A stretch of 64,000 nucleotides of DNA from a bacterium. Its GTDB lineage: Bacteria > Bacteroidota > Ignavibacteria > SZUA-365. Shown in pieces: positions 1 through 64,000 of the stretch. How positions within the stretch are numbered: the first letter of the stretch is position 1; the number at the start of each line of letters is the position of its first letter. Under the pieces are notes generated by a model. That model was not told where the DNA came from and ran no database searches. It saw only the letters and a program-made list of their open reading frames with translations. The position numbers were made by a program, and so were the translations under genes. The stretch lies in contig JAHLLD010000003.1 in NCBI GenBank assembly GCA_020444325.1, forward strand, positions 333,572 to 397,571. The letters are read 5' to 3'.

Positions 1-2153
1 TCAGCATCTATCGAGATCCGCTCGTCGTCGAGAAAGAGCAGCACGAAGCTGCCATGGGGACACCGTTGAGCTTTGACCGGTATCAGAATGTTGACCGGAC
101 AGTACTCGATACGCTGCAACGCATGTTCCGAATTCTCGAGCGCAGTGCGCAGCAAGCAACAGCTGAGCTGCCACGCAGTGGCCGTGCCCTCCGACGAAAC
201 GCCCTCGCCGACAGTATGGCGCGATCCGCTGCCGCTGACGCGGCAAATCCCGTCACACTCTCGGGACGCTACTGGCGATACTGGCTGCGGAGCTGGGATC
301 AGCAGCAGGGCAAAGCGCTGCTGAGTGACTTGCGCAGTGTGCTCACCACTGCCGTGCGAAAGATATACGGGAAAGGCTTCGTCGACAGGGAGAAGGCGCG
401 ATTCGAGCAGAACATTCTGGCAATCCGTATCGACAGCACAACAGAAGCGCGACGGCCCGTTTCCGAGTTTCTCGATCAGTCTGAAATGCTGCAGTACCTG
501 CAGTCCTCCCTCAGAGACGAATTCGGACAAGACACAATGGCAGTGGAATTCGGCATTGCCCTGGTCTATCCCCTGATGCAGCCGAACATCGTGTACAACG
601 ACGCACAGACGCAGTTCGCAATTCAGTCCGCCATCAACAACGTGCTCCGCACCAACGGCATCGTCAAGGAAAACGAGCGGATCGTCAGCAGGCATGAGCG
701 CGTGACGCCGGAGATCAAAGCCAAACTGGATTCATACATGCGCGCCAAGGCTGCGAAATCAGACGGCGGAAACGTGATCCTGCAGTATATCGGTCGTGTC
801 GGACATACGATCGCGATTCTGTTTCTTCCCGTGATCTACATCGCGCTGTTTCGCAAGCGCATCATGGCCGACAATTCGCGGCTTCTGCTGATAAGCACCA
901 TCATCCTCCTGATCGCATTCCTGTCGTACCTGACCTTTACCCTGCCGGTGTCGGGTCCGGTAGAATACCTGATCATCGTTCCAACCGCGGCGATGCTGAT
1001 GACGGTCATCTTCGATTCACGCATCGCCTTTTACACGACAGTCTCGCTCAGTCTGCTTGTCGGAGCACTGCGCGGCAACGAATATTCCATCATCCTCGCT
1101 TCCATCGTCGCGGGATCGCTGGCAATTTTCACCGTGCGCGACATCAAGAACCGCACGCAGATTTTCCGCTCCCTCGCATTCATTTTCCTGGGCTACGCGT
1201 TCACGATCATCATCGGTGGTTTGCAGCGTTCCCTGCCCGCGATGGATATGGTTGAAGCGGGGGTGTATGCACTGGCGAACAGTGTGCTCTCCCCCGTCAT
1301 CACCTTCGGCCTGCTGATTTTCTTTGAGAAGGTTTTCCGTATCACGACGGAGCTGACGCTGCTGGAGCTTTCGGATTTCAACCACCCGCTCCTCCGCGAT
1401 CTTTCTTCCCGCGCTCCTGGCACCTTCCATCACAGTATCGTGATGGGAACGCTTGCGGAAGCCGCTGCGACCGCCATCGGCGCGAATGCAACGCTTGCCC
1501 GCGTCGGTGCGTACTACCATGACATCGGGAAAATGCTGGAGCCGGAATATTTCGTCGAAAACCAGATCGGCAATCAGAATCTGCACGACAAGCTCGAGCC
1601 GAAGGATAGTGCCCGGCATATCATCAACCATGTGATCAAGGGCATCGAGCTCGCGCGTGAACACAATCTCCCTGACAGGGTGATTGATTTCATTCCCGCA
1701 CACCACGGCACCACGCTGGTCAGCTATTTCTACGAAAAAGAGAAGAATCTGACCGATGGCGATGTCAACCGTTCCGATTTCCAGTACGGCGGACCCAAAC
1801 CATACTCGAAGGAAACTGGCATCGTCATGCTCGCCGATACGATTGAAGCAGCGACGCGTGCAATTGAAGAACCCACCATTGAAAAGATTCGCGAGCTGAT
1901 TGATCGTATCGTGTCGAAGCGGTTGGCGGACGGGGAGCTTGAGAACTGCGATTTGACCTTCCGTGAAATCACCACGGTCAAGCAGAGCTTCCTCAATATC
2001 CTTACGGGCATTCACCACAGCCGTATCAAATATCCGAGCGAGGAGGATGCCGCCGCAGCGAAGAAAATGGCGGACAGAACCGCAAAACTCCTGAACCTGC
2101 CTTCAGCCACTGACGCCCTGCTGCAGCGCATAAAGAAGCTCGACTCGTTCTGA
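1..2153 (+). CDS. pgpH: 7TMR-HD membrane phosphohydrolase, PgpH/YqfF type (5' partial)
   Basis: Probable cyclic-di-AMP phosphodiesterase of the inner membrane. The frame stays open upstream of the first ATG (54) to the window edge, and the upstream residues ([11 protein letters not shown]...) look coding, so the gene starts outside the window. Order seen: an extracytoplasmic 7TMR-HDED-like region to about nt 770, seven hydrophobic segments (about nt 780-1350), then a cytoplasmic HD domain with HHSIVMG near nt 1430 and the metal-binding HDIGK at 1518-1532. PgpH hydrolyses c-di-AMP to pApA; that substrate is inferred from family. No cyclase (DacA) is in the window. xerD starts one base after its stop, so the two are probably co-transcribed. 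Confidence 0.9.
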
Positions 2154-2154
2154 T

Positions 2155-3060
2155 ATGCAGCCCGCGATCAAAAATGCCCTGCAGGGTTTCAAGACGTACC
2201 TGACCATCGAACGGGGCTTTTCCGATCATTCCATCGCGGCGTATACGAAGGACGTCCACCGTTACTGCGCGTGGCTGGTCGATGAACGATCGTGTGCTGA
2301 TCCGGCAGACGTCAGTCTTCAGGACATCACGGATTTTCTTTCGGAGCTCCGTGCCGCAGGACTCGCAGCAACGTCGATGGCCCGCGCAATTTCATCGATC
2401 CGGCACTTTCACCGCTTCCTTCTCATGGAAGGCATCGCCGATCACAATCCTTCGGAACATCTCGACACACCGACGTTGACACGACATCTGCCTCATGTGC
2501 TGACGGCCGATGAGGTTGCCGCGATACTGGAGCAGCCGGATACGCAGACGATACGTGGCCTCCGCGATCGCGCCATCCTTGAGACGTTGTATGCGACGGG
2601 GATGCGCGTAAGTGAACTCACATCGCTCACCACCGATCAGCTGTTCCTGAACGAAGGGTACATCCGTGTTTTCGGGAAAGGCCGGAAAGAACGCATCGTC
2701 CCCATCGGGTCGGAAGCGCAGTTGTGGCTGGATACCTATCTTCGTATGTCGCGTACCCGACTGCTGCGCAGCGGGAAGCCGACCGCAGCGGTATTTCTCA
2801 ATAACCGTGGCACGGCGCTTTCTCGCATGAGTGTGCTGACGATTACGAAAAAGTACGCGGCACGCGCACAGATAACACGCGATGTGCATCCCCATACATT
2901 CCGGCACTCATTCGCCACGCATCTGCTCGAAGGCGGTGCGGATCTGCGCTCGGTGCAGGAAATGCTCGGGCATGCGGATATCAGCACCACGCAGATCTAC
3001 ACGCATGTCGATCGCGAATACCTCAAGGAAGTGCACAAAACCTTCCATCCCCGTTCATGA
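2155..3060 (+). CDS. xerD: site-specific tyrosine recombinase XerD
   Basis: 301 aa, normal XerC/D length. The N-terminal SAM-like core-binding domain covers about residues 5-90 and the catalytic domain about 110-295. All catalytic residues are present: R151, K175, H247-x-x-R250, H273 and nucleophile Y282. The C-terminal block (STTQIYTHV, ending in HPR) is closer to XerD than XerC. It resolves chromosome dimers at dif together with XerC; no partner or dif site was recognised here. It follows the HD gene by one base and precedes tmk, a housekeeping context that argues against a phage integrase. Confidence 0.9.
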
Positions 3061-3076
3061 CAGTTCAGGAATGACC

Positions 3077-3718
3077 ATGTTCCTCAGTTTTGAAGGCATG
3101 GATTTCTCAGGGAAATCCACTCAGATCGTTTTACTGCGCCAGCGGCTCGATGCGGCGGACATGCCCAGCCTCCTCGTAAGGGAACCGGGTGGCACCCGGT
3201 TGTCAGAGCGCATACGCGACATGCTGCTGGACAGAACGCACGGGGAAATGGACGAAGTCACGGAATTCCTGCTCTTCTCTTCATCACGGTCACAGCTCGT
3301 ACGGGAGGTCATTCTTCCGGCTCTCGAAGCGGGAACACATGTCATCGCAGACAGATTCTACGACTCCTCTACCGCCTATCAGGGTTATGGACGCGGATTG
3401 CCCTTGGATGACATCGTGCGTGTGCACCATCTTGCCACGCATGGACTGACACCTGATCTGACATTTTTCCTGGATATCGGAATAGAAGAAAGTTTCTCCC
3501 GCAGGCAGCATCGGTCAGGTGAGATTGACAGGATGGAATCCGCGAGTCGTGATTTCCATACGCGTGTACGTGAAGGATATCTTGCGCTCTGCGAGCAGCA
3601 TCCCGGACGCATCAAGCGTATCGATGGTGAGCGTCCCGCCGAAATCATTGCCAACGACATCTGGTCCATCCTCCAGCACCATCTCTCGTCCGACAGTACG
3701 GAAGGACACAGCGCATGA
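3077..3718 (+). CDS. tmk: thymidylate kinase
   Basis: 213 aa; phosphorylates dTMP to dTDP in the cytoplasm. The P-loop is FEGMDFSGKST at the N-terminus, where the usual second Gly of EGxDGxGK is Phe. The DRFYDSSTAYQGYGRG block is the TMP-binding and DR motif region. I chose ATG 3077 because AGGA at 3067-3070 is well spaced for it; ATG 3071, six bases earlier, is possible but abuts the AGGA. The longer open frame back to 2882 only overlaps xerD and looks non-coding. The stop overlaps the ctpA start as ATGA. Confidence 0.9.
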   Translation: MFLSFEGMDFSGKSTQIVLLRQRLDAADMPSLLVREPGGTRLSERIRDMLLDRTHGEMDEVTEFLLFSSSRSQLVREVILPALEAGTHVIADRFYDSSTAYQGYGRGLPLDDIVRVHHLATHGLTPDLTFFLDIGIEESFSRRQHRSGEIDRMESASRDFHTRVREGYLALCEQHPGRIKRIDGERPAEIIANDIWSILQHHLSSDSTEGHSA

Positions 3719-5400
3719 ATAGCTCACGGAAACCGCGCTCATCACGAGGCAGCATCTGGCGGAAACCGATGCCCCGCCGCCTGTTGATTTTTCTCCCCCT
3801 CGCCGCATTGCTCATCACAGCCGCGGTGGATGACACAACACAGCGTCTCGTGCGTGGCTTCGATCTTATCGGCAGCGTATACCGGCAGGTGCTGTCGGAA
3901 TATGTCGATCAGGTATCCCCCGACGATCTGCTAACAGCCGGCGTGAACGGCATGCTCAAATCACTGGATCCGTACGCCGAGTTCATAGAAAAGCGTGAGA
4001 ACAGTGAGGTGGATGCGCTCTCGCGCGGCAGTTATGGCGGACTCGGCATCAAAGTTCGCAACCAGGACGGCCACCAGTATATCAGCTACATCTATGACCA
4101 GGTGCGAGAACTTACCAACATGCGTGTCGGGGACGAAATCCTTCGCATTGACGGCGTCTCGCTTGCCGAGGAAGGTATCACCGATCTGCGTCCCCTGCTT
4201 CGTGGAACCCCGGGGAGTACTGTCGCACTTGTCGTACGTCGCCCCGGAATCAGCGACAGCCTCGACCTCGTCGTGCGGCGTCGTTCAGTCACACTCGATC
4301 CCCTGCCCTGCACAGCGCGGTTTGAGGACGACATTCTGTATTTGAAAATCAACCGTTTCACTCGCAGCAGCGCCGACAGTGTGCGCAATGTGCTGCGCCG
4401 CAGCTTTGCCGCGCATGACATCAAGGGCGTCATCATCGATGTGCGCAATAATCCCGGAGGACTGCTCGAAGCTGCGGTTGCACTCGTCGATCAGTTCGTA
4501 CATCCAGGCAACCTCGTGGTTTCGATGCGCGGTCGTCAGGCCGGGTATGCACGGAATTATCCTTCGCGGGAAGAGGCGGTGGACGCGGACGTCCCGCTCG
4601 CGGTGCTCGTAAACGGACGCAGTGCCAGCGCTTCGGAAATCGTCGCAGGCGCCTTACAGGATCTGGATCGCGCCGTAATTATCGGGCAGCGTACGTTCGG
4701 GAAAGGACTCGTGCAGACCCTGGTTCCTCTCTCGCACGGTGCGACGCTGAAGCTCACGACATCGCGGTATTACATTCCTTCAGGCCGTTGCATTCAACGT
4801 CTCGCGTACGAAAATGGAAAGGGCGTCGCTGTCGTCCCCGATACCGTGGAAAAGCATTTTCGAACCCTGCGCCTTTCCCGTCCCATGCCTGAATCACTGG
4901 GCATTGTACCTGACGTCACGCTTCCTGCCGACAGCCTGCCACCCGTACTTCGTTCGCTGCAGAGGGAATACGCGGTGTTCCATTTCGTTGCACGCTACAA
5001 CAACATATTCTCCCCGACAACGCCACCTGAAATATCGGATGAGATGCGTGAAGCCTTCCGTGCTTTCGCGGATTCCCTGGCACTGCTGGGGGAAGATCCA
5101 CTGATCAGCGCCGAACGCAGTCTCGCGGAGGAAGCGCGCCGCTACGGCGTCGAAGATGCCGCCATGGAGCACCTCAGCGCCTTTCGCGAACATGTGTTGA
5201 ATATGGAAGCGACCCGTCTTCTTGAAAACTGGCCTGCCGTGCGCAAGGAGCTGGAACTGGAGTTCACAGAGCAGCTCGGCGGTGAAAGCGCGCGCATACG
5301 TCGTGAACTTGACGATGATGACGCAGTGCGTACGGCAAGGCGTCTGCTCGCGGATCCCGAAGCGTTCGAGGCCGCCCTTCTCCATGCCGGCGATCATTGA
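3715..5400 (+). CDS. ctpA: C-terminal processing peptidase, S41 family
   Basis: 561 aa. A basic N-terminus followed by one hydrophobic segment (about residues 20-38) suggests a signal anchor and a periplasmic enzyme. A PDZ domain lies at about 90-180 (GGLGIKV, then VGDEILRIDG). The S41 core contains NGRSASASEI with catalytic Ser305 and TFGKG with Lys330, the 25-residue spacing of the Tsp/CtpA Ser-Lys dyad. The roughly 190 residues after the core form an extra tail rich in charged residues. Last gene of the pgpH-xerD-tmk-ctpA run, coupled to tmk by ATGA and followed by a terminator. Substrates are unknown. Confidence 0.9.
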   Translation: MNSSRKPRSSRGSIWRKPMPRRLLIFLPLAALLITAAVDDTTQRLVRGFDLIGSVYRQVLSEYVDQVSPDDLLTAGVNGMLKSLDPYAEFIEKRENSEVDALSRGSYGGLGIKVRNQDGHQYISYIYDQVRELTNMRVGDEILRIDGVSLAEEGITDLRPLLRGTPGSTVALVVRRPGISDSLDLVVRRRSVTLDPLPCTARFEDDILYLKINRFTRSSADSVRNVLRRSFAAHDIKGVIIDVRNNPGGLLEAAVALVDQFVHPGNLVVSMRGRQAGYARNYPSREEAVDADVPLAVLVNGRSASASEIVAGALQDLDRAVIIGQRTFGKGLVQTLVPLSHGATLKLTTSRYYIPSGRCIQRLAYENGKGVAVVPDTVEKHFRTLRLSRPMPESLGIVPDVTLPADSLPPVLRSLQREYAVFHFVARYNNIFSPTTPPEISDEMREAFRAFADSLALLGEDPLISAERSLAEEARRYGVEDAAMEHLSAFREHVLNMEATRLLENWPAVRKELELEFTEQLGGESARIRRELDDDDAVRTARRLLADPEAFEAALLHAGDH

Positions 5401-5433
5401 GCGGCTATCGCCATCCCTTCTCCCTGAAAAACA

Positions 5434-5467
5434 GCAACCCGGTCCTTTTCGACCGGGTTGCCTTTTC
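5434..5467 (+). terminator. rho-independent terminator after ctpA
   Basis: An 11-bp perfect stem (5434-5444 with 5451-5461, arm GCAACCCGGTC), a six-base loop and a short T-rich tail, 33 bases after the ctpA stop. It ends the four-gene run. Confidence 0.85.
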
Positions 5468-5482
5468 AGATTCCCTCAGAAA

Positions 5483-5625
5483 TATGCACGTTCTGCATAA
5501 TTTTCCATTCTGCAACCGTGGATTATGCAGTTTCTGCATAAAATTTTGACCGTTTGGGCCTCGAAACATGAACATTCAGCATGATTTCGGGCATTTTCAC
5601 CAGCGAAATATGCAGTTTCTGCATA
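5483..5625. repeat. cluster of three 17-bp palindromes TATGCA-N5-TGCATA
   Basis: Copies at 5483-5499 (TATGCACGTTCTGCATA), 5524-5540 and 5609-5625 (both TATGCAGTTTCTGCATA). They sit in the 235-base gap between the convergent ctpA and superoxide dismutase genes, after the ctpA terminator. The last copy ends 10 bases before the dismutase stop. Three further copies lie elsewhere in the window, inside genes. Function unknown; an operator, a processing site or a dispersed palindrome family are all possible. Confidence 0.85.
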
Positions 5626-5635
5626 TTTCCCGTGC

Positions 5636-6265
5636 TTACTTCGATGCGAAGCGTTTGTAGCGTTCGTTGATGCGTCCCCAGTGCAGCGTATTGAGGAAAT
5701 TGTCAATATATGCTGCGCGACCAGGACCATCCTTGTGATAATATGCATGTTCGAACACATCGCAGGCGATGAGGGGAACGCCTCCCCAGATGGCGCCGTA
5801 CTGATGCTCATCGACGAGCACGTTCAGCAGACGACCCGAGTAGAGCTGATCGAACACCAGCAGTCCCCACCCACTCAGTTTCGCCGCGAACGCAGCAGCT
5901 TTGAAGTCCGCCTTCCACGCATCAATGGAACCGAATTCCTTTTCAATCGCTGCGACCACCTCGGGTCCCTTCGACGTATCGCCGTCACCACCCATGTTGT
6001 CCCAGTACACATCGTGCAGCAGTGCGCCCGAGTGATTCCAGGTCATGCGGCGCTTCAGTTCGCCGATCTCGCTGTAATTTCCGTTCGCAGCGGCGCGGTC
6101 CGCATTTTCGAGACCGTTCTCAATGGTGTTCAACGCGGCAACGTATCCCTTGTGGTGCTTGTTGTAGTGCCAGTCAGACGTTTCCGGCGACACCACATCC
6201 TTCAGCAGATCCTTCGCTTCATTGTCGCTGTAGGGACGGGGATTGAACTTCCATTCGTATGCCAT
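5636..6265 (-). CDS. iron/manganese superoxide dismutase
   Basis: 209 aa; converts superoxide to O2 and H2O2. Metal ligands are visible: His in the N-terminal KHHKGYV helix, His in LLHDVYW, and Asp and His in CDVFEHAYYH. The middle motif reads WNHSGALLHDVYWDNMGG, like the tetrameric archaeal-type enzymes, not the NHTFYW form of E. coli SodB. Start chosen at ATG 6265, where AAGGAG stands seven bases upstream; the open frame upstream of it is non-coding. No signal peptide, so cytoplasmic. Metal preference cannot be told. It is a single-gene unit isolated from the next gene by a terminator. Confidence 0.93.
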   Translation of the reverse strand: MAYEWKFNPRPYSDNEAKDLLKDVVSPETSDWHYNKHHKGYVAALNTIENGLENADRAAANGNYSEIGELKRRMTWNHSGALLHDVYWDNMGGDGDTSKGPEVVAAIEKEFGSIDAWKADFKAAAFAAKLSGWGLLVFDQLYSGRLLNVLVDEHQYGAIWGGVPLIACDVFEHAYYHKDGPGRAAYIDNFLNTLHWGRINERYKRFASK

Positions 6266-6369
6266 GCTATTCTCCTTCAAACGTGATATCATTGGTATTG
6301 TGCAGTGCGGTATTGCTTGCCGCATGCCAGTACAACACAGGGAACGGCAAAGAAGTTTTATTCCCGTAC

Positions 6370-6402
6370 AAAAAAAGCGCCACGTTCTGAAAACGTGGCG
6401 CC
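6370..6402 (-). terminator. rho-independent terminator after the Fe-S carrier gene
   Basis: A 10-bp stem (6377-6386 with 6392-6401, arm GCGCCACGTT) is followed on the minus strand by a run of about seven T (6370-6376 read in reverse). It separates the Fe-S carrier gene from the dismutase gene. Confidence 0.85.
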
Positions 6403-6429
6403 TGCATGATCATGCGATGCGATGTGCTG

Positions 6430-6786
6430 TCACACACCGAAGCTCGAGCCGCATCCGCAGGTGCGGACGGCATTCGGATTATTGAACACGAAGCCGCGTC
6501 CGTTGAGTCCATCAGTATAGTCGAGTTCCGTACCGTCGAGATAGAAAAGGCTCTTGGCGTCGACGAGGATCTGCACGCCATTGATGTCGAGCACCTCGTC
6601 GTTGTCACGGCGGTCACCGTCGAAACCGAGGGAGTAGGAAAGGCCGGAGCAGCCTCCACCCTTCACGCCGATACGGAGATAATAGTTTTCCGGAATGCTG
6701 TTTTCATTCCTGATCGATGCGATTTCCGTGGCGGCCTTTTCCGTAACCGTGATGGCGCCGATGGCATCCGCAGTCTGCTCAGTCAT
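6430..6786 (-). CDS. A-type iron-sulfur cluster carrier (IscA/ErpA/SufA family)
   Basis: 118 aa. The three cysteine ligands are present: one in GGCSGLSY (about residue 46) and two in the C-terminal CGCGSSF. These proteins receive Fe-S clusters from a scaffold and pass them to apo-enzymes. IscA, SufA and ErpA cannot be told apart here because no isc or suf genes are adjacent. AGGAG eight bases upstream supports ATG 6786. A terminator follows. The AT-rich gap upstream (6787-6880) probably holds its promoter. Confidence 0.92.
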   Translation of the reverse strand: MTEQTADAIGAITVTEKAATEIASIRNENSIPENYYLRIGVKGGGCSGLSYSLGFDGDRRDNDEVLDINGVQILVDAKSLFYLDGTELDYTDGLNGRGFVFNNPNAVRTCGCGSSFGV

Positions 6787-6880
6787 GTTATCGCTCCTGA
6801 TTCTTGGTTGCGTGTGTACTTAATTTAAACTTAATAAAAATATTCATGCCTGCACAAGTGAAATTTTTCCATCCTCACCG

Positions 6881-6930
6881 GATGTCTCAGGCTGACTCAG
6901 GGTATCTCGGGTAACTCAGGGTATCTCAGG
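6881..6930 (-). repeat. 10-bp tandem repeat carrying TGA, at the 3' end of the 104-aa gene
   Basis: Five degenerate units of about 10 bp, each with CTGAG or a one-base variant on the coding strand. The first unit holds the true stop codon (6926-6928). Further TGA codons at 6916-6918, 6897-6899 and 6887-6889 fall in the other two frames and again in frame. A similar array ends the gene at 63228. Confidence 0.7.
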
Positions 6931-7240
6931 CCGTCTCTGCTTCGGCTGCCGGAGTCTCCTCCTCCACCTGCGAGGGCAGAAGATATTCGACGTCGTTGAG
7001 CAGCCAGGTATTGCGTGCAAACGGTTTGAGGATACCTTCGCGCTCGAGATCGGCGACGAACTCACGGGCGAGTTCTTCCATCTTCCGCGTACCAATATCC
7101 TTCCCCTCGTGCACCCGGATATAATCCCGGATGGCGTATTGCAGGTCACGATAGAAAATGTTGCTGGCGTGATAGACGGGGAAATCATTTTCCCGCATGA
7201 AATCGAATAGTTCTTTTTTCTTGCCGACAAACGTCTGCAT
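6926..7240 (-). CDS. conserved-looking small protein of unknown function
   Basis: 104 aa, soluble, no signal or membrane segment. Predicted mostly helical and rich in charged residues (MQTFVGKKKELFDFMRENDF, then AREFVADLEREGIL), ending in a Glu/Ala-rich tail. Not recognised. The pattern resembles a small winged-helix or DNA-associated fold, but that is only an impression. GGAG six bases before ATG 7240 supports the start. It is divergent from purN; the 138-base gap probably carries both promoters. The stop codon lies inside a 10-bp tandem repeat. Confidence 0.75.
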   Translation of the reverse strand: MQTFVGKKKELFDFMRENDFPVYHASNIFYRDLQYAIRDYIRVHEGKDIGTRKMEELAREFVADLEREGILKPFARNTWLLNDVEYLLPSQVEEETPAAEAETA

Positions 7241-7378
7241 GTATCACTCCGGTGACGGTGGATGAGGGGATATATTTCGACTAAAATAACAGTTTTTTGC
7301 ATTCCGAGGGTTCCCTGATCGGATTGACTGCGAAGGCCAATTTCCGTAATTTGAAAGTCTTGAAATGATTGAGATACA

Positions 7379-7990
7379 ATGCTGAAACTCGCTGTATTTG
7401 TCTCCGGGAGAGGGTCGAATCTCCGCGCTGTGCACGCCGCCATCGAGGACGGAAGGCTGGATGCCCGTATCGTGCTCGTGCTCAGCAGCCGGGATGACGC
7501 TGCGGCGCTCACCTGGTGTGCGGCGCAGAACATTCCGACCGCTTCCCTGCAGGGTGTTTCGGGACAGGATCTCGAACGCACGATGCTCAGTCATCTCGAG
7601 AGCGCCGGGGCCGGATGTATCGTCCTGGCGGGATTCATGAAGCGCATTCCTTCCGCTGTAGTGCAGCGTTTTACCGGCAGGATTCTGAACATCCACCCCG
7701 CCCTGCTGCCCTCATTCGGCGGGAAAGGTATGTATGGACACCACGTACACGAAGCGGTGCTTGCCGCTGGAGTGCGGGTGTCGGGAGCCACCGTACATAT
7801 GGTGGACGAAGAGTATGATCGCGGTCCCATCGTCCTTCAGCGCTGCGTACCCGTGATGGACGACGACAGCAGCGAGACGCTGGCTGCCCGCGTACTCGAA
7901 GTGGAACATGCACTGCTCCCTGAAGCGCTGTCGCTTCTGGCGGAAGGCCGCCTGGAGCTGCGCGGGGGACGAGTGTACATCAAGAAGTAG
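7379..7990 (+). CDS. purN: phosphoribosylglycinamide formyltransferase
   Basis: 203 aa; third step of purine synthesis, GAR to FGAR with 10-formyl-THF. N-terminal FVSGRGSNLRA binds the phosphoribosyl group. Further along are the catalytic NIHPALLPSFGGKGMYGHHVH (Asn and His) and the Asp-containing HMVDEEYDRGPI. Full length. purH begins seven bases after the stop, so the two purine genes form one unit. Confidence 0.95.
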   Translation: MLKLAVFVSGRGSNLRAVHAAIEDGRLDARIVLVLSSRDDAAALTWCAAQNIPTASLQGVSGQDLERTMLSHLESAGAGCIVLAGFMKRIPSAVVQRFTGRILNIHPALLPSFGGKGMYGHHVHEAVLAAGVRVSGATVHMVDEEYDRGPIVLQRCVPVMDDDSSETLAARVLEVEHALLPEALSLLAEGRLELRGGRVYIKK

Positions 7991-7997
7991 AGGACTC

Positions 7998-9533
7998 ATG
8001 CAGAAAATTCAACGCGCGCTGATCAGCGTGTATGACAAGACAGGAATTCTGGAATTCGCGCGCTTTCTCGTCGATCACGGCGTCACACTGCTTTCCACCG
8101 GAGGCACCTGGTCCGTGCTGCAAAAGGCGGGACTCTCGGTCGAACAGGTGCAGGATGTGACGGGCTTCCCTGAAATGCTCGATGGACGCGTCAAAACGCT
8201 GCATCCCGCGATTCACGGCGGCATCCTCGCGCGCAGGGATCAGCAGAAGCATCTCGATCAGATCGCGGGGCAGAATATCGCACTGATCGATCTCGTCGTG
8301 ATCAATCTCTATCCCTTTGAAGAGACCGTCGCGGCCGGCGCCGCCTTCGCGGACTGTATCGAACAGATTGATATCGGCGGGCCCGCCATGCTGCGGTCCG
8401 CTGCGAAAAACCATGATGCAGTGACCGTCATCAGCGATCCGTCCGACTATGACAGGGTCCGTCAGGAAATCGACTCCGAGGGTGCTACGACACTCGAGAC
8501 GCGCAGGGCGCTTGCACGCAAAGTATTTGCACTCACCGCGCGCTACGATCACGCCATCGCAACGTATTTCAGCAAGCAGGAAGGAAGCTTCGATCCCCTT
8601 TCAGAGCAGCTTCTTGTCTCAGCCCCGCGGGAGCAGGTGCTCCGTTACGGTGAAAACCCGCATCAGCAGGCAGCGCTGTACGGTGATTTCCTCTCCTCCT
8701 TCGAGAAGCTGCACGGAAAAGAACTGTCGTACAACAACATCGTCGACATCGACGCCGCCGTTGCCCTGATCGACGAATTCCAGCAGCCGGCCGCAGCCAT
8801 TATCAAGCACACCAATCCCTGCGGCTGTGCGGTGGCGGAGGACATTCAGGATGCATATACAGCGGCGTTGACCACGGATCCCTCTTCCGCGTACGGTGGT
8901 ATCATCGCGCTCAACCGCGAAGTGGACATCCGTCTCGCGAAAACCCTCAACGAGATGTTTTCGGAAGTGATTATCGCTCCTTCATTCGCGGAGGATGCGT
9001 TGGACGTGCTGCGCCAGAAGAAAAACCGGCGGCTTATCCGTCACAGAAAGACGCAGGATGCGACCCGGCACGTGCAGATGAAATCCGTGAAAAATGGTTA
9101 TCTTTGCCAGATGGCCGATTCCGGCCCGGAAGTCCGGGAGGAATGGAAAGTCGTCACCAGGCGTCAGCCGGACGCGCAGGAGCGCGCGGCACTGGAGTTT
9201 TCCTGGCTTGTCTGCAAGCATGTAAAATCCAACGCCATCGTTTACACGAACGCCGAGAAAACGCTCGGGATCGGCGCGGGACAGATGTCGCGTGTGGATT
9301 CTGCGGCAATAGCGTCAATGAAAGCGGCAAACGCCGGATTGTCCCTCAAGGGCTCCGTTATGGCCTCCGACGCCTTTTTCCCGTTTGCGGACGGTCTTCT
9401 CGAGGCGGCGAAAGCCGGGATTACCGCCGTGATTCAACCCGGCGGTTCCGTACGCGATGAGGAAGTTATCGCCGCGGCCGACGAGCACAATATCGCCATG
9501 ATCTTTACCGGCACCCGACATTTCAAGCACTGA
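7998..9533 (+). CDS. purH: bifunctional AICAR transformylase / IMP cyclohydrolase
   Basis: 511 aa; the last two steps of IMP synthesis. The N-terminal MGS-like IMP cyclohydrolase domain covers about residues 1-200 ([17 protein letters not shown]). The AICAR transformylase domain follows, with [11 protein letters not shown], the catalytic KHTNPCGC and a C-terminal RHFKH. Start at ATG 7998 gives the standard N-terminus ([16 protein letters not shown]); the frame upstream of it overlaps purN and is not coding. A 13-bp tandem duplication covers the final codons and stop. mreB follows 29 bases later. Confidence 0.96.
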
Positions 9534-9546
9534 TTTCAAGCACTGA
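9521..9546 (+). repeat. 13-bp tandem duplication over the purH stop
   Basis: TTTCAAGCACTGA at 9521-9533 is repeated exactly at 9534-9546. The first copy encodes the last codons (FKH) and the stop of purH; the second lies in the purH-mreB spacer in a shifted frame. It looks like a slippage duplication. Confidence 0.95.
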
Positions 9547-9562
9547 TGGAAATCGAGCATTT

Positions 9563-10588
9563 ATGGGTCTGTTCAGTCTCTTTGCAAACGACATCGCAAT
9601 TGATCTCGGTACGGCAAACACCCTGATCTGGGTCAAGGGCAAGGGCGTGGTTCTGAGTGAACCGTCGATCGTCGCCTTCGACAAGAACACGAAGAAAATC
9701 ATCGCGATCGGTAACGATGCCCGCGAAATGCAGGGCAAAACCCATCGCGAACTCCAGGTGGTGCGTCCCATGCGTGACGGCGTCATCGCCGATTTCGAAA
9801 TCGCGGAAGGAATGCTCAGGGCGTTCATTAAAAAAATCATGAACAGCTGGATTCCCAGCCGCCGTATTGTCATTTCCGTCCCCAGCGGCATCACGGAAGT
9901 CGAAAAACGCGCTGTGCGTGACGCTTCCGAACACGCTGGCGCGAAGGAAGTGTATCTCGTTGCCGAGCCCATGGCCGCCGCGATCGGTATCGGACTCTCG
10001 GTCGACGCTCCCGTGGGTGACATGATTATCGATATCGGCGGTGGTACTACGGAAATCGCCGTCATCGCGCTCTCGGGTATCGTGCAGGAAGAATCCATCC
10101 GTATCGCCGGTGATGAGCTGAACAACGCCATCATGCAGCATTTCAAGAAAAATCACAATCTGCTGATCGGTGAACGTACCGCGGAAATCATCAAGTGCGA
10201 GGTGGGCAGTGCCGTGCCGCTGAAGCAGGAACTCGTGGTGCGTGTCAAGGGACGCGACCTGGTCGGCGGACTCCCCACTACCGTGGAGGCGTCGAGCGTG
10301 GAGATCCGCGAAGCGCTGCAGGAACCGATTGCCGCCATTGTCGAAGCCGTCAAAACCACGCTCGAGCACACACCGCCTGAACTGGCCGCCGATATTCTCG
10401 ATCGCGGCATCATGCTGACCGGCGGAGGTGCGCTGCTCAAGGGCCTCGACGCCCGGATCCGCAAAGAAACCAATCTCCCCGTCCACGTTGCCGAAGACCC
10501 GCTCACTGCCGTCGCCCGCGGCACGGGTGCCATCATGGAAAACCTCCACCACTTCGGCAATGTCATCATGAAGGGCAAAAAGTACTGA
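9563..10588 (+). CDS. mreB: rod-shape-determining actin homologue MreB
   Basis: 341 aa; forms membrane-bound filaments that guide the lateral-wall elongation complex. Nucleotide-binding motifs are clear: DLGTANTLIW near residue 12, DIGGGTTEIAV near 155, and MLTGGGALLKGLD near 285. The N-terminal MGLFSLFAND can act as an amphipathic membrane anchor. No strong ribosome site was seen before ATG 9563. First of the mreB-mreC-mreD-mrdA-rodA set, apparently continuing from purN-purH. Confidence 0.97.
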   Translation: MGLFSLFANDIAIDLGTANTLIWVKGKGVVLSEPSIVAFDKNTKKIIAIGNDAREMQGKTHRELQVVRPMRDGVIADFEIAEGMLRAFIKKIMNSWIPSRRIVISVPSGITEVEKRAVRDASEHAGAKEVYLVAEPMAAAIGIGLSVDAPVGDMIIDIGGGTTEIAVIALSGIVQEESIRIAGDELNNAIMQHFKKNHNLLIGERTAEIIKCEVGSAVPLKQELVVRVKGRDLVGGLPTTVEASSVEIREALQEPIAAIVEAVKTTLEHTPPELAADILDRGIMLTGGGALLKGLDARIRKETNLPVHVAEDPLTAVARGTGAIMENLHHFGNVIMKGKKY

Positions 10589-10613
10589 TCCAGGAATCTG
10601 AGAGTGATGTCCA

Positions 10614-11450
10614 TTGCAAACTCTGTTCGGCGTATTCCGGGTCTTTCGCGACTATATCGTCCTGACCGTACTGGCAGGACTGTCGCTCTTCCTCATCGCC
10701 CATAGCGAGAGCGCTCCCGTACAGGTGCTGCGCTCGCTGTCCATTATTACCTTCGCTTCCCTGCAGGAATCCACGAACTGGGCCGCAGGTTTTTTCTCCT
10801 CCGTTCAGGATGCCGAGAAACTTCGTGATGTCAATGTCTCGCTCATGGAAGAGGTCATGCAGTTGCGTCAGCTCAGTCAGGAAAACCTTGAGCTGCGCAG
10901 AAAAATCGGCTTCCGTGAACGCAGTTCCTACGCCCTGATCCCATCTGAAATCGTAGGGAAATCGCTTTCGCTCGGGCAGCATATGCTCACCCTGGATGCC
11001 GGAAGCGACGACAGCGTGCGGGTAAACATGCCCGTGATCAATGAAAACGGTCTGGTTGGAAAAATCATCGCCACCTCTCCCAACTATTCCATCGCGCAGC
11101 TCGCGCTGCATCGCGACTTCCGTGCGACGGCCAAGATCAAGCGTTCACGTATCGACGGAATCATCGCATGGGAACAGGGTGAAGACCTGGTACTGCAGCA
11201 TGTACAGAAAACAGCGGACGTCCTGCCCGGCGACACCGTTGTCACATCCGAATACAGCAACATTTTTCCACGGGAAATTATGATAGGCATCGTTCGCGTG
11301 ATTGAGCCGGGCGACGGTGACCAGATGCATATCGTCGTTGAACCGCGCGTGCATTACGCGGCGCTTGAACGCGTGTTCATCGTGCGTTATCGCAGCGACC
11401 CCGAACGGCAGCGGCTGGAACAGGCAATGTATCCGGAGGAGAACGAGTAG
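10614..11450 (+). CDS. mreC: rod-shape-determining protein MreC
   Basis: 278 aa. One N-terminal membrane segment (about residues 12-32), a coiled coil (about 65-100, VSLMEEVMQLRQLSQENLELRRKIG), then the periplasmic beta-domain pair containing VNMPVINENGLVGKI. It links MreB to PBP2 and RodA. The only possible start in this frame is TTG 10614; TGA at 10605 closes the frame upstream, and the nearby ATG at 10607 is out of frame. Two bases separate it from mreD. Confidence 0.92.
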   Translation: MQTLFGVFRVFRDYIVLTVLAGLSLFLIAHSESAPVQVLRSLSIITFASLQESTNWAAGFFSSVQDAEKLRDVNVSLMEEVMQLRQLSQENLELRRKIGFRERSSYALIPSEIVGKSLSLGQHMLTLDAGSDDSVRVNMPVINENGLVGKIIATSPNYSIAQLALHRDFRATAKIKRSRIDGIIAWEQGEDLVLQHVQKTADVLPGDTVVTSEYSNIFPREIMIGIVRVIEPGDGDQMHIVVEPRVHYAALERVFIVRYRSDPERQRLEQAMYPEENE

Positions 11451-11452
11451 GC

Positions 11453-11959
11453 ATGCGACCGGAGTTCAAAACATATTTCTGGTATGCAGGCATGATGATT
11501 GTTCTCGTCGTGCTGCAGGTGACCTTTGTCCCTCTGATCGGCATCGGCAGCGTGCAACCGTCGCTGCCCCTGATCGGACTCGCATTCATCGCCCTGCAGG
11601 AAGGCGCCACGCCAGGGATGCTGTACGCGTTTCCATCGGGAGTGATGATTGATCTTTATATGGGCGAAGTCGTGGGCGTCTCGGCACTTGCGCTCGTGGC
11701 TGCGGCGTTCGCACTCGGCTTTTTCCACGATGAGGAAAAACGGTCCCTGCTCATCCGCAGCAGCAAAACCGTCGTTCTGATTCTTTTCGCTTCCCTCCTC
11801 CACGGATTGCTTTACGTATTCGCATATTTTCAGAGCCTGGATTTCAACATTGTCAATATCCTCCTCCTTCACGTGTTCGGCGCCGCATTGTACACCACCG
11901 TGCTGAGCATAATTCCTGTCTTGATTCTTGCCCGCACAGGTTCGAGATTGAAGGTCTGA
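11453..11959 (+). CDS. mreD: rod-shape-determining protein MreD
   Basis: 168 aa integral membrane protein with about five hydrophobic segments, the usual MreD size. Identification rests on size, hydrophobicity, the weak family pattern (PSGVMIDLYMGEVVGVSAL) and its exact place between mreC and mrdA. MreD is the least conserved member of the complex. Confidence 0.88.
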   Translation: MRPEFKTYFWYAGMMIVLVVLQVTFVPLIGIGSVQPSLPLIGLAFIALQEGATPGMLYAFPSGVMIDLYMGEVVGVSALALVAAAFALGFFHDEEKRSLLIRSSKTVVLILFASLLHGLLYVFAYFQSLDFNIVNILLLHVFGAALYTTVLSIIPVLILARTGSRLKV

Positions 11960-11981
11960 AAACGAGACGTCAAGGAGAAGC

Positions 11982-13838
11982 ATGGAACGCAGTACTTTTG
12001 CCAGCAGAAAACGGGCTTACACGATCGGGGCGATCTTCCTCATCCTGATCGCCGTGCTGCTTGGACGCATGTACGAACTGCAGTTCATGCAGTTCGACAG
12101 CTTCCGAAGCCAGGCAGAGAAGCAGTCCATTCACCAGATCAGCAAGGATCCCCTGCGGGGACTCGTCTACGATCGCGACGGTGATCTCATCGTCGGCAAC
12201 AATCCCAGCTACACGCTGACGGTCACACCGTTCAAGTTCGAGTGGAACAGCCTTCCTCTCCTCGTGCGCCTGTTCCGGGTGGATTCGAATGTCGTACGCT
12301 ACCGCGTCAGTCGTGCGGGACTCCATTCCTTCGAACCGGTGAAGATCGCGCGCGACCTGTCCTTCCAGCAGCTCTCCCTTCTCGAGGAATACCGCACACT
12401 CCTTCCCGGCGTCAATTACGTGGTCGAAAGCCGACGCGTGTACAAAATGAAGCCGCACTTGGCCCATCTGTTGGGCTACACCAAGGAGATTTCACCCCGG
12501 CTGCTGAAGAACCTCGGCGACTATTATCAACCCGGCGATATCGTCGGTTTCAACGGCATCGAAGCGGCGTACGAAGATGAACTCCGGGGACACAAGGGCT
12601 ACGGCTATCACACAGTCAATGCGCTCGGCAAGGTGGTCGAGAGTTTCGATCATGGCAGATCGGACATTCCGGCTGAGGAAGGAAGCGACCTCTACCTCAC
12701 CGTCGACATGGATCTCCAGGCCTACGGGGAGCAGCTCATGCGCGGCAAACGCGGCGCCATCGTCGCGCTCGATCCGCGCAACGGCGAAGTTCTGGCCTTC
12801 GTCAGCGCGCCGGATTATGATCTCCAGGATTTTTCTGGCCGCATTCCCGTCGATGTCTGGAATCAGCTGCGTGACGACCCTGCATCACCACTGTACAACC
12901 GCTGTTCGATGGCGGCGTATCCCCCGGGATCCACCTTCAAAATGCTCGTCGCCGCCGCTGCCCTGCAGGAGCATATCATTGATCTCGATACGCGTATCAG
13001 CTGTCCCGGCTCGTATATGCTCGCGGGACAGGAATTCGGCTGCCACGGAGCGCACGGCGATATCAACGTCGTTTCCGCCATCGAACATTCGTGCAACGTC
13101 TTCTTCTACAAACTGATCTTCAAACTCGGGTTCGACAATCTCAAGAAATACGGTGCGATGTTCCATTTCGGCAGGACGACGGGAATGGACATCAGCAATG
13201 AGAACAGCGGGATTCTCCCATCCGAGGAATATTACAACAAGAGATACGGCACGAAATGGAACATTGGCTATCTCGTCAACCTCGGTATCGGACAGGGTGA
13301 AATCAATACGACCCCCCTGCAGATGGCCGCGTATACCGCGACGATTGCCAATGGCGGCACCTATTACACGCCGCATGCCGTGCGCGCTACCCGCGCCCGC
13401 ATGGACGATGAACCGGTAGAGCTTCCTATACACGGAGAGAAGCTGCCCATTCGCAAGGACGTGCTCGACATCATTCACCGAGGCATGTATCGCGCCGTCA
13501 ATGGGTCCGGTACGGGATACGCCGCACAGGTTGGTGGTACGCGTGTTGCGGGCAAAACCGGCACCGCCGAGAATCCCCCCAATCCGGACCATGCCTGGTT
13601 CGTCGGCTACGCCCCGTTTGACGATCCGCGCATCGCGGTCGCCGTAATCGTGGAAAATGGAGGGTTCGGAGGTACGGCAGCTGCCCCACTTGCTGGTGCA
13701 ATGATTCGGCGCTTTCTCTTTGGTGCACCGGTGTACAACGCTCCCGCATCCGATTCAATCCGCGTATCAGCATCCCATGCTGCCGCGAATCCGTCTCCTG
13801 CCACCAACCCGTCTGCCGCGGCGGGGCCGGAGGACTGA
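11982..13838 (+). CDS. mrdA: penicillin-binding protein 2 (peptidoglycan D,D-transpeptidase)
   Basis: 618 aa; cross-links lateral-wall peptidoglycan in the elongasome. One N-terminal membrane anchor (about residues 12-32), a dimerisation domain, then the transpeptidase domain with all three penicilloyl-serine motifs: S317-T-F-K320, S370-C-N372 and K525-T-G527. The 25-residue Pro/Ala/Ser-rich tail looks disordered. Its TGA stop shares one base with the rodA ATG (TGATG), a usual sign of translational coupling, and it pairs with RodA functionally. Confidence 0.96.
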   Translation: MERSTFASRKRAYTIGAIFLILIAVLLGRMYELQFMQFDSFRSQAEKQSIHQISKDPLRGLVYDRDGDLIVGNNPSYTLTVTPFKFEWNSLPLLVRLFRVDSNVVRYRVSRAGLHSFEPVKIARDLSFQQLSLLEEYRTLLPGVNYVVESRRVYKMKPHLAHLLGYTKEISPRLLKNLGDYYQPGDIVGFNGIEAAYEDELRGHKGYGYHTVNALGKVVESFDHGRSDIPAEEGSDLYLTVDMDLQAYGEQLMRGKRGAIVALDPRNGEVLAFVSAPDYDLQDFSGRIPVDVWNQLRDDPASPLYNRCSMAAYPPGSTFKMLVAAAALQEHIIDLDTRISCPGSYMLAGQEFGCHGAHGDINVVSAIEHSCNVFFYKLIFKLGFDNLKKYGAMFHFGRTTGMDISNENSGILPSEEYYNKRYGTKWNIGYLVNLGIGQGEINTTPLQMAAYTATIANGGTYYTPHAVRATRARMDDEPVELPIHGEKLPIRKDVLDIIHRGMYRAVNGSGTGYAAQVGGTRVAGKTGTAENPPNPDHAWFVGYAPFDDPRIAVAVIVENGGFGGTAAAPLAGAMIRRFLFGAPVYNAPASDSIRVSASHAAANPSPATNPSAAAGPED

Positions 13839-15070
13839 TGCCAACCCGTTTTCTGACTGGGATCATCAAACGCATCGATCTCGGGATTCTGCTTCCCGTC
13901 CTGTTGCTCGTTGGTGCTGGACTGCTTTCGCTTTACAGCGCGACACATGATGCTGCGATTTTCATCAAGTTTCAGAAACAGGTATTCTGGTCGATCCTCG
14001 GATTTCTATCGATCATTCTCATCCTCTTTGCACCTCCGCGCTTCTTCCACTACAGCGCGTATCTGGTGTACGGCGTCTCCATCATCTTTCTTGTTCTTGT
14101 CCTCATCTTCGGCAAGACCATCGCCGGAAACGCCGGATGGTTCGGCATAGGCAGCTATGGGATTCAACCTTCTGAATTCGCGAAACTGGCCGCCATCCTC
14201 GCGCTGGCACGTTTCCTGAGCGACAGTACCACCAGCATGAGTTCGTTCGCGGATCTGATCAAGGCGATCGGTATCGTTGCCCTCCCCTGGCTGCTCATCC
14301 TTCTGCAGCCGGATTTCGGAACGGGACTCGTGTACTGGGCCGTATTTCTCGCCATGATATTCTGGGCCGGGGCGGAAATGGTACTTCTCCTCACGCTGCT
14401 CTCGCCCGTCCTTGTCGTGGTGCTTTCCATCATCAACATCTGGTATTTCCTCGGGGCAGCAGTACTGGTCAGCGCGCTGTTTTATATTTTCAAGCGCAAC
14501 CTCGGTATCGCGTTGATGTTCCTCGCCATCAATTTGAGTATCGGCTTCGGCGTGCAGTATTTCTACGATCACCTGCCCGCCTATCAGAAGGCGCGAATCG
14601 CCGTGTATTTTGATCCGACCGAAGCCCCGCTGAGCGCGGGGTACAACGTCATCCAGTCGAAAGTCGCCATCGGATCCGGGGGACTGACGGGCCGTGGGTA
14701 TCTGCAGGGATCTCAGACACAGCTGCGTTTTGTGCCGGAACAGTGGACAGATTTCATCTTCTGCGTTCCCGCCGAGGAATTCGGATTTCTCGGGGGCGGA
14801 CTCATCCTCCTGCTCTTCGCACTACTATTCCTGCGCGGTATTTTTCTTGCGCGCGCTATCGAATTCCGTTTCTCCAGCCTGCTTGTCATCGGCATTAATG
14901 CGATGTTCCTCTTCCACGTCTTCATCAATATCGGCATGACGCTGGGTCTGATCCCCGTCATCGGTATTCCCCTCCCCTTCATGAGCTACGGGGGCTCTTT
15001 CTTCCTGACGAGCATGTTCGCGGTCGGCGTGCTGCTTCATGCCAGTATGACACGCGGCGAATACACCTGA
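13838..15070 (+). CDS. rodA: peptidoglycan glycosyltransferase RodA (SEDS family)
   Basis: 410 aa multi-pass membrane protein of the SEDS family, which polymerises lipid II. Family landmarks include GNAGWFGIGSYGIQPSEFAK, LQPDFGTGLVYW, the periplasmic QSKVAIGSGGLTGRGYLQGSQTQLRFVPEQWTDFIF (given in parts in the family as GxGxxxGxG and the WTDFIF block) and a C-terminal PFMSYGGSFFL. It overlaps mrdA by one base. Last gene of the rod-shape unit; a 233-base gap follows. Confidence 0.96.
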   Translation: MPTRFLTGIIKRIDLGILLPVLLLVGAGLLSLYSATHDAAIFIKFQKQVFWSILGFLSIILILFAPPRFFHYSAYLVYGVSIIFLVLVLIFGKTIAGNAGWFGIGSYGIQPSEFAKLAAILALARFLSDSTTSMSSFADLIKAIGIVALPWLLILLQPDFGTGLVYWAVFLAMIFWAGAEMVLLLTLLSPVLVVVLSIINIWYFLGAAVLVSALFYIFKRNLGIALMFLAINLSIGFGVQYFYDHLPAYQKARIAVYFDPTEAPLSAGYNVIQSKVAIGSGGLTGRGYLQGSQTQLRFVPEQWTDFIFCVPAEEFGFLGGGLILLLFALLFLRGIFLARAIEFRFSSLLVIGINAMFLFHVFINIGMTLGLIPVIGIPLPFMSYGGSFFLTSMFAVGVLLHASMTRGEYT

Positions 15071-15303
15071 GATAAAACGAAAAACACATGCCGGAGGGAG
15101 ATTAAAGGGTTGTTTATCCTCTGTCCCTTCGCTAATTTTACTACGATATGGAAATCGGGGAATCACCGATCATTACCAACGAAAGAAAGGCCCGCAGAGG
15201 CTGCCCGCCTTTGAACGCACATATCTTTCTTCCAATAATCCCATACTACGAATCACCATTCCACGCTGTCAACCGATCAGCCCGGTATGAAACGGAGTGA
15301 ACA

Positions 15304-16263
15304 ATGCCTGACCAACCGATCTCACTGAAAGATCTCGAACAGGAAATGACGATGATGCCGCAGAATTCGACGACCCGCATTGAATATGTGGGACTCGTCG
15401 GTGGCGGTGTCATGGGGCGCGGACTCGCCCAGACATTATCATCAAATGGCATCAACGTGCTTATCGTTGAAAAAGACCAGAATCGTGCAACCATGTGCCT
15501 CGATGGACTCAGTGAAAACATGGATCGTGAGATCCAGCGCTGGGCCATGACCGAAGGGGAAAAGCGCGCACTGCTCAGCCGCATCAAGGTCTCCACCGAC
15601 ATCAATGAAATCGCCGGTACCGACTTTGTCATGGAAGTCGTTGACGAACAGTTCGAGCTCAAGCAGGATCTACTGATTCGTCTCGACAAACTCTGCGCGA
15701 AAGAGACGATCATCGCTTCCAACACATCCACACTCAGCCTGACCAAGATTGCGCGTCCCGTGATGTCTCCCGGACGCATCATCGGGCTGCATTTCGCCAA
15801 TCCCGTTCCGAAAACACCGCTTTGTGAAATCGTGCGTGCCTTCCACACGAGTGACGAGACCTTCCAGGCCACACGCGAGTTCATCCAGAGCATCGGAAAG
15901 ACGACGGTGGAAGTCTATGAATACCCGGGCTTCATCACCACGCGCGTCATCATCCCGATGGTCAACGAAGCCATGTACATCCTCATGGAAGGGGTAGCAT
16001 CCGCAGAGGATATCGACACTGCGATGCGCCTGGCCTATAACATGCCGATGGGGCCGCTCGAGCTCGCTGACAGCATGGGCCTCGAGGAATTACTGGCATG
16101 GATGGAGTCCATGTTCCAGGAACTCGGTGACTCCAAATATCGTCCCTGTCCCCTGCTCCGCCGCAAGGTTCGCGAGCAGAAGTACGGCAAGAAGGTCGGA
16201 GAAGGCTTCTTCCGCTACGACGAATCCGGAAAGCGCATCACAGTGAATCAAGCGGAAGGATAA
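15304..16263 (+). CDS. 3-hydroxyacyl-CoA (3-hydroxybutyryl-CoA) dehydrogenase
   Basis: 319 aa, soluble. Interconverts 3-hydroxyacyl-CoA and 3-ketoacyl-CoA with NAD(H). The N-terminal Rossmann fold has VGGGVMGRGLAQ near residue 30, the catalytic His is in GLHFANPVP, and the C-terminal domain ends in GKKVGEGFFRYDESG. About 25 extra residues precede the Rossmann fold. GGAG upstream supports ATG 15304. The 233-base gap before it is AT-richer and likely holds the promoter. Its pairing with ackA suggests a role in acyl-CoA or butyrate/acetate metabolism; the chain length used is unknown. Confidence 0.9.
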   Translation: MPDQPISLKDLEQEMTMMPQNSTTRIEYVGLVGGGVMGRGLAQTLSSNGINVLIVEKDQNRATMCLDGLSENMDREIQRWAMTEGEKRALLSRIKVSTDINEIAGTDFVMEVVDEQFELKQDLLIRLDKLCAKETIIASNTSTLSLTKIARPVMSPGRIIGLHFANPVPKTPLCEIVRAFHTSDETFQATREFIQSIGKTTVEVYEYPGFITTRVIIPMVNEAMYILMEGVASAEDIDTAMRLAYNMPMGPLELADSMGLEELLAWMESMFQELGDSKYRPCPLLRRKVREQKYGKKVGEGFFRYDESGKRITVNQAEG

Positions 16264-16269
16264 GACATC

Positions 16270-17526
16270 ATGATGAACATTCTCGTTGTCAATTGCGGCA
16301 GCTCATCCATCAAGTACCAGTTTATCGAGGCGGAGAGCAATACGCGCCTCGCAAAGGGACTCGTCGAACGCATCGGTATGAGCGGCGCAGTTCTTACCAA
16401 CACCCGTCATGACGATGATACCATCAAGCTGACCGGGGAAATCCTGGACCACGGCATGGCGATCGAATACGTGCTCGCCGTGCTGCTCAGCAAAAACCAC
16501 GGCGTTATCAAGGACAAATCCGAAATTCACGCCGTTGGACATCGTGTCGTGCATGGCGCTGAAGATTTCGCTGGTTCCGTGCTCATTACCGAGGAAGTGC
16601 TGCAGTCTCTGCGTGACAATATCGAGCTCGCGCCGCTGCACAATCCGCACAACATCCGTGGTATCATGGCGTGCCGGCAGCATCTGCCCGAGATCCCGCA
16701 GGTTGGCGTCTTCGATACCGCGTTCCACCAGTCCATGGATCCCCACTCTTTCCTCTACGGCATTCCGTACGTCTTTTACAAAAAGTACAAAATCCGCCGC
16801 TACGGCTTCCATGGCACATCGCATTTCTATGTCTCCAACCGCGTGGCGGATAAACTGGAGAAGCCGATCACCGATCTGAAGATCATCACCTGTCACCTCG
16901 GGAACGGCTGCAGTATGGCAGCAGTGAAGGATGGACAGTCGGTCGACACCACCATGGGATTCACACCGCTTGAGGGACTCCTGATGGGGACACGCTCGGG
17001 TGATCTCGATCCGCAGCTCATTCTCTACATCATGGGCAAGGAAGGCCTCTCTCTTGCCGAAGCGACGACCCTGCTCAACAAGCACAGCGGACTGATGGGC
17101 GTATCCGGTGTCAGCAGCGACATGCGTGAAATCGAGCAGGAAACCGAGAAGGATCATGATCGCGCGAAGATCGCATTTGAAATGTTCTGCTATCGCGTGA
17201 CCAAGTACATCGGCGCCTATGCCGCGGCGATGAACGGTGTCGACGCAATCGTCTTCACCGGAGGTATCGGTGAAAACAGTACCCTGGTCCGTGAACGCGT
17301 CTGCCGCAACCTCACGTATCTCGGTGTGGATTTTGACGAAAAGAAAAATGAATCCGGTCCGAAAGAACGTTTCGTGACCACCGACAACTCTTCCGTTGCC
17401 GTGGGCGTGATACCCACCAACGAAGAACTTGTTATCGCACTCGATACCATGGCGATCGTCAACGGCGAAGTACCGCCCTCGATGCGCAACATGATCAGGA
17501 ACCGGACGCTCGATCCGGTAGACTGA
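16270..17526 (+). CDS. ackA: acetate kinase
   Basis: 418 aa; acetyl phosphate + ADP to acetate + ATP. The N-terminal NILVVNCGSSSIKYQ, the HRVVHGAEDF block, RYGFHGTSHFYV and the phosphate-binding FTGGIGENS are all present. The length is a little above the usual 400. Starts seven bases after the dehydrogenase stop; ATG 16270 and 16273 are both possible. No phosphotransacetylase gene is adjacent. Confidence 0.96.
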   Translation: MMNILVVNCGSSSIKYQFIEAESNTRLAKGLVERIGMSGAVLTNTRHDDDTIKLTGEILDHGMAIEYVLAVLLSKNHGVIKDKSEIHAVGHRVVHGAEDFAGSVLITEEVLQSLRDNIELAPLHNPHNIRGIMACRQHLPEIPQVGVFDTAFHQSMDPHSFLYGIPYVFYKKYKIRRYGFHGTSHFYVSNRVADKLEKPITDLKIITCHLGNGCSMAAVKDGQSVDTTMGFTPLEGLLMGTRSGDLDPQLILYIMGKEGLSLAEATTLLNKHSGLMGVSGVSSDMREIEQETEKDHDRAKIAFEMFCYRVTKYIGAYAAAMNGVDAIVFTGGIGENSTLVRERVCRNLTYLGVDFDEKKNESGPKERFVTTDNSSVAVGVIPTNEELVIALDTMAIVNGEVPPSMRNMIRNRTLDPVD

Positions 17527-17538
17527 GAAAGGACATTT

Positions 17539-18600
17539 ATGGGACGCTCAAGAACTGCAGAGATTTCGCAGCGCTACCCGGCACTGCTTGAGCGTCCCAT
17601 ACAGTCCCTCCTCGTCATCAAGCCCCGCGCTATCGGCGATGTGCTGCTCAGCACCATTGTCACGCCGAATCTCCGCAGCGCCTTCCCGGACGCCCGCATC
17701 GATTTCCTCACGGAAAAAGCTTCCGCCGACGTCATTCGCGACAACCCCTACATTGACAACGCCATTATCTTCGACAGCAAGCGCGATGCATTTACACGCC
17801 TGCTGTACGACCTTTACAGCACCGGGTATGACCTGGTCTTTGATCTGTTCTGCAATCCCCGCAGCGCGCAGATGACAGCGGCAACACGCGCTCCGCTGCG
17901 CGTGGGATACCCGTTTCGAGGCAGAGCGTGGGCCTACAATTTTCACCTCGAGACCCGCGCTGACCGCGTACACAACACGCAGTTCAATCTCGATGCGCTG
18001 CGACAGCTCGATATTCCCATCATCAGCGAAACCGTGGTGTTTCCCCTGCCGGAAGATGTACGTGATCAGATGGCTGAAACCGCACGGGGACTGCGAAAGC
18101 GCACGGGACCGCTGATCGCCCTCAATCCGAGCGGGACCTGGGAAACCAAACGCTGGCCTCTTTCGCAGTTTGCGCAGCTGGCAGACAGGTTAATCGCAGA
18201 GCAGAATGCCAACATCGTCATTCTCTGGGGTCCCGGTGAACAGCCTGACGCGGAACAGATCGCACGGGAAATGTCACAGGAAGCTTTGCTCGCTCCTCCC
18301 ACGAGTATTCGTGAACTCGGGGCGTTTCTCTCGGTATGTGACTATACCATCAGTAACGACGCGGGCCCAATGCATATTTCGGCCGCTGTCGGCACTCCCA
18401 CACTCGGGATTTTCGGTCCGACCAACCCGGAATTACAGGGTCCGTGGCATCCCGGCAGCAGCTGGGTCCGCCTGGAAGAACTCGACTGTCTTGGCTGCAA
18501 CCTGACAAGTTGCGATATTGACAATATCTGCATGCGCAACCTTCCCGTCGAGCGTGTGTATGATGCCTTTACGGAATTACAGAAAAGGCCACGCGCATGA
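17539..18600 (+). CDS. glycosyltransferase family 9 (heptosyltransferase-like)
   Basis: 353 aa, GT-B fold. Family signs: VIKPRAIGDVLLSTIVTPNLRSAFP near the N-terminus, ALNPSGTWETKRWP, and SNDAGPMHISAAVGTPTLGIFGPT, the nucleotide-sugar site of ADP-heptose transferases. C-terminal cysteines (DCLGCNLTSCD) resemble a pattern common in this family. Probable role in LPS core or surface glycan assembly; the actual sugar is not determinable. AAAGGA upstream supports ATG 17539. The downstream lipoprotein gene overlaps by ATGA. Confidence 0.87.
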   Translation: MGRSRTAEISQRYPALLERPIQSLLVIKPRAIGDVLLSTIVTPNLRSAFPDARIDFLTEKASADVIRDNPYIDNAIIFDSKRDAFTRLLYDLYSTGYDLVFDLFCNPRSAQMTAATRAPLRVGYPFRGRAWAYNFHLETRADRVHNTQFNLDALRQLDIPIISETVVFPLPEDVRDQMAETARGLRKRTGPLIALNPSGTWETKRWPLSQFAQLADRLIAEQNANIVILWGPGEQPDAEQIAREMSQEALLAPPTSIRELGAFLSVCDYTISNDAGPMHISAAVGTPTLGIFGPTNPELQGPWHPGSSWVRLEELDCLGCNLTSCDIDNICMRNLPVERVYDAFTELQKRPRA

Positions 18601-19022
18601 GACGATCTCACACCCCCCGCAGTATACATCAATTCATTCCCTTCGTTCTTTCCCTGAGCATTCTGGCCGGTGCGCTTTCGGCATGTGAAGAACCAAGTTC
18701 GCCTGATACGGTTATCAGTGTTCGCATCACACAGCCCACGGACAGCACTGTCATTCGTGACACTGTCCTTCGTATCCTCACGGAAACCAGCTCAAGTTGC
18801 GGTTGCCAGGCCTACGTAGAATTTCACGTCGACGGCAACCACCGCTACTCCGATTATCTCCCGTTCTTTTCGTATGACCTGGATATTCGCGACATGCACG
18901 GGTGGCATGTCATTGCAACACGCGTGGTGGTCGGTACCCGCGGTGATGCATGGGACACCGTTCATGTCCTCCTCAACCCCATCGACAGTCTGAAACAGGA
19001 CAATCACACAGACCCCTTCTGA
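18597..19022 (+). CDS. small lipoprotein, Ig-like fold suspected
   Basis: 141 aa. Signal peptide with lipobox ending GALSAC, so probably an envelope lipoprotein of about 110 mature residues. The mature part resembles a bacterial Ig-like domain (VRITQPTDSTVIRDTVLRI, then FHVDGNHRYSDYLPFFSYDLDI and HVIATRVVVGTRG). It holds a CGC pair in SSCGCQAYV. Coupled to the glycosyltransferase by a 4-base overlap. Function unknown. Confidence 0.8.
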   Translation: MRRSHTPRSIHQFIPFVLSLSILAGALSACEEPSSPDTVISVRITQPTDSTVIRDTVLRILTETSSSCGCQAYVEFHVDGNHRYSDYLPFFSYDLDIRDMHGWHVIATRVVVGTRGDAWDTVHVLLNPIDSLKQDNHTDPF

Positions 19023-19136
19023 GAACAGGGTAATCCTATTTGGGCTATTCCCCAGTGGGGTATTCCCCTGTAACGCAATTCTTCACTTTTCCCCCGATCA
19101 CACACTGCCGCCGCGAAAACCGTCCTGCGGCTGAAA

Positions 19137-20546
19137 TTAATTCTGATTGACGTCTTCGAGCAGTACTTCCCTTCCGGCAGACTGGATTTTCTGCTGCAGC
19201 ACCGGACCGTCACCGAGGACAACAGTTGTCAGACCATCATCGAAAAGCGCCTCTGCAGTGTGCTGGACCTGTGCACGTGTCACCGCCGCGATATGGGTAT
19301 GGAGAAACAGTGCTTCATCAAGTGGAAGCGCGTAAACGAATGCTTCTTTCAGCAGTTTCAGCAGTGCCCGATTCGATGAGAATGTCAGATCCGCATCACG
19401 AAGCAGGGCGGATTTCGCTCTGCGCAGCTCTGCGTCGGAAACGCCGTCTGCGAGGAGCTTCGCGACCTCCTGCTGTGTAATGACAAGCACGCTGTCCACG
19501 AGTCCGTTCGAAACAGAAGCGGTCATCATCAGGTATCCGCAGTCGCGCGAAAACCCGAGTGCCGTGGTAAAATTCGGTGTAATGACATGGTGTCCCCAGA
19601 GAGCGGTCCCGATACGTGAGGTATCCATGTCACCGAGTATGCTGTTCAGCACCAGCAGCGCCGGCAGATCGACAGCATCGCGCGGAGGTGTGCGCACGCC
19701 CATGCGGACAAATGCGAGTCCGCTCTTCGCCGCGGTATCGTTCAGCACGACCACCCTGTCATCGATAGAGGGATACTCGGGTGCCAGCGGAGCCGGAGCG
19801 TTTCCCCGCTGCCAACGTCCGAAGACCTCCAGCAGCAACGTACGGACAAACCGGTAATCGAGATCCCCGCTGATGATGATGGCACTGCGTTCCGGTGTGT
19901 AATACAGGTCATGAAAGCGGGCGAGGTCGTCGCGTCCGAACTTTTCGAGGTCGGCTGGATCAGGCATCAGGGGACGCGTGAGAGGATGCATGCTGCCACA
20001 CAGCAGCTGTACTTCCCGCACCGAGGCTTTTTCCGCCGTCGATGACGGCAGCTTTGGGATTGCCGTGGGAGCGGCCTCCTGGTATTTCTTCAACTCCATC
20101 GAAGGGAATCGCGGGCTCACGAAAGCATCAGCCATAATTTCAAGCGTACTGCGGAAGTTCCTGGCAAGCGTTTTGCCGTAGAGCTGTGCGAAGTCATAGT
20201 GTGCGTACGGGAGAATCACGCTCCCGAGTTCATCGAGCCGCCGTGAAATCATCCCGGCATCCCTGTCGGAGCTTCCTTTCAGGAGCTGGTTGGCGACGAG
20301 ATGCGAGAGTCCGTGTTCATGTTCCTTTTCCCGCGACGTCCCTGCGTCGACAAGAATACTGACTTCCGCCAGCGGAATGTCGTTGACGTGCGTAAAGTAA
20401 ATGCGCAGTCCGTTTCGCAGCGTATCCGTTATCACATCCGGTGACCATTCCCCCTGCGCGCTTCCCTGCGCGTGTAGCTGCGATGGTGGGAAGAGCGAGA
20501 GCGTCAGGAAGAGAATGAAGGAATACGGTACGGCTTGAGTATGCAT
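19137..20546 (-). CDS. M16-family peptidase homologue with degenerate zinc motif
   Basis: 469 aa from ATG 20546 (a GTG at 20555 is also possible). A signal peptide ends in LHAQ, so exported. The fold is M16: an N-terminal TLRNGLRIYF strand pair and a C-terminal region with ALLVLNSILG and the GFSRDCGYLMM strand. The HxxEH zinc site reads H82-L-V-A-N86, so Glu and the second His are lost and proteolysis is unlikely. Such members often serve as the non-catalytic half of an M16 pair, but no active partner is nearby. It lies 39 bases after the 137-aa gene in the hisS run. Confidence 0.85.
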   Translation of the reverse strand: MHTQAVPYSFILFLTLSLFPPSQLHAQGSAQGEWSPDVITDTLRNGLRIYFTHVNDIPLAEVSILVDAGTSREKEHEHGLSHLVANQLLKGSSDRDAGMISRRLDELGSVILPYAHYDFAQLYGKTLARNFRSTLEIMADAFVSPRFPSMELKKYQEAAPTAIPKLPSSTAEKASVREVQLLCGSMHPLTRPLMPDPADLEKFGRDDLARFHDLYYTPERSAIIISGDLDYRFVRTLLLEVFGRWQRGNAPAPLAPEYPSIDDRVVVLNDTAAKSGLAFVRMGVRTPPRDAVDLPALLVLNSILGDMDTSRIGTALWGHHVITPNFTTALGFSRDCGYLMMTASVSNGLVDSVLVITQQEVAKLLADGVSDAELRRAKSALLRDADLTFSSNRALLKLLKEAFVYALPLDEALFLHTHIAAVTRAQVQHTAEALFDDGLTTVVLGDGPVLQQKIQSAGREVLLEDVNQN

Positions 20547-20585
20547 GAATTTCACGTGTGTCTTGCGAATGTGAGGGTTGGGAGA

Positions 20586-20999
20586 TTATTCCGCTGCCAG
20601 GGGTGCATCCCTTACGCTCAGCTCGAGGAAACGTTCCTTGTCTGCAATATCACTGAGCAGCTCGAGCGTCTCTTCGCCAGCGGAAAATTGAAAGCTGTTC
20701 GCGATCTCACCGGGTTTGACGATTTCGACATCATAGCGTCCTTCAAGGTCGAAAAGATCGACAATCCCTTCGGCGACACCGACGCCGGGAAGGAGTCCCT
20801 TTGCTTTGAGTCCTTTCAGTGCGAAAGCCAGTTTCCCATCGCCCGCCGTTTCTTCAATGGCGATATGGTACTGAAAGTGGCTGAATTCTTCAGCGGTGCG
20901 GAAGTGGAAGCGAATACAGTCACGCTGCTGTTCCGTGTTATAGGCCCGGTAGATTTCGAGTGAATACTCGATGGGGCCTTTATCGATTCTGGGAAACAT
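20586..20999 (-). CDS. unknown protein coupled to hisS
   Basis: 137 aa, soluble, acidic, no signal. Sequence features: IEYSLEIYRAYNTEQQRDCIRFHFRTAEEFSHFQYHIAIEET in parts as an alpha-beta pattern, then a Gly-rich GLKAKGLLPGVGVAEG and a C-terminal amphipathic helix region. I do not recognise the family. Its ATG shares one base with the hisS stop (TGATG), so its translation is probably coupled to hisS. That suggests a conserved housekeeping or regulatory link, but no function can be assigned. Confidence 0.75.
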   Translation of the reverse strand: MFPRIDKGPIEYSLEIYRAYNTEQQRDCIRFHFRTAEEFSHFQYHIAIEETAGDGKLAFALKGLKAKGLLPGVGVAEGIVDLFDLEGRYDVEIVKPGEIANSFQFSAGEETLELLSDIADKERFLELSVRDAPLAAE

Positions 21000-22279
21000 C
21001 AGCTGTTCTCCTGCTTGTCTGAATTATGCAGAATCTGCATAAAGTAATCTGTCAGTTTTTCAAACTCAACGCCCTCCTGCGTTCCCTCCGCCATGTCTTT
21101 CACCTGTGCGGTGGAAGCAGCCATTTCCTCTTCTCCAACGAGCACGACGTAACGGCTGTTGAGACGATTGGCCTCACGCATCTGCGCTTTCACGCTGCGT
21201 GCAGCGTAATCGAGCTCTGCCGGAATGCCCTTGCCACGCAGCTGCACGGCGGTCTGAAAGGCCCAGGCCCGACTGTTGTCGTCCATTCCGACGAGATACA
21301 CCAGAGGGACGCTTTCGGGAAAGTCGTAGCCGTTTTTCTCCAGCACCATGAGCAGACGCTCCATGCCGGCCGCGAAGCCGACGGCAGGTGTCTCCTTGCC
21401 CCCGAGCTGCGTGACCAGTCCGTCGTATCGTCCGCCTCCTCCCAGCGCATCCTGCGAACCGAGATCCGTGCTGACGAATTCAAAGGCGGTCATGGTGTAA
21501 TAGTCGAGTCCACGCACGAGTCGCGGATCCACCTCATACGGGATGCCCATGCCATCGAGCAGTGCAAGAGTTTCCTCGAAATGCGTGCGGCAGCTGTCGG
21601 ACAGGTAGTCGAGAATGACAGGTGCATCCGCGGTCAACTCCCGGTCACGCTCGTCTTTCGAATCGAGAACGCGCATGGGATTTGTTTCTGCGCGGCGCTG
21701 ACTCTCGGGAGAGAGTTTGTCGTGCACGCCGTGAAGAAATGCCTGCAGCGCTTCCCGGTACTGCGGGCGGCAGGACGGATCGCCGACCGAGTTGATTTTG
21801 AGAGTGAAATGCACGCCCAGGCGGCGATAAATCTCTGCCGCCATCATGATGATTTCAGCGTCGCAGATCGGGGACTGCTGTCCGATGCTTTCAAAGCCGA
21901 ACTGATGAAACTGACGGAATCTTCCCGCCTGGGGACGTTCCTGCCGGAACATCGGTCCGATATAGTACAGCTTATTGAGCGATGTCTGCTCGCCCATGCT
22001 GTGTTGAATGAATGCGCGGATCACCGGCGCCGTCATCTCCGGGCGCAGTGTGAGGCTGCTGCCTCCCTTGTCCTCGAAGGTATACATCTCCTTGCCGACG
22101 ATGTCGGTTTCCTCACCGATACCGCGGGCAAAGACGGAAGTGTCTTCGAACATGGGCGTGCGGATTTCTCCGTAGCGGTACTGCTGCATGACGTCGCGGA
22201 TGACCGCTTCGACATGCAGCCATGCGGCGGTGTCGCCGGGCAGCAGATCTTTCGTGCCTTTGACCGATTTAAATGCCAT
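20999..22279 (-). CDS. hisS: histidyl-tRNA synthetase
   Basis: 426 aa class II synthetase. Motif 1 region is in VIRDVMQQYRYGEIRTPMFE, motif 2 in YIGPMFRQERPQAGRFRQFHQFG, the histidine-binding RGLDYYTMTAFE, and motif 3 in GGGGRYDGLVTQLGGKETPAVGFAAGMERL. The C-terminal anticodon-binding domain is complete. The last residues (YFMQILHNSD) overlap a copy of the 17-bp palindrome at 21025-21041, so the tail may have been extended or shaped by that element. Overlaps the next gene by one base. Confidence 0.97.
   Translation of the reverse strand: MAFKSVKGTKDLLPGDTAAWLHVEAVIRDVMQQYRYGEIRTPMFEDTSVFARGIGEETDIVGKEMYTFEDKGGSSLTLRPEMTAPVIRAFIQHSMGEQTSLNKLYYIGPMFRQERPQAGRFRQFHQFGFESIGQQSPICDAEIIMMAAEIYRRLGVHFTLKINSVGDPSCRPQYREALQAFLHGVHDKLSPESQRRAETNPMRVLDSKDERDRELTADAPVILDYLSDSCRTHFEETLALLDGMGIPYEVDPRLVRGLDYYTMTAFEFVSTDLGSQDALGGGGRYDGLVTQLGGKETPAVGFAAGMERLLMVLEKNGYDFPESVPLVYLVGMDDNSRAWAFQTAVQLRGKGIPAELDYAARSVKAQMREANRLNSRYVVLVGEEEMAASTAQVKDMAEGTQEGVEFEKLTDYFMQILHNSDKQENS
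21025..21041. repeat. 17-bp palindrome copy inside hisS 3' end
   Basis: TATGCAGAATCTGCATA. Same TATGCA-N5-TGCATA pattern as the cluster at 5483-5625, here within codons for the extreme C-terminus of hisS. Confidence 0.8.
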
Positions 22280-22310
22280 GGCTTTCCCCTGTCATTCTGG
22301 TGCATGCATG

Positions 22311-22339
22311 GAAAAGGCACGCCGCGGCATGCCTTTTTC
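22311..22339 (-). terminator. probable terminator after the PtsN-like gene
   Basis: An inverted repeat AAAAGGCA...TGCCTTTT around a GC-rich centre, with T-runs on both sides, lies between the IIA gene and hisS. The stem has at least eight pairs with one mismatch further in. It may work in either direction. Confidence 0.55.
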
Positions 22340-22368
22340 CACAATGATCAATGCGTGAAATGTCCCTG

Positions 22369-22839
22369 TCAGACATCCAGATAATTCATCTCCTCTTCCT
22401 TGAGGATCTGAAGAATCTCGGCCGAGCTGCCCGCCTGCAGAAGCCTGCTGCGCAGGTCTTCCTTGTTCATCAGTCGCGAGATTCGGCTGAGCAGCTTGAT
22501 ATGCGCTCCAACGAGGCTGTCTTTCCCGATGAGGAGAAAGAGCAGACGCACGGGCTCATGATCGAGAGACTGGTAGTCGATGGGTTGTTCTGTCACGCCG
22601 AACGCGGCCACGATATCAGTGACGGCGTCGGTTTTTCCATGCGGTATGGCAAAGCCTTTGCCGACACCGGTGGACATGATTTTTTCACGTTCAAAAATGG
22701 CCTGGCGAACTTTCTCAACATCCTTGATCTTCTGCGAGCTGGCAGCGAGATCAATGATGGCGTTGATGACATCGTCTTTCGTTCCGCCTGGAATATTGAC
22801 CTTGATCAGGTCTTCTGTAAGAATGCTTGTAATTTTCAT
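22369..22839 (-). CDS. PTS EIIA-type protein, PtsN-like
   Basis: 156 aa, single PTS IIA domain of the fructose/nitrogen class. The phospho-acceptor His lies in KGFAIPHGKTDAV (about residue 67), and the downstream FLLIGKDSLVGAHIKLLSRISRLMN matches the class. Probably regulatory, as no EIIB or EIIC, HPr or enzyme I gene is in the window. It lies between the nucleotidyltransferase and hisS, in the same direction, with a probable terminator after it. Confidence 0.88.
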   Translation of the reverse strand: MKITSILTEDLIKVNIPGGTKDDVINAIIDLAASSQKIKDVEKVRQAIFEREKIMSTGVGKGFAIPHGKTDAVTDIVAAFGVTEQPIDYQSLDHEPVRLLFLLIGKDSLVGAHIKLLSRISRLMNKEDLRSRLLQAGSSAEILQILKEEEMNYLDV

Positions 22840-22883
22840 TATCGCGTTTGCTATGGACAGCCTTCGTTATACGTCCGCTAAAG

Positions 22884-25403
22884 TTACGCATTGTCACGCC
22901 ATTGAACAACTTTTTGCTCGTATTCAGCAAGCAGCTGCATGGCGCCATCCGGGGTCTCCGCTTCCACCATTACGGTGAACAATTCATGTTCTTTGCTGGG
23001 CAGAAGCAGTACCCAGCTGTTCTCGCTGAAAATGATCTTGATGCCGTCGACAAGCTGACGCTGCTTCCCTTCGCTTTCGTTCATGGCGAGGCGCATGACG
23101 CGGCCTTTTGCCTGCCAGGGACAGGGGATGTCTTTCTGCAGACGGTGCAGGCGTGGCAGCTGGGCGTCGACCTCACCGAGTTTCCACCCCGTCACCGCCA
23201 TCATTTCGAGGATTTTCGCGACACTGTACATTGCGTCGGTGGCAAAAAGGAAGGCGGGGAAAATAAATCCGCCGCGCGTGCCTACAACGTATTCAATGCT
23301 GTCATCGGCAAGGACGGCCTGCATCATTCCTCCATGCGTATTCTGCGTGCGCAGGAGTTCCACACCGTATTCGCGCGCAACGTGGTCCATTTCAGAGGAG
23401 GCTGAAATGGGACAGGCCATTTTGCTGATGGGTTCACCCATGCGCTTCCGGGCCTCGAGATACATCTTGCTTACGACGGCGGGGACACGCTCCTCAGGGA
23501 TGAAATTCCCCTGTTCGTCGGCGATGAACACTTTTTCCGCACCGGCGTCGAGCAGGATCCCTATGTTGGACGAAAGGCTGCGTACGATGCTCGAAACATG
23601 CTGACAGGCGAACTGGAATTCCTCCTTGTCCCTCGTCAGCCTCGTGCGATCGATATACGCATTGAGCGAGACAACCTGCGCTCCCATTTTCCCGAGAATA
23701 TTCGGAAAGATCGAGGATGCGATCCCGTAGCTGTAATCGACCACCACGTTGAAGCTTTTCGTGGAAATCAGCTCATGATCGACGGTGGAAAGAAAACGCT
23801 CGCGGTAGGCTTCCGTCGTGCGTTCCGGGAAATACATCGAACCGATGCTGTCATAGTTGGCGCGGCGGAAATCTTCGGAGAAGAACTGCCGCTCGATGGA
23901 TTTCGTCCGTTTCGTGGGAAGATCCTGGCCGTCGGCGTCGAAGAAAATGATATCCATCGCCTTCTTGTCAAGCGGCGATTTCCTGACATGGAAACCGGCG
24001 GCATATTTCCCGCTGCGCAGAATCTGACGGACGAGAGGAATGGACGTCGACTGCATGTCATGCACATTGACACCCGCCGACATGAGTCCCGCTGCAATCG
24101 CGCGTTTGATCATGCGGGAAGCGTTGTCCGGATCCCTGCTCGAAAGCACCTGGCTTCCCTGTCCGAGCATGGCGCCGAGTGAGGTACCAAGCTTGGCACC
24201 GAACTCCGGGTTGATCTCAATATTGGCCGTTCCGCTGATACGCGCATCCGCAAATAACTCGCGCAGCCATTTATCCTCCCAGACCAGGCTTTTCGACAGG
24301 ACGGCACCGTCCTGCACCACCTTCTCCGGCCAGAGCTTGATATTGGAAAGCAGCGAGGCCGATTGCCCAATGTTGCATCGGTCACTGATGAACACATTGT
24401 CGGCAACAGTGGCACCTGCATGGAGAATGCTCTCGAAACCGACCACGGAATTCGAGATGTGCACCTGCTCTTCGAGTGTGCAGCCGTCCCAGATCACCGA
24501 ATTCAGCACCTGTGCGCCATCGTGGATGGTCACATTGTCGCCGATGACGGAATTGATGATTTTTGCCGAATCAGCAATACGTGAATTTTTCCCGACAACG
24601 ACCGTCCCGCCCCAATCCTCACGTCGGGCAGGAACGATGCTCTCCTCGCCGAGTATGAGGTTGCCATCTTCCGTGCCATCGAAGACGACGTGAACCTGCC
24701 GGCCGAGGCAATCCATACTTGCTTCGTGGTATTCACCGAGATTCCCGACATCACGCCAGTACCCTTCCGCGATATAGCCGCAGAGCTTCTTTCCTTCCTG
24801 CATCATCATGGGGAAAAGATCCTTGCTGAAATCGAAATCCTCCTTGTACGGAATCATCTGGAGGATTTCGTTTTCGATGATGTAGATGCCGGTGTTGATG
24901 GTATCGCTGAATACCTCGCCCCAGCTCGGCTTTTCGAGAAAACGCGTGATGTTGCCGTCGTCGTCGACGATCACCACGCCGAACTGCAGGGGATTCGGAA
25001 CGCGGGTCAGGACCAGCGTCGCGTCCGCCCCCTTCTCCTCATGAAAGCGAATGGCATCGGTCAGATCGAAATCCGTGAGTACATCCCCACTGATAATGAG
25101 GATGCGGTCATCGCCGATCTTCTCGTATGCGTTGCGCACGCTCCCGGCGGTACCGAAATCCGCTTCCGCCTGCATGTACTGCATGGAAATCCCGAACTCA
25201 CTGCCATCGCCGAAGTGATTCCGAATGGCTTCGGGATGATAGTAGAGGAGCGAAATAATGTCATGAAAACCATGCTGCTTGAGCAGATCGACGATATGCT
25301 GCATCATGGGACGATTGACCATCGGCACCATGGGCTTGGGGATATTGCAGGTCAGGGGACGCAGACGCGTTCCGAAACCGCCTGCCATAATGACTGCTTT
25401 CAT
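22884..25403 (-). CDS. sugar nucleotidyltransferase fused to a phosphomannomutase-like domain
   Basis: 839 aa. The N-terminal nucleotidyltransferase (about residues 1-235) has MAGGFGTRLRPLT and IPKPMVP, typical of mannose-1-P guanylyl- or glucose-1-P transferases. A left-handed beta-helix region follows (about 255-370, repeats such as NSVIGDNVTIHDGAQVLNSV in part). The C-terminal half (about 375-839) has the phosphohexomutase fold, but the catalytic Ser loop, the DGDxDR metal loop (here DAGAEK, near residue 617) and the sugar-binding GEMSGH (here GTRGGF) are all degenerate. So nucleotidyl transfer is likely and mutase activity unlikely. Similar fusions are known in other phyla. Sugar unknown. 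Confidence 0.88.
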   Translation of the reverse strand: MKAVIMAGGFGTRLRPLTCNIPKPMVPMVNRPMMQHIVDLLKQHGFHDIISLLYYHPEAIRNHFGDGSEFGISMQYMQAEADFGTAGSVRNAYEKIGDDRILIISGDVLTDFDLTDAIRFHEEKGADATLVLTRVPNPLQFGVVIVDDDGNITRFLEKPSWGEVFSDTINTGIYIIENEILQMIPYKEDFDFSKDLFPMMMQEGKKLCGYIAEGYWRDVGNLGEYHEASMDCLGRQVHVVFDGTEDGNLILGEESIVPARREDWGGTVVVGKNSRIADSAKIINSVIGDNVTIHDGAQVLNSVIWDGCTLEEQVHISNSVVGFESILHAGATVADNVFISDRCNIGQSASLLSNIKLWPEKVVQDGAVLSKSLVWEDKWLRELFADARISGTANIEINPEFGAKLGTSLGAMLGQGSQVLSSRDPDNASRMIKRAIAAGLMSAGVNVHDMQSTSIPLVRQILRSGKYAAGFHVRKSPLDKKAMDIIFFDADGQDLPTKRTKSIERQFFSEDFRRANYDSIGSMYFPERTTEAYRERFLSTVDHELISTKSFNVVVDYSYGIASSIFPNILGKMGAQVVSLNAYIDRTRLTRDKEEFQFACQHVSSIVRSLSSNIGILLDAGAEKVFIADEQGNFIPEERVPAVVSKMYLEARKRMGEPISKMACPISASSEMDHVAREYGVELLRTQNTHGGMMQAVLADDSIEYVVGTRGGFIFPAFLFATDAMYSVAKILEMMAVTGWKLGEVDAQLPRLHRLQKDIPCPWQAKGRVMRLAMNESEGKQRQLVDGIKIIFSENSWVLLLPSKEHELFTVMVEAETPDGAMQLLAEYEQKVVQWRDNA

Positions 25404-25496
25404 AGGGTCGTGGGAGGCTGATTGAGGAAAAGTTTCAGGACATCAACCTAAGAAAATGGCATGCAGGTTGCAACAAACACAGAGGTTAAATCTCTA

Positions 25497-25988
25497 TTAG
25501 AAGGGTTGCGGGGGGAGGTTGTAAAAATCAACGGTGATGTCGATACCCTCGACAAAGGAGCCGCTGCCGAGGTCTACGGGAGATGGTTTACTGACGTCTC
25601 CTGTCAGCGTGTAAACACCGACGGCACGCCAGTCCTGGAACGGATCGTCTCCATAATTCTGTGCGACGACGATATACGCAAAGGCGCCGTCGAGTGCGGG
25701 ATCCTGCACGGCGTACTGAATCTCCGCATCGCCATAAGGCAGCTCATCCGAAAACACGGCGCTGCCCAGGACGACTTCAGAGAGGATGTCTTTCGGCGGA
25801 TAGTTGCGGAACGCGACCACACGGAAATCTTTCACACTGTCGACGGGAGCCCAGGGACCGCTGATGCGAAGGGTTCCCGAGAAACCGGGGTCCACTTCAG
25901 CGTCGTCGGGCGAGAGCCCGTGATCGCAGGCAGCAGCGACAAACAGAAACACGACGGAGAGGTAATATGTGGCGTATCGTCGCATCAT
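25497..25988 (-). CDS. lipoprotein of unknown function
   Basis: 163 aa. A signal peptide with lipobox VAAACD gives a lipidated mature part of about 143 residues, rich in beta-strand patterns (GFSGTLRISGPWAP, DFRVVAFRNYPP, GIDITVDFYNL). It resembles a carbohydrate-binding-like or transthyretin-like fold, but no family is recognised. It begins six bases after the metG stop, so it is probably co-transcribed with metG. ATG 25988 or the adjacent 25985 may be the start. Confidence 0.8.
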   Translation of the reverse strand: MMRRYATYYLSVVFLFVAAACDHGLSPDDAEVDPGFSGTLRISGPWAPVDSVKDFRVVAFRNYPPKDILSEVVLGSAVFSDELPYGDAEIQYAVQDPALDGAFAYIVVAQNYGDDPFQDWRAVGVYTLTGDVSKPSPVDLGSGSFVEGIDITVDFYNLPPQPF

Positions 25989-25994
25989 CTGTCC

Positions 25995-28034
25995 TTATTT
26001 CACCACAGCGCCGTCGGATAGATCTGTCATCGGTGTGAGCAGCACGGGCCCCTCTTCCTCAGAAGAACCGGCAAGGAGCATGCCCTGCGACTCAATGCCG
26101 AACAGCTTCGCGGGTTTGAGATTGGCCACCATGATAATGTGCTTTCCGACCAGATCGGCCGGATTGTACTGTGTGGCAATCCCGGCGACGATCTGCCGTT
26201 TTTCGGAACCGATATCCACCTGCAGCTTGATGAGTTTCTTCGATTTCGGCACGCTCTCGGCTTCGATAATGGTACCGGTGCGCAAATCCACCTTCATGAA
26301 ATCATCGATGGTGATCTGCGGCTTGAGTGGTGGATACTCCTTCTCCTGCCCCGCTTCCTGCAGATCGCCGAGCTTGGCCATCTCTGCTTCGATGGTGTCA
26401 TCGTCGATTTTCTCGAACAACAATACTTTCTCGCCAAGCTGATGCCCCGCTTCAAGCAGTGCCTTTCCGGGTGCGGACCACCTCAGCAGCTTCTCATCAC
26501 TGATATTGAGGTATTTACGAAGTTTTTCCGCCGTGAACGGCAGAATGGGCTCGATGAACACACTGAGAGCGTAGACCGCCTGCAGACTGCAATTGAGTGT
26601 CGTCGCGCACACCTCCCTGTCCGTCTTGATCGACTTCCACGGCTCACGATCATTGAAATACTTGTTGGCCGCCCTTGCGAGGTTCATTGTCGCCACGACC
26701 GCATCACGGAAACGAAAACGCTCATAGAAATCCGCAATCGTCGACGCGCTGCGTTCGAATTCCGCCAGGAATGTGCGATCAGCATCGTCAAGTGCGCTTG
26801 CCTCGGGAATTTTGCTCTCGAAATGCTTCTCAACGAAATGCGCCGTACGATTGACGAAATTCCCGAGAATATCTGCGAGTTCGTTGTTGTTGCGCGCCTG
26901 AAAATCCTTCCAGTAGAAGTCACTGTCCCTCGACTCCGGCATATTCATTGCCAGTGTATACCGCAAAGGATCGGCCGGATATGTATCGAGAAACTCGTTG
27001 AGTTCGATAGACCAGTTCTGGCTCTTTGAGAATTTCTTCCCTTCCAGGTTGAGGAATTCGTTGGCGGGGACATTGTCCGGGAGCACGAAATCACCACGGG
27101 CCATGAGCATCGCGGGAAACATCAGGCAATGAAACACGATATTATCCTTCCCGATGAAGGCGATATAGCGCGTATCGTCGCTTTTCCAGTACTTCTCCCA
27201 CAGCGTTGGGTCGCCCTGTGCGCGCGCCCATTCCTTTGTCGAGGAAATGTACCCGAGAACGGCCTCGAACCAGACGTACAGAACCTTTCCCTCCTCCTCT
27301 TCCGGCACCTGCACGCCCCAGGTCAGATCCCTGGAAATGGGCCGGTCGCTGAGTCCCGCCTTCAGCCAGGATCGCACCTGCTGCAACACATTGTCTTTCC
27401 AGTCCCCTGCATGGGATTCCACATAGGCTTCCAGTTTCTCCTGGAACGCACCCAGCGGAAAATGCCAGTGCCGCGCCTCGCGCACAATGGGTTCGGCATC
27501 GCTGAGCAGGCTTTTCGGATTGATCAGTTCCGTCTGGTCATAGTACTTGCTGCAGTTTTCACATTGATCGCCGTAGGCGCGCTCGTACTGGCAATGGGGA
27601 CAGGTGCCGATTACGAAGCGGTCGGGCAGAAACATTTTCACTTCGGGATCGAACAGCTGCTGTTCGGTGCTTTCCGTGAGGATGCCCTTCTTCTTGAAGT
27701 CGAGAAACCAGTCCTGCGCGGTTTCGTGATGCACAGGGAGCGAAGTACGGGAATAGTTGTCGAAACTCATACCGACACGTTCGAACGCTCGTTTGTTCAG
27801 TTCATGATAGCGATCGATGATGGCCTGGGGTTCGACGCCTTCTTTTTTCGACGAAATGAGAATGCTGACGCCATGCTCATCGGAACCGCAGATAAACAGC
27901 ACATCCTTTTCACGCAGGCGCTGGTAACGCACATACATGTCCGCCGGCAGATATGCACCGGCAAGGTGACCGAAATGAATTGCGCCATTGGCGTAAGGAA
28001 GAGCAGATGTGACGAGAATGCGGTTGGGTTCCAT
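25995..28034 (-). CDS. metG: methionyl-tRNA synthetase
   Basis: 679 aa from ATG 28034; a TTG 18 bases upstream is less likely. Class I signature HFGH in PYANGAIHFGHLAG, KFSKS as the KMSKS loop, and a zinc knuckle of CPHCQYERAYGDQCENC. A C-terminal tRNA-binding (OB-fold) dimerisation domain covers about the last 110 residues (DLRTGTIIEAESVPKSKKL). Charges tRNA-Met for initiation and elongation. Divergent from the sigma-factor gene; the roughly 200-base gap should hold both promoters. Confidence 0.97.
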   Translation of the reverse strand: MEPNRILVTSALPYANGAIHFGHLAGAYLPADMYVRYQRLREKDVLFICGSDEHGVSILISSKKEGVEPQAIIDRYHELNKRAFERVGMSFDNYSRTSLPVHHETAQDWFLDFKKKGILTESTEQQLFDPEVKMFLPDRFVIGTCPHCQYERAYGDQCENCSKYYDQTELINPKSLLSDAEPIVREARHWHFPLGAFQEKLEAYVESHAGDWKDNVLQQVRSWLKAGLSDRPISRDLTWGVQVPEEEEGKVLYVWFEAVLGYISSTKEWARAQGDPTLWEKYWKSDDTRYIAFIGKDNIVFHCLMFPAMLMARGDFVLPDNVPANEFLNLEGKKFSKSQNWSIELNEFLDTYPADPLRYTLAMNMPESRDSDFYWKDFQARNNNELADILGNFVNRTAHFVEKHFESKIPEASALDDADRTFLAEFERSASTIADFYERFRFRDAVVATMNLARAANKYFNDREPWKSIKTDREVCATTLNCSLQAVYALSVFIEPILPFTAEKLRKYLNISDEKLLRWSAPGKALLEAGHQLGEKVLLFEKIDDDTIEAEMAKLGDLQEAGQEKEYPPLKPQITIDDFMKVDLRTGTIIEAESVPKSKKLIKLQVDIGSEKRQIVAGIATQYNPADLVGKHIIMVANLKPAKLFGIESQGMLLAGSSEEEGPVLLTPMTDLSDGAVVK

Positions 28035-28236
28035 GTGCGTGTGAAGCTGCAATTGATGATGTCTGACTGTGCTGCCTTACGGCAGCGGGAAAAGCATTAT
28101 AGGAAATTCACTGTGTATGAACAATACGGACGCCATGGGATAGGGATTAAACCTGCCACCTTCCCTCGCTGTCCAATCCCTGTATGCGTAGCAGGACAGT
28201 TTCACACTGCATCCCTGATCCCTTACGCAGCAAGAC

Positions 28237-28878
28237 ATGAATCATGAAACCAGAAAGCCGCTACCGTTGAGTACCCACGCTGAAGCCATAGCGACTGATC
28301 GCGGTGGATTTCGTACATTTTCGAAAGCAATGCCGCAACGAAGCGAAGCAGATATCGTCGCATCATGCCGTGCGGGTGACCGCAGCGCTTTCAACCAGAT
28401 CGTGCGAACCTACGAAGAACGCGTGTACTGGGTCATCCGGCGCATGATTCGTGATCACGATGAAGCACTCGATCTGACGCAGGATGTTTTCATCAAGGCG
28501 TATGAGAAGCTCGACGCCTTCCGAGGGGACGCGCAGATATACACCTGGCTGTATCGCATTGCGGTCAACCTCAGTCTCAATCACGTGCGAAAGAGCAAAC
28601 TGCGTCATGTGCTTTCTCTCACCTCACATGAAGAGATGATAGAGGACGAATCCGCGACGACGGAGGACAATCTTGAACGCCAGGAAATGCGCAGGCTTAT
28701 CGAGGCCGCCATTGCCACGCTTCCCGATAAACAGCGCGCAGTGTTCGTGCTCCGGTATTTTGAAGAATTACCATACGAAGAGATTTCAACGATTTTAAAA
28801 ACCACGGCAGGAGGCCTGAAAGCGAATTACCATCACGCAGTCAGGAAAATTGAACGCTATGTCAAAGCACACATGTAA
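28237..28878 (+). CDS. ECF-family RNA polymerase sigma factor
   Basis: 213 aa from ATG 28237; ATG 28330 (MPQRSEADIV) gives a more typical 182 aa and may be the real start. Region 2 (YWVIRRMIRDHDEALDLTQDVFIKAYEKL) and region 4 (LPDKQRAVFVLRYFEELPYEEISTILKTTAGGLKANYHHAVRKIE in part) are both clear. It heads a trio with an anti-sigma factor, which overlaps its end, and a Spy-like periplasmic protein, suggesting an envelope-stress regulon. ECF factors usually autoregulate; a promoter may lie in the metG-facing gap. Confidence 0.92.
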   Translation: MNHETRKPLPLSTHAEAIATDRGGFRTFSKAMPQRSEADIVASCRAGDRSAFNQIVRTYEERVYWVIRRMIRDHDEALDLTQDVFIKAYEKLDAFRGDAQIYTWLYRIAVNLSLNHVRKSKLRHVLSLTSHEEMIEDESATTEDNLERQEMRRLIEAAIATLPDKQRAVFVLRYFEELPYEEISTILKTTAGGLKANYHHAVRKIERYVKAHM

Positions 28879-29545
28879 TTCCATGCGCGAGAATATCCCG
28901 GATTATCTCGACGGGAAACTTTCGCCAGCGCAGTCAAGCGAACTGCAGAAGCACTGCGCTCAGTGTTCGGCATGCGCCGAAGAACTCGAGCGCCTGCGTC
29001 CCTTCATGCAGCATGCACTACAGGAATTGCGTGAGCAGCCGGAGAATGTCGACTGGGCGCGTTTCTCGGTCGAACTCAATGAGAAAATCGATCAGAAAGC
29101 GCAACGAAAACGCAGCCTGACACCGATACTCACGCTCGTCCCCGCCGCCGCTCTCGTCCTCCTCGTCCTGACGGTGTGGATGTTCAACCCGTCGTCGAAA
29201 CAGGACGACAATACGGGCGAGTACGCACTGACACTTTCCCCGGGTGAGATCAGCGACATTGCCGATGACGGCGTGAGCGCCCTGATTCTGAACCAGCCCA
29301 CCGTGATCGAAGGCATGGAGCCAGGTCTGACCGCAATCACTTCAACGGAAGAGCCCGTTTTCATTGAAAACGACGATGTCACATCCGAGTTGCAGGCTGC
29401 ACTTGCGGAAAGTCTCGGGGTCGGTGATATCGTGGAAGCCTCCCTCGATTATTTCAGCACTGATGTCGTGTTGGAAGCGATCAGCGAGGATGACGCTGCA
29501 CTGCTTGCATCCGCGCTGGAAATTCAGGATTTTGAGCTTCGTTAG
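28859..29545 (+). CDS. zinc-finger (zf-HC2) transmembrane anti-sigma factor
   Basis: 228 aa from ATG 28859 (TTG 28850 also possible), overlapping the sigma gene by 20 bases. The N-terminal ASD has the H-x3-C-x2-C motif (KHCAQCSACAEELERL). One membrane segment (about residues 88-108, LVPAAALVLLVLTVW) is followed by a roughly 120-residue periplasmic acidic domain without a recognised family. It should bind and inhibit the preceding sigma factor at the membrane until a signal releases it. Confidence 0.88.
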   Translation: MSKHTCNSMRENIPDYLDGKLSPAQSSELQKHCAQCSACAEELERLRPFMQHALQELREQPENVDWARFSVELNEKIDQKAQRKRSLTPILTLVPAAALVLLVLTVWMFNPSSKQDDNTGEYALTLSPGEISDIADDGVSALILNQPTVIEGMEPGLTAITSTEEPVFIENDDVTSELQAALAESLGVGDIVEASLDYFSTDVVLEAISEDDAALLASALEIQDFELR

Positions 29546-29553
29546 AGGTCATC

Positions 29554-30033
29554 ATGAAACACACTGGCATCACCATACTGCTCCTGCTCCTGCTCGGCAC
29601 CCTTCCGGCGGCAGCGCAATTCGGTCCCCCGGACGATGATGAGGGTCCCCGTGGCCGTCTCGAAGAACTGAGGCGGTTGAAAATGATCGAAGCGCTCGAT
29701 CTGAACGAAGAACAGGCTGTGCGTCTTACGGTCAGAGAGAAAAAATTTCGTGAACAGGAAGAAAAGGAACGCGGAAAGCGTGACGAAGTTCTTGAAGAAC
29801 TGCGCTCTCTGGTGAAGGACAAAGCGTCTGACGCCGAAATCATGAAGACTGTGGAAAAGCTCGAAGAACTGGGCATGGGTTTCGTGAAACGGCGACAGGA
29901 CTATCTGCGTTCACTCACTGATTTTCTCAGTGCCGAACAGATTGCCAGGCTCGTTCTCTTCGAACATCATTTCGCAAAGGAAATCAAGCGAATACTGGGA
30001 AAGGCGCGGCGGCCACACCCCCCGAAACGCTAG
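29554..30033 (+). CDS. Spy/CpxP-like periplasmic protein (LTxxQ-type)
   Basis: 159 aa with a signal peptide ending in AAAQ. The mature protein is almost all helix and rich in Glu, Lys and Arg (LRRLKMIEALDLNEEQAVRL, VREKKFREQEEKERG). The two LNEEQ and LSAEQ sites match the LTxxQ pattern of Spy, CpxP and heavy-metal-resistance proteins such as CnrX. Starts eight bases after the anti-sigma gene. A chaperone, stress-sensor or metal-sensor role is likely from the family and place; the ligand is unknown. Confidence 0.8.
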   Translation: MKHTGITILLLLLLGTLPAAAQFGPPDDDEGPRGRLEELRRLKMIEALDLNEEQAVRLTVREKKFREQEEKERGKRDEVLEELRSLVKDKASDAEIMKTVEKLEELGMGFVKRRQDYLRSLTDFLSAEQIARLVLFEHHFAKEIKRILGKARRPHPPKR

Positions 30034-30057
30034 CCGAATTCGATTATATTTCTCACG

Positions 30058-30083
30058 ACAGCCCCTTCGAGGGGCTGTTTTCG
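30058..30083 (+). terminator. rho-independent terminator after the Spy-like gene
   Basis: Stem ACAGCCCC (30058-30065) with GGGGCTGT (30071-30078), a five-base loop TTCGA, then TTTTC. It ends the sigma trio and separates it from the oxidoreductase run. Confidence 0.88.
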
Positions 30084-30120
30084 TATAGGAAAAAAAGCCC
30101 CAGAATCGTAAGTTTTGGCA

Positions 30121-32337
30121 ATGAAACAGATCGCACAGCATATCAAATCAGGGGCCATGAAAGTGGCCGATGTGCCGCCTCCCTCGCCGGGTCGCGGCAT
30201 GATACTCGTCAAGAATTATTTCTCTGTCATCAGCGCCGGCACGGAAAAAACTTCCGTCGATTCGCGTAAATCCTCGCTCGTGCAGCGCGCACGCAGCCAG
30301 CCCGATGAGGTACGGAAAGTCGTCGAGGAAGTTCGTCGAAACGGCCTGCAGCGCACGTACAAGCGCATTATGAGCAAGCTCGATTCCTTCGCAGGACTCG
30401 GCTACAGCAGTGCAGGCGTCGTGCTCGCGGTCGATGACAGCGTGCGAGACATCGAGGTCGGTGACCGTGTGGCCTGCGGCGGTGCCGATTATGCCCTGCA
30501 TGCCGATGTTATCGCCGTCCCCCGTAACCTGGTCGCCAAAATACCGGACGGGGTGTCGATGGAGTCTGCCGCCTACACCACCGTGGCAGCCATCGCTCTG
30601 CAGGGGGTCAGGCAAACGGCGCCCAGTCTCGGTGAAACCGTGGTCGTGATCGGACTCGGCCTGCTCGGCCAGTTCACCGTCCAGTTTCTGAAAGCCAACG
30701 GATGCAGGGTTATCGGCGTTGATCTCGATCCCGGTGCTGTTGCGCTTGCCCGCAAATCCGGCGCGGATTATGCCCTCGAGCGCAAAAACGACCCGGTGGA
30801 ATCCGTCGTGCAGTCCGTCAGTGGCGGCCATGGTGCCGATGCCGTGATCATCACGGCAGGAACCAGCAGTAACGACCCCATTGAACTTGCGGGTCGCATC
30901 ACACGCGAACGCGGTCGCGTTGTCGTGGTCGGTGCCGCCGCGATGAACATTCCCCGCGGACCGTTTTACATGAAGGAAATCGACATCCGCATGTCGCGCA
31001 GCTACGGTCCGGGACGCTACGACAGCGACTACGAGGAGGAGGGGCTCGACTACCCCATCGGATTCGTACGCTGGACCGAGAATCGCAATATGATCGCCTA
31101 TCTCACCCTGCTTGCACAGGGCCGCGTGAACACCGATATCCTCACGACGCATCGCTTTACGGCGGATGAGTCGCTGAAAGCCTATGAGATGATCGGCGGG
31201 GAAAAGACGGAACCCTATGTGGGCATCGTCATTTCCTATGACGATCTCGACGAGGAGGAACTCAAGCAGATTTCGCATGCAGAAAACAGGGTATCCACTC
31301 CTGTCATTTCTCCGGAACGCAGTTCACTCACGCTGGGCTTCATCGGTGCGGGCAGCTTCGCATCCGGTTTCCTCCTCCCCCATCTCAAGGAAATGGAGGA
31401 TGTCACGCTCGATACGGTCTGCAACCGCAGCGGACTGACAGGGGCGGACATGCGCAACAAATTCGGCTTCAAGAAGTCGTCGACAAATGTTGACGACGTA
31501 TTGCAGGATAAGACCATCGGCACGGTATTCGTTGCGACGCGTCACGGACAACATGCCCCTTACACCTTCGAAGCGCTCAGGCATGGGAAGCATGTCTTCG
31601 TCGAGAAGCCTCTCGCGATGAGTGAAGAGGAGCTCTCTCCCATTGCCTCTCTCCTGCTCGATAACCCCGAAATGCGCGGCAAACTGCAGCTGATGGTAGG
31701 GTTCAACCGCCGCTTCGCCCCTCTGGTCAAAGACATGCAGGCGTTTTTCGCGACGATGGAAGAACCTTCGATTGTGCACTATTACGTCAATGCCGGTTTC
31801 CTTCCGAAAGATCACTGGACTCAGCATCCGGAAGACGGCGGCGGCAGAATTGTCGGCGAGGTCTGCCATTTCATCGATACCATTCAATTCCTCACCGGAG
31901 CGCATCCGCAGCGCATCAGCGCAGAATGCATCTCTTCCGACAACGAGGCAGTCACCAATTACGACAATGTCAATATCACGATGCGCATGTCGGATGGTTC
32001 GGTAGGCATCATCACATATGCCTCCAACGGCGACAGCTCGATTCCCAAGGAACGCATCACCATGTCCGCGGGAAACAGCACCGCGGTGATGGACAACTTT
32101 CAGTCCCTCACCCTCGCGCGTGGTGGAAAGCTGAACCGGAAAAAAGGCAGCGGCGATAAAGGGCATCGCAACGAGGTCATCGCCTTCATGCAGGCGATTC
32201 GGAAGAAAAGCGACCCCGTCATTCCACTGGAAAGCCTTCTGATTACGACGCGTGCAACATTCCGCGTCCTTGAGGCGCTCAACAGCAAGCGCACGATCGA
32301 ACTCGGGTCGCTCGGGGAGAACGCCGGCGATCTATGA
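30121..32337 (+). CDS. bi-domain oxidoreductase: zinc-type dehydrogenase fused to Gfo/Idh/MocA
   Basis: 738 aa from ATG 30121. The N-terminal half (about 1-365) is a zinc/quinone-type medium-chain dehydrogenase (GLGYSSAGVVL, VVVIGLGLLGQFTVQFLKANG). The C-terminal half (about 400-730) is a Gfo/Idh/MocA NAD(P)-dependent oxidoreductase (LGFIGAGSFASGFLLPHL, then HVFVEKPLAM with the catalytic EKP). Fusions of this kind are typically seen in surface-polysaccharide clusters; here it stands without other glycan genes but overlaps uppP by ATGA. Sugar-nucleotide oxidation or epimerisation is plausible but the substrate is unknown. Confidence 0.88.
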   Translation: MKQIAQHIKSGAMKVADVPPPSPGRGMILVKNYFSVISAGTEKTSVDSRKSSLVQRARSQPDEVRKVVEEVRRNGLQRTYKRIMSKLDSFAGLGYSSAGVVLAVDDSVRDIEVGDRVACGGADYALHADVIAVPRNLVAKIPDGVSMESAAYTTVAAIALQGVRQTAPSLGETVVVIGLGLLGQFTVQFLKANGCRVIGVDLDPGAVALARKSGADYALERKNDPVESVVQSVSGGHGADAVIITAGTSSNDPIELAGRITRERGRVVVVGAAAMNIPRGPFYMKEIDIRMSRSYGPGRYDSDYEEEGLDYPIGFVRWTENRNMIAYLTLLAQGRVNTDILTTHRFTADESLKAYEMIGGEKTEPYVGIVISYDDLDEEELKQISHAENRVSTPVISPERSSLTLGFIGAGSFASGFLLPHLKEMEDVTLDTVCNRSGLTGADMRNKFGFKKSSTNVDDVLQDKTIGTVFVATRHGQHAPYTFEALRHGKHVFVEKPLAMSEEELSPIASLLLDNPEMRGKLQLMVGFNRRFAPLVKDMQAFFATMEEPSIVHYYVNAGFLPKDHWTQHPEDGGGRIVGEVCHFIDTIQFLTGAHPQRISAECISSDNEAVTNYDNVNITMRMSDGSVGIITYASNGDSSIPKERITMSAGNSTAVMDNFQSLTLARGGKLNRKKGSGDKGHRNEVIAFMQAIRKKSDPVIPLESLLITTRATFRVLEALNSKRTIELGSLGENAGDL

Positions 32338-33149
32338 GTCTTTTCCAAGCCATTGTTCTGGGAATCGTTCAGGGACTGACCGAGTTCCTCCCTATCAGCA
32401 GCACGGCGCATTTGCGCATCGTCCCTGCCCTGCTGGGCTGGAATGATCCGGGTGCAGCCTTTACCGCCGTGACTCAGATCGGAACATTGATCGCGGTGTT
32501 CATTTATTTCTGGCACGATATCACGAAACTCGCCGGCGCGTTCATGCGCTCACTGCTCCACCTGCGTCCCTTTGAAACCTCCGATTCCAAAATGGCGTGG
32601 TGGATCATGTTCGGCACCATTCCGATCGGCGTCTTCGGCCTGCTGTTCAAGGATTTCATTGAAACGGATTTCCGCTCCCTCCATGTCATCGCCGGCAGCC
32701 TCATCGCGCTTGCCGTCATCCTTGCCATCGCCGAACGGAGCGGAAAGCGCAATCGCGATCTTTCTTCGATGAAATGGTGGGATACGCAGATCATCGGGCT
32801 GTCGCAGGCGCTTGCGCTCATTCCAGGATCCTCTCGATCCGGGACCACGATCACGGCCGGACTCTTCCTGCACCTCAAGCGTGAGGATGCAGCACGATTT
32901 TCCTTTCTGCTCAGTATTCCCGCCATCACCCTGAGCGGACTGTTCGAACTGTATCAACTGCGCGACCAGCTTGCCGGCGACCTCGGGGTGGCGCTGTTCG
33001 TGGCGGTTGTGGTCTCGGGCATCGTAGGCTATCTTGCCATTGAATTCCTACTGCGATATCTGCGATCACACAGCACAATGCTGTTCATCGTCTATCGCAT
33101 CGCACTCGGCATACTGATATTTATTCTGCTTGCAACAAACATGCTGTAA
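32334..33149 (+). CDS. uppP: undecaprenyl-diphosphatase
   Basis: 271 aa multi-pass membrane protein of the UppP/BacA family. Hydrolyses undecaprenyl diphosphate so the carrier lipid can be reused in peptidoglycan, LPS and capsule synthesis. The two conserved blocks are present: GIVQGLTEFLPISSTAHLRI with catalytic Glu and Ser, and PGSSRSGTTITAGLFL. Overlaps the bi-domain oxidoreductase gene by four bases. May give bacitracin resistance, as its homologues do. Confidence 0.96.
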   Translation: MSLFQAIVLGIVQGLTEFLPISSTAHLRIVPALLGWNDPGAAFTAVTQIGTLIAVFIYFWHDITKLAGAFMRSLLHLRPFETSDSKMAWWIMFGTIPIGVFGLLFKDFIETDFRSLHVIAGSLIALAVILAIAERSGKRNRDLSSMKWWDTQIIGLSQALALIPGSSRSGTTITAGLFLHLKREDAARFSFLLSIPAITLSGLFELYQLRDQLAGDLGVALFVAVVVSGIVGYLAIEFLLRYLRSHSTMLFIVYRIALGILIFILLATNML

Positions 33150-33167
33150 CCATACAGGAGAAACCAC

Positions 33168-33761
33168 ATGAATCGCACTCGTTTTCTCATCTTCACCCTG
33201 CTCCTGAGCGTTGCCGCCGTGTTCACGGCCCGCGCACAGGCGAGCGACAACACTAACGCAAAGGAGGATGCTTCCGTGGATAAGGAAATCGCCGTCATCG
33301 AAACCAACTATGGTCCCATTGAAATAGAATTTTTCCGTGAAGCAGCACCGAAAACCGTGGAAAACTTTGTCGAACTGGCAAAGCGCGGATACTATAACGG
33401 CGTGCTCTTCCATCGCGTCGTCAAGGGTTTTGTCATCCAGGGCGGCGATCCCACCGGAACCGGCAGTGGCGGCGAAAGCATCTACGGCAAGACGTTCGAA
33501 GACGAAATCGACAAGAGCTCCCCACTTTATGAAGCAGGCTACAAGCGCGGAATCGTCGCCATGGCGAATCGCGGTCCCAACACGAACAGCAGCCAGTTCT
33601 TCATCATGCATCAGGACTACAATCTTCCGCCCAGCTATACGATCTTTGGCCGCGTGATCAAGGGAATGGACACGGTCGATAAGATTGCGGAAGTGCCTGT
33701 ACTCGGTGGCGCCAACCGTCCCAAAGAAGACGTCATCATGGAAAAAGTCACGATCAAGTAA
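33168..33761 (+). CDS. periplasmic cyclophilin-type peptidyl-prolyl isomerase
   Basis: 197 aa. A signal peptide ending in ARAQA directs it to the periplasm. The cyclophilin domain covers about residues 40-195, with the catalytic FHRVVKGFVIQGGD (Arg), the GTGSGG loop and NSSQFFIM. The tryptophan of human CypA is not kept, which is normal in bacterial forms. GGAG stands nine bases before ATG 33168. It sits between uppP and holA in the same run. Confidence 0.93.
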   Translation: MNRTRFLIFTLLLSVAAVFTARAQASDNTNAKEDASVDKEIAVIETNYGPIEIEFFREAAPKTVENFVELAKRGYYNGVLFHRVVKGFVIQGGDPTGTGSGGESIYGKTFEDEIDKSSPLYEAGYKRGIVAMANRGPNTNSSQFFIMHQDYNLPPSYTIFGRVIKGMDTVDKIAEVPVLGGANRPKEDVIMEKVTIK

Positions 33762-33794
33762 GCGGAATACACCTTACGTAAACGCCGCAATGTT

Positions 33795-34841
33795 TTGACT
33801 GACAACGAATTAGTAAAGCAAATCGAAAGCAGATCCTTCCTCCCCGTATATCTCCTCTACGGGGAGGAGGATTACCTCGTCGAGCAACGCGCGAAAGAAA
33901 TTGCGCAGGCCGCTCTCGGGGATGGGGATGCCTCGTTCAATTACGACGTCTTCCGTGGTACGGATCATCAGGCGGAAGACGTTACCGTCGCCGCCAATGC
34001 CTTTCCGTTCATGTCGGACAAACGTGTTGTACTGGTGCGCGAAGCGGATGCATTCCTGAAAAAACCCGTTCTGGCTTCCTACGCCGAGCATCCATCCCCG
34101 GACACGGTACTCATACTCTGTGCAGGGGGACTCAAACCCTCTCGTCGCAAAAAGGCGCCGGCAAAGAAATCCGCGGCAGCCGACGTCCTTTTCACCCTGC
34201 AGCAGCTTTCGCGGGGGAAATCGCCCCTTGCCGCCGTCGTGGAATACAAGGCGCTGAAAGACCGTGAAGCGCAGCATTGGATCAGCCAGGAAATGCAGCG
34301 CCAGGGCAAACGCATCAGTCCTGAAGCCTGCACCATCATGCATGCGCTCCGTGGAAACAACAGTCGTGAACTGGCATCTGAAATCGAAAAGATCGTCACC
34401 GCGCTTCCGGAAAAGGATCACATTGAACCGGACGATGTGTATACACATCTCGGCGCCTCGCGTCAGTACAATATCTTCGCCCTGACCAACGCCATCATGG
34501 CACGTGATGCGCGACAGGCGCAGGAAATCGTCTCACATCTTCTTGGAAGCGAGGAACCGCTGATGATCGTCACCATGATCGCGCGGCAGATGACCTCCCT
34601 CTGGCGTGTGCGAGCACTGGGGATCACGGGACGTGCGACCGACGAAGACGCACGGTCTGCAGGGCTCATCTGGGCCTGGCAGGTAGATAATCTGCGCAAA
34701 TACGCAAAAAACTTTCCCGATTCGACGTATTTTGAGCGCTGTTTTGAATATATTCTTGAAGCAGACCTCGCAATGAAATCCGCTCCGACAGACCCTTCAG
34801 TCGCTGTCATTCGCCTTGTCAGCGAATTGACGCAGGATTGA
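33795..34841 (+). CDS. holA: DNA polymerase III delta subunit
   Basis: 348 aa; loads the beta clamp as part of the clamp-loader complex. N-terminal block SFLPVYLLYGEEDYLVEQ and the C-terminal helices (LTNAIMARDARQAQEIVSHLLGSEEPLMIVTMIARQMTSLWR in part) match HolA. Start taken as TTG 33795; the ATG at 33790 is out of frame and closes immediately. No strong ribosome site was seen, so the start is less sure than the identity. Confidence 0.9.
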   Translation: MTDNELVKQIESRSFLPVYLLYGEEDYLVEQRAKEIAQAALGDGDASFNYDVFRGTDHQAEDVTVAANAFPFMSDKRVVLVREADAFLKKPVLASYAEHPSPDTVLILCAGGLKPSRRKKAPAKKSAAADVLFTLQQLSRGKSPLAAVVEYKALKDREAQHWISQEMQRQGKRISPEACTIMHALRGNNSRELASEIEKIVTALPEKDHIEPDDVYTHLGASRQYNIFALTNAIMARDARQAQEIVSHLLGSEEPLMIVTMIARQMTSLWRVRALGITGRATDEDARSAGLIWAWQVDNLRKYAKNFPDSTYFERCFEYILEADLAMKSAPTDPSVAVIRLVSELTQD

Positions 34842-34863
34842 CACCAAAGGAAAAACAATTTTT

Positions 34864-35514
34864 ATGGCGGGAATGCAGGAACATTCTCTTGAAACGCGGG
34901 TAGAAGAACGTATTGAGGCTGGTAAACTGGACCGTGCCACCCTCGAGACGCTCTCTGATGAAGAGCTGATGCTTTTGTTTCAGCGCGATGTTCATGCCGC
35001 ATTCGATATCCTGGTGGAGCGTTTTCAGGATCCCCTGATGAATTTCATCTTTCGTTTCACCGGCAGCATGGACGATGCCGCAGATGTGCTGCAGGACACG
35101 TTTGTACGCGTGTACAAGAAAAAGCACCTGTACAAAACAATCGCGAAGGTATCGACCTGGATTTACACCATCGCCGGTAACCTCGCAAAAAGTGAACTAC
35201 GACGCGGACATCGAAAGTATACGACAAGGCTGGTACAGAAGCGCGATGAAAATGAGGAGTACACACTCCCGATTTCCGACGGCGACCCGCTCCCCGATCG
35301 CAGTGCTGACAGCAGCATCGTCTTCGAGCGCATACAGGAAGCCCTCACAAAACTACCCGAGGTATTTCGCGAAGCCGTCATTCTCCGCGATATCCAGGAA
35401 CTCAGCTACGAGGAAATCGCAGAAATCATCGACATGCCGATCGGAACCGTGAAATCACGCATCAGCCGCGGCAGACTGCAGCTGCAGGAATTACTGAAAG
35501 ACATTTATGACTAA
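34864..35514 (+). CDS. ECF-family RNA polymerase sigma factor (second)
   Basis: 216 aa. Region 2 reads DPLMNFIFRFTGSMDDAADVLQDTFVRVYKKKHLY and region 4 reads LPEVFREAVILRDIQELSYEEIAEIIDMPIGTVKSRISRGR, close to RpoE/SigW-type factors. The about 60-residue N-terminal extension is longer than usual. Starts 22 bases after holA and is followed 17 bases later by a membrane protein that may be its regulator. Confidence 0.93.
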   Translation: MAGMQEHSLETRVEERIEAGKLDRATLETLSDEELMLLFQRDVHAAFDILVERFQDPLMNFIFRFTGSMDDAADVLQDTFVRVYKKKHLYKTIAKVSTWIYTIAGNLAKSELRRGHRKYTTRLVQKRDENEEYTLPISDGDPLPDRSADSSIVFERIQEALTKLPEVFREAVILRDIQELSYEEIAEIIDMPIGTVKSRISRGRLQLQELLKDIYD

Positions 35515-35531
35515 TTGCGCCAGCGACTCCC

Positions 35532-36377
35532 ATGTCTGAAACTCAAGATCCCCGGAACCTGCACGAAGATGTGCCCGAGGAGCAGCAGCGACTGCTGAAG
35601 GATCTTCGTGCCATGCCACGAGTGAGTGCGCCGATGGATTTTTCCGCGCATCTCGCCCGTCGTATCGAAGATGAAACCCGAGTCGAGGCACTTCCCTGGT
35701 GGCGTCGTCTTTTTTTATCCCGTGCTGACGGTGGATTCCGCATTCCTGCTTACGCCTATGGCGCTGCAGCAGCATCCGTGGTGCTCATCGTTTCCGTCTA
35801 CGTGTTTCAGACGACGGATGTTCAGCAGGAACTTCGTGAGGAAGGTCTTAAACAGCAGCAGGTACTTCCGCATGAACAGCGCCTCGACGATGCTGAAGAG
35901 ACAGCACCTTCCACCAGACAGACAGACCAAGGCAGTGCAACGGCTGCTGGACGCTCGGAGACCGGCGCCGCCGTGGATGCACCTGCCGACGCAGTGAGGC
36001 GAGAAAAGGCAAGACAGGAAGCAGAGCAGGACGTCCTGCCCGCTTCTCCCGCACCCGCGCAGGTAGAGCGGAAGGATGTTGATTCAAAAATCCGCCTTCA
36101 GAAAGAAAACGTGCCTGCACCTTCGTTGCGGCGTGCAGGGTATCCTCCCGCCGAGAAATCCGAAGAAGTGCGCAGCGACAATGATTACGCCCCGATGACG
36201 AGAGGAATTCTCGACATGCAGCAGTCGCTGCAGCCTCTGGCGGTTGACAGTGCTGCGGTGAAGGATTCCCTGCGCAAGCTCGATTCCCTGCGCAAGTTGC
36301 GCCCGTCGCAGAATCTCGGGAGTCCCAAACGCTCCGAACAACAGCCGAAGCCCTCCCCACAGAACGATCCTCGCTGA
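35532..36377 (+). CDS. putative membrane regulator of the adjacent sigma factor
   Basis: 281 aa. A cytoplasmic N-terminus of about 75 residues (helical, LLKDLRAMPRVSAPMDFSAHLARRIEDE), one membrane segment (about 76-95) and a long, Gln/Glu/Ala-rich, probably disordered periplasmic part. The N-terminus resembles anti-sigma N-terminal helices, but no zinc-finger Cys/His is present. An anti-sigma role rests mainly on context. A short direct repeat DSLRKLDSLRKL lies near the C-terminus. Confidence 0.72.
   Translation: MSETQDPRNLHEDVPEEQQRLLKDLRAMPRVSAPMDFSAHLARRIEDETRVEALPWWRRLFLSRADGGFRIPAYAYGAAAASVVLIVSVYVFQTTDVQQELREEGLKQQQVLPHEQRLDDAEETAPSTRQTDQGSATAAGRSETGAAVDAPADAVRREKARQEAEQDVLPASPAPAQVERKDVDSKIRLQKENVPAPSLRRAGYPPAEKSEEVRSDNDYAPMTRGILDMQQSLQPLAVDSAAVKDSLRKLDSLRKLRPSQNLGSPKRSEQQPKPSPQNDPR
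36264..36299 (+). repeat. 18-bp tandem repeat inside the putative regulator gene
   Basis: Two near-identical 18-bp units (36264-36281 and 36282-36299) encoding DSLRKL twice. They differ in two bases near the end. In frame, so it only lengthens the tail. Confidence 0.85.
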
Positions 36378-36382
36378 TCTTC

Positions 36383-37672
36383 ATGGTCACTCCCCCGGAA
36401 ATACCTCTCGCCGAGCGCATGCGTCCCCGCGAGCTGTCAGGCTATGTGGGTCAGCGCCACCTCGTCGGCAAGGGGAAACCGATCTTCCAGATGATCTCCC
36501 GTGGAACACTGTTCAGCATGATTTTCTGGGGTCCCCCAGGTTCAGGAAAAACCACGCTCGCCCGTCTTCTCTCGCATAACATCCGTGCACATTTCGATCA
36601 GCTCTCCGCCGTATCTTCGGGAGTAAAGGATGTTCGCAAGGTCATCGAACAGGCCCGCAGCCGGCGCTACGAGCTGGAAATGCTGCAGACCGTCCTTTTC
36701 ATTGATGAGATTCATCGCTTTAACAAAGCCCAGCAAGATGCGCTCCTGCAGGCAGTTGAGCAGGGAGACATCACGCTGATCGGAGCAACGACGGAGAATC
36801 CTTCCTTTGAGGTCATTCCTCCCCTTCGTTCGCGGGCGAGGACGTATGTCCTCAATCCCCTGACGATTGAGGAACTCTCCCTGCTGCTCGACAGGGCCCT
36901 GGAAGAAGATGATTATCTGAAGAAACTCGAAGTCGCGTTTGATGACAGGGATATGCTCATCGCCTACAGCGGCGGTGATGCCCGGAGCATGCTGAACGGA
37001 CTCGAGATGTGCTGCCTGCTGGCTGAGGAGGACGGAAAGGTCACCATAACACAGGAAATTCTCGAGGAGGCCTTCCAGCGCGCATTTGCCAAGTACGATA
37101 AAGGCGGCGAAGAGCACTACAACATCATTTCCGCTTTTATCAAGTCCGTCAGAGGCAGCGATCCGGATGCAGCGGTGTACTGGATGGCACGAATGCTCGA
37201 GGGTGGAGAAGACCCGTTGTTCATCGCGCGCCGCCTTATCATTCTCGCCTCCGAGGATATCGGCAACGCAGATCCCAACGCGCTGCTGCTGGCGACTGCA
37301 TGTCATCAATCCGTCCACGCAATCGGCATGCCTGAAGCGCGTATCGTGCTCGCACAGACCGCTACATACCTCGCCAGCACGCAGAAAAGTAACGCGGCGT
37401 ACCTGGCAATAGACGGCGCACTGAGCGATGTACGCAACTTCCCTCCCTACCCCGTGCCCCTGCATCTGCGCAATGCACCGACCAAGCTGATGAAGTCCGA
37501 AGGCTACGGCAAGGGTTACCGCTATGCGCATGACTTCCCCGGCCATTTCGTCGAACAGAATTATCTTCCCGAAGAACTCCAGCAGAAGCAGTATTACAAG
37601 CCGACGGATGAGGGACGCGAACAGCGCATCCGTGAACGACTGCGCCAGCTCTGGAAAAAACGGAACTACTGA
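36383..37672 (+). CDS. rarA: replication-associated recombination protein A (MgsA family AAA+ ATPase)
   Basis: 429 aa. Walker [16 protein letters not shown], Walker [20 protein letters not shown], sensor 1 [13 protein letters not shown] and the C-terminal tetramerisation domain with [23 protein letters not shown] (split in the family into RYAH and QNYLPE). Acts at stalled replication forks. Last gene of the run starting at 30121. Its end overlaps the convergent radC end by seven bases. Confidence 0.95.
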
Positions 37673-38388
37673 CCTTCCAGCCATCCGTTTTCAGCAAAAC
37701 TGACGTATTTATTTCCGCAGATGATGATGTGGTCATGCACCGGGATATCCATCAGTTGTCCGGCCTCGACAAGCTGCCGCGTAACGAGATGATCCTCCCT
37801 GCTGGCTTCCCGCACACCGCTGGGATGATTGTGCAGGAGAATAACCGATGACGCCAGTTCGGTGACAGCGGCATGGAATACTTCACGGGGATGTACCAGG
37901 CTGGCGTTGACCGTTCCTTCCGATATCACGCATTCCTTGATGATATGTCCCGCATTGTCGAGCAAAAGCGCCATGAAGCGTTCCCGCTGCAGATCCCTCA
38001 ATCGCGGGATATACAGCGACGCGATGTCTTCAGGACTCCCGATGACACCGTCGGGCTGATCCGGGACGGCAGCGTGGCGTCTGCCGAGTTCAAACGCGGC
38101 ATGCAGTGTTACTGCTCGAGCATGACCGATGCCCGGTACTCCACAGAGTTCACGCACGGTGCGTCGTGCGAGCTGCCGCAGATTCTCATACCGATGCAGA
38201 AGATCGCGTGCGATGTCAAGGGCGGAACGTCCCCCGCTGCCGGAATTGAGAATGATGGCCAGCACTTCGGAGTCGCTGAGGACCTCAGCGCCCCGCGCCA
38301 GCATTTTTTCCCGTGGACGTTCGGTTTCAGGCCATTGTTTCATGGAAACGGTCGTTTGACCGTCGCCATGTTCGGCTGCATTCTTCAT
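37666..38388 (-). CDS. radC: RadC family JAB/MPN-domain protein
   Basis: 240 aa from ATG 38388, chosen for the GGGAGAG seven bases upstream; the frame open to 38478 is not needed. N-terminal helix-hairpin-helix region (SDSEVLAIILNSGSGGRSALDIAR, then CGVPGIGHARA). C-terminal JAB domain with the JAMM motif HNHPSGVREASREDH. Despite the name, a DNA-repair role is doubtful; the biochemical activity is unknown. Convergent with rarA. Confidence 0.93.
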   Translation of the reverse strand: MKNAAEHGDGQTTVSMKQWPETERPREKMLARGAEVLSDSEVLAIILNSGSGGRSALDIARDLLHRYENLRQLARRTVRELCGVPGIGHARAVTLHAAFELGRRHAAVPDQPDGVIGSPEDIASLYIPRLRDLQRERFMALLLDNAGHIIKECVISEGTVNASLVHPREVFHAAVTELASSVILLHNHPSGVREASREDHLVTRQLVEAGQLMDIPVHDHIIICGNKYVSFAENGWLEGQ

Positions 38389-38426
38389 CACATCTCTCCC
38401 TTTGACGTGAATGTGAAACGAGATTG

Positions 38427-40181
38427 TTACTTCGCGAAAAAGCTTTCGAGCTGTCGTATGCGTCCGTTGGAACAGCACAGGATATTTATGGCCGTATTGA
38501 TCCGGCTCTGCAGAAAATTCACCGGCGCACGCACGCCATGATGAATATTATGCAGTTTCTGCATAATCTGCGTCCGGTCCGTCGCACCGTCCTTCAAAAG
38601 GTTGAGCACGAGATGCATCGCATCGTAGCCGAAGAGAAATTCCGGACTCATCATCTGGTGACGTCTTCGCAGCGTTCTCCGCAGATTTCTCATCTCCACG
38701 GTGTTGCTGTCCGGCGCGACATCGGCCTCGAAATACACGGTGAGCCCGGCTGCTTCTCGCTGCAGCAGGTCTGGATGGTTCCAGTTTCCCGCGCCGATGA
38801 TGGTCTGTACACAACCGCTGTGCCGCACTCCCTTCAGCACTCTGACAATATCATCCCTGCTGCGCACAGGTGCAAAGAGGATACGTTTTTTTGCCCCGGT
38901 CGGGCGTTCCAGTCGTTTGCAGGTCTGTTCGAGATCATTATCCGCCCGACTGTAATACACAGGGTCAGCGATGTGCAGTCCCAGTTTTATTCCCCGTTCG
39001 TAAAAGGCCTCCGCCATCTCCCGCGGCCATGAATCATCCGGTGCAAGGACGACAGCTTCGGCGGCATCAAGCTCGAGACAGGCGAAGTCGGCGAGCAATC
39101 GCGCCCGCTCCTCCATCGGTGTATTGAGCTGAAAAATGTTTCTCCCCATGCGTGTGAGTCCGTCCGATGTCGCTGTAGGCAGCAAAACGGGCACATCCCG
39201 CTCGGCTGCCACCTCGCAGACGCGTTTTGCATCGCTGCTGAAGGCGCCGGCGAGCAGCGCTACAACCTGCGGATTCTGGAACAATGCATCAAGGCTGGTC
39301 GCAAGCGTATCGCTGGCATCGGAATGCAGCACGCGAATGCGCACTGATGGCTGCTTCCCCTCAGCGTAAAGATCGCAGGCCGTACGCATACCACGGAGGA
39401 GATGCTCCACCATTGCGCGTTTGCGCTCATCCTTCTCGCGTCCCGGAACTGCAACGGCCACGATGACTTCCTCCACCGCTTTTTTGGCTGCGCGCTTTTC
39501 CTTTCCCTGAGGCTGCCCATCTGGTGTCGGGTCGACAGCTCCCCCGCGTTGCCGTCCGGCCTGCACCTGCGTCAGCTCGGGTCGTAATCCAAGTACTGCG
39601 GCCAGTTCCTCACCTGAGGGAATACTTTTGAGGAGGGTTTCCGTTTTGCGCGTGTCATACGGAGAGAGTACGGGCTTCTGCATCTCAGCCAGTTTCCGGC
39701 GCAGCAGCAACGTATCGGAAAAGCCGGTGATCCATGCACGCAGATAGCATTCTACTGCGCGCGCACTGCCCCCTGCCAACCGCGTGGCATCCCCGGAAAT
39801 CAGCCAGCTCTCAGGGACATATGCACTTTCTGCATATCTGTCTCTGAACTCCTCGAGCAGACGCAAACCGGGTTTTGGATTCCCGGCGAACAGATACGCA
39901 CGCGCTGCCATGATGTAGGATGCGGTGGTACGCTGATGCAGTGTCTGCTGCCTGGCGAGTTTCCGGAACGATTCGGCTGCCGCTGGATACTGCTCCGCGG
40001 TGAATTCCTCGAGTGCCTGCCTGAAGCGTGCCTCCTCTTCCTCCCCGTATGGAATGGGCACCTGTGCGCGCGCAGGCATTGCAAGGAAAACAAGGACAAG
40101 GAGGAAAAGACTACGGGGAAACAGGTTTATCCTGCGGTGTAAAATATCGAAGCTGTTCCAGTGCATCTTCATTATCTGCAT
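38427..40181 (-). CDS. TPR plus type 1 periplasmic-binding-fold protein (LpoA-like)
   Basis: 584 aa. A signal peptide ending in ARAQ, then TPR-like helices (about residues 45-165, YAESAYVPESWLISGDATRL), a short charged linker, and from about 240 a periplasmic binding protein fold of the amino-acid receptor type (LLAGAFSSDAKRVCEVAAERDVPVLLPTATSDGL in part). No permease or ATPase genes are nearby. The TPR-plus-PBP order matches LpoA, the outer-membrane activator of PBP1A, though this protein has no clear lipobox. Start uncertain: ATGs at 40181, 40172 and 40166 all overlap the upstream TPR gene. Two 17-bp palindromes lie inside it. Confidence 0.8.
   Translation of the reverse strand: MQIMKMHWNSFDILHRRINLFPRSLFLLVLVFLAMPARAQVPIPYGEEEEARFRQALEEFTAEQYPAAAESFRKLARQQTLHQRTTASYIMAARAYLFAGNPKPGLRLLEEFRDRYAESAYVPESWLISGDATRLAGGSARAVECYLRAWITGFSDTLLLRRKLAEMQKPVLSPYDTRKTETLLKSIPSGEELAAVLGLRPELTQVQAGRQRGGAVDPTPDGQPQGKEKRAAKKAVEEVIVAVAVPGREKDERKRAMVEHLLRGMRTACDLYAEGKQPSVRIRVLHSDASDTLATSLDALFQNPQVVALLAGAFSSDAKRVCEVAAERDVPVLLPTATSDGLTRMGRNIFQLNTPMEERARLLADFACLELDAAEAVVLAPDDSWPREMAEAFYERGIKLGLHIADPVYYSRADNDLEQTCKRLERPTGAKKRILFAPVRSRDDIVRVLKGVRHSGCVQTIIGAGNWNHPDLLQREAAGLTVYFEADVAPDSNTVEMRNLRRTLRRRHQMMSPEFLFGYDAMHLVLNLLKDGATDRTQIMQKLHNIHHGVRAPVNFLQSRINTAINILCCSNGRIRQLESFFAK
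38549..38565. repeat. 17-bp palindrome copy in the LpoA-like gene, 3' part
   Basis: TATGCAGTTTCTGCATA, identical to two copies at 5524 and 5609. The symmetry extends two bases further on each side (ATTATGCAG...CTGCATAAT). Encodes part of MQKLHN about 45 residues from the C-terminus. Confidence 0.85.
39820..39836. repeat. 17-bp palindrome copy in the LpoA-like gene, TPR part
   Basis: TATGCACTTTCTGCATA, within codons for YAESAY in a TPR helix. TPR proteins of the YbgF type often have Y-x-x-S-x-Y here, so the amino-acid constraint alone could explain part of this copy. Confidence 0.65.
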
Positions 40182-41007
40182 CGATGTCGAGGACGTTGCG
40201 GAAATATTCTTCCGCGCGTTTTCGGTTGGATTTCAGCAGGGCGAGCTTGCCGAGTGAAAGCAGGGCGGGTACGGATTCCTGATCCTGGAGCAGCGCTTCC
40301 TTGAGCACGAGCTCGGCATTGTCGAAATCACGAAGTTTCATGTATGCACCGGCCATGGCGACGCGTGCATCATTGTGTTCCCGATCGGTGAGCAGCAGTG
40401 TGCGGAACGCGAGAACTGCTTCCTCCCACTGCTCTGCGGCCATGCGTGCGCGTCCGAGCACGAACTGCACCTGCACATCGCGTGGTGCGCGGGCAGCAGT
40501 ATTTGCGAGCACGGTAACGGCGTCATGGGGTTTTCCGGAACGCAGCAGTGTTTCCCCGAGTGCCAGGGCTGTCCCGGTATTGTCAGGTTGAAACTCCAGG
40601 CTCAGCCGCAGGTGCCGTTCGGCGTGTGCCAGTTCGCCCTGCCGCCAGTATATGAGTCCGAGCGAATAATGCACCTTCGGCAATTTCTGTCCCGCAAGCT
40701 GCTGCATGTAAAACAGCGCACGATCGAGGTCATCACTCTGATAGCAGGCGATGCCGAGGGAGTAAAGGATATCGGGATTGTGTGCGTCGTGTCGCAGTGC
40801 CTGCAGCAGGATCACTTCCGCAGCCTGGAGATTCCCCATTTCGAGATACACGTTCCCGAGCCTGATGCGAAGATCGAGACGTTCGGGAAAGGTATCGATC
40901 AGGCGCTGATACACCTGCACGGCATGCAGCCACATGGCGTGATCCTCATAGTACCGGGCTTCGTCAAGAAGCTGACTGACACGGTGTTCGTTCACGCTTA
41001 TTCCCAC
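40111..41007 (-). CDS. tetratricopeptide-repeat protein
   Basis: 298 aa, at least six TPR units over almost the whole length (for example [23 protein letters not shown] and [28 protein letters not shown] in parts). No signal peptide, so cytoplasmic unless the start is wrong. Start taken as GTG 41007, overlapping the guaA stop by 10 bases; GTG 40995 is another choice. Its 3' end overlaps the LpoA-like gene start. Likely a scaffold; partner unknown. Confidence 0.85.
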
Positions 41008-42539
41008 TCGATGGTTGCTGGCGGCTTGGAGCTGATATCGTAAACAACACGGTTGACACCGCGTACTTCGTTGATGACGCGGTTGGAAATCCGCTCGAGC
41101 ACATTGTAGGGAACACGTGCCCAGTCGGCGGTCATGCCGTCGAGACTGGTGACCGCGCGCAGCGCGATCGTGAATTCATAGGTGCGCGCATCGCCCATGA
41201 CACCAACGGATTTGACAGGCAGCAGCACGGAAAACGCCTGCCAGATATTATCATATTCCCCTGCCTTTCGGATTTCCTCGAGATAGATTTCATCCACCTC
41301 GCGAAGCAGGTCGAGCTGCTCGCGATCAATCGCGCCAAGGACGCGGATTGCGAGTCCGGGACCGGGGAACGGGTGCCGTTCGAGAATATGTGCAGGAATG
41401 CCGAGTTCTCTGCCGACACTGCGCACTTCATCCTTGAACAGTTCGCGGAAAGGCTCGATGAGCTTGAAGTTCATACGCTCGGGGAGTCCGCCGACATTGT
41501 GATGCGACTTGATCGTGGCTGAGGGACCCTTGAAATTCACGGATTCGATAACATCCGGGTACAGTGTACCCTGCGCGAGGAAGGCTGCATCGCGGAACTC
41601 GGCGGCTTCTTTCTCGAACACTTCTATGAAGGTGTTGCCGATGATCTTGCGCTTCTGTTCGGGATCGGTAACACCGGCGAGTTTATCGAGGAAGAGATCG
41701 GTGGCATCCACGAATTTCAACGGAATGTGGAATTCGTCGCGGAAGGTTTCAACGACCTGGGCGCTTTCGTTCTTCCGCATCACCCCGTTGTCGATGTGGA
41801 TGCACTGCAGCTGATCGCCGATCGCTTCATGCAGCAGGACGGCGGCAACCGCGGAATCGACACCACCACTCAGCGCACAGATGACGCGCTGATCACCGAC
41901 GGTGGATCGGATGTCTTCGATCGACTGTTCGATGAAGGACCGTGGGTTCCAGCCACCCTTCGCACCGGCGATCCCATAGACGAAGTTTTTCAGGATTGTT
42001 TTTCCTTCCGCCGAATGCACCACCTCGGGGTGAAACTGCACACCGTATTGTTTTTTTGCGGCGTTGCGGATCGCACAGATCGGTGCGTTCTCCGTATGCG
42101 CGATCACTTCGAAATCCGATGGAATCTTCGAGAGCGAATCGCCATGACTCATCCAGACCACACTGTCGGTTGCAACGCCCGAGAACAGGTCGTCCTGGTT
42201 GTCGAGCTTGAGTTCCGCCTTTCCGTATTCACGCCGCGCCGCGGGATCAACGGCACCATCATGATGCACCGCAATCAGCTGCAGTCCGTAGCAGATGCCA
42301 AGAACGGGAATATCGAGTTCGAAGATATCTTCGGAGACGCGCGGCGCGCCCTCCTCGTACACGCTGTTGGGTCCGCCACTGAGAATGATCCCGACGGGAC
42401 GGTTTGCCTTGATGGCGTCCATCGCGAGATGAAAGGGGTGAATCTCACAGTACACACCGAGTTCCCGGATGCGGCGCGCGATGAGCTGGGTATACTGAGA
42501 CCCGAAATCCAGAATACAGATCCATTCAGGGTGATGCAT
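40998..42539 (-). CDS. guaA: GMP synthase (glutamine-hydrolysing)
   Basis: 513 aa; XMP + Gln + ATP to GMP. N-terminal class I amidotransferase with nucleophile Cys in [10 protein letters not shown] and the His-Glu pair in [13 protein letters not shown]-pyrophosphatase loop [15 protein letters not shown], then the C-terminal dimerisation domain ending ATIEWE. Full length. Located between gcvH and the TPR gene with a terminator upstream, so it probably has its own promoter. Confidence 0.97.
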
Positions 42540-42557
42540 GACATTTCCGCGGGAGGT

Positions 42558-42601
42558 GAAAAAAACGCTGACCGGACGGAAGCTTCCTCCATCCGGTCAG
42601 C
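42558..42601 (-). terminator. rho-independent terminator after gcvH
   Basis: Perfect 10-bp stem GCTGACCGGA (42567-42576) with TCCGGTCAGC (42592-42601). On the minus strand a run of seven T follows the stem (42559-42565). It ends the efp-accB-accC-gcvH run before guaA. Confidence 0.88.
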
Positions 42602-42619
42602 ACAATTGTGAGGGTGTGA

Positions 42620-42997
42620 CTACTGTCCGATCAGTGCCTTGTACTTCTCAACGTCAAGCAGTCCATCGAGATCACCTTCATTGTCGATGCTCATCTTCAC
42701 CATCCAGCCGTTGCCGTAGGGATCCGAGTTGACGATTTCCGGGCTTCCCTCGAGCTCACTGTTGATTTCGGTAATCGTACCTGCGATGGGAGCGATCAGG
42801 TCGGATACAGTCTTCACTGCCTCGATGCTGCCGAAGCTTTCGCCTGCTGTCACAGCGCGTGCTTCGGGAATATCGACGAATACCACGTCTCCGAGCTCAC
42901 CCTGTGCATACTCGGTGATTCCGATGGTGGCAACGCCGTCTTCGACCTTTACCCACTCATGAGAATCGGTGTACTTGAGATTTTCGGGGAAATTCAT
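42620..42997 (-). CDS. gcvH: glycine cleavage system H protein
   Basis: 125 aa, lipoyl carrier of the glycine cleavage complex. The lipoyl-lysine is in SIEAVKTVSDLIAP (about residue 63), and the C-terminal GNGWMVKMSI strand fits. AAGGAG before ATG 42997. The P, T and L partners are not in the window, and it follows accC by about 40 bases. A terminator ends the unit. Confidence 0.96.
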   Translation of the reverse strand: MNFPENLKYTDSHEWVKVEDGVATIGITEYAQGELGDVVFVDIPEARAVTAGESFGSIEAVKTVSDLIAPIAGTITEINSELEGSPEIVNSDPYGNGWMVKMSIDNEGDLDGLLDVEKYKALIGQ

Positions 42998-43039
42998 AGA
43001 TCACTCCTTGAAAAAAACCGGTGATATTGCTTGTCTGAA

Positions 43040-44374
43040 TTATTCGAACGATTCGAGGAAATGCGTATCGAAATCGCCTTCCCTGAATTTGCTGTTCAGC
43101 ATGACTTTTTTGTGAAACGGAATGGTGGAGCTCACGCCTTCGATGATGAACTCCTCGAGCGCCTGCCGCATGCGGTCAATAGCCTCTTCCCGGTTGCTGC
43201 CGTAAACGATGAGCTTTGCGATCATCGAGTCGTAATACGGTGGGATGCGATACCCTTGGTACGCGTGGGATTCAACGCGCACACCGAGTCCGCTCGGCGA
43301 ATGCCAGGTCACGATGCGGCCCGGAGAGGGACGAAAATCGTGATCCGGGTCCTCGGCATTGATACGGCATTCAATCGAGTGTCCCTTCGGTGGCGCGTAG
43401 CCTTCCTCCGGCAGCGCTTCCCCGGCGGCGATCCGTATCTGTTCACGAATAAGATCGACGCCCGTCACCTCTTCGGTTACGGGGTGTTCGACCTGAATAC
43501 GTGTATTCATTTCCATGAAATAGAAACTGCCGCTGGCATCGAGCAGAAACTCGATGGTGCCGGCGCCTTCGTAGTTGATACTCTTTGCGGCGGCAACGGC
43601 GGCGTCTCCCATGCGCTGACGCAGCTCGGGCGTTACCGCGGGAGACGGTGATTCCTCGATCAGTTTCTGATGCCTGCGTTGAATCGAACAGTCACGTTCC
43701 CCGAGATGCACGACATTGCCGTGCTGATCACCGAGGATCTGCACCTCGACGTGACGGGGACGCTCGATGTATTTTTCGATGTACAGGTCGCCGTTGTTGA
43801 AGGAAGATTCCGCTTCCGCCTTAGCCATACGGAACTGACGGTCGAACTCCTCCTTATCACGCACGATGCGCATGCCTTTGCCTCCGCCTCCGGCCGATGC
43901 CTTGATGATGACCGGCATGTCCATTCCCTCGAGCACGGCATGCGCCGCGTCAAGGTCTTTCACCACACCGTCACTGCCGGGCACCGTCGGAACGTTGGCC
44001 TCCTGCACCGTGGCCTTGGCGAGGGATTTGTTTCCCATGCGGTTGATCATGTCTGGCGAAGGACCGATGAATTTGATCCCCGACTCCTGGCATATTTCTG
44101 AAAACTCGGCGTTTTCAGCGAGGAAACCGTACCCGGGATGAATGGCGTCGGCACCGGTAATTTCCGCAGCAGCGAGGATGCGGGGAATGTTGAGATAACT
44201 TTCGCGTCCCGCCGGGGGACCGATACAGACGGCTTCGTCCGCAAAACGCACGTGCAGGGAATCCTCGTCCGCCGTGGAATACACCGCGACGGTGGGCACA
44301 CCCATGACTTTGCAGGTGCGGATAATACGGAGAGCTATTTCGCCTCTGTTGGCGATCAGAATTTTCGAAAACAC
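43040..44374 (-). CDS. accC: acetyl-CoA carboxylase biotin carboxylase subunit
   Basis: 444 aa, ATP-grasp enzyme that carboxylates biotin on AccB, the first step of fatty-acid synthesis. N-terminal [18 protein letters not shown], the Gly-rich [27 protein letters not shown] and the RINAEDP block are all present. GTG start at 44374 with GAGGT upstream. 44 bases after accB in a conserved efp-accB-accC order. Confidence 0.97.
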
Positions 44375-44418
44375 GTGGGAACCTCGATTTCGGTTAGCGT
44401 CCCTCGAGGGAAGCGGTG

Positions 44419-44895
44419 TTAAGAAGGATCAATGACGAAAAGCGGCTGGTCGTATTCCACCGGCTGTCCGTTCTCGACGAGAATCTTCTTGAGGGTGCCA
44501 GAGACATCGGCTTCGATCTCGTTCATGATTTTCATCGCTTCGATGATGCAGATCGACTGTCCCTTGGTCACGCTCTGGCCGACTTCCACGAAGGGTGCGT
44601 CTTCCGGTGACGGTGCGCGGTAGAACGTACCAACGATGGGACTCCGCACCTCGTGTCCGCTTTCCGCTGCAGCCGGAGCAGCCTCCGCAGCCGCTTCCGT
44701 CGCCGGTGCAGGTGCTGCCGCGGGGACAGGTGCGGCCACAGGTGCTGCCGGGGCGGCGGCAATCTGTGCGACAGGCATTTCGCTGTAATGCGTACGCGTG
44801 ACGCGCAGACGCATGCCTTCCTCTTCGACTTCAAGCTCGGCTATCTGGCTGTCTGTCACGATTTTTACGAGTTTCCGAATTAACTGTACGTCCAT
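44419..44895 (-). CDS. accB: biotin carboxyl carrier protein of acetyl-CoA carboxylase
   Basis: 158 aa. N-terminal helix region ([27 protein letters not shown]), a Pro/Ala-rich flexible linker (about 55-85), and a biotinyl domain with the biotin-accepting Lys in [17 protein letters not shown] before ATG 44895. Partner of AccC, encoded next. Confidence 0.97.
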
Positions 44896-44928
44896 TTCGG
44901 CTCCGTGTATAATAGAATCATTAGCGTA

Positions 44929-45489
44929 TTACTTGACGCGCTCGAGATACTCACCGGATCGTGTATCGATCTTGAGCACTTCACCTTCTTCAATGAAGAG
45001 TGGGACGTTCACCGTCGCACCGGTTTCCACAATGGCTTTCTTGCTGCCACCCTGTGCGGTGTCGCCACGCACGCCGGGTTCGGTCTCCGTCACCTCGAGC
45101 TCCACTGTGATCGGGAGTTCTCCGGAAATGGCGGTTTCACCATCCATCAGAATCTCGCACACTTCTCCTTCCTTGAGGAAACGCACGGAATCTCCGAAGT
45201 TTTCTGCAGAAACATGAATCTGGTCATAGGTTTCCTGATCCATGAAGCAGAGGTATTCGCCCTCGGGGTAGAGGTATTGAAACTTCCGGCGTTCGACGCG
45301 CACGACGTCCACGTTCTCACTGGGACGAAAACGCTGTTCGAAGCTTGCGCCCGTGCGCATGTTTCTGAGTTTGGTCTGTACCATGGCGCCGCCCTTTCCA
45401 GGCTTGTGATGGCGCCATTCAACGATTTGATGCAATTCGCCGTTGAAGCGGATGATCAATCCGTTCCGAAAATCCGTCGTTGAACCCAT
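44929..45489 (-). CDS. efp: translation elongation factor P
   Basis: 186 aa, three-domain EF-P that relieves ribosome stalling at polyproline. The domain I loop is KPGKGGA with Lys32 at the modification position. Neither EpmA/EpmB nor EarP genes are in the window, so the type of modification is open. First gene of the efp-accB-accC-gcvH run, divergent from the lipoprotein cassette at 45714. Confidence 0.96.
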   Translation of the reverse strand: MGSTTDFRNGLIIRFNGELHQIVEWRHHKPGKGGAMVQTKLRNMRTGASFEQRFRPSENVDVVRVERRKFQYLYPEGEYLCFMDQETYDQIHVSAENFGDSVRFLKEGEVCEILMDGETAISGELPITVELEVTETEPGVRGDTAQGGSKKAIVETGATVNVPLFIEEGEVLKIDTRSGEYLERVK

Positions 45490-45713
45490 AAATTCCGTTT
45501 ACTTATACTGATGTGGATGAGTGGAAATCAAAGTAAAATCAAAGTTAGGGCGGGTGTGAAATAAAGTCAAGGTCATGCGCAGGAGAGAAGAACTGAAAAC
45601 GCATGTAAATGCTCTGTTTAGTATATCCCCTGCCGGACTGTCAGGTTTGCGTTTCCCGGCCCGCTCGAGGGATGTATTTCTCTGCTCAGGCCTTTTCACT
45701 ATCTTTCAGGGAT

Positions 45714-46778
45714 ATGAAAAATCAGAACACAACAAACAGCTCAGCTCCGGAAAATCGCGATGCGCTGCATGGTGGGGTTGCCGTGGGAACGCGCATTCTC
45801 CTTCTTGTTCTGCTCCTTCTTCCCTTCGCTGGCTGCGGCAAGGGCGACAAGGCGATTCCAAAGGAGGAAACCGGAGAGCCCAATGCCATTTCTCCGGAAT
45901 TGCAGCTGTATAAGGACGCCCGCAGCACGTTTCGCGACTGGGTGACGCTGTTCCAGCGTCCCAGGGAAACTGCTGGTCCTTTTAGGGACCTGTCCGCCGT
46001 GAGCCGCCGCCGTCTCGCGGCACGGGGCGTGAAGAATGCGAAGGAGTTCGCGGACTGGATGCAGCGCGAGGAGGATCGCGGCAGGGCTCCGTTCATATAC
46101 GAATTTTCGCGTTTTGACATTCTTGACATCGATGTGCGCGACAGCAGCAAGGCGGTGATCACGGCGAGTTTTCTCGTACACCGGCACCAGAACACGTTTG
46201 AAAGCGTGAGTTCGTTTTTCCTCGTCCGCGAGAATGGCACATGGCGCGTACCGTTCGCGGAGTCCGGCAATTTCGAAACGTCATGGTGGCAAAAGGAAAA
46301 AAACTTCCTCTCACGGCTGCGGGAGGAAGGCATGGCCCATTATGTGGAAGATGATATAGGACTGAGTTTCGCCTACCCGATGACCTGGGATATCAACGAC
46401 CACGTCTCCGTCGGTTTCCCCGGTGAAGGAACACATGAGGGATACGAGCTGCAGTACATCGACCCCACAACTCTTACTCCTGCCGCCATCGTGCGCATAG
46501 CGGTGCTCACACCTGATGGGACCATGATTACGGACACGCTTTCAGGCTCCGCTGAAGCTGATTCCAGCCGGGGTCTGATCATGGAGTCACGCCGGGTCGT
46601 GCAACCGGAACAAGCCTCCCCCATGGCAGGTACACTGCAGGTGCTGCGCTCGGCAGAAGATGGCCGGCGCGTGCTTTTCTACACGCTCTTCGCCGGCGAA
46701 GGCGAGAGCAGCCGTTTCGATCAGACCTTCAAGAGCATACGACAGTCCATCATTCTCCACAAGGAACAGATTCCCTGA
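45714..46778 (+). CDS. lipoprotein of unknown function
   Basis: 354 aa from ATG 45714, which gives a proper signal peptide; the frame upstream to 45609 is not coding-like. Lipobox LLPFAGCGKGD. The first mature half contains an NTF2/Tim44-like impression (FLVHRHQNTFESVSSFFLVRENGTWRVPF in part). The second half (about 215-350) is a PsbP-like or stress-response-like beta domain (IGLSFAYPMTWDINDHVSVGFP in part). No firm family. First gene of a four-gene envelope cassette. Confidence 0.8.
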   Translation: MKNQNTTNSSAPENRDALHGGVAVGTRILLLVLLLLPFAGCGKGDKAIPKEETGEPNAISPELQLYKDARSTFRDWVTLFQRPRETAGPFRDLSAVSRRRLAARGVKNAKEFADWMQREEDRGRAPFIYEFSRFDILDIDVRDSSKAVITASFLVHRHQNTFESVSSFFLVRENGTWRVPFAESGNFETSWWQKEKNFLSRLREEGMAHYVEDDIGLSFAYPMTWDINDHVSVGFPGEGTHEGYELQYIDPTTLTPAAIVRIAVLTPDGTMITDTLSGSAEADSSRGLIMESRRVVQPEQASPMAGTLQVLRSAEDGRRVLFYTLFAGEGESSRFDQTFKSIRQSIILHKEQIP

Positions 46779-47722
46779 TGCGCATATTCCTCGTCTTCTC
46801 TCTCCTTTTCCTTGGCTTCATTACCGCCTGTGGTTCGGATACCCGCGATCACGAATCCGCCACCGATGGCGGCAATGCATCAGCTGCAGCGACGGACTCC
46901 ACTCCCGCCGCTGAGCCGGCATCTGCCACACCTTCGAATCCCATGCAGCGCGCGGAACTGGGATATCATCCCGATCCCGCTCTCAAGAAGCAACTGCAGG
47001 CGGAACTGCTCGATATTGCAACCACGAGGAAGCAGAATGAAAGCGATGAGCAGATTCCTGCGATGATCAATGAGCTCACGAGTCTCTTCCGCTCCCTCTC
47101 CGTCACGGCCCGGGCGCTCGATCGTCACGGCGATTTCCAGAAGGAAATCAATACGGAAATCTCGCGGTTTCGACAGGCGGAAGTCGAGAAAACGGATGAT
47201 GCGGCAAAAATCATGAACGCCATGAGCGGTGTGTACCAGATGTACGCCCTGCTTGCGAAGATGAAATTCCTCGGGCAGCCGGAGAAGCAGGAAGAAATTC
47301 AGAAGATCAACGATATCACCGTGCAGAATCTGCGTCCCGGCTCACAGGCGGTGGAAGCGGCTGCATCGATTGCGGATGCCTGCTACAACCTGACTTCGAT
47401 GATCATGCAGGATATTGATTCTGAAAACCGTTTCGCGAAGGCATTCGAACAGATCGAACGGCAGTATCAGCAGGGAATACGCGTTGCGAAAAAGGAAGAA
47501 GACCATTACATCAACGGGATGTTCCGCACCTTCGAGGTCTCGCAGCTCTGGGCCCTGAGCCTGAATCCTGAGCGGGAGAAGGACGTGGCGAAAATGAACA
47601 AGGGTGTTTCCGACGAAAGTGCGGAAGCGGAAACCGTTGGCACACAGATGAATGTCGCCACACGGTATCTCTTTTTCATTTCGTATATCATTGCGGAAGA
47701 TACTGTCGAACTCACGCTCTGA
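46778..47722 (+). CDS. helical lipoprotein of unknown function
   Basis: 314 aa. Lipobox GFITACGS, then an Ala/Thr/Ser/Pro-rich linker of about 40 residues, then an all-helical domain (for example MINELTSLFRSLSVTARALDRH in part and QIERQYQQGIRVAKKEED). Not recognised. Its ATG shares one base with the previous stop (TGATG), so translation is probably coupled and the two lipoproteins may act together. Confidence 0.8.
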   Translation: MRIFLVFSLLFLGFITACGSDTRDHESATDGGNASAAATDSTPAAEPASATPSNPMQRAELGYHPDPALKKQLQAELLDIATTRKQNESDEQIPAMINELTSLFRSLSVTARALDRHGDFQKEINTEISRFRQAEVEKTDDAAKIMNAMSGVYQMYALLAKMKFLGQPEKQEEIQKINDITVQNLRPGSQAVEAAASIADACYNLTSMIMQDIDSENRFAKAFEQIERQYQQGIRVAKKEEDHYINGMFRTFEVSQLWALSLNPEREKDVAKMNKGVSDESAEAETVGTQMNVATRYLFFISYIIAEDTVELTL

Positions 47723-47733
47723 GCCCTGCTGAC

Positions 47734-48726
47734 ATGAGCACGTGCAGCGTACACACCATACAATTCGCCGAGCAGCCGGAACTGTGGCAGCAGTTGCATA
47801 CGGATGCCGGGAACCGGACCGTATTTTCCTCGCTCCCCTGGCTGCGGATTCTCGCCGAGCTGTTCGAGAGGGAAGCGTCCGCCGTGCTCCTGCTCAGAGG
47901 AGATCGTCCCGTCGCCGGGATTCCTCTCATGATGAAACGCCGGGGTTTTCTTCGCGCCACACCGCCGCTTCCGATTACGATGTATACAGGTCTGCTGCTT
48001 GTGGAAGACAGCAGGTTGTGGATGGAAGATATTCCCCTGCTGCTTCGTGCTGTTGAACGCCGCTGTCATTTTGCTTCACTTTCGACCGTATTACCCGAGC
48101 AGCTCCGGCAGCAATTCGTGTCGAGGCAATGGGATGTGAGGCGCATGCAGAACAGGACCCTGCAGCTGCATGACAGCGATACGCTGTGGCAGGGATACAG
48201 CCAGTCTCTCCGCAGGAAAATCCGACGCACCTCGGAAACGGGACTGCGCATCGACAGTGAAGCAAATCCGCAGACGCTGGCCGAGTGTTACAACGAAAGC
48301 TACAATCGCCACGGCATACTCCCCCCCATTCCCCCTGTACGCATTCAGGAATGGCTCACGAAGCTGCGGCGGCAGGGACTCGTGGATATGTATGCGGCGA
48401 CCCGGACGGATGGACGATGCGTCGCCACACGCGCAATGATACGGGATGGCGACACGCTGTATGACTGGCTTGCCGGTTCCAATCCCCCGCTCGCACCCTC
48501 CGGTTCGCACTGGCTGCTGCATCAGCTGCTTGAAAAATACCACGCCGAGGGATGCACGCGTTTTGATTTCATGGGCGCAAATACTCCGGGCGTCTCCGAC
48601 TTCAAGCGAAGCTTCGGCGGCACAGTGCAGAATTATGAAGAACTCGAATGGTATCGTCCGGCACTGCTCAAACAGGTGAATGCACTGCGCGGTCGCCTTC
48701 GAATGCGGCAGAGGGGACTGACATGA
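47734..48726 (+). CDS. GNAT/FemAB-like acyl- or aminoacyltransferase
   Basis: 330 aa, soluble. Two GNAT-like halves: residues about 30-120 (SLPWLRILAELF, AVLLLRGDRPVAGIPLMMKRR), and about 140-300 with SQSLRRKIRRTSETGLRI and HWLLHQLLEKYHAEGCTRFDFMGAN in part. The last block closely resembles the CelD/FemAB type (FDFMGxN). Likely transfers an acyl or amino-acid group to an envelope substrate; the acceptor is unknown. 11 bases after the lipoprotein; overlaps the next gene by ATGA. Confidence 0.8.
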   Translation: MSTCSVHTIQFAEQPELWQQLHTDAGNRTVFSSLPWLRILAELFEREASAVLLLRGDRPVAGIPLMMKRRGFLRATPPLPITMYTGLLLVEDSRLWMEDIPLLLRAVERRCHFASLSTVLPEQLRQQFVSRQWDVRRMQNRTLQLHDSDTLWQGYSQSLRRKIRRTSETGLRIDSEANPQTLAECYNESYNRHGILPPIPPVRIQEWLTKLRRQGLVDMYAATRTDGRCVATRAMIRDGDTLYDWLAGSNPPLAPSGSHWLLHQLLEKYHAEGCTRFDFMGANTPGVSDFKRSFGGTVQNYEELEWYRPALLKQVNALRGRLRMRQRGLT

Positions 48727-50909
48727 AAATGACCTTCATCAGTGCCGCAGCTGTTGCTGTTGTCCTCCTTGCCGGATCGCTTTTCGCCCAGGAGCTTCCC
48801 GCCGACACCGTGTCCCACGGAGCCGACACATCGCAAACGGTTGCACCTCTGCCCCTCTCACACGCAGATAGTCTGTCAACCGACAGCCTGAGCACAGACA
48901 GCCTGAACGAAGGCTTGCACACGGCTGCCGCTTTCGACAGCACTGTGGTCAGCGCAAAGCCAGGAAGGATTCTTCCCACCCTGCATGATTTCGGATCCTG
49001 GCGATGGAGCAGGGATTCACTCACCCTGCTTCCCTACCAGCGTGCTGCGGATGTTTTTGCTCTGCATCCCTTTTCGCATCTGGCCGATCTCGGCAATTTT
49101 GGTCAGCCCCACGGCATTTCCTTCGCTTCCGGATTGCCTTCCGCCTCTTCGGTGTCGCTGAACGGTGCGCCTTTTGATGATATTCTCACCGGTATGACAT
49201 CAACGGACATGCTGCCGCTGCAGGATCTGGCATCACTGACTGTCTATCCGCAGTACCAGGCGTTCTGGTACGGCGCACCGGGCGATGTCTTTGCCGCGGA
49301 TCTCAAGCAGCGCAAGTGGGATGCGCCGCGTCCCATTACCCGCCTTCGCCATACGGAGGCTGCAAACGAGTACCTCTTCACCGATGCCATGTTCACACTC
49401 AATACGGGAGAGAAGAGCAATATCTATCTCGCCGGCACACGTGTGACCATCGGTGGGGCCTCCGGAACACGGGCAGCACGCTTTGTCAACACTGTCGCCG
49501 AGTCCTGGAATCTCCGGGGCAGGTACCGGGAACAGATCAGTGATATTTTTACCATGTCGCTTGCGGTCCGCTACAACGATGATCTGACATACCAGAATGG
49601 TGGGATTGCTGCAATCTACGACGCCACGCTCGGCAGCTACACCTATCCGGTCAAAGGCAGCACCGCGTTTTCTGATGATGCCTTCGATCCCCTCACCGCC
49701 GAAGTCGCGAATACGACAATCGAAGCACATCGTCAGCGGTACACCGCGACCGGCGCACTGGAGATGCTGTGGACAGAGGATTCCTCACAGGTGACCACCG
49801 TGCAGGTACAGGCGATATCCGACGTGCGGCATTTCGTAGACACGCTGGTTACACAGTTCTCGTACCCGGCGCTCGAGCCGCTGGGACACCTGACGGATCA
49901 CTGGACGATGTACAGGGCGCAACTGGACCACGAAACCACGCTGCCCTGGGCGCGTCTGCGATTGCGGGGGCACCTCGCACGATTTGCCATCGACAAAGGC
50001 GGCGAGGCGCTGACGGAAACCGGACTTGAAAGCGGCGTCCGTGGACGCCTGGATCTGCTGCTCGGTCCGGTCGCACTGTCAGGATTCGGTGCACTCGACT
50101 ATCGCTATGATCAGACGGCCATCAGTCTCGGTGCAGGCGGTGAGCTGCCTCTCGGACCGATCGCCCTCTGGGGCGGTGTCTCATTCTCGCCCCGCATTCG
50201 CTCCTTCCTGGCGACAGCTTATCAGCCGGCGTTGCTGACGACCGTTGGCGACAGAACGCCCGATCTCGACAAGGTCAGCATCGCGGAAGGCGGTCTCCGA
50301 CTCTCCACAGACGTGCTTCATGCCGATCTGCGGGGATTCGTCCGACATGAAGACCGATATCTTCTGCTGCAGTCCGCTGCCTACAAGGATTCGCTTACCG
50401 GACGTTTTCCGCTGACGATTACCGAAATTGAAGGCGGTGCCACGCAGACGATAACTGGCGCATCCCTCAGCGCGGAACTCGCACTCTGGCGTTTCCGCAT
50501 TGATCAGCAGGTGACCTGGCAGCGCACTGACGGTGCGATATCCGCTCTCGACCAGGCGCTTGCTCCCGAATTGCGCTATAACGGCTCGCTGTATTACCGG
50601 GGGTCGCTGATCGAAGGGACGCTCGACCTGAAGGTCGGCGGCCAGTTTACCTACAGTGACAGCTATCTGCCTCTGGTCTGGAATCCTGAAGCAGGTATAT
50701 TCACTCTGCCGATCGACTTCAGCGACGGCGCTTCGAGTTATACCGACATGCAGCGCGTGGATCTTTTTCTTTTCGCAACCATCAAACAACGGGCGACGCT
50801 GTCAGTGGTGTTTTACAACGTGCTGAACAGCAATTACATTACCACTGCATTTTATCCGATGTACGACCGCGCCCTGCGCATCGGAGTAGATTGGATTTTC
50901 TTTGACTGA
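48723..50909 (+). CDS. TonB-receptor-like outer membrane beta-barrel protein
   Basis: 728 aa from ATG 48723. Signal peptide ending in FAQE, then a Thr/Ser/Asp-rich spacer with the repeat DSLSTDSLSTDSLN. A plug-like region follows (about 110-210, LPSASSVSLNGAPFDDI, LQDLASLTVYP), then alternating barrel strands to a C-terminal end of WIFFD. No classic TonB box or carboxypeptidase-like domain. It may be a porin-like relative of TonB receptors. Last member of the four-gene cassette; overlaps the transferase gene by four bases. Confidence 0.78.
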   Translation: MKMTFISAAAVAVVLLAGSLFAQELPADTVSHGADTSQTVAPLPLSHADSLSTDSLSTDSLNEGLHTAAAFDSTVVSAKPGRILPTLHDFGSWRWSRDSLTLLPYQRAADVFALHPFSHLADLGNFGQPHGISFASGLPSASSVSLNGAPFDDILTGMTSTDMLPLQDLASLTVYPQYQAFWYGAPGDVFAADLKQRKWDAPRPITRLRHTEAANEYLFTDAMFTLNTGEKSNIYLAGTRVTIGGASGTRAARFVNTVAESWNLRGRYREQISDIFTMSLAVRYNDDLTYQNGGIAAIYDATLGSYTYPVKGSTAFSDDAFDPLTAEVANTTIEAHRQRYTATGALEMLWTEDSSQVTTVQVQAISDVRHFVDTLVTQFSYPALEPLGHLTDHWTMYRAQLDHETTLPWARLRLRGHLARFAIDKGGEALTETGLESGVRGRLDLLLGPVALSGFGALDYRYDQTAISLGAGGELPLGPIALWGGVSFSPRIRSFLATAYQPALLTTVGDRTPDLDKVSIAEGGLRLSTDVLHADLRGFVRHEDRYLLLQSAAYKDSLTGRFPLTITEIEGGATQTITGASLSAELALWRFRIDQQVTWQRTDGAISALDQALAPELRYNGSLYYRGSLIEGTLDLKVGGQFTYSDSYLPLVWNPEAGIFTLPIDFSDGASSYTDMQRVDLFLFATIKQRATLSVVFYNVLNSNYITTAFYPMYDRALRIGVDWIFFD

Positions 50910-50994
50910 ACGCGGGAGTGCTTACGTTCCCTGCCAGCACCATACAACGTTTTCCTCGTTCCCGCCGAGGGAATTCTTACCTGGAGGTTTTCCT

Positions 50995-52179
50995 GTGAAA
51001 GACATTCGTAAAGCATCAATTGAAACGCAGACTGTACATGCCGGTATCGACGAAAACGAATACGGCGCAGTCGTACCACCTATTTACCAGACCTCGACCT
51101 TCAAGTTCCAGAACGTCGAACACGGTGCCGACCTGTTCGCGGGACGCGGCGACGGCTTCATTTACACCCGCATGCGCAATCCAACCGTGGAAGCAATGGA
51201 AAATGCCATTGCCGTGCTCGAAGGCGGAGCGAAAGGACTCGGATGCGGCAGCGGTATGGCAGCCATTCACACAGCGTTTGCTGCCACCGTCAAGGCAGGA
51301 GATCACGTCATCTCGAGTGAGTCGGTGTACGGTCCGACCAGCACCCTGCTCAAAACCATCATGCACAACTTCGGTGTCGAGAGCTCCCTGGTCGACACCT
51401 CTGACCTCGACGCCATCCGCAACGCCTTGCAGCCCAACACGAAGGTGATTTACGTTGAGACACCGGGAAATCCGACGCTCGTGATCAGCGACCTCGACGC
51501 CATCGCCAAAATCGCGCATGATGCGAATGCTTTGCTGATCGTCGATAATACGTTTATGGGACCCGTGATGCAGCGTCCCATCGAACTCGGGGCGGATGTT
51601 GTCGTCCACAGTCTCACCAAGTCCCTCAACGGACATGCAGACGTGGTCGGCGGTGTCATCGTCGTCAAGGATGAGGAAATGTACCCCACCTTCCGGAAAA
51701 CGCTCAACCAGATTGGCGGCGTCATTGATCCATTCAATTCCTTCCTGGTGCATCGCGGACTGAAAACACTCGCATTGCGTGTGCAGCGCGCATCGGAAAA
51801 TGCAGCGAAGGTCGCCACGTTTCTCGAAAATCACCCGAAGGTCGCGTGGGTGCGCTATCCCGGACTCCCCTCCCATCCGCAATATGAAATCGGTCAGAAG
51901 CAGATGAGCGGCGGCGGCATGATGATTTCGTTTGAGCTGACGGGCGGACTGGAAGCCGGCAAGAAACTGATGGACAACGTCAAGCTGGCGCTTCTTGCAG
52001 TCAGTCTCGGAGGCGTGGAATCCCTCATTCAGCATCCGGCAAGCATGACGCATGCCGGCATGGGCAAGGAACAGCGCGAAGCGGCAAAAATCACTGACGG
52101 ACTCGTACGTTTTTCTGTCGGGATCGAACATGTCGATGAAATCATTGCAGACCTCGAACACGCGCTCGAGCAGTGCTGA
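50995..52179 (+). CDS. PLP-dependent trans-sulfuration enzyme (Cys/Met metabolism family)
   Basis: 394 aa. PLP-Lys in VHSLTKSLNGHADVVGG, plus YTRMRNPTVEAMENAIAVLEGG, VETPGNPTL and the C-terminal SLGGVESLIQHPASMTH. Start chosen as GTG 50995, with GGAGG at 50983-50987; the frame is open upstream but unlike the family. Could be methionine gamma-lyase, cystathionine gamma-lyase or gamma-synthase. The active-site Cys of classical methionine gamma-lyases (YGCT) is Pro here (VYGPTSTLL), so the lyase name is not secure. Followed by a terminator. Confidence 0.9.
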   Translation: MKDIRKASIETQTVHAGIDENEYGAVVPPIYQTSTFKFQNVEHGADLFAGRGDGFIYTRMRNPTVEAMENAIAVLEGGAKGLGCGSGMAAIHTAFAATVKAGDHVISSESVYGPTSTLLKTIMHNFGVESSLVDTSDLDAIRNALQPNTKVIYVETPGNPTLVISDLDAIAKIAHDANALLIVDNTFMGPVMQRPIELGADVVVHSLTKSLNGHADVVGGVIVVKDEEMYPTFRKTLNQIGGVIDPFNSFLVHRGLKTLALRVQRASENAAKVATFLENHPKVAWVRYPGLPSHPQYEIGQKQMSGGGMMISFELTGGLEAGKKLMDNVKLALLAVSLGGVESLIQHPASMTHAGMGKEQREAAKITDGLVRFSVGIEHVDEIIADLEHALEQC

Positions 52180-52204
52180 CAGTTCTGCTCCTGTAAACCA
52201 TGAA

Positions 52205-52230
52205 AGCGGGCCAGGGCCCGCTTTTTTTTA
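52205..52230 (+). terminator. rho-independent terminator after the trans-sulfuration gene
   Basis: Stem AGCGGGC (52205-52211) with GCCCGCT (52216-52222), a four-base loop and eight T. 26 bases after the stop, and facing the convergent MFS gene. Confidence 0.92.
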
Positions 52231-52249
52231 TGTGTCAAAGGCTGTTTGA

Positions 52250-53491
52250 TCAGGAAGCGGCCGGTGAGGCCACACTGCTGTTTCTGCGGGAAAGGAAACG
52301 CATGACGAACGGCCAGGCGATGAGTACGCAGAGGAATTCCGTGACACCGGCCGAAATGAATGCGACCTGGTAACTGAAAAGATCACTGATCACTGCACCA
52401 GCGAGTGGTCCGAGTGCAAACCCCAGCGACCCCGCTGCATTGAACCCACCCATGGCGGAAGCGCGAGACTCGACCGGAGCCACATGCGCAACGAACCATA
52501 GACTCGGCGCATACATCGCCGCGGCAAAAATCCCGCACAGCACCATGACCGGGAAAAACCACCCCGGGGAAAGGAGTCCGACGCCCAGTACTGCCACACC
52601 GTAGAGCAGCGACGCGCCCAGAATCAGACGCGCACCGCCCCATCGGTCAGACAGGCGGCCAAATGGGTAGATCAAAAGTGAGAACGGCAGCAGGTAGCCA
52701 GTCAGCAGCATTCCCGAGGCACGTGCATCCATTCCGAAAGCCGTGGCCACATAGAGCGGAAATGTAACGGCGAAAAAACCGACGGTAAAACGGTCGACAA
52801 ATGTGAACGCGTACGGAATCGCGAGAGACGGACTGCGCCGCAATGCCTTTGTCGCTTCCCGCAGGGAGCGCACGGTCTCGAACCGACCCTCCTCAAGCTG
52901 TTGCCAGGCCAGCAGAGCACAGAGCAGCAGTATCACTGCCCCGATCGAACAGAGCAGCACCATTGAGGAAGCCCCGATTGCGCCCCCGATGGGAAACGCC
53001 AGCGTGGTGCCGAGCGACACTGCGGCACCGACTGCCCCCATGACGCGACCGTAATTACCCTCCCGTGCCCTGTCAACGGCCATGGTCATGACCATGGAGA
53101 AGCCCAGAATCGAAAACGCGCCCTCACCGAAACGCACGATCAGCAGCATGGGATACGTGGATATGAATGGCAGGGCGAAGTGGAACGCGGCAGTGATAAC
53201 ATACCCTATAATGAGCAATCCCTTCCTTCTCCCGATTCTGTCCGATACCGCACCCCACACGAAGGCAAACACCACGTGAGGAATCAGGTAGGATACCGCA
53301 AAAAGCGAAGCCTGGGTATCGTTCAGTACAAATCGGTCCCGCACGAAACTGCCGATGTTCGGGAACACCACAGCAGTGGAGAAGGTACTGGCGAACGCCA
53401 GTACCGCCAGAATCAGTATCTGACGCTGCTGCTTCCGCGTATCGATATGCTGCTCTCGCTTTTCTGCTGATGTTGCGGGTGTCGATGGCAT
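52250..53491 (-). CDS. MFS transporter
   Basis: 413 aa with about 12 hydrophobic segments. The loop 2-3 motif WGAVSDRIGRRKGLLI is the MFS signature, and the second half has YPFGRLSDRWGGARLIL at the equivalent place. Resembles drug- or sugar-efflux subfamilies but no substrate can be named. It stands alone between a terminator and a divergent rpsU, so it has its own promoter in the gap 53492-53700. Confidence 0.88.
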   Translation of the reverse strand: MPSTPATSAEKREQHIDTRKQQRQILILAVLAFASTFSTAVVFPNIGSFVRDRFVLNDTQASLFAVSYLIPHVVFAFVWGAVSDRIGRRKGLLIIGYVITAAFHFALPFISTYPMLLIVRFGEGAFSILGFSMVMTMAVDRAREGNYGRVMGAVGAAVSLGTTLAFPIGGAIGASSMVLLCSIGAVILLLCALLAWQQLEEGRFETVRSLREATKALRRSPSLAIPYAFTFVDRFTVGFFAVTFPLYVATAFGMDARASGMLLTGYLLPFSLLIYPFGRLSDRWGGARLILGASLLYGVAVLGVGLLSPGWFFPVMVLCGIFAAAMYAPSLWFVAHVAPVESRASAMGGFNAAGSLGFALGPLAGAVISDLFSYQVAFISAGVTEFLCVLIAWPFVMRFLSRRNSSVASPAAS

Positions 53492-53619
53492 ACGTGTTTA
53501 ACATCCGGGCACCGCAAAGTAGTTCTGTTGTGAAGCAAGTTTTCCGAAAATCTGCTATTCCCTTTCATGCGCTTTCCCCGGATGGGCGTCGTAATCCCCT
53601 GCACTTCCGCATCCCCGGC

Positions 53620-53648
53620 TTGACTTACTCGACACTTCGTGTTATTTT
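53620..53648 (+). promoter_or_regulatory. candidate sigma-70-like promoter of rpsU
   Basis: TTGACT at 53620-53625, 17 bases, then TATTTT at 53643-53648, about 52 bases before the rpsU start. The spacing is ideal and the -10 box is imperfect. Bacteroidota-type promoters differ from this form, so it is only a candidate. Confidence 0.4.
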
Positions 53649-53700
53649 GGAAATCTGAATTCTAATTGATTGACTTACAACCAGTTAACAGGAGATATAC

Positions 53701-53892
53701 TTGATCGGCATTATTGTTCAGGAAAATGAACCCATCGACCGCGCTATCAAGCGTTTTAAGAAGAAATACGAACGTTCCGGCATTCTGAAAGAATTCAAAA
53801 AGCGTACGTATTACACGAAACCTTCCGTCAAGAAGCGCATGAAAAAGCAGAAGGCCGTCCGCCGCGCAAAGCGTACGTCCGACGATTCCTGA
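53701..53892 (+). CDS. rpsU: 30S ribosomal protein S21
   Basis: 63 aa, very basic. ENEPIDRAIKRFKKKYERSGILKEFKKRTYYTKPSVKKR in part is the whole S21 signature. TTG start at 53701 with AGGAG 7 bases upstream; no in-frame ATG fits. S21 helps initiation on the small subunit. It leads the run toward tsaD and mltG, with a 95-base gap before the next gene. Confidence 0.96.
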   Translation: MIGIIVQENEPIDRAIKRFKKKYERSGILKEFKKRTYYTKPSVKKRMKKQKAVRRAKRTSDDS

Positions 53893-53987
53893 GAGACCGT
53901 CTATTCTGCTGGGAGTAACACGGCGTCCATCGTCGTTCGTTCGTAACCCAACAACGTCTTATCTCACAGCCGGAACTGGATGCGGTT

Positions 53988-55313
53988 TTGGATTATCATT
54001 TCTACTACCACACCATGGCCGACGGCACGGTCAAACAGGTCAACCCGTTTTCGGGGGTTGAGGTATGGTCGGTACCAGGTCGGGGAAGCAAACCGCTCAG
54101 TGAAAGCTTGAAAGGCTACGCACCGGCACCTGTAGAGAAACAGGAGCCTGAGGCGTATTGTGCTTTTTGCAAAGGACGCATGTTCGAGACAGCACCCGAG
54201 AAAGCGCGCGTCATCAGGGAGAAGCAGAACTTTCGCACACTTCATCGCATTCCCCCCTCATCGTACCATGAAACCGAGCCGCTGTTTCGCCGCGTCTCGA
54301 ATCTCTTTGAAATCCTCTCCGTTGATTATTGGCGGCAGAATTACAATTACAAAATGTCCTCTCGCAACCTGCAGTGGAAGGAAGACTATCTTTCCGACCC
54401 CGTAGGCTTGAATCATGTGATGGACATTCTGGATTACAAACTGCGGCGCAGTGGCCGATCAGACGAGGAGATCGCACGCATTTCGATGGAAGAAAAATTT
54501 GTAATGGCCGATGCGTTCTTCGGCGGCGGTCATGAAATGGTCATCGTTCAGCCGCATTACAGGCAGAATGCGCGGAACGCGCGCGACCTGTTTTCCACCA
54601 GCGAACTCAACGAGGAAGAACATTTCCAGTATTACAACTTCATCATCGACGCGATGAAGGATATCACCGCGAACAACCGGTATGTCCGTTCGCTGAGCGT
54701 GTTCAAAAACTGGCTGCCACCCGCGGGGGCCACCTTTGATCATCTGCATACGCAGATCGTCGCCATAGATGAATGGGGTGAGGCGATGGAGCGGAAAATC
54801 AAGATGGTGGTGCAGGACAAGAACGTCTGGAACACATACGGGCCGAACTTTGCAGGGTACCAGAATCTCGTTTTCGCTGAAAACGATTATGCGCTTGCGT
54901 ACGTCGGCATCGGACACCGTTTCCCCACGGTTGAGATTTTTTCGAAATCCGTCAATGCACGTCCGGGTGATCACAACGAAGATGAAATTCGCGGCATGAG
55001 CGACCTCGTGCGCGCGGTGCATGCCGCTGTCGGGGGCGAGATCTCCCTGAACGAGGAATGGCATCACACGCCCATCGATTCAATTTTCAAAATACCCTGG
55101 CACGTTTTCATCAAGCTGCGGATCAACACGCCTGCAGGATTTGAAGGTGGAACCAACATCTTCATCAATCCCCTCACCCCCACGGATCTGCGCGACAAGC
55201 TCGTCCCGAAACTCTATACCCTGCGAGCTGACGGCAATATTGCTTCGAGCATCCGCGTCGCGGAAGAATGCAACCTCGTCCCCAATCCCCTTCAGTATTA
55301 CAAAACGACGTGA
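53988..55313 (+). CDS. GalT-like HIT-superfamily protein (DUF4921 type)
   Basis: 441 aa from TTG 53988; ATG 54015 gives 432 aa and is also possible. A C-x2-C pair at C58-AF-C61 and an HLHTQ block (H252, H254, Q256) match the zinc and nucleotidyl-His sites of galactose-1-phosphate uridylyltransferases, where the motif is HPHxQ. The N-terminal DGTVKQVNPFSGVEVWSVPGRG is typical of the DUF4921 group as I recall it. It may transfer a nucleotidyl or phosphate group to a sugar phosphate, but the substrate is unknown. tsaD overlaps it by GTGA. Confidence 0.78.
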   Translation: MDYHFYYHTMADGTVKQVNPFSGVEVWSVPGRGSKPLSESLKGYAPAPVEKQEPEAYCAFCKGRMFETAPEKARVIREKQNFRTLHRIPPSSYHETEPLFRRVSNLFEILSVDYWRQNYNYKMSSRNLQWKEDYLSDPVGLNHVMDILDYKLRRSGRSDEEIARISMEEKFVMADAFFGGGHEMVIVQPHYRQNARNARDLFSTSELNEEEHFQYYNFIIDAMKDITANNRYVRSLSVFKNWLPPAGATFDHLHTQIVAIDEWGEAMERKIKMVVQDKNVWNTYGPNFAGYQNLVFAENDYALAYVGIGHRFPTVEIFSKSVNARPGDHNEDEIRGMSDLVRAVHAAVGGEISLNEEWHHTPIDSIFKIPWHVFIKLRINTPAGFEGGTNIFINPLTPTDLRDKLVPKLYTLRADGNIASSIRVAEECNLVPNPLQYYKTT

Positions 55314-56338
55314 CCCCGGTGACAGTGCTCGGCATAGAATCTTCCTGTGACGAGACTTCCGCTGCTGTGGTACGCAACGGGACGCTGTGCTCGAATATCA
55401 TTTCCTCGCAGCTCTTCCACAGCGAGTACGGCGGTGTGGTACCGGAACTGGCCTCACGCGCACATCTGCGCGCCATTCTCCCCATCATACGCAAGGCACT
55501 CGATGACGCGCAGGTGTCGATAGAAGATGTGGATGCTGTGGCGGCAACACAGGGACCGGGTCTGATCGGATCGCTGCTCGTCGGACTCAATACGGGGAAA
55601 GGCATTGCCATCGCTCGTGATATCCCTTTCCTGCCGGTGCATCATATCGAGGCGCATCTGTTTTCTCCCTATCTGCATGATCCGCACCCGGAACCTCCGT
55701 TCCTGGGCCTCGTGGTGTCGGGCGGACATACGCTCCTCATTCTCGTGCGCAACGTCGGGAAGTACGAATTGCTCGGAACCACTATTGACGATGCAGCCGG
55801 GGAGGCTTTCGACAAAGTGGCCAAAATGCTGGATCTCGGCTACCCGGGTGGACCGGTCATCGACGCCCGTGCTGCCAGGGGAAACCCCAATGCCGTAACC
55901 TTTGCGCGTCCCCTCCTCGACAGCAAGGACTATCGTTTCAGTTTTTCCGGCCTGAAGACATCCGTGCTTTATCATTTGCGTGACAGAGCGGAAAACGGTG
56001 TGCTGCGCCTGAACGAAGACGAGGTCGATGACATCTGTGCGTCCTTCCAACGGGCGGCGACAGACGTTCTCGCGAGCAAGGTGCTGCGCGCAGCAAAGGA
56101 ATATGACATCAGGGATATTGCTGTGGCAGGCGGGGTTTCAGCGAACAGCGGACTCAAGCACGCGCTGCACACTGGTGCAGAGCGCATCGGACGAAAAGTG
56201 TTCATTCCCGATATTGCGTATTCCACGGACAACGCCGCGATGATTGCCATGCTCGCCTCACTGCAGCTTCAACAAGGAGCGCAGGGCGGTTTGCAGTCCC
56301 CGGCATTCGCCAGAATCGCAGACAGCATGTTCCAATGA
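55310..56338 (+). CDS. tsaD: tRNA N6-adenosine threonylcarbamoyltransferase
   Basis: 342 aa; transfers threonylcarbamoyl to A37 of ANN-decoding tRNAs with TsaB, TsaE and TsaC. N-terminal VLGIESSCDETSAAVV, the metal-binding HHIEAHLFSPYLHD, VSGGHTLL and AVAGGVSANSGL are all present. Start taken as GTG 55310, overlapping the DUF4921 stop (GTGA); earlier in-frame starts overlap further. Coupled to mltG by ATGA. Confidence 0.96.
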   Translation: MTPVTVLGIESSCDETSAAVVRNGTLCSNIISSQLFHSEYGGVVPELASRAHLRAILPIIRKALDDAQVSIEDVDAVAATQGPGLIGSLLVGLNTGKGIAIARDIPFLPVHHIEAHLFSPYLHDPHPEPPFLGLVVSGGHTLLILVRNVGKYELLGTTIDDAAGEAFDKVAKMLDLGYPGGPVIDARAARGNPNAVTFARPLLDSKDYRFSFSGLKTSVLYHLRDRAENGVLRLNEDEVDDICASFQRAATDVLASKVLRAAKEYDIRDIAVAGGVSANSGLKHALHTGAERIGRKVFIPDIAYSTDNAAMIAMLASLQLQQGAQGGLQSPAFARIADSMFQ

Positions 56339-57327
56339 ATAAACGCACCCTCCTTCTCCTCGCTGCCGTACTACCCATCCTGCTCGCGGGCATTGCATGG
56401 ATGCTCATCTCTTCACCGTATTCGGCAGAACACGATGAGCCACTGGAAATCCCGAGAGGGACATCCCTCCGCGGCATTGCGGAGCTGCTCGAAGACAACG
56501 ATGTCGTGCGAAATGATCTCCTGTTCATCGCAGCCGCCAAACTGACCGGAAAAGACGGCCGGCTGCAAAGCGGACTGTACAATTTTCCGGCCGGAGCATC
56601 CACGCTCGATATCCTTACCATACTGGCGGACGGGAGTCATCAGGCGTACCGGAACATCACGATTCGCGAGGGACTGACAATCCGCCGCATAGCGACGCAT
56701 CTCGATACGTGCTGCGGGTTCAGTGCGGACACTATCCTCAAGCTTTCACGTGACCCGTCATTCATCTCATCCTTCAAACTTGATGAACCGTCTCTCGAAG
56801 GCTATTTGCTGCCAGAGACCTACCGTGTGCGCTTTGACATTTCGGCGAGAGAGCTGCTCGGCATGCTCGTACACAACATGCTTGACACATTCAGTCCAAA
56901 AGACCGGGATCAGATGAAACGCACGGGTCGCGACATGCATGAAATTCTGACGATGGCTTCGCTTGTCGAAGGCGAGACCCGTCTCGATCGCGAACGCGCG
57001 CGCGTGGCAGGTGTATACTACAACCGGCTCAGGCGCGGGATGCTGCTGCAGGCAGACCCGACGATTCAATACATCATACCGGATGGTCCGCGCCGCCTGC
57101 TCTATCGTGATCTCTCGATCAATTCTCCATACAACACGTACCGCTATCCCGGACTCCCGCCCGGACCGGTGAACAATCCCGGGAAAGCTTCTATACATGC
57201 CGCTCTGTATCCTGAGACGCATGATTTTTACTATTTTGTCGCTGACGGCAGCGGCGGTCACCGGTTCTCGCGAACAATCGAGGAACATAACCGAGCCGTT
57301 GCCGCGTATCGAAGACTACGACGCTAA
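56335..57327 (+). CDS. mltG: endolytic peptidoglycan transglycosylase MltG
   Basis: 330 aa. One N-terminal membrane segment (about residues 5-23), a LysM-like region, then the YceG catalytic domain. The catalytic Glu is in ASLVEGETRLDRERARVAGVYYNRL in part; LQADPTIQY, SPYNTYRYPGLPPGPVNNPG and DFYYFVADGSGGHRFSRT (in parts) complete the signature. Cleaves nascent glycan strands and so may set their length. Overlaps tsaD by four bases. Confidence 0.95.
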   Translation: MNKRTLLLLAAVLPILLAGIAWMLISSPYSAEHDEPLEIPRGTSLRGIAELLEDNDVVRNDLLFIAAAKLTGKDGRLQSGLYNFPAGASTLDILTILADGSHQAYRNITIREGLTIRRIATHLDTCCGFSADTILKLSRDPSFISSFKLDEPSLEGYLLPETYRVRFDISARELLGMLVHNMLDTFSPKDRDQMKRTGRDMHEILTMASLVEGETRLDRERARVAGVYYNRLRRGMLLQADPTIQYIIPDGPRRLLYRDLSINSPYNTYRYPGLPPGPVNNPGKASIHAALYPETHDFYYFVADGSGGHRFSRTIEEHNRAVAAYRRLRR

Positions 57328-57337
57328 CGAATCATCC

Positions 57338-59044
57338 ATGCGTATCAAGGCTGTATTGCGTATTCCTTCTTTTTCCCCCCGACTGTGGCAGGCCATCGCG
57401 TTCCTGCTTCTCGTCGGCTGTGCCTCACAGCGTCCCCCGGAAGGCGGACCGAAGGACACAGAACCGCCGGTGATTCTCGAGAGTACTCCCGTCAACGAGA
57501 GTACCCGTTTCGATGGACAGGAGGTGACGCTGGAATTCAGCGAATACGTGCAGCGGCAAACGTTTCTCGAAGCAGTACATATTTCACCTCTCCCCGCAGT
57601 CGAGCCGGAGTATGAATGGTCCGGCAGTGAAGTGACCATTCTATTCCAGGACACGTTGCGCGCAAATCGCACCTACGTCATCACGGTTGGTACGAAAGTC
57701 AAAGATGTCAACGCCGGGAATGCAATGGCAGAGACCTTCCATCTCGCATTTTCCACTGGCGACAGCCTCGACCGCGGCACTTTCAACGGGACCATCATTG
57801 ACGATGAGCCTTCGGGAGTTTCAGTGTTTGCGTATCTCCTCGAACCCGGGAGAGCCGATACACTGAATCCAACGAAGGACCGACCCGATTATCTCGTCCA
57901 GAGCGCGGATGACGGCAGTTTTCATTTCTACAATGTGACTCCGGGCAGCTACCGGGTGTTTGCTGTTCGTGACAAGTTCAACAACGTTCTGTACGATGTG
58001 GAGGCGGACGCCATCGGTGTGCCGTTCACGGATATCCTTGTTCAGGACAGTATTCCTCCTTCCCCCCCTCTTCGTTTCAGACTGTTTACCGAAGACACCA
58101 CACGTCCTTCGATCCAGCGCATCGACGCGCTCTACAGCCATCGCGTCCGCGTGAAGTTTAATGAAACGGTCTATCCGCAGCCGTTCCCGCTCACCTGGAT
58201 TCATGTCACCGATTCCATCTCCGGTGAAGACCTCGCGCTTATCGACGCCATGGCTCCTCCGGGAGAGAATTACGCCTGGGATTTCTTCACCGTCGATCCA
58301 CTTCCACAGAGAACGCTGATATTCAGTGCCGACTCACTGCGCGACGCCGCATTCAATACCCTCGCACTCCCCGACAGTGCACTGATATTCACAGGCGTGA
58401 GTGAACCCGATACCACGCGTCCTGTCATCCGGAACCGTTTTCCCGAGGCCCGCGCACGGAAGACGGAGCCTGACAGTAATTTCGTGCTGCTCTTCGACCG
58501 TCCGATGTCCCGCACTGCCGCGCTTCGACTGGAGGATTCCACCGGTACGGATGTCCCGCTCCAACTCATCTGGGTTTCCAGCTATGAGCTTCAGGTATCG
58601 CATCCAGCGCTTATGGACGAAGCGCAGTATTCCTTCTGTACCGATCTCTCCTCACTGCGTGATTCCATCTCCGGTCGCAGCGTGGCGGACACGACATACT
58701 GCATAACCTTCACAAGCGGCATTCTCGACCGCTTCGGTGTTGTCGCCGGGAGTGTGCGCAGTGATGATTCAACCGGACAGTTCGTCATTCAGCTGAGGGA
58801 GGCGAAAAAGCATGCGAAAACGCGCAAAACCCGGGCGGATGCAAAAAAGGAGTACAGGTTTGACCGCGTGCTTGAGGGACATTACCTCATCGACGCATAC
58901 GAAGACAGCAACAACAGCGGCAGGTACGACCCCGGCAAAGCCGTGCCGTTCTCGCCTCCGGAACCGTTCGGGGTGCAGCGTGATACATTGCGCGTGCGTG
59001 CGCGCTGGGAAACAAACGGCGTTATCATTCCCGTACAGCCCTAG
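57338..59044 (+). CDS. Ig-like (SbsA/Big_5-type) lipoprotein
   Basis: 568 aa from ATG 57338; the longer frame to 57197 lies in mltG. Lipobox LLLVGCAS with PPEGGPKDTEPPVILESTPVNEST in part, the standard opening of a Big_5 Ig-like domain common in Bacteroidota lipoproteins. At least one further beta-rich repeat follows (ALIFTGVSEPDTTRPVIRNRFPEA in part). The C-terminal part (DRVLEGHYLIDAYEDSNNSGRYDPGKAVPF in part) resembles a carboxypeptidase-regulatory-like fold. Role unknown, probably outer-surface or periplasmic. Confidence 0.85.
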   Translation: MRIKAVLRIPSFSPRLWQAIAFLLLVGCASQRPPEGGPKDTEPPVILESTPVNESTRFDGQEVTLEFSEYVQRQTFLEAVHISPLPAVEPEYEWSGSEVTILFQDTLRANRTYVITVGTKVKDVNAGNAMAETFHLAFSTGDSLDRGTFNGTIIDDEPSGVSVFAYLLEPGRADTLNPTKDRPDYLVQSADDGSFHFYNVTPGSYRVFAVRDKFNNVLYDVEADAIGVPFTDILVQDSIPPSPPLRFRLFTEDTTRPSIQRIDALYSHRVRVKFNETVYPQPFPLTWIHVTDSISGEDLALIDAMAPPGENYAWDFFTVDPLPQRTLIFSADSLRDAAFNTLALPDSALIFTGVSEPDTTRPVIRNRFPEARARKTEPDSNFVLLFDRPMSRTAALRLEDSTGTDVPLQLIWVSSYELQVSHPALMDEAQYSFCTDLSSLRDSISGRSVADTTYCITFTSGILDRFGVVAGSVRSDDSTGQFVIQLREAKKHAKTRKTRADAKKEYRFDRVLEGHYLIDAYEDSNNSGRYDPGKAVPFSPPEPFGVQRDTLRVRARWETNGVIIPVQP

Positions 59045-59206
59045 CACACTGCCCGGGCATTTCCCTGCAATTTCATCCCAACCTCTGGCATTTCTCTGAT
59101 GCCGTGACATTTCTTGACATCTGTTTACGGGCGCAAAACAACTCTGAGATCCTCTGCGCGTAGATTGGACCATACGACATCCAACAACGCTTTTAGAGAG
59201 GACGAC

Positions 59207-59647
59207 ATGAAACGCTATCTGCCATTGCTCATCACGCTGCTCTTTGTGACCGTTCACCTTTCCGCCCAGCAGCCAGTGGGCGAGCAGCCGGCCATGCCCA
59301 GGCTTGGTGCAGCGGATAAGCCATCACTCGACCTCGCAGCTGCGAACTACGCCCTGGCCCTGCAATCGGACAATGATGGACTCGTCGAATCAGCGCTTTA
59401 TTACCTCACCTGCATGCGCCTTGCCTACCCCACGTACAATCTCGATGAAGTCAGCACACTGGTCGATTCGCTGGTGACGGAAGGAAAAACGGAAAGCATC
59501 CGATTCAAGGCCTATCTCACCAGCGCAGTGTTCGATGCCCCGGCATCCGTCGATTGTGAGCAGCTTCGCAGCACCGATGACATCCTTGCATTTTTCGTTT
59601 CCATCAGCAATCAGCTTCAGCATCGTCTGCTGGTTCAGAAAAACTGA
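59207..59647 (+). CDS. small secreted protein of unknown function
   Basis: 146 aa from ATG 59207, with AGAGAGG upstream. A signal peptide ending in LSAQ precedes a helical mature part of about 125 residues (NYALALQSDNDGLVESALYYLTCMRLAYPTYNLDEV in part), which may be a HEAT-like or TPR-like bundle. Not recognised. The 162-base gap before it holds a TTGACA at 59114-59119 but no convincing -10 box. Ends in a terminator. Confidence 0.78.
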   Translation: MKRYLPLLITLLFVTVHLSAQQPVGEQPAMPRLGAADKPSLDLAAANYALALQSDNDGLVESALYYLTCMRLAYPTYNLDEVSTLVDSLVTEGKTESIRFKAYLTSAVFDAPASVDCEQLRSTDDILAFFVSISNQLQHRLLVQKN

Positions 59648-59665
59648 GACGTACACAGCACAGTG

Positions 59666-59707
59666 AAAAAAAGTCCCTGCACGGAGCATGCGCAGGGACT
59701 TTTTCTT
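59666..59707. terminator. bidirectional rho-independent terminator
   Basis: Stem AAGTCCCTGC (59671-59680) with GCAGGGACTT (59692-59701), A-run before and T-run after. It serves the secreted-protein gene and the SPOR gene on the other strand. Confidence 0.88.
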
Positions 59708-59726
59708 TCATCACATCCGTGAAACC

Positions 59727-60257
59727 TTATTCCGCCTTGACACGCACCTTGTGCTGGACACGGTCTCGTACGACCCAGGCTTCAGTCATACCGCGTTCAT
59801 GAAGCAGAGCGCGGACGGAATCGGCCGGGGGACGAAGCAGAAAATCCCCCATACGCAACTTGTAATACGGCGCATCGAAGGTCAGATCAAGCCGTCCCAC
59901 CTGCATATCGAGAGAATCAAGCCTGTCATGAAAACGCGTAATCTGCCGCTGCGCTTCATCCACGCTGGTGGTAGAATACAGCTGGATACGATATCCCATC
60001 GTCTTCTCGATGCGCTCAGTCCATTGCGTCTCTTCAGGGATATCGGCGCGTTCGGAGGGTTTGACCTCCGTCGCTTCCTTTTCCTCGGGTTTCCTGTATT
60101 TTGCCGGATCGAATTCCTTTTCGTGTTCCTGCATCGGCTTATCCTCCTGCTTGACAGGTGTCACGTCAGAAGACGCCGAACAGCCGGTGAGAAAAGCTAT
60201 CCCGAGCAGTACTGCGATGACAGAGGCGTTTCGAAGGTGTGAATTACGTACTCGCAT
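59727..60257 (-). CDS. SPOR-domain lipoprotein
   Basis: 176 aa. Lipobox AFLTGCSAS, a charged linker (about 25-80), and a C-terminal SPOR domain (about 85-165, MGYRIQLYSTTSVDEAQRQITRF in part, then YYKLRMGDFL). SPOR domains bind glycan strands lacking stem peptides, mainly at division sites. Starts three bases after the stop of the other SPOR gene. Confidence 0.9.
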   Translation of the reverse strand: MRVRNSHLRNASVIAVLLGIAFLTGCSASSDVTPVKQEDKPMQEHEKEFDPAKYRKPEEKEATEVKPSERADIPEETQWTERIEKTMGYRIQLYSTTSVDEAQRQITRFHDRLDSLDMQVGRLDLTFDAPYYKLRMGDFLLRPPADSVRALLHERGMTEAWVVRDRVQHKVRVKAE

Positions 60258-60260
60258 GAA

Positions 60261-60827
60261 TTAGCGTGCAACCTCAACCGTGAATGCATCCGGGTAACCA
60301 AGAGACTGTACTTCCGCTTTGAAGGAAGCGGCCTCATCACGCTTCTGGAAGGAGCCCAGCGTAACCTTGTAGTAACCGGTCGCAGCATCATAGCGCTTGT
60401 ACACCGGCTGATTGAACTTGTTTTTGAGTTCGTTGACGAGTTCGAAGGCACCGGATTCGTTTTTGAACGCACCGAGCTGCACGCTCCACATCATACTGCC
60501 GCTGCGCGGTGCCACGTTTGCGGGCTGCGTTTTCTCCACGGGCGGCGCCTCCTGCTTTGCCGGCGGCTCAGCTTCCGTAGCCGCTGCCGGTTCCTCATCC
60601 CTGATGGGAACAGGTTCGACCTCGGCCTCCCCTTCATCTTCCACAACTTCGATTTCAACGGGTTCATCCGTTTCCGGGATGATCGATTCTTCCTGGTCGA
60701 CTTTCTGGAAACTTTCGTCCCCCTGCGCGCCGTCCTTGGAGTTCACTTCCTCACTTGAACTGCATGCCGCTACGAACATCAGCGATGCAAAAATGAACAT
60801 GAGGGGGAAAAATTTGCGATGCAACAT
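60261..60827 (-). CDS. SPOR-domain lipoprotein
   Basis: 188 aa. Lipobox LMFVAACSSSE, a strongly acidic linker of Glu, Pro and Val (about 45-105), then a SPOR domain (MMWSVQLGAFKNESGAFELV in part, YYKVTLGSFQKRDEA). GGAG before ATG 60827. A second, shorter-linked SPOR protein follows directly. Likely peptidoglycan-binding in the periplasm. Confidence 0.92.
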   Translation of the reverse strand: MLHRKFFPLMFIFASLMFVAACSSSEEVNSKDGAQGDESFQKVDQEESIIPETDEPVEIEVVEDEGEAEVEPVPIRDEEPAAATEAEPPAKQEAPPVEKTQPANVAPRSGSMMWSVQLGAFKNESGAFELVNELKNKFNQPVYKRYDAATGYYKVTLGSFQKRDEAASFKAEVQSLGYPDAFTVEVAR

Positions 60828-60847
60828 GGTATGCTCCGGATAAGATT

Positions 60848-61522
60848 TCAGAGACGAACAATTTCAATACCGGCACTTGCCCCGATACGGGTGGCTCCCG
60901 CATCGATCATGCGTAAGGCGGTGTCACGGTCACGGATGCCCCCGCTGGCTTTCACGTCTGCGCTTTCCCCTACGGTACTGCGCATCAGCCGGACAGCCTC
61001 AACAGTGGCGCCTCCACTGCTGAACCCGGTAGAAGTCTTGACAAATTCCGCGCCGGCGTTCACCGCGAGATTGCAGGCTTCGATAACTTCCGTATCGCTG
61101 AGCAGGCATGTTTCCAGGATGACCTTGATAATGGCTTCATCGACGCTTTGCCTGGCAGCGTGCGCAACGGATGCGATATCGTTTTCGACGTAGGCATAGT
61201 CGCCTTCGCGTAGTCTGCCGACATGCAGCACCATATCGAATTCTCCGGCGCCATCCGCTGCCGCGTTTTCAGTTTCCCGGACCTTGACGTCTGTTCTGTT
61301 TGCGCCAAGCGGGAATCCGATCACCGTGCACACACGCGGTGCGCTTTCCTGCAGCACATTTGCACAGAGACGCACCCATGATGGATTGACACATACGGAG
61401 GCAAATCCATATTGACGTGCCTCATCGCAGAGCCGGAGAATATCCCGCTCTCCGGCCTCCGGTTTAAGAAGGGTGTGATCAATTCTGCCCGCGAGTTCCG
61501 TATCGATGCGATGTTCCTGCAT
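60848..61522 (-). CDS. deoC: deoxyribose-phosphate aldolase
   Basis: 224 aa TIM barrel; cleaves 2-deoxyribose 5-phosphate to glyceraldehyde 3-phosphate and acetaldehyde. The Schiff-base Lys is in GAEFVKTSTGFSSGGAT, and IDHTLLKPEA at the N-terminus and KASGGIRDRDTALRMIDAGATRIGAS (in part) match. Starts 17 bases after the barrel gene stop. No other nucleoside-salvage gene is next to it. Confidence 0.95.
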   Translation of the reverse strand: MQEHRIDTELAGRIDHTLLKPEAGERDILRLCDEARQYGFASVCVNPSWVRLCANVLQESAPRVCTVIGFPLGANRTDVKVRETENAAADGAGEFDMVLHVGRLREGDYAYVENDIASVAHAARQSVDEAIIKVILETCLLSDTEVIEACNLAVNAGAEFVKTSTGFSSGGATVEAVRLMRSTVGESADVKASGGIRDRDTALRMIDAGATRIGASAGIEIVRL

Positions 61523-61539
61523 GTGTTTCTGCTCCCGTA

Positions 61540-62328
61540 TCAGATTCCGAAGCGAAGCGCCACCGATGCCCTGATTACATTGATTCTCCAGTCGGCGTTT
61601 CCGTCTGTCACAGACGTTACCGGTATGTTGGCCTGCAGTTCAGGGGCCAGGGCGGCGCTTCTGCCGAGAGGCAGGTCGAATCCTATCCCCAGAAGAATAG
61701 CGGCACGAAGCCCGGGATCTCCAAAGTCCTCGAGCGCGCCATCCTTGTACACCATCTTGTTCGTTCCGGAGCTGGGAAACGTATAGCCCTCGGTTTTCAG
61801 GTAAATCTCTTCGGTGAGTGTTCCTGTCGTATAAAAACCGGCGCTCGCGCCGGCGATGAAATACAGTCCCCCGGCACCGGTAAACCAGAGTGCACTGAAC
61901 GATGTCGTGATGTACTGGAGTGCGACATCCGAACGCTGCTCGAACTCCACGGGGACAGTGCTGCCATCGATTGCAATCATCTCCGCATTGCGATTGGTGA
62001 TGTACTCGGTACTGTGATCCTGAAAAAGTCCTTCCAGGCGCAATCCCAAATAGCGATTGATGAAGAAATCGAGCTGCAGTCCGGCATGATACCCCGCACC
62101 GTCGCCATTGTCATATTCACAGTTGCAGTCGGCTCTGGGACCGCTGACGCCGAGATTGTAATTGCCGCCACCGACGATCCCTATGGCAACGGATCCCGGA
62201 TACGCCTGGCGGAATCCATGGCTCTGACGGTAGCGCTGCGCGGAGGCAGGCAGAGTAAGCATGACAAATGAAAGCGTGGCAGCGGTCAATGCGAGCAGGA
62301 TGAGGCGAGACTGGAAACGAGCATGCAT
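61540..62328 (-). CDS. outer membrane beta-barrel protein, paralogue 1
   Basis: 262 aa from ATG 62328 (GGAGAA upstream). Signal peptide ending in PASAQ. Alternating hydrophobic strands and a C-terminal VALRFGI indicate an eight- to ten-strand OmpA-like or OmpX-like barrel without an OmpA tail. Carries the block CNCEYDNGDGAGY, shared with the next gene as CDCEYNGGNGLGF, which suggests duplication. Function unknown. Confidence 0.82.
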   Translation of the reverse strand: MHARFQSRLILLALTAATLSFVMLTLPASAQRYRQSHGFRQAYPGSVAIGIVGGGNYNLGVSGPRADCNCEYDNGDGAGYHAGLQLDFFINRYLGLRLEGLFQDHSTEYITNRNAEMIAIDGSTVPVEFEQRSDVALQYITTSFSALWFTGAGGLYFIAGASAGFYTTGTLTEEIYLKTEGYTFPSSGTNKMVYKDGALEDFGDPGLRAAILLGIGFDLPLGRSAALAPELQANIPVTSVTDGNADWRINVIRASVALRFGI

Positions 62329-62348
62329 GGTACTTCTCCGCAGAGTGT

Positions 62349-63125
62349 TCATATGGCGAAGCGCAGATATATCTGTGCGCGGAACGCATTGAGCCTCCAG
62401 CTCTGATAGTTGGAGGCGAGCGGCGTCTGTCCCAGTGAAAAGGAAAGCTCGGGGGCCAGTTCAAGTCGCTCGTGCAGAGGAATGATGTATCCGAGCCTTG
62501 CACTGAGTGCAAGCTGATAACCGCTGTCGTCATAATACTGCGACAGTCCGTCGTCCATCACGACCTGCTCGCTGCCCCCGTTTGTATCATAACCTATCCC
62601 AGGAGTGGTAATGGTTTCCACTTCTTCGATATTGTCGGAAAACACCACACCGAGTTCCGGACCGGCGGCGACATAAAGACCGCGAAGCGGCAAATCCCAT
62701 TTCGCGAGTACAGCAAATTGCAGCAGAGTCAGCTGAACGGTGCTTTCGAGATCGAAATTGATGTTGCGAAACTCCCCTTCCGCAGGTGGAATCTCGATAT
62801 ACTCCAGACGTGTCTGCGATTTCTCGTACACGGGTGTCATCGAACGCAATCCCACCGTCGCCATCACGGAAAAATCCCTGCTGAGGGGATAATCCGCAAA
62901 ACCGCCAAGATCGAATCCCAGTCCGTTTCCTCCGTTGTATTCACAGTCGCAAAGTGTCTTGAAACTGCCACTTCCCGCTATCCAGGCACCACCGGCATAG
63001 GGACCGATGTGAAGTCGAAACGGGACGGGACGCAGAATATCGTCCTCTCCCCCGGGGGGATTACCCGCGGAAAGCGGCGTGGAGCTTAGAAGTAGGAGAG
63101 TAAGAATCAGGGCCAAGGTGCGCAT
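62349..63125 (-). CDS. outer membrane beta-barrel protein, paralogue 2
   Basis: 258 aa from ATG 63125; the frame upstream to 63197 is not needed. Signal peptide ending in LSAG. Same organisation as paralogue 1: the CDCEY block near residue 55, barrel strands, then LAPELSFSLGQTPL and a C-terminal IYLRFAI (LAPELQANIPVTSV and VALRFGI in the other). 20 bases separate the two. Tandem duplication is the simplest explanation. Ligand unknown. Confidence 0.82.
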   Translation of the reverse strand: MRTLALILTLLLLSSTPLSAGNPPGGEDDILRPVPFRLHIGPYAGGAWIAGSGSFKTLCDCEYNGGNGLGFDLGGFADYPLSRDFSVMATVGLRSMTPVYEKSQTRLEYIEIPPAEGEFRNINFDLESTVQLTLLQFAVLAKWDLPLRGLYVAAGPELGVVFSDNIEEVETITTPGIGYDTNGGSEQVVMDDGLSQYYDDSGYQLALSARLGYIIPLHERLELAPELSFSLGQTPLASNYQSWRLNAFRAQIYLRFAI

Positions 63126-63187
63126 ATCAACGATGTGTATATGATGTATCCGGCATATTACAATCACCCTGCCTAAGATACAACCGC

Positions 63188-63240
63188 TCAAATGCACTCG
63201 GATGTGCTCAGATGTGCTCAGATACGCTCAGATACGCTCA
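63188..63240 (-). repeat. 10-bp tandem repeat carrying TGA, at the 3' end of the BatE-like gene
   Basis: Four clear 10-bp units (GATGTGCTCA twice, GATACGCTCA twice) and a weaker fifth. On the coding strand each clear unit has CTGAG. The true stop is at 63228-63230; further TGA at 63218-63220 and 63208-63210 fall in the other two frames. Compare 6881-6930. Confidence 0.85.
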
Positions 63241-63983
63241 GCGGCGGATCGCGGAATCCAGCCGTTTTTCCCGTCGGCGAGACGGATATGGTACATCTCC
63301 TCCCGTACCTCCAGGATCTGCACTTTCAATCCCTCATGTACCACGAAACTCTCGACTCCGGTGGCGTCGGGCGTACTCAGAACGGTGGTTTCATCAGGCA
63401 TGATGATGGCATTGCTGTGTGCACTGATCTGCTCGAGACGTGTGCTGTAGAGGACAACGGTCAGAATGAAAAAGACGCCTGTCGCGATGCTTGCCACCAG
63501 TGCGATGCGGCGCAGCAATACGCGGCGGAACCCGAAGAAGAGAAACAGGGATGCGGCGAGCAGCCACAGGAAGGCGACCGACCAGCTGAAAAACGTTGCG
63601 GGCAGGTATGCGTTCTGCACATCATTCCACCAGCGAACGAAGAAAAGCAACGGAATCGGTTCGACGCGGTCGCGGGTCCGGGCGCGCACCACACGAATGT
63701 TATGGAGTACGTCCGCATTCCCCGGCTCCTGCAGAAGCGCCTTCTCGAAATACAGCATTGCTGCGCCGAGGTTTCCGTTCTTGTAATAGGCGTTCCCGAG
63801 ATTGTAATACACCGGGAAAGAGGCATAGCCTTCATTTTCCAGATCGTGCAGCAGCTGTATCGCCTGTTTGTATTCGGCGTTGGAATAGGCGCTCGTTGCT
63901 TCGTCGAAGCGATCCCGTGGTTGCGCCTGCACGACGGCAACAGAAAGCAAGGAGAGGATTACAATGCAGAATATTCTCATCAT
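63228..63983 (-). CDS. BatE-like TPR/SH3 membrane protein
   Basis: 251 aa. Signal peptide ending in VQAQ, two or three TPRs (about 28-100, YYNLGNAYYKNGNLGAAMLYFEKALLQEP in part), two membrane segments (about 128-180), and a C-terminal SH3-like domain (HEGLKVQILEVREEMYHIRLADGKNGWIP in part). This order matches BatE of the aerotolerance (Bat) operon of Bacteroidota. GGAGGAG before ATG 63983. The rest of the operon would lie beyond the window edge. Confidence 0.85.
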   Translation of the reverse strand: MMRIFCIVILSLLSVAVVQAQPRDRFDEATSAYSNAEYKQAIQLLHDLENEGYASFPVYYNLGNAYYKNGNLGAAMLYFEKALLQEPGNADVLHNIRVVRARTRDRVEPIPLLFFVRWWNDVQNAYLPATFFSWSVAFLWLLAASLFLFFGFRRVLLRRIALVASIATGVFFILTVVLYSTRLEQISAHSNAIIMPDETTVLSTPDATGVESFVVHEGLKVQILEVREEMYHIRLADGKNGWIPRSAAERI

Positions 63984-64000
63984 GCGCTCCTCCGCATGGC

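Follow-up and report, generated by a model that had tools for sequence, protein, structure and literature searches.

YbjP, an uncharacterised small lipoprotein of the outer membrane, has been described as a partner of the outer-membrane channel TolC (PMC13082787). HfsK, a double-GNAT relative of FemX, is described as acting on the holdfast of Caulobacter (PMC5362036). In FemX(Wv), from Weissella, the active-site lysine is Lys305, and the roles of the Phe-Lys (FK) residues in FemX and in the natural-product enzyme DhpH-C are reported in PMC12945691. TonB-dependent receptors such as BtuB1 carry a plug-like N-terminal domain before the barrel. The locus described in this work is compared here with these systems. 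It resides in a bacterium of the little-known order SZUA-365 (class Ignavibacteria, phylum Bacteroidota), within a window of 64,000 nucleotides, which is the whole stretch of DNA analysed, and includes four genes, here called A, B, C and D. Inspection of the open reading frames placed all four at 45714-50909, co-directional on the plus strand. In the window the stop of A and the start of B share the sequence TGATG (gap -1), B and C are separated by 11 bases, and C and D overlap by ATGA (-4), confirming the linkage pointed out in an earlier note on the same DNA. Joints are similar in relatives, where the A/B joint ranges from -4 to +12 and the B/C joint from 9 to 19 bases, start codons having been picked by hand among listed candidate starts. 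The start codon of D (ATG, GTG or TTG) is found at -4 in all 14 loci in which the joint is readable. Relatives of each gene occur in other genomes, with identities of about 25-70%, and A-D are therefore real genes; order and joints are retained though identity drops to about 25-35%. Co-expression, which the earlier note had deemed probable, is at the sequence level well supported by the conserved joints and gene order. A reading based on promoters and terminators was dropped, as 2 promoter-like and 7 terminator-like sites were found against 2.7 and 5.3 expected.

Each of the 16 SZUA-365 genomes examined fits an A-B-C-D arrangement, and none contradicts it. The set lies on one contig in 11 genomes, among which G013 was counted although a contig end cuts D, and is split or truncated by contig ends in G002, G011, G012, G014 and G015. 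Scattering of the genes in relatives, which the earlier note thought would speak against a common machine, is not seen. A is present in 15 of the 16 genomes. A and B were found in none of 295 genomes of the phylum outside the order, and are restricted to one order among the genomes searched. D is found class-wide (22 of 25 genomes of the class outside the order), and neither A, B nor C adjoins it in the 20 loci read there; D is therefore not dependent on A-C. The whole block is syntenic across the order, with EF-P, accBC, gcvH and guaA on one side and a cystathionine-synthase-like gene on the other; neighbour labels (LOG-like, IspE, EF-P, accBC, gcvH, guaA, cystathionine-synthase) were assigned by eye, not by family search. 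Because the flanks are also syntenic, the argument from gene order is weakened, and the adjacency of A-D alone may be inherited.

Gene D (48723..50909, plus strand) encodes an outer-membrane beta-barrel of 728 residues with an N-terminal signal peptide. It passes the cut-off of PF14121 (Porin_10 putative porins; 59.1 bits vs 27), a family matched by 13 of 13 D members, with C-terminal barrel strands matching the profile at residues 576-728 (50448..50906). It is the only Porin_10 match in the genome of the window, and is single-copy class-wide. In this order the porin is joined to A-C, whereas elsewhere in the class it has other neighbours. A plug-like domain, of approximate limits (about residues 92-200, 48996..49322), precedes the barrel, and a D profile matches the plug of BtuB1 (8blw, E 5.3e-8). 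Pfam Plug was matched by 4 of 13 members (best E 1.8e-4), the window protein itself having no match. D differs from BtuB1 and related receptors in the barrel. Searches with the 13 members at E up to 1 gave no Pfam TonB-dependent-receptor barrel model, but Porin_10, Plug and one chance match; moreover, no conserved TonB box was seen by eye before the plug in the 13 sequences, in which the N-terminal stretch is variable. The definition of D as TonB-receptor-like, given in the earlier note, is thus supported for the plug, although the barrel is Porin_10 according to Pfam. A literature search by the names Porin_10 and PF14121 retrieved no paper.

Gene C (47734..48726, plus strand) encodes a FemX/HfsK-like GNAT transferase of 330 residues, probably cytoplasmic, in which no signal peptide was seen. 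On profile evidence C belongs to Acetyltransf_6 and is close to the FemX-type transferases: it passes the PF13480 cut-off (E 1e-17, 65 bits vs 22), with the domain at residues 157-292 (48202..48609), and its profile hits PDB entry 9wqy, an aminoacyl-tRNA-dependent peptide synthase (E 5.4e-8). In contrast to FemABX proteins, C falls below the PF02388 (FemAB/FemABX) cut-off (15.1 bits vs 24); classical FemAB membership was set aside, and the score counts against the explanation preferred below. PEP-CTERM membership was considered and discarded as well, since the match to TIGR03019 (FemAB, XrtA/PEP-CTERM associated; E 5.8e-9) is far below the family cut-off. The domain includes the FDFMGxN motif, in which F277, D278, F279, G281 and N283 are invariant (14/14) and M280 is found in at least 90% of the sequences. 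The motif had been noticed earlier as the end of the protein; it is real and conserved, but some 45 residues separate it from the C-terminus. Phe290-Lys291 (48601..48606), also invariant in 14/14, aligns with the FK of 9wqy in the HMMER alignment, and was matched by motif, by eye, to Lys305 of FemX(Wv) and Phe328-Lys329 of DhpH-C. FemABX aminoacyl-tRNA transferases and FemX-like natural-product enzymes (DhpH-C, PacB) are the nearest known enzymes, and C retains the FK pair; the use of an aminoacyl-tRNA donor is for C only putative. The likeness to HfsK is by description, and neither holdfast nor polysaccharide genes were noticed around C. In another family, a weak C relative adjoins a polysaccharide flippase-type (Polysacc_synt) gene, an indication of glycans instead of the wall. 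Assignment of C to a well-known cytoplasmic pathway, which would have spoken against the earlier note, did not occur, as matches are at the superfamily level (Acetyltransf_6, FemX-like) only.

Gene A (45714..46778, plus strand) encodes a lipoprotein of 354 residues of an order-specific family, whose lipobox cysteine (Cys41) is kept in all 12 aligned rows. The AF2 model of A (pLDDT 76.9) has two domains, the first NTF2-like and the second PsbP/Tsi3-like. The predicted N-terminal domain (SnoaL / MecA_N-like; about residues 61-195, 45894..46298) is matched to PBP5 and PBP2a N-domains and to NTF2-like proteins (VIA Z 8.7-10.1). SnoaL_3 is matched by 4 of 12 members (best E 4.1e-4), and not by the window protein itself. 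The predicted C-terminal domain (PsbP/Tsi3/BT_1490-like; about residues 205-349, 46326..46760) is matched to 3hlz (Z 11.0), to Tsi3 (Z 9.2-9.5; Foldseek E 1.6e-4) and to PsbP-type chains (Z 8.7-9.4). Tsi3 neutralises a muramidase. Comparing the A sequence to the PDB gave chance-level matches only, and the literature search found no paper on a MecA_N/NTF2-like/PsbP lipoprotein.

Gene B (46778..47722, plus strand) encodes a lipoprotein of 314 residues, predicted to be all-helical, of no known family; Pfam and PDB gave no convincing sequence match, those in the PDB being at chance level. The signal-peptide cysteine is present in 11 of 13 members, whereas two members of family f3 have a signal sequence without cysteine. 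The products of A and B are unfamiliar lipoproteins, in line with the earlier note. The AF2 model of B (pLDDT 84.4, pTM 0.78) has five helix hairpins in an alpha-helical-barrel-like arrangement, and its best VIA match is the single-chain alpha-helical barrel 8qkd (Z 20.8, rmsd 2.9, 221 residues). The first row of the list alone is clear, the next having Z 9.0. The two share the overall arrangement, but 8qkd is a designed protein and B a predicted one. Foldseek found nothing below E 1e-3 with the B model, and the matches it listed (ABC transporters, XPR1, others) were discounted as helical arrangements of a common kind. Family searches with A and B members found no SusD, other binding-protein or export-protein family, and a SusC/SusD pair was discarded on this ground. 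YbjP belongs to DUF3828 and D is not TolC, and the partnering of D by A or B is only putative.

In four genomes (G007, G012, G013 and G014), which include all three readable genomes outside family f1, the gene immediately before A, on the same strand, encodes an L,D-transpeptidase. The upstream gene scores 70.8, 66.9 and 61.5 bits against YkuD (PF03734, cut-off 23.4) in loci L024, L090 and L019, and is likewise over the cut-off in G014. No orthologue was found in the other 11 A-bearing genomes, window genome included. Mere relocation in the latter was rejected, as a search of that genome did not find the orthologue, even though it carries two other YkuD genes. The presence of the transpeptidase is probably ancestral, because the D tree puts f3 outside f1, and G005 and G007 outside the rest of f1. 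Its probable loss in most of f1 would make it dispensable for the four-gene core. A cell-wall cross-linking enzyme preceding A-D in deeper relatives suggests an undescribed envelope module. Homologues of the transpeptidase adjoin a TonB gene in two other families, and no paper on an L,D-transpeptidase/TonB link in Bacteroidota was found in the literature search.

An envelope role is, from sequence data, well supported by the conserved joints and order, the export of three of the four products and the transpeptidase gene linked to the set in basal genomes. As the earlier note proposed, the four products might form one physical machine that modifies a glycan or peptide and then moves it. We tentatively favour the view that A-D are one operon serving the cell envelope, in which C modifies a lipid-linked precursor, and A and B partner D. 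C would be a cytoplasmic, FemX-like enzyme that transfers an acyl or aminoacyl group to a lipid-linked precursor of the envelope, either a surface glycan or the stem peptide of peptidoglycan. A and B would be anchored on the periplasmic side of the outer membrane and work together with D, an ancient plugged barrel present in single copy, to which the module would couple modification of the wall or glycan precursor. The two domains of A may be docking or recognition modules, and the helical ring of B may hold a ligand or form part of the path to the plug. The ancestral L,D-transpeptidase may have made or used the wall linkage, before being lost in most of f1. The view is favoured because the best-matched folds of the A model include wall-enzyme N-domains and Tsi3, and because C matches an aminoacyl-tRNA-dependent peptide synthase and retains the FK pair, and D has plug and Porin_10 signatures; the confinement of A and B to this order, the retained order and joints, and the transpeptidase with its homologues beside TonB genes also speak for it. 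Against it count the syntenic flanks, the occurrence of D apart from A-C elsewhere in the class, the transpeptidase orthologue not being found in 11 A-bearing genomes, and the weak C relative next to a flippase-type gene. If so, dedicated periplasmic lipoproteins and an enzyme modifying a precursor would have been added to a plugged porin found class-wide, and one operon would join FemX-type chemistry and L,D-transpeptidation to an outer-membrane barrel.

Other scenarios may account for the same genes. D could be a TonB-dependent transporter for nutrient uptake, with A and B as substrate-binding lipoproteins in a SusD/BtuG-like role and C modifying the import in the cytoplasm. The BtuB1-like plug, the 7 TonB_C matches in the window genome, the location of transpeptidase homologues next to tonB in two families, and the modelled ring of B, which could hold a ligand, make this possible, if somewhat doubtful. 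Yet A and B match no binding-protein family, the D alignment features no conserved TonB box by eye, the set has no inner-membrane importer, and a single-copy D is more in keeping with a general role than with a single nutrient. Alternatively, C could be HfsK-like and N-acylate an exopolysaccharide precursor, D exporting or anchoring the polymer with A and B. The TIGR03019 match, the weak C relative beside a Polysacc_synt gene and the activity described for HfsK fit this hypothesis, which is unlikely, as plugged barrels are importers as a rule, neither a glycosyltransferase nor a flippase was noticed in the conserved block, and no export-protein family was matched by A or B. Finally, an ancient porin might be co-transcribed by chance with three genes of separate functions. 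Adjoining housekeeping genes do keep their places over the same genomes, and outside the order D is independent of A-C. Against an inherited neighbourhood of this sort stand the -4 start of D in all 14 readable loci, the A/B and B/C joints near-fixed over deep divergence, and three exported products with an extra envelope gene in basal genomes, and we regard it as rather improbable.

The locus may provide a handle on Porin_10 function, and A and B are offered as two new protein families; the model of one of them, a helical ring, has a designed protein as its best structural match. As a long shot, B may be a natural single-chain alpha-helical barrel lipoprotein, working as conduit or ligand cup under the plugged barrel; along with the docking lipoprotein A, the cargo-preparing C and, originally, the wall L,D-transpeptidase, it would form an undescribed machine that arose, within a single order, around an ancient porin. 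B features an internal duplication, the first half spanning residues 88-187 (47039..47338), with D115 and N147, and the second residues 188-290 (47339..47647), with D214 and N246. Residues E241, D242, R250, T251 and E253 are invariant in the second half. The halves were aligned by hhalign with E 1.9e-6 and a score of 34.3, whereas 30 column shuffles reached 19.6 at most.

The four co-directional genes, here A (45714-46778), B (46778-47722), C (47734-48726) and D (48723-50909), are joined as the earlier note claimed, the window sequence reading TGATG at A/B, 11 bases at B/C and ATGA at C/D. All 14 readable loci offer D a start codon (ATG, GTG or TTG) 4 bases short of C's end. The genome of the window (4.65 Mb, 25 contigs, completeness 100) was compared with 40 relatives, so that the 41 genomes comprise 16 from its order and 25 from the class outside the order; D was found in 37 of them, C in 21, A and B in 14 each. 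Conservation of gene order, proposed earlier as a check, is borne out: A, B, C and D lie on a single contig in 11 of the 16 order genomes, G013 being counted although a contig end cuts D, and in the remaining five (G002, G011, G012, G014, G015) the set is split or truncated by contig ends. A and B are each present in 14 of the 16 order genomes, and were found neither in the other 25 genomes of the class by the search of the 41 genomes, nor, outside the window genome, among 296 evenly drawn phylum genomes that include it. A profile search raises A to 15 of 16, the sole miss being G015, which is 70% complete. Scanning genome contigs with a B profile confirmed 11 loci among 35 candidate stretches, corresponding to order genomes already counted.

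The lipobox cysteine of A is invariant (12/12), and SnoaL_3 is matched by 4 of 12 members (best E 4.1e-4). The predicted model of A has two domains (pLDDT 76.9, pTM 0.51). Residues ~61-195 resemble NTF2-like proteins and PBP5/PBP2a N-domains (Z 8.7-10.1), and residues ~205-349 BT_1490 (Z 11.0), Tsi3 (Z 9.2-9.5) and PsbP-type chains (Z 8.7-9.4), in both cases as a fold likeness of the model implying no function. At G001:C4:24575-24742, in one of the relatives, the N-terminal part of A is matched weakly a second time (E 1.7e-4). Family and PDB sequence searches gave no convincing family for B. The half at 88-187 is related to that at 188-290 by hhalign (E 1.9e-6; its score of 34.3 compares with at most 19.6 in 30 column shuffles), with D115/D214 and N147/N246 at matching places among the invariant residues. 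The predicted model of B (pLDDT 84.4, pTM 0.78) has ten helices, which may be read as five hairpins. Foldseek returned nothing below 1e-3 with this model; VIA, as a second look at the Foldseek list, aligned it to the designed barrel 8qkd, a single chain with five inner helices (VIA-align Z 20.8, rmsd 2.9, 221 residues; next row Z 9.0). Two B orthologues of family f3 (L024:2108-3019 and L025:8240-9148) carry a signal sequence that lacks the lipobox cysteine, and lipidation of B is therefore not universal.

In four order genomes (G007, G012, G013, G014; loci L019, L024, L090, L081) an L,D-transpeptidase gene directly precedes A and shares its strand. Its product has a membrane segment, judged by eye; YkuD was confirmed with Pfam in three of the four, and a genome search with PF03734 found all four. 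The 11 remaining order genomes with A, the window genome included, gave no orthologue, and neither did G015. In the D tree f3 falls outside family f1, and G005 and G007 outside the rest of f1, and for this reason the ancestor probably had the L,D-transpeptidase, with two or more losses since; its absence from the window genome would be a gene loss from the operon. Homologues followed by a TonB_C gene occur in other class families (L086:1267-3465 in f7, L088:1225-3639 in f15), and no such neighbour was seen in the f13 loci L084 and L085. Neighbouring pairs of TonB_C matches also occur in the genome of the window, outside the window (G000:C2:62509-63550 and G000:C5:335006-335823).

C is an Acetyltransf_6 enzyme (E 1e-17), scoring below the cut-off of the FemAB family and far below that of TIGR03019. 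A profile of 14 members matches an aminoacyl-tRNA-dependent peptide synthase in the PDB (9wqy, 5.4e-8; 9wqw, 3.3e-7). Phe290-Lys291 is invariant (14/14) and aligned with FK in 9wqy; matched by motif, it corresponds to Lys305 of FemX(Wv) and to Lys329 with Phe328 of DhpH-C, which the review PMC12945691 gives as active-site residues. Six of the 25 genomes from elsewhere in the class have weak relatives of C, and D was found beside none of them in six loci from five of these genomes. In three f9 loci (L027, L028, L029) the weak relative adjoins a Polysacc_synt gene, behind HslVU-like and sigma-54 genes; neighbour families were checked in L027, where proteasome-subunit (HslV-like) and AAA ATPase genes precede the weak relative and the Polysacc_synt gene follows it.

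D passes the Porin_10 cut-off (59.1 bits, cut-off 27) and is the only Porin_10 match within its genome; all 13 aligned members match. Outside the order D occurs in 22 of 25 class genomes, and loci from 20 of these showed neither A or B around it nor C beside it; some of the neighbours in these 20 loci resemble IspE or a LOG-like protein. In a search with the profile built from 13 D members, the BtuB1 plug (8blw) scores E 5.3e-8, with another receptor, 8bmx, following at 0.067; Pfam Plug is matched by 4 of 13 members, the window D not among these, and no conserved TonB box was seen by eye before the plug in the member alignment, where the stretch is variable. A reading of the genes as serving uptake is possible but doubtful.

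We tentatively read the four genes, at less than even probability, as an envelope module in which C would act on a lipid-linked precursor in the cytoplasm, in the manner of FemX, A and B would be two outer-membrane lipoproteins alongside the plugged barrel D, and the wall transpeptidase would be an ancestral part. That the set serves a surface glycan is unlikely, and that it is simply an inherited neighbourhood slightly more so. The last reading touches on the flanks, which keep their place in f1 and f3, with EF-P, accBC, gcvH and guaA before and a cystathionine-synthase-like gene after (labels assigned by eye); since the flanks are syntenic too, the adjacency of A-D says little by itself for a shared function. 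More weight is carried by the fixed overlaps, the three exported products and the confinement of A and B to the order. The housekeeping block that these flanks form, at window positions 38427-45489 and 50902-52179, is syntenic across the order.
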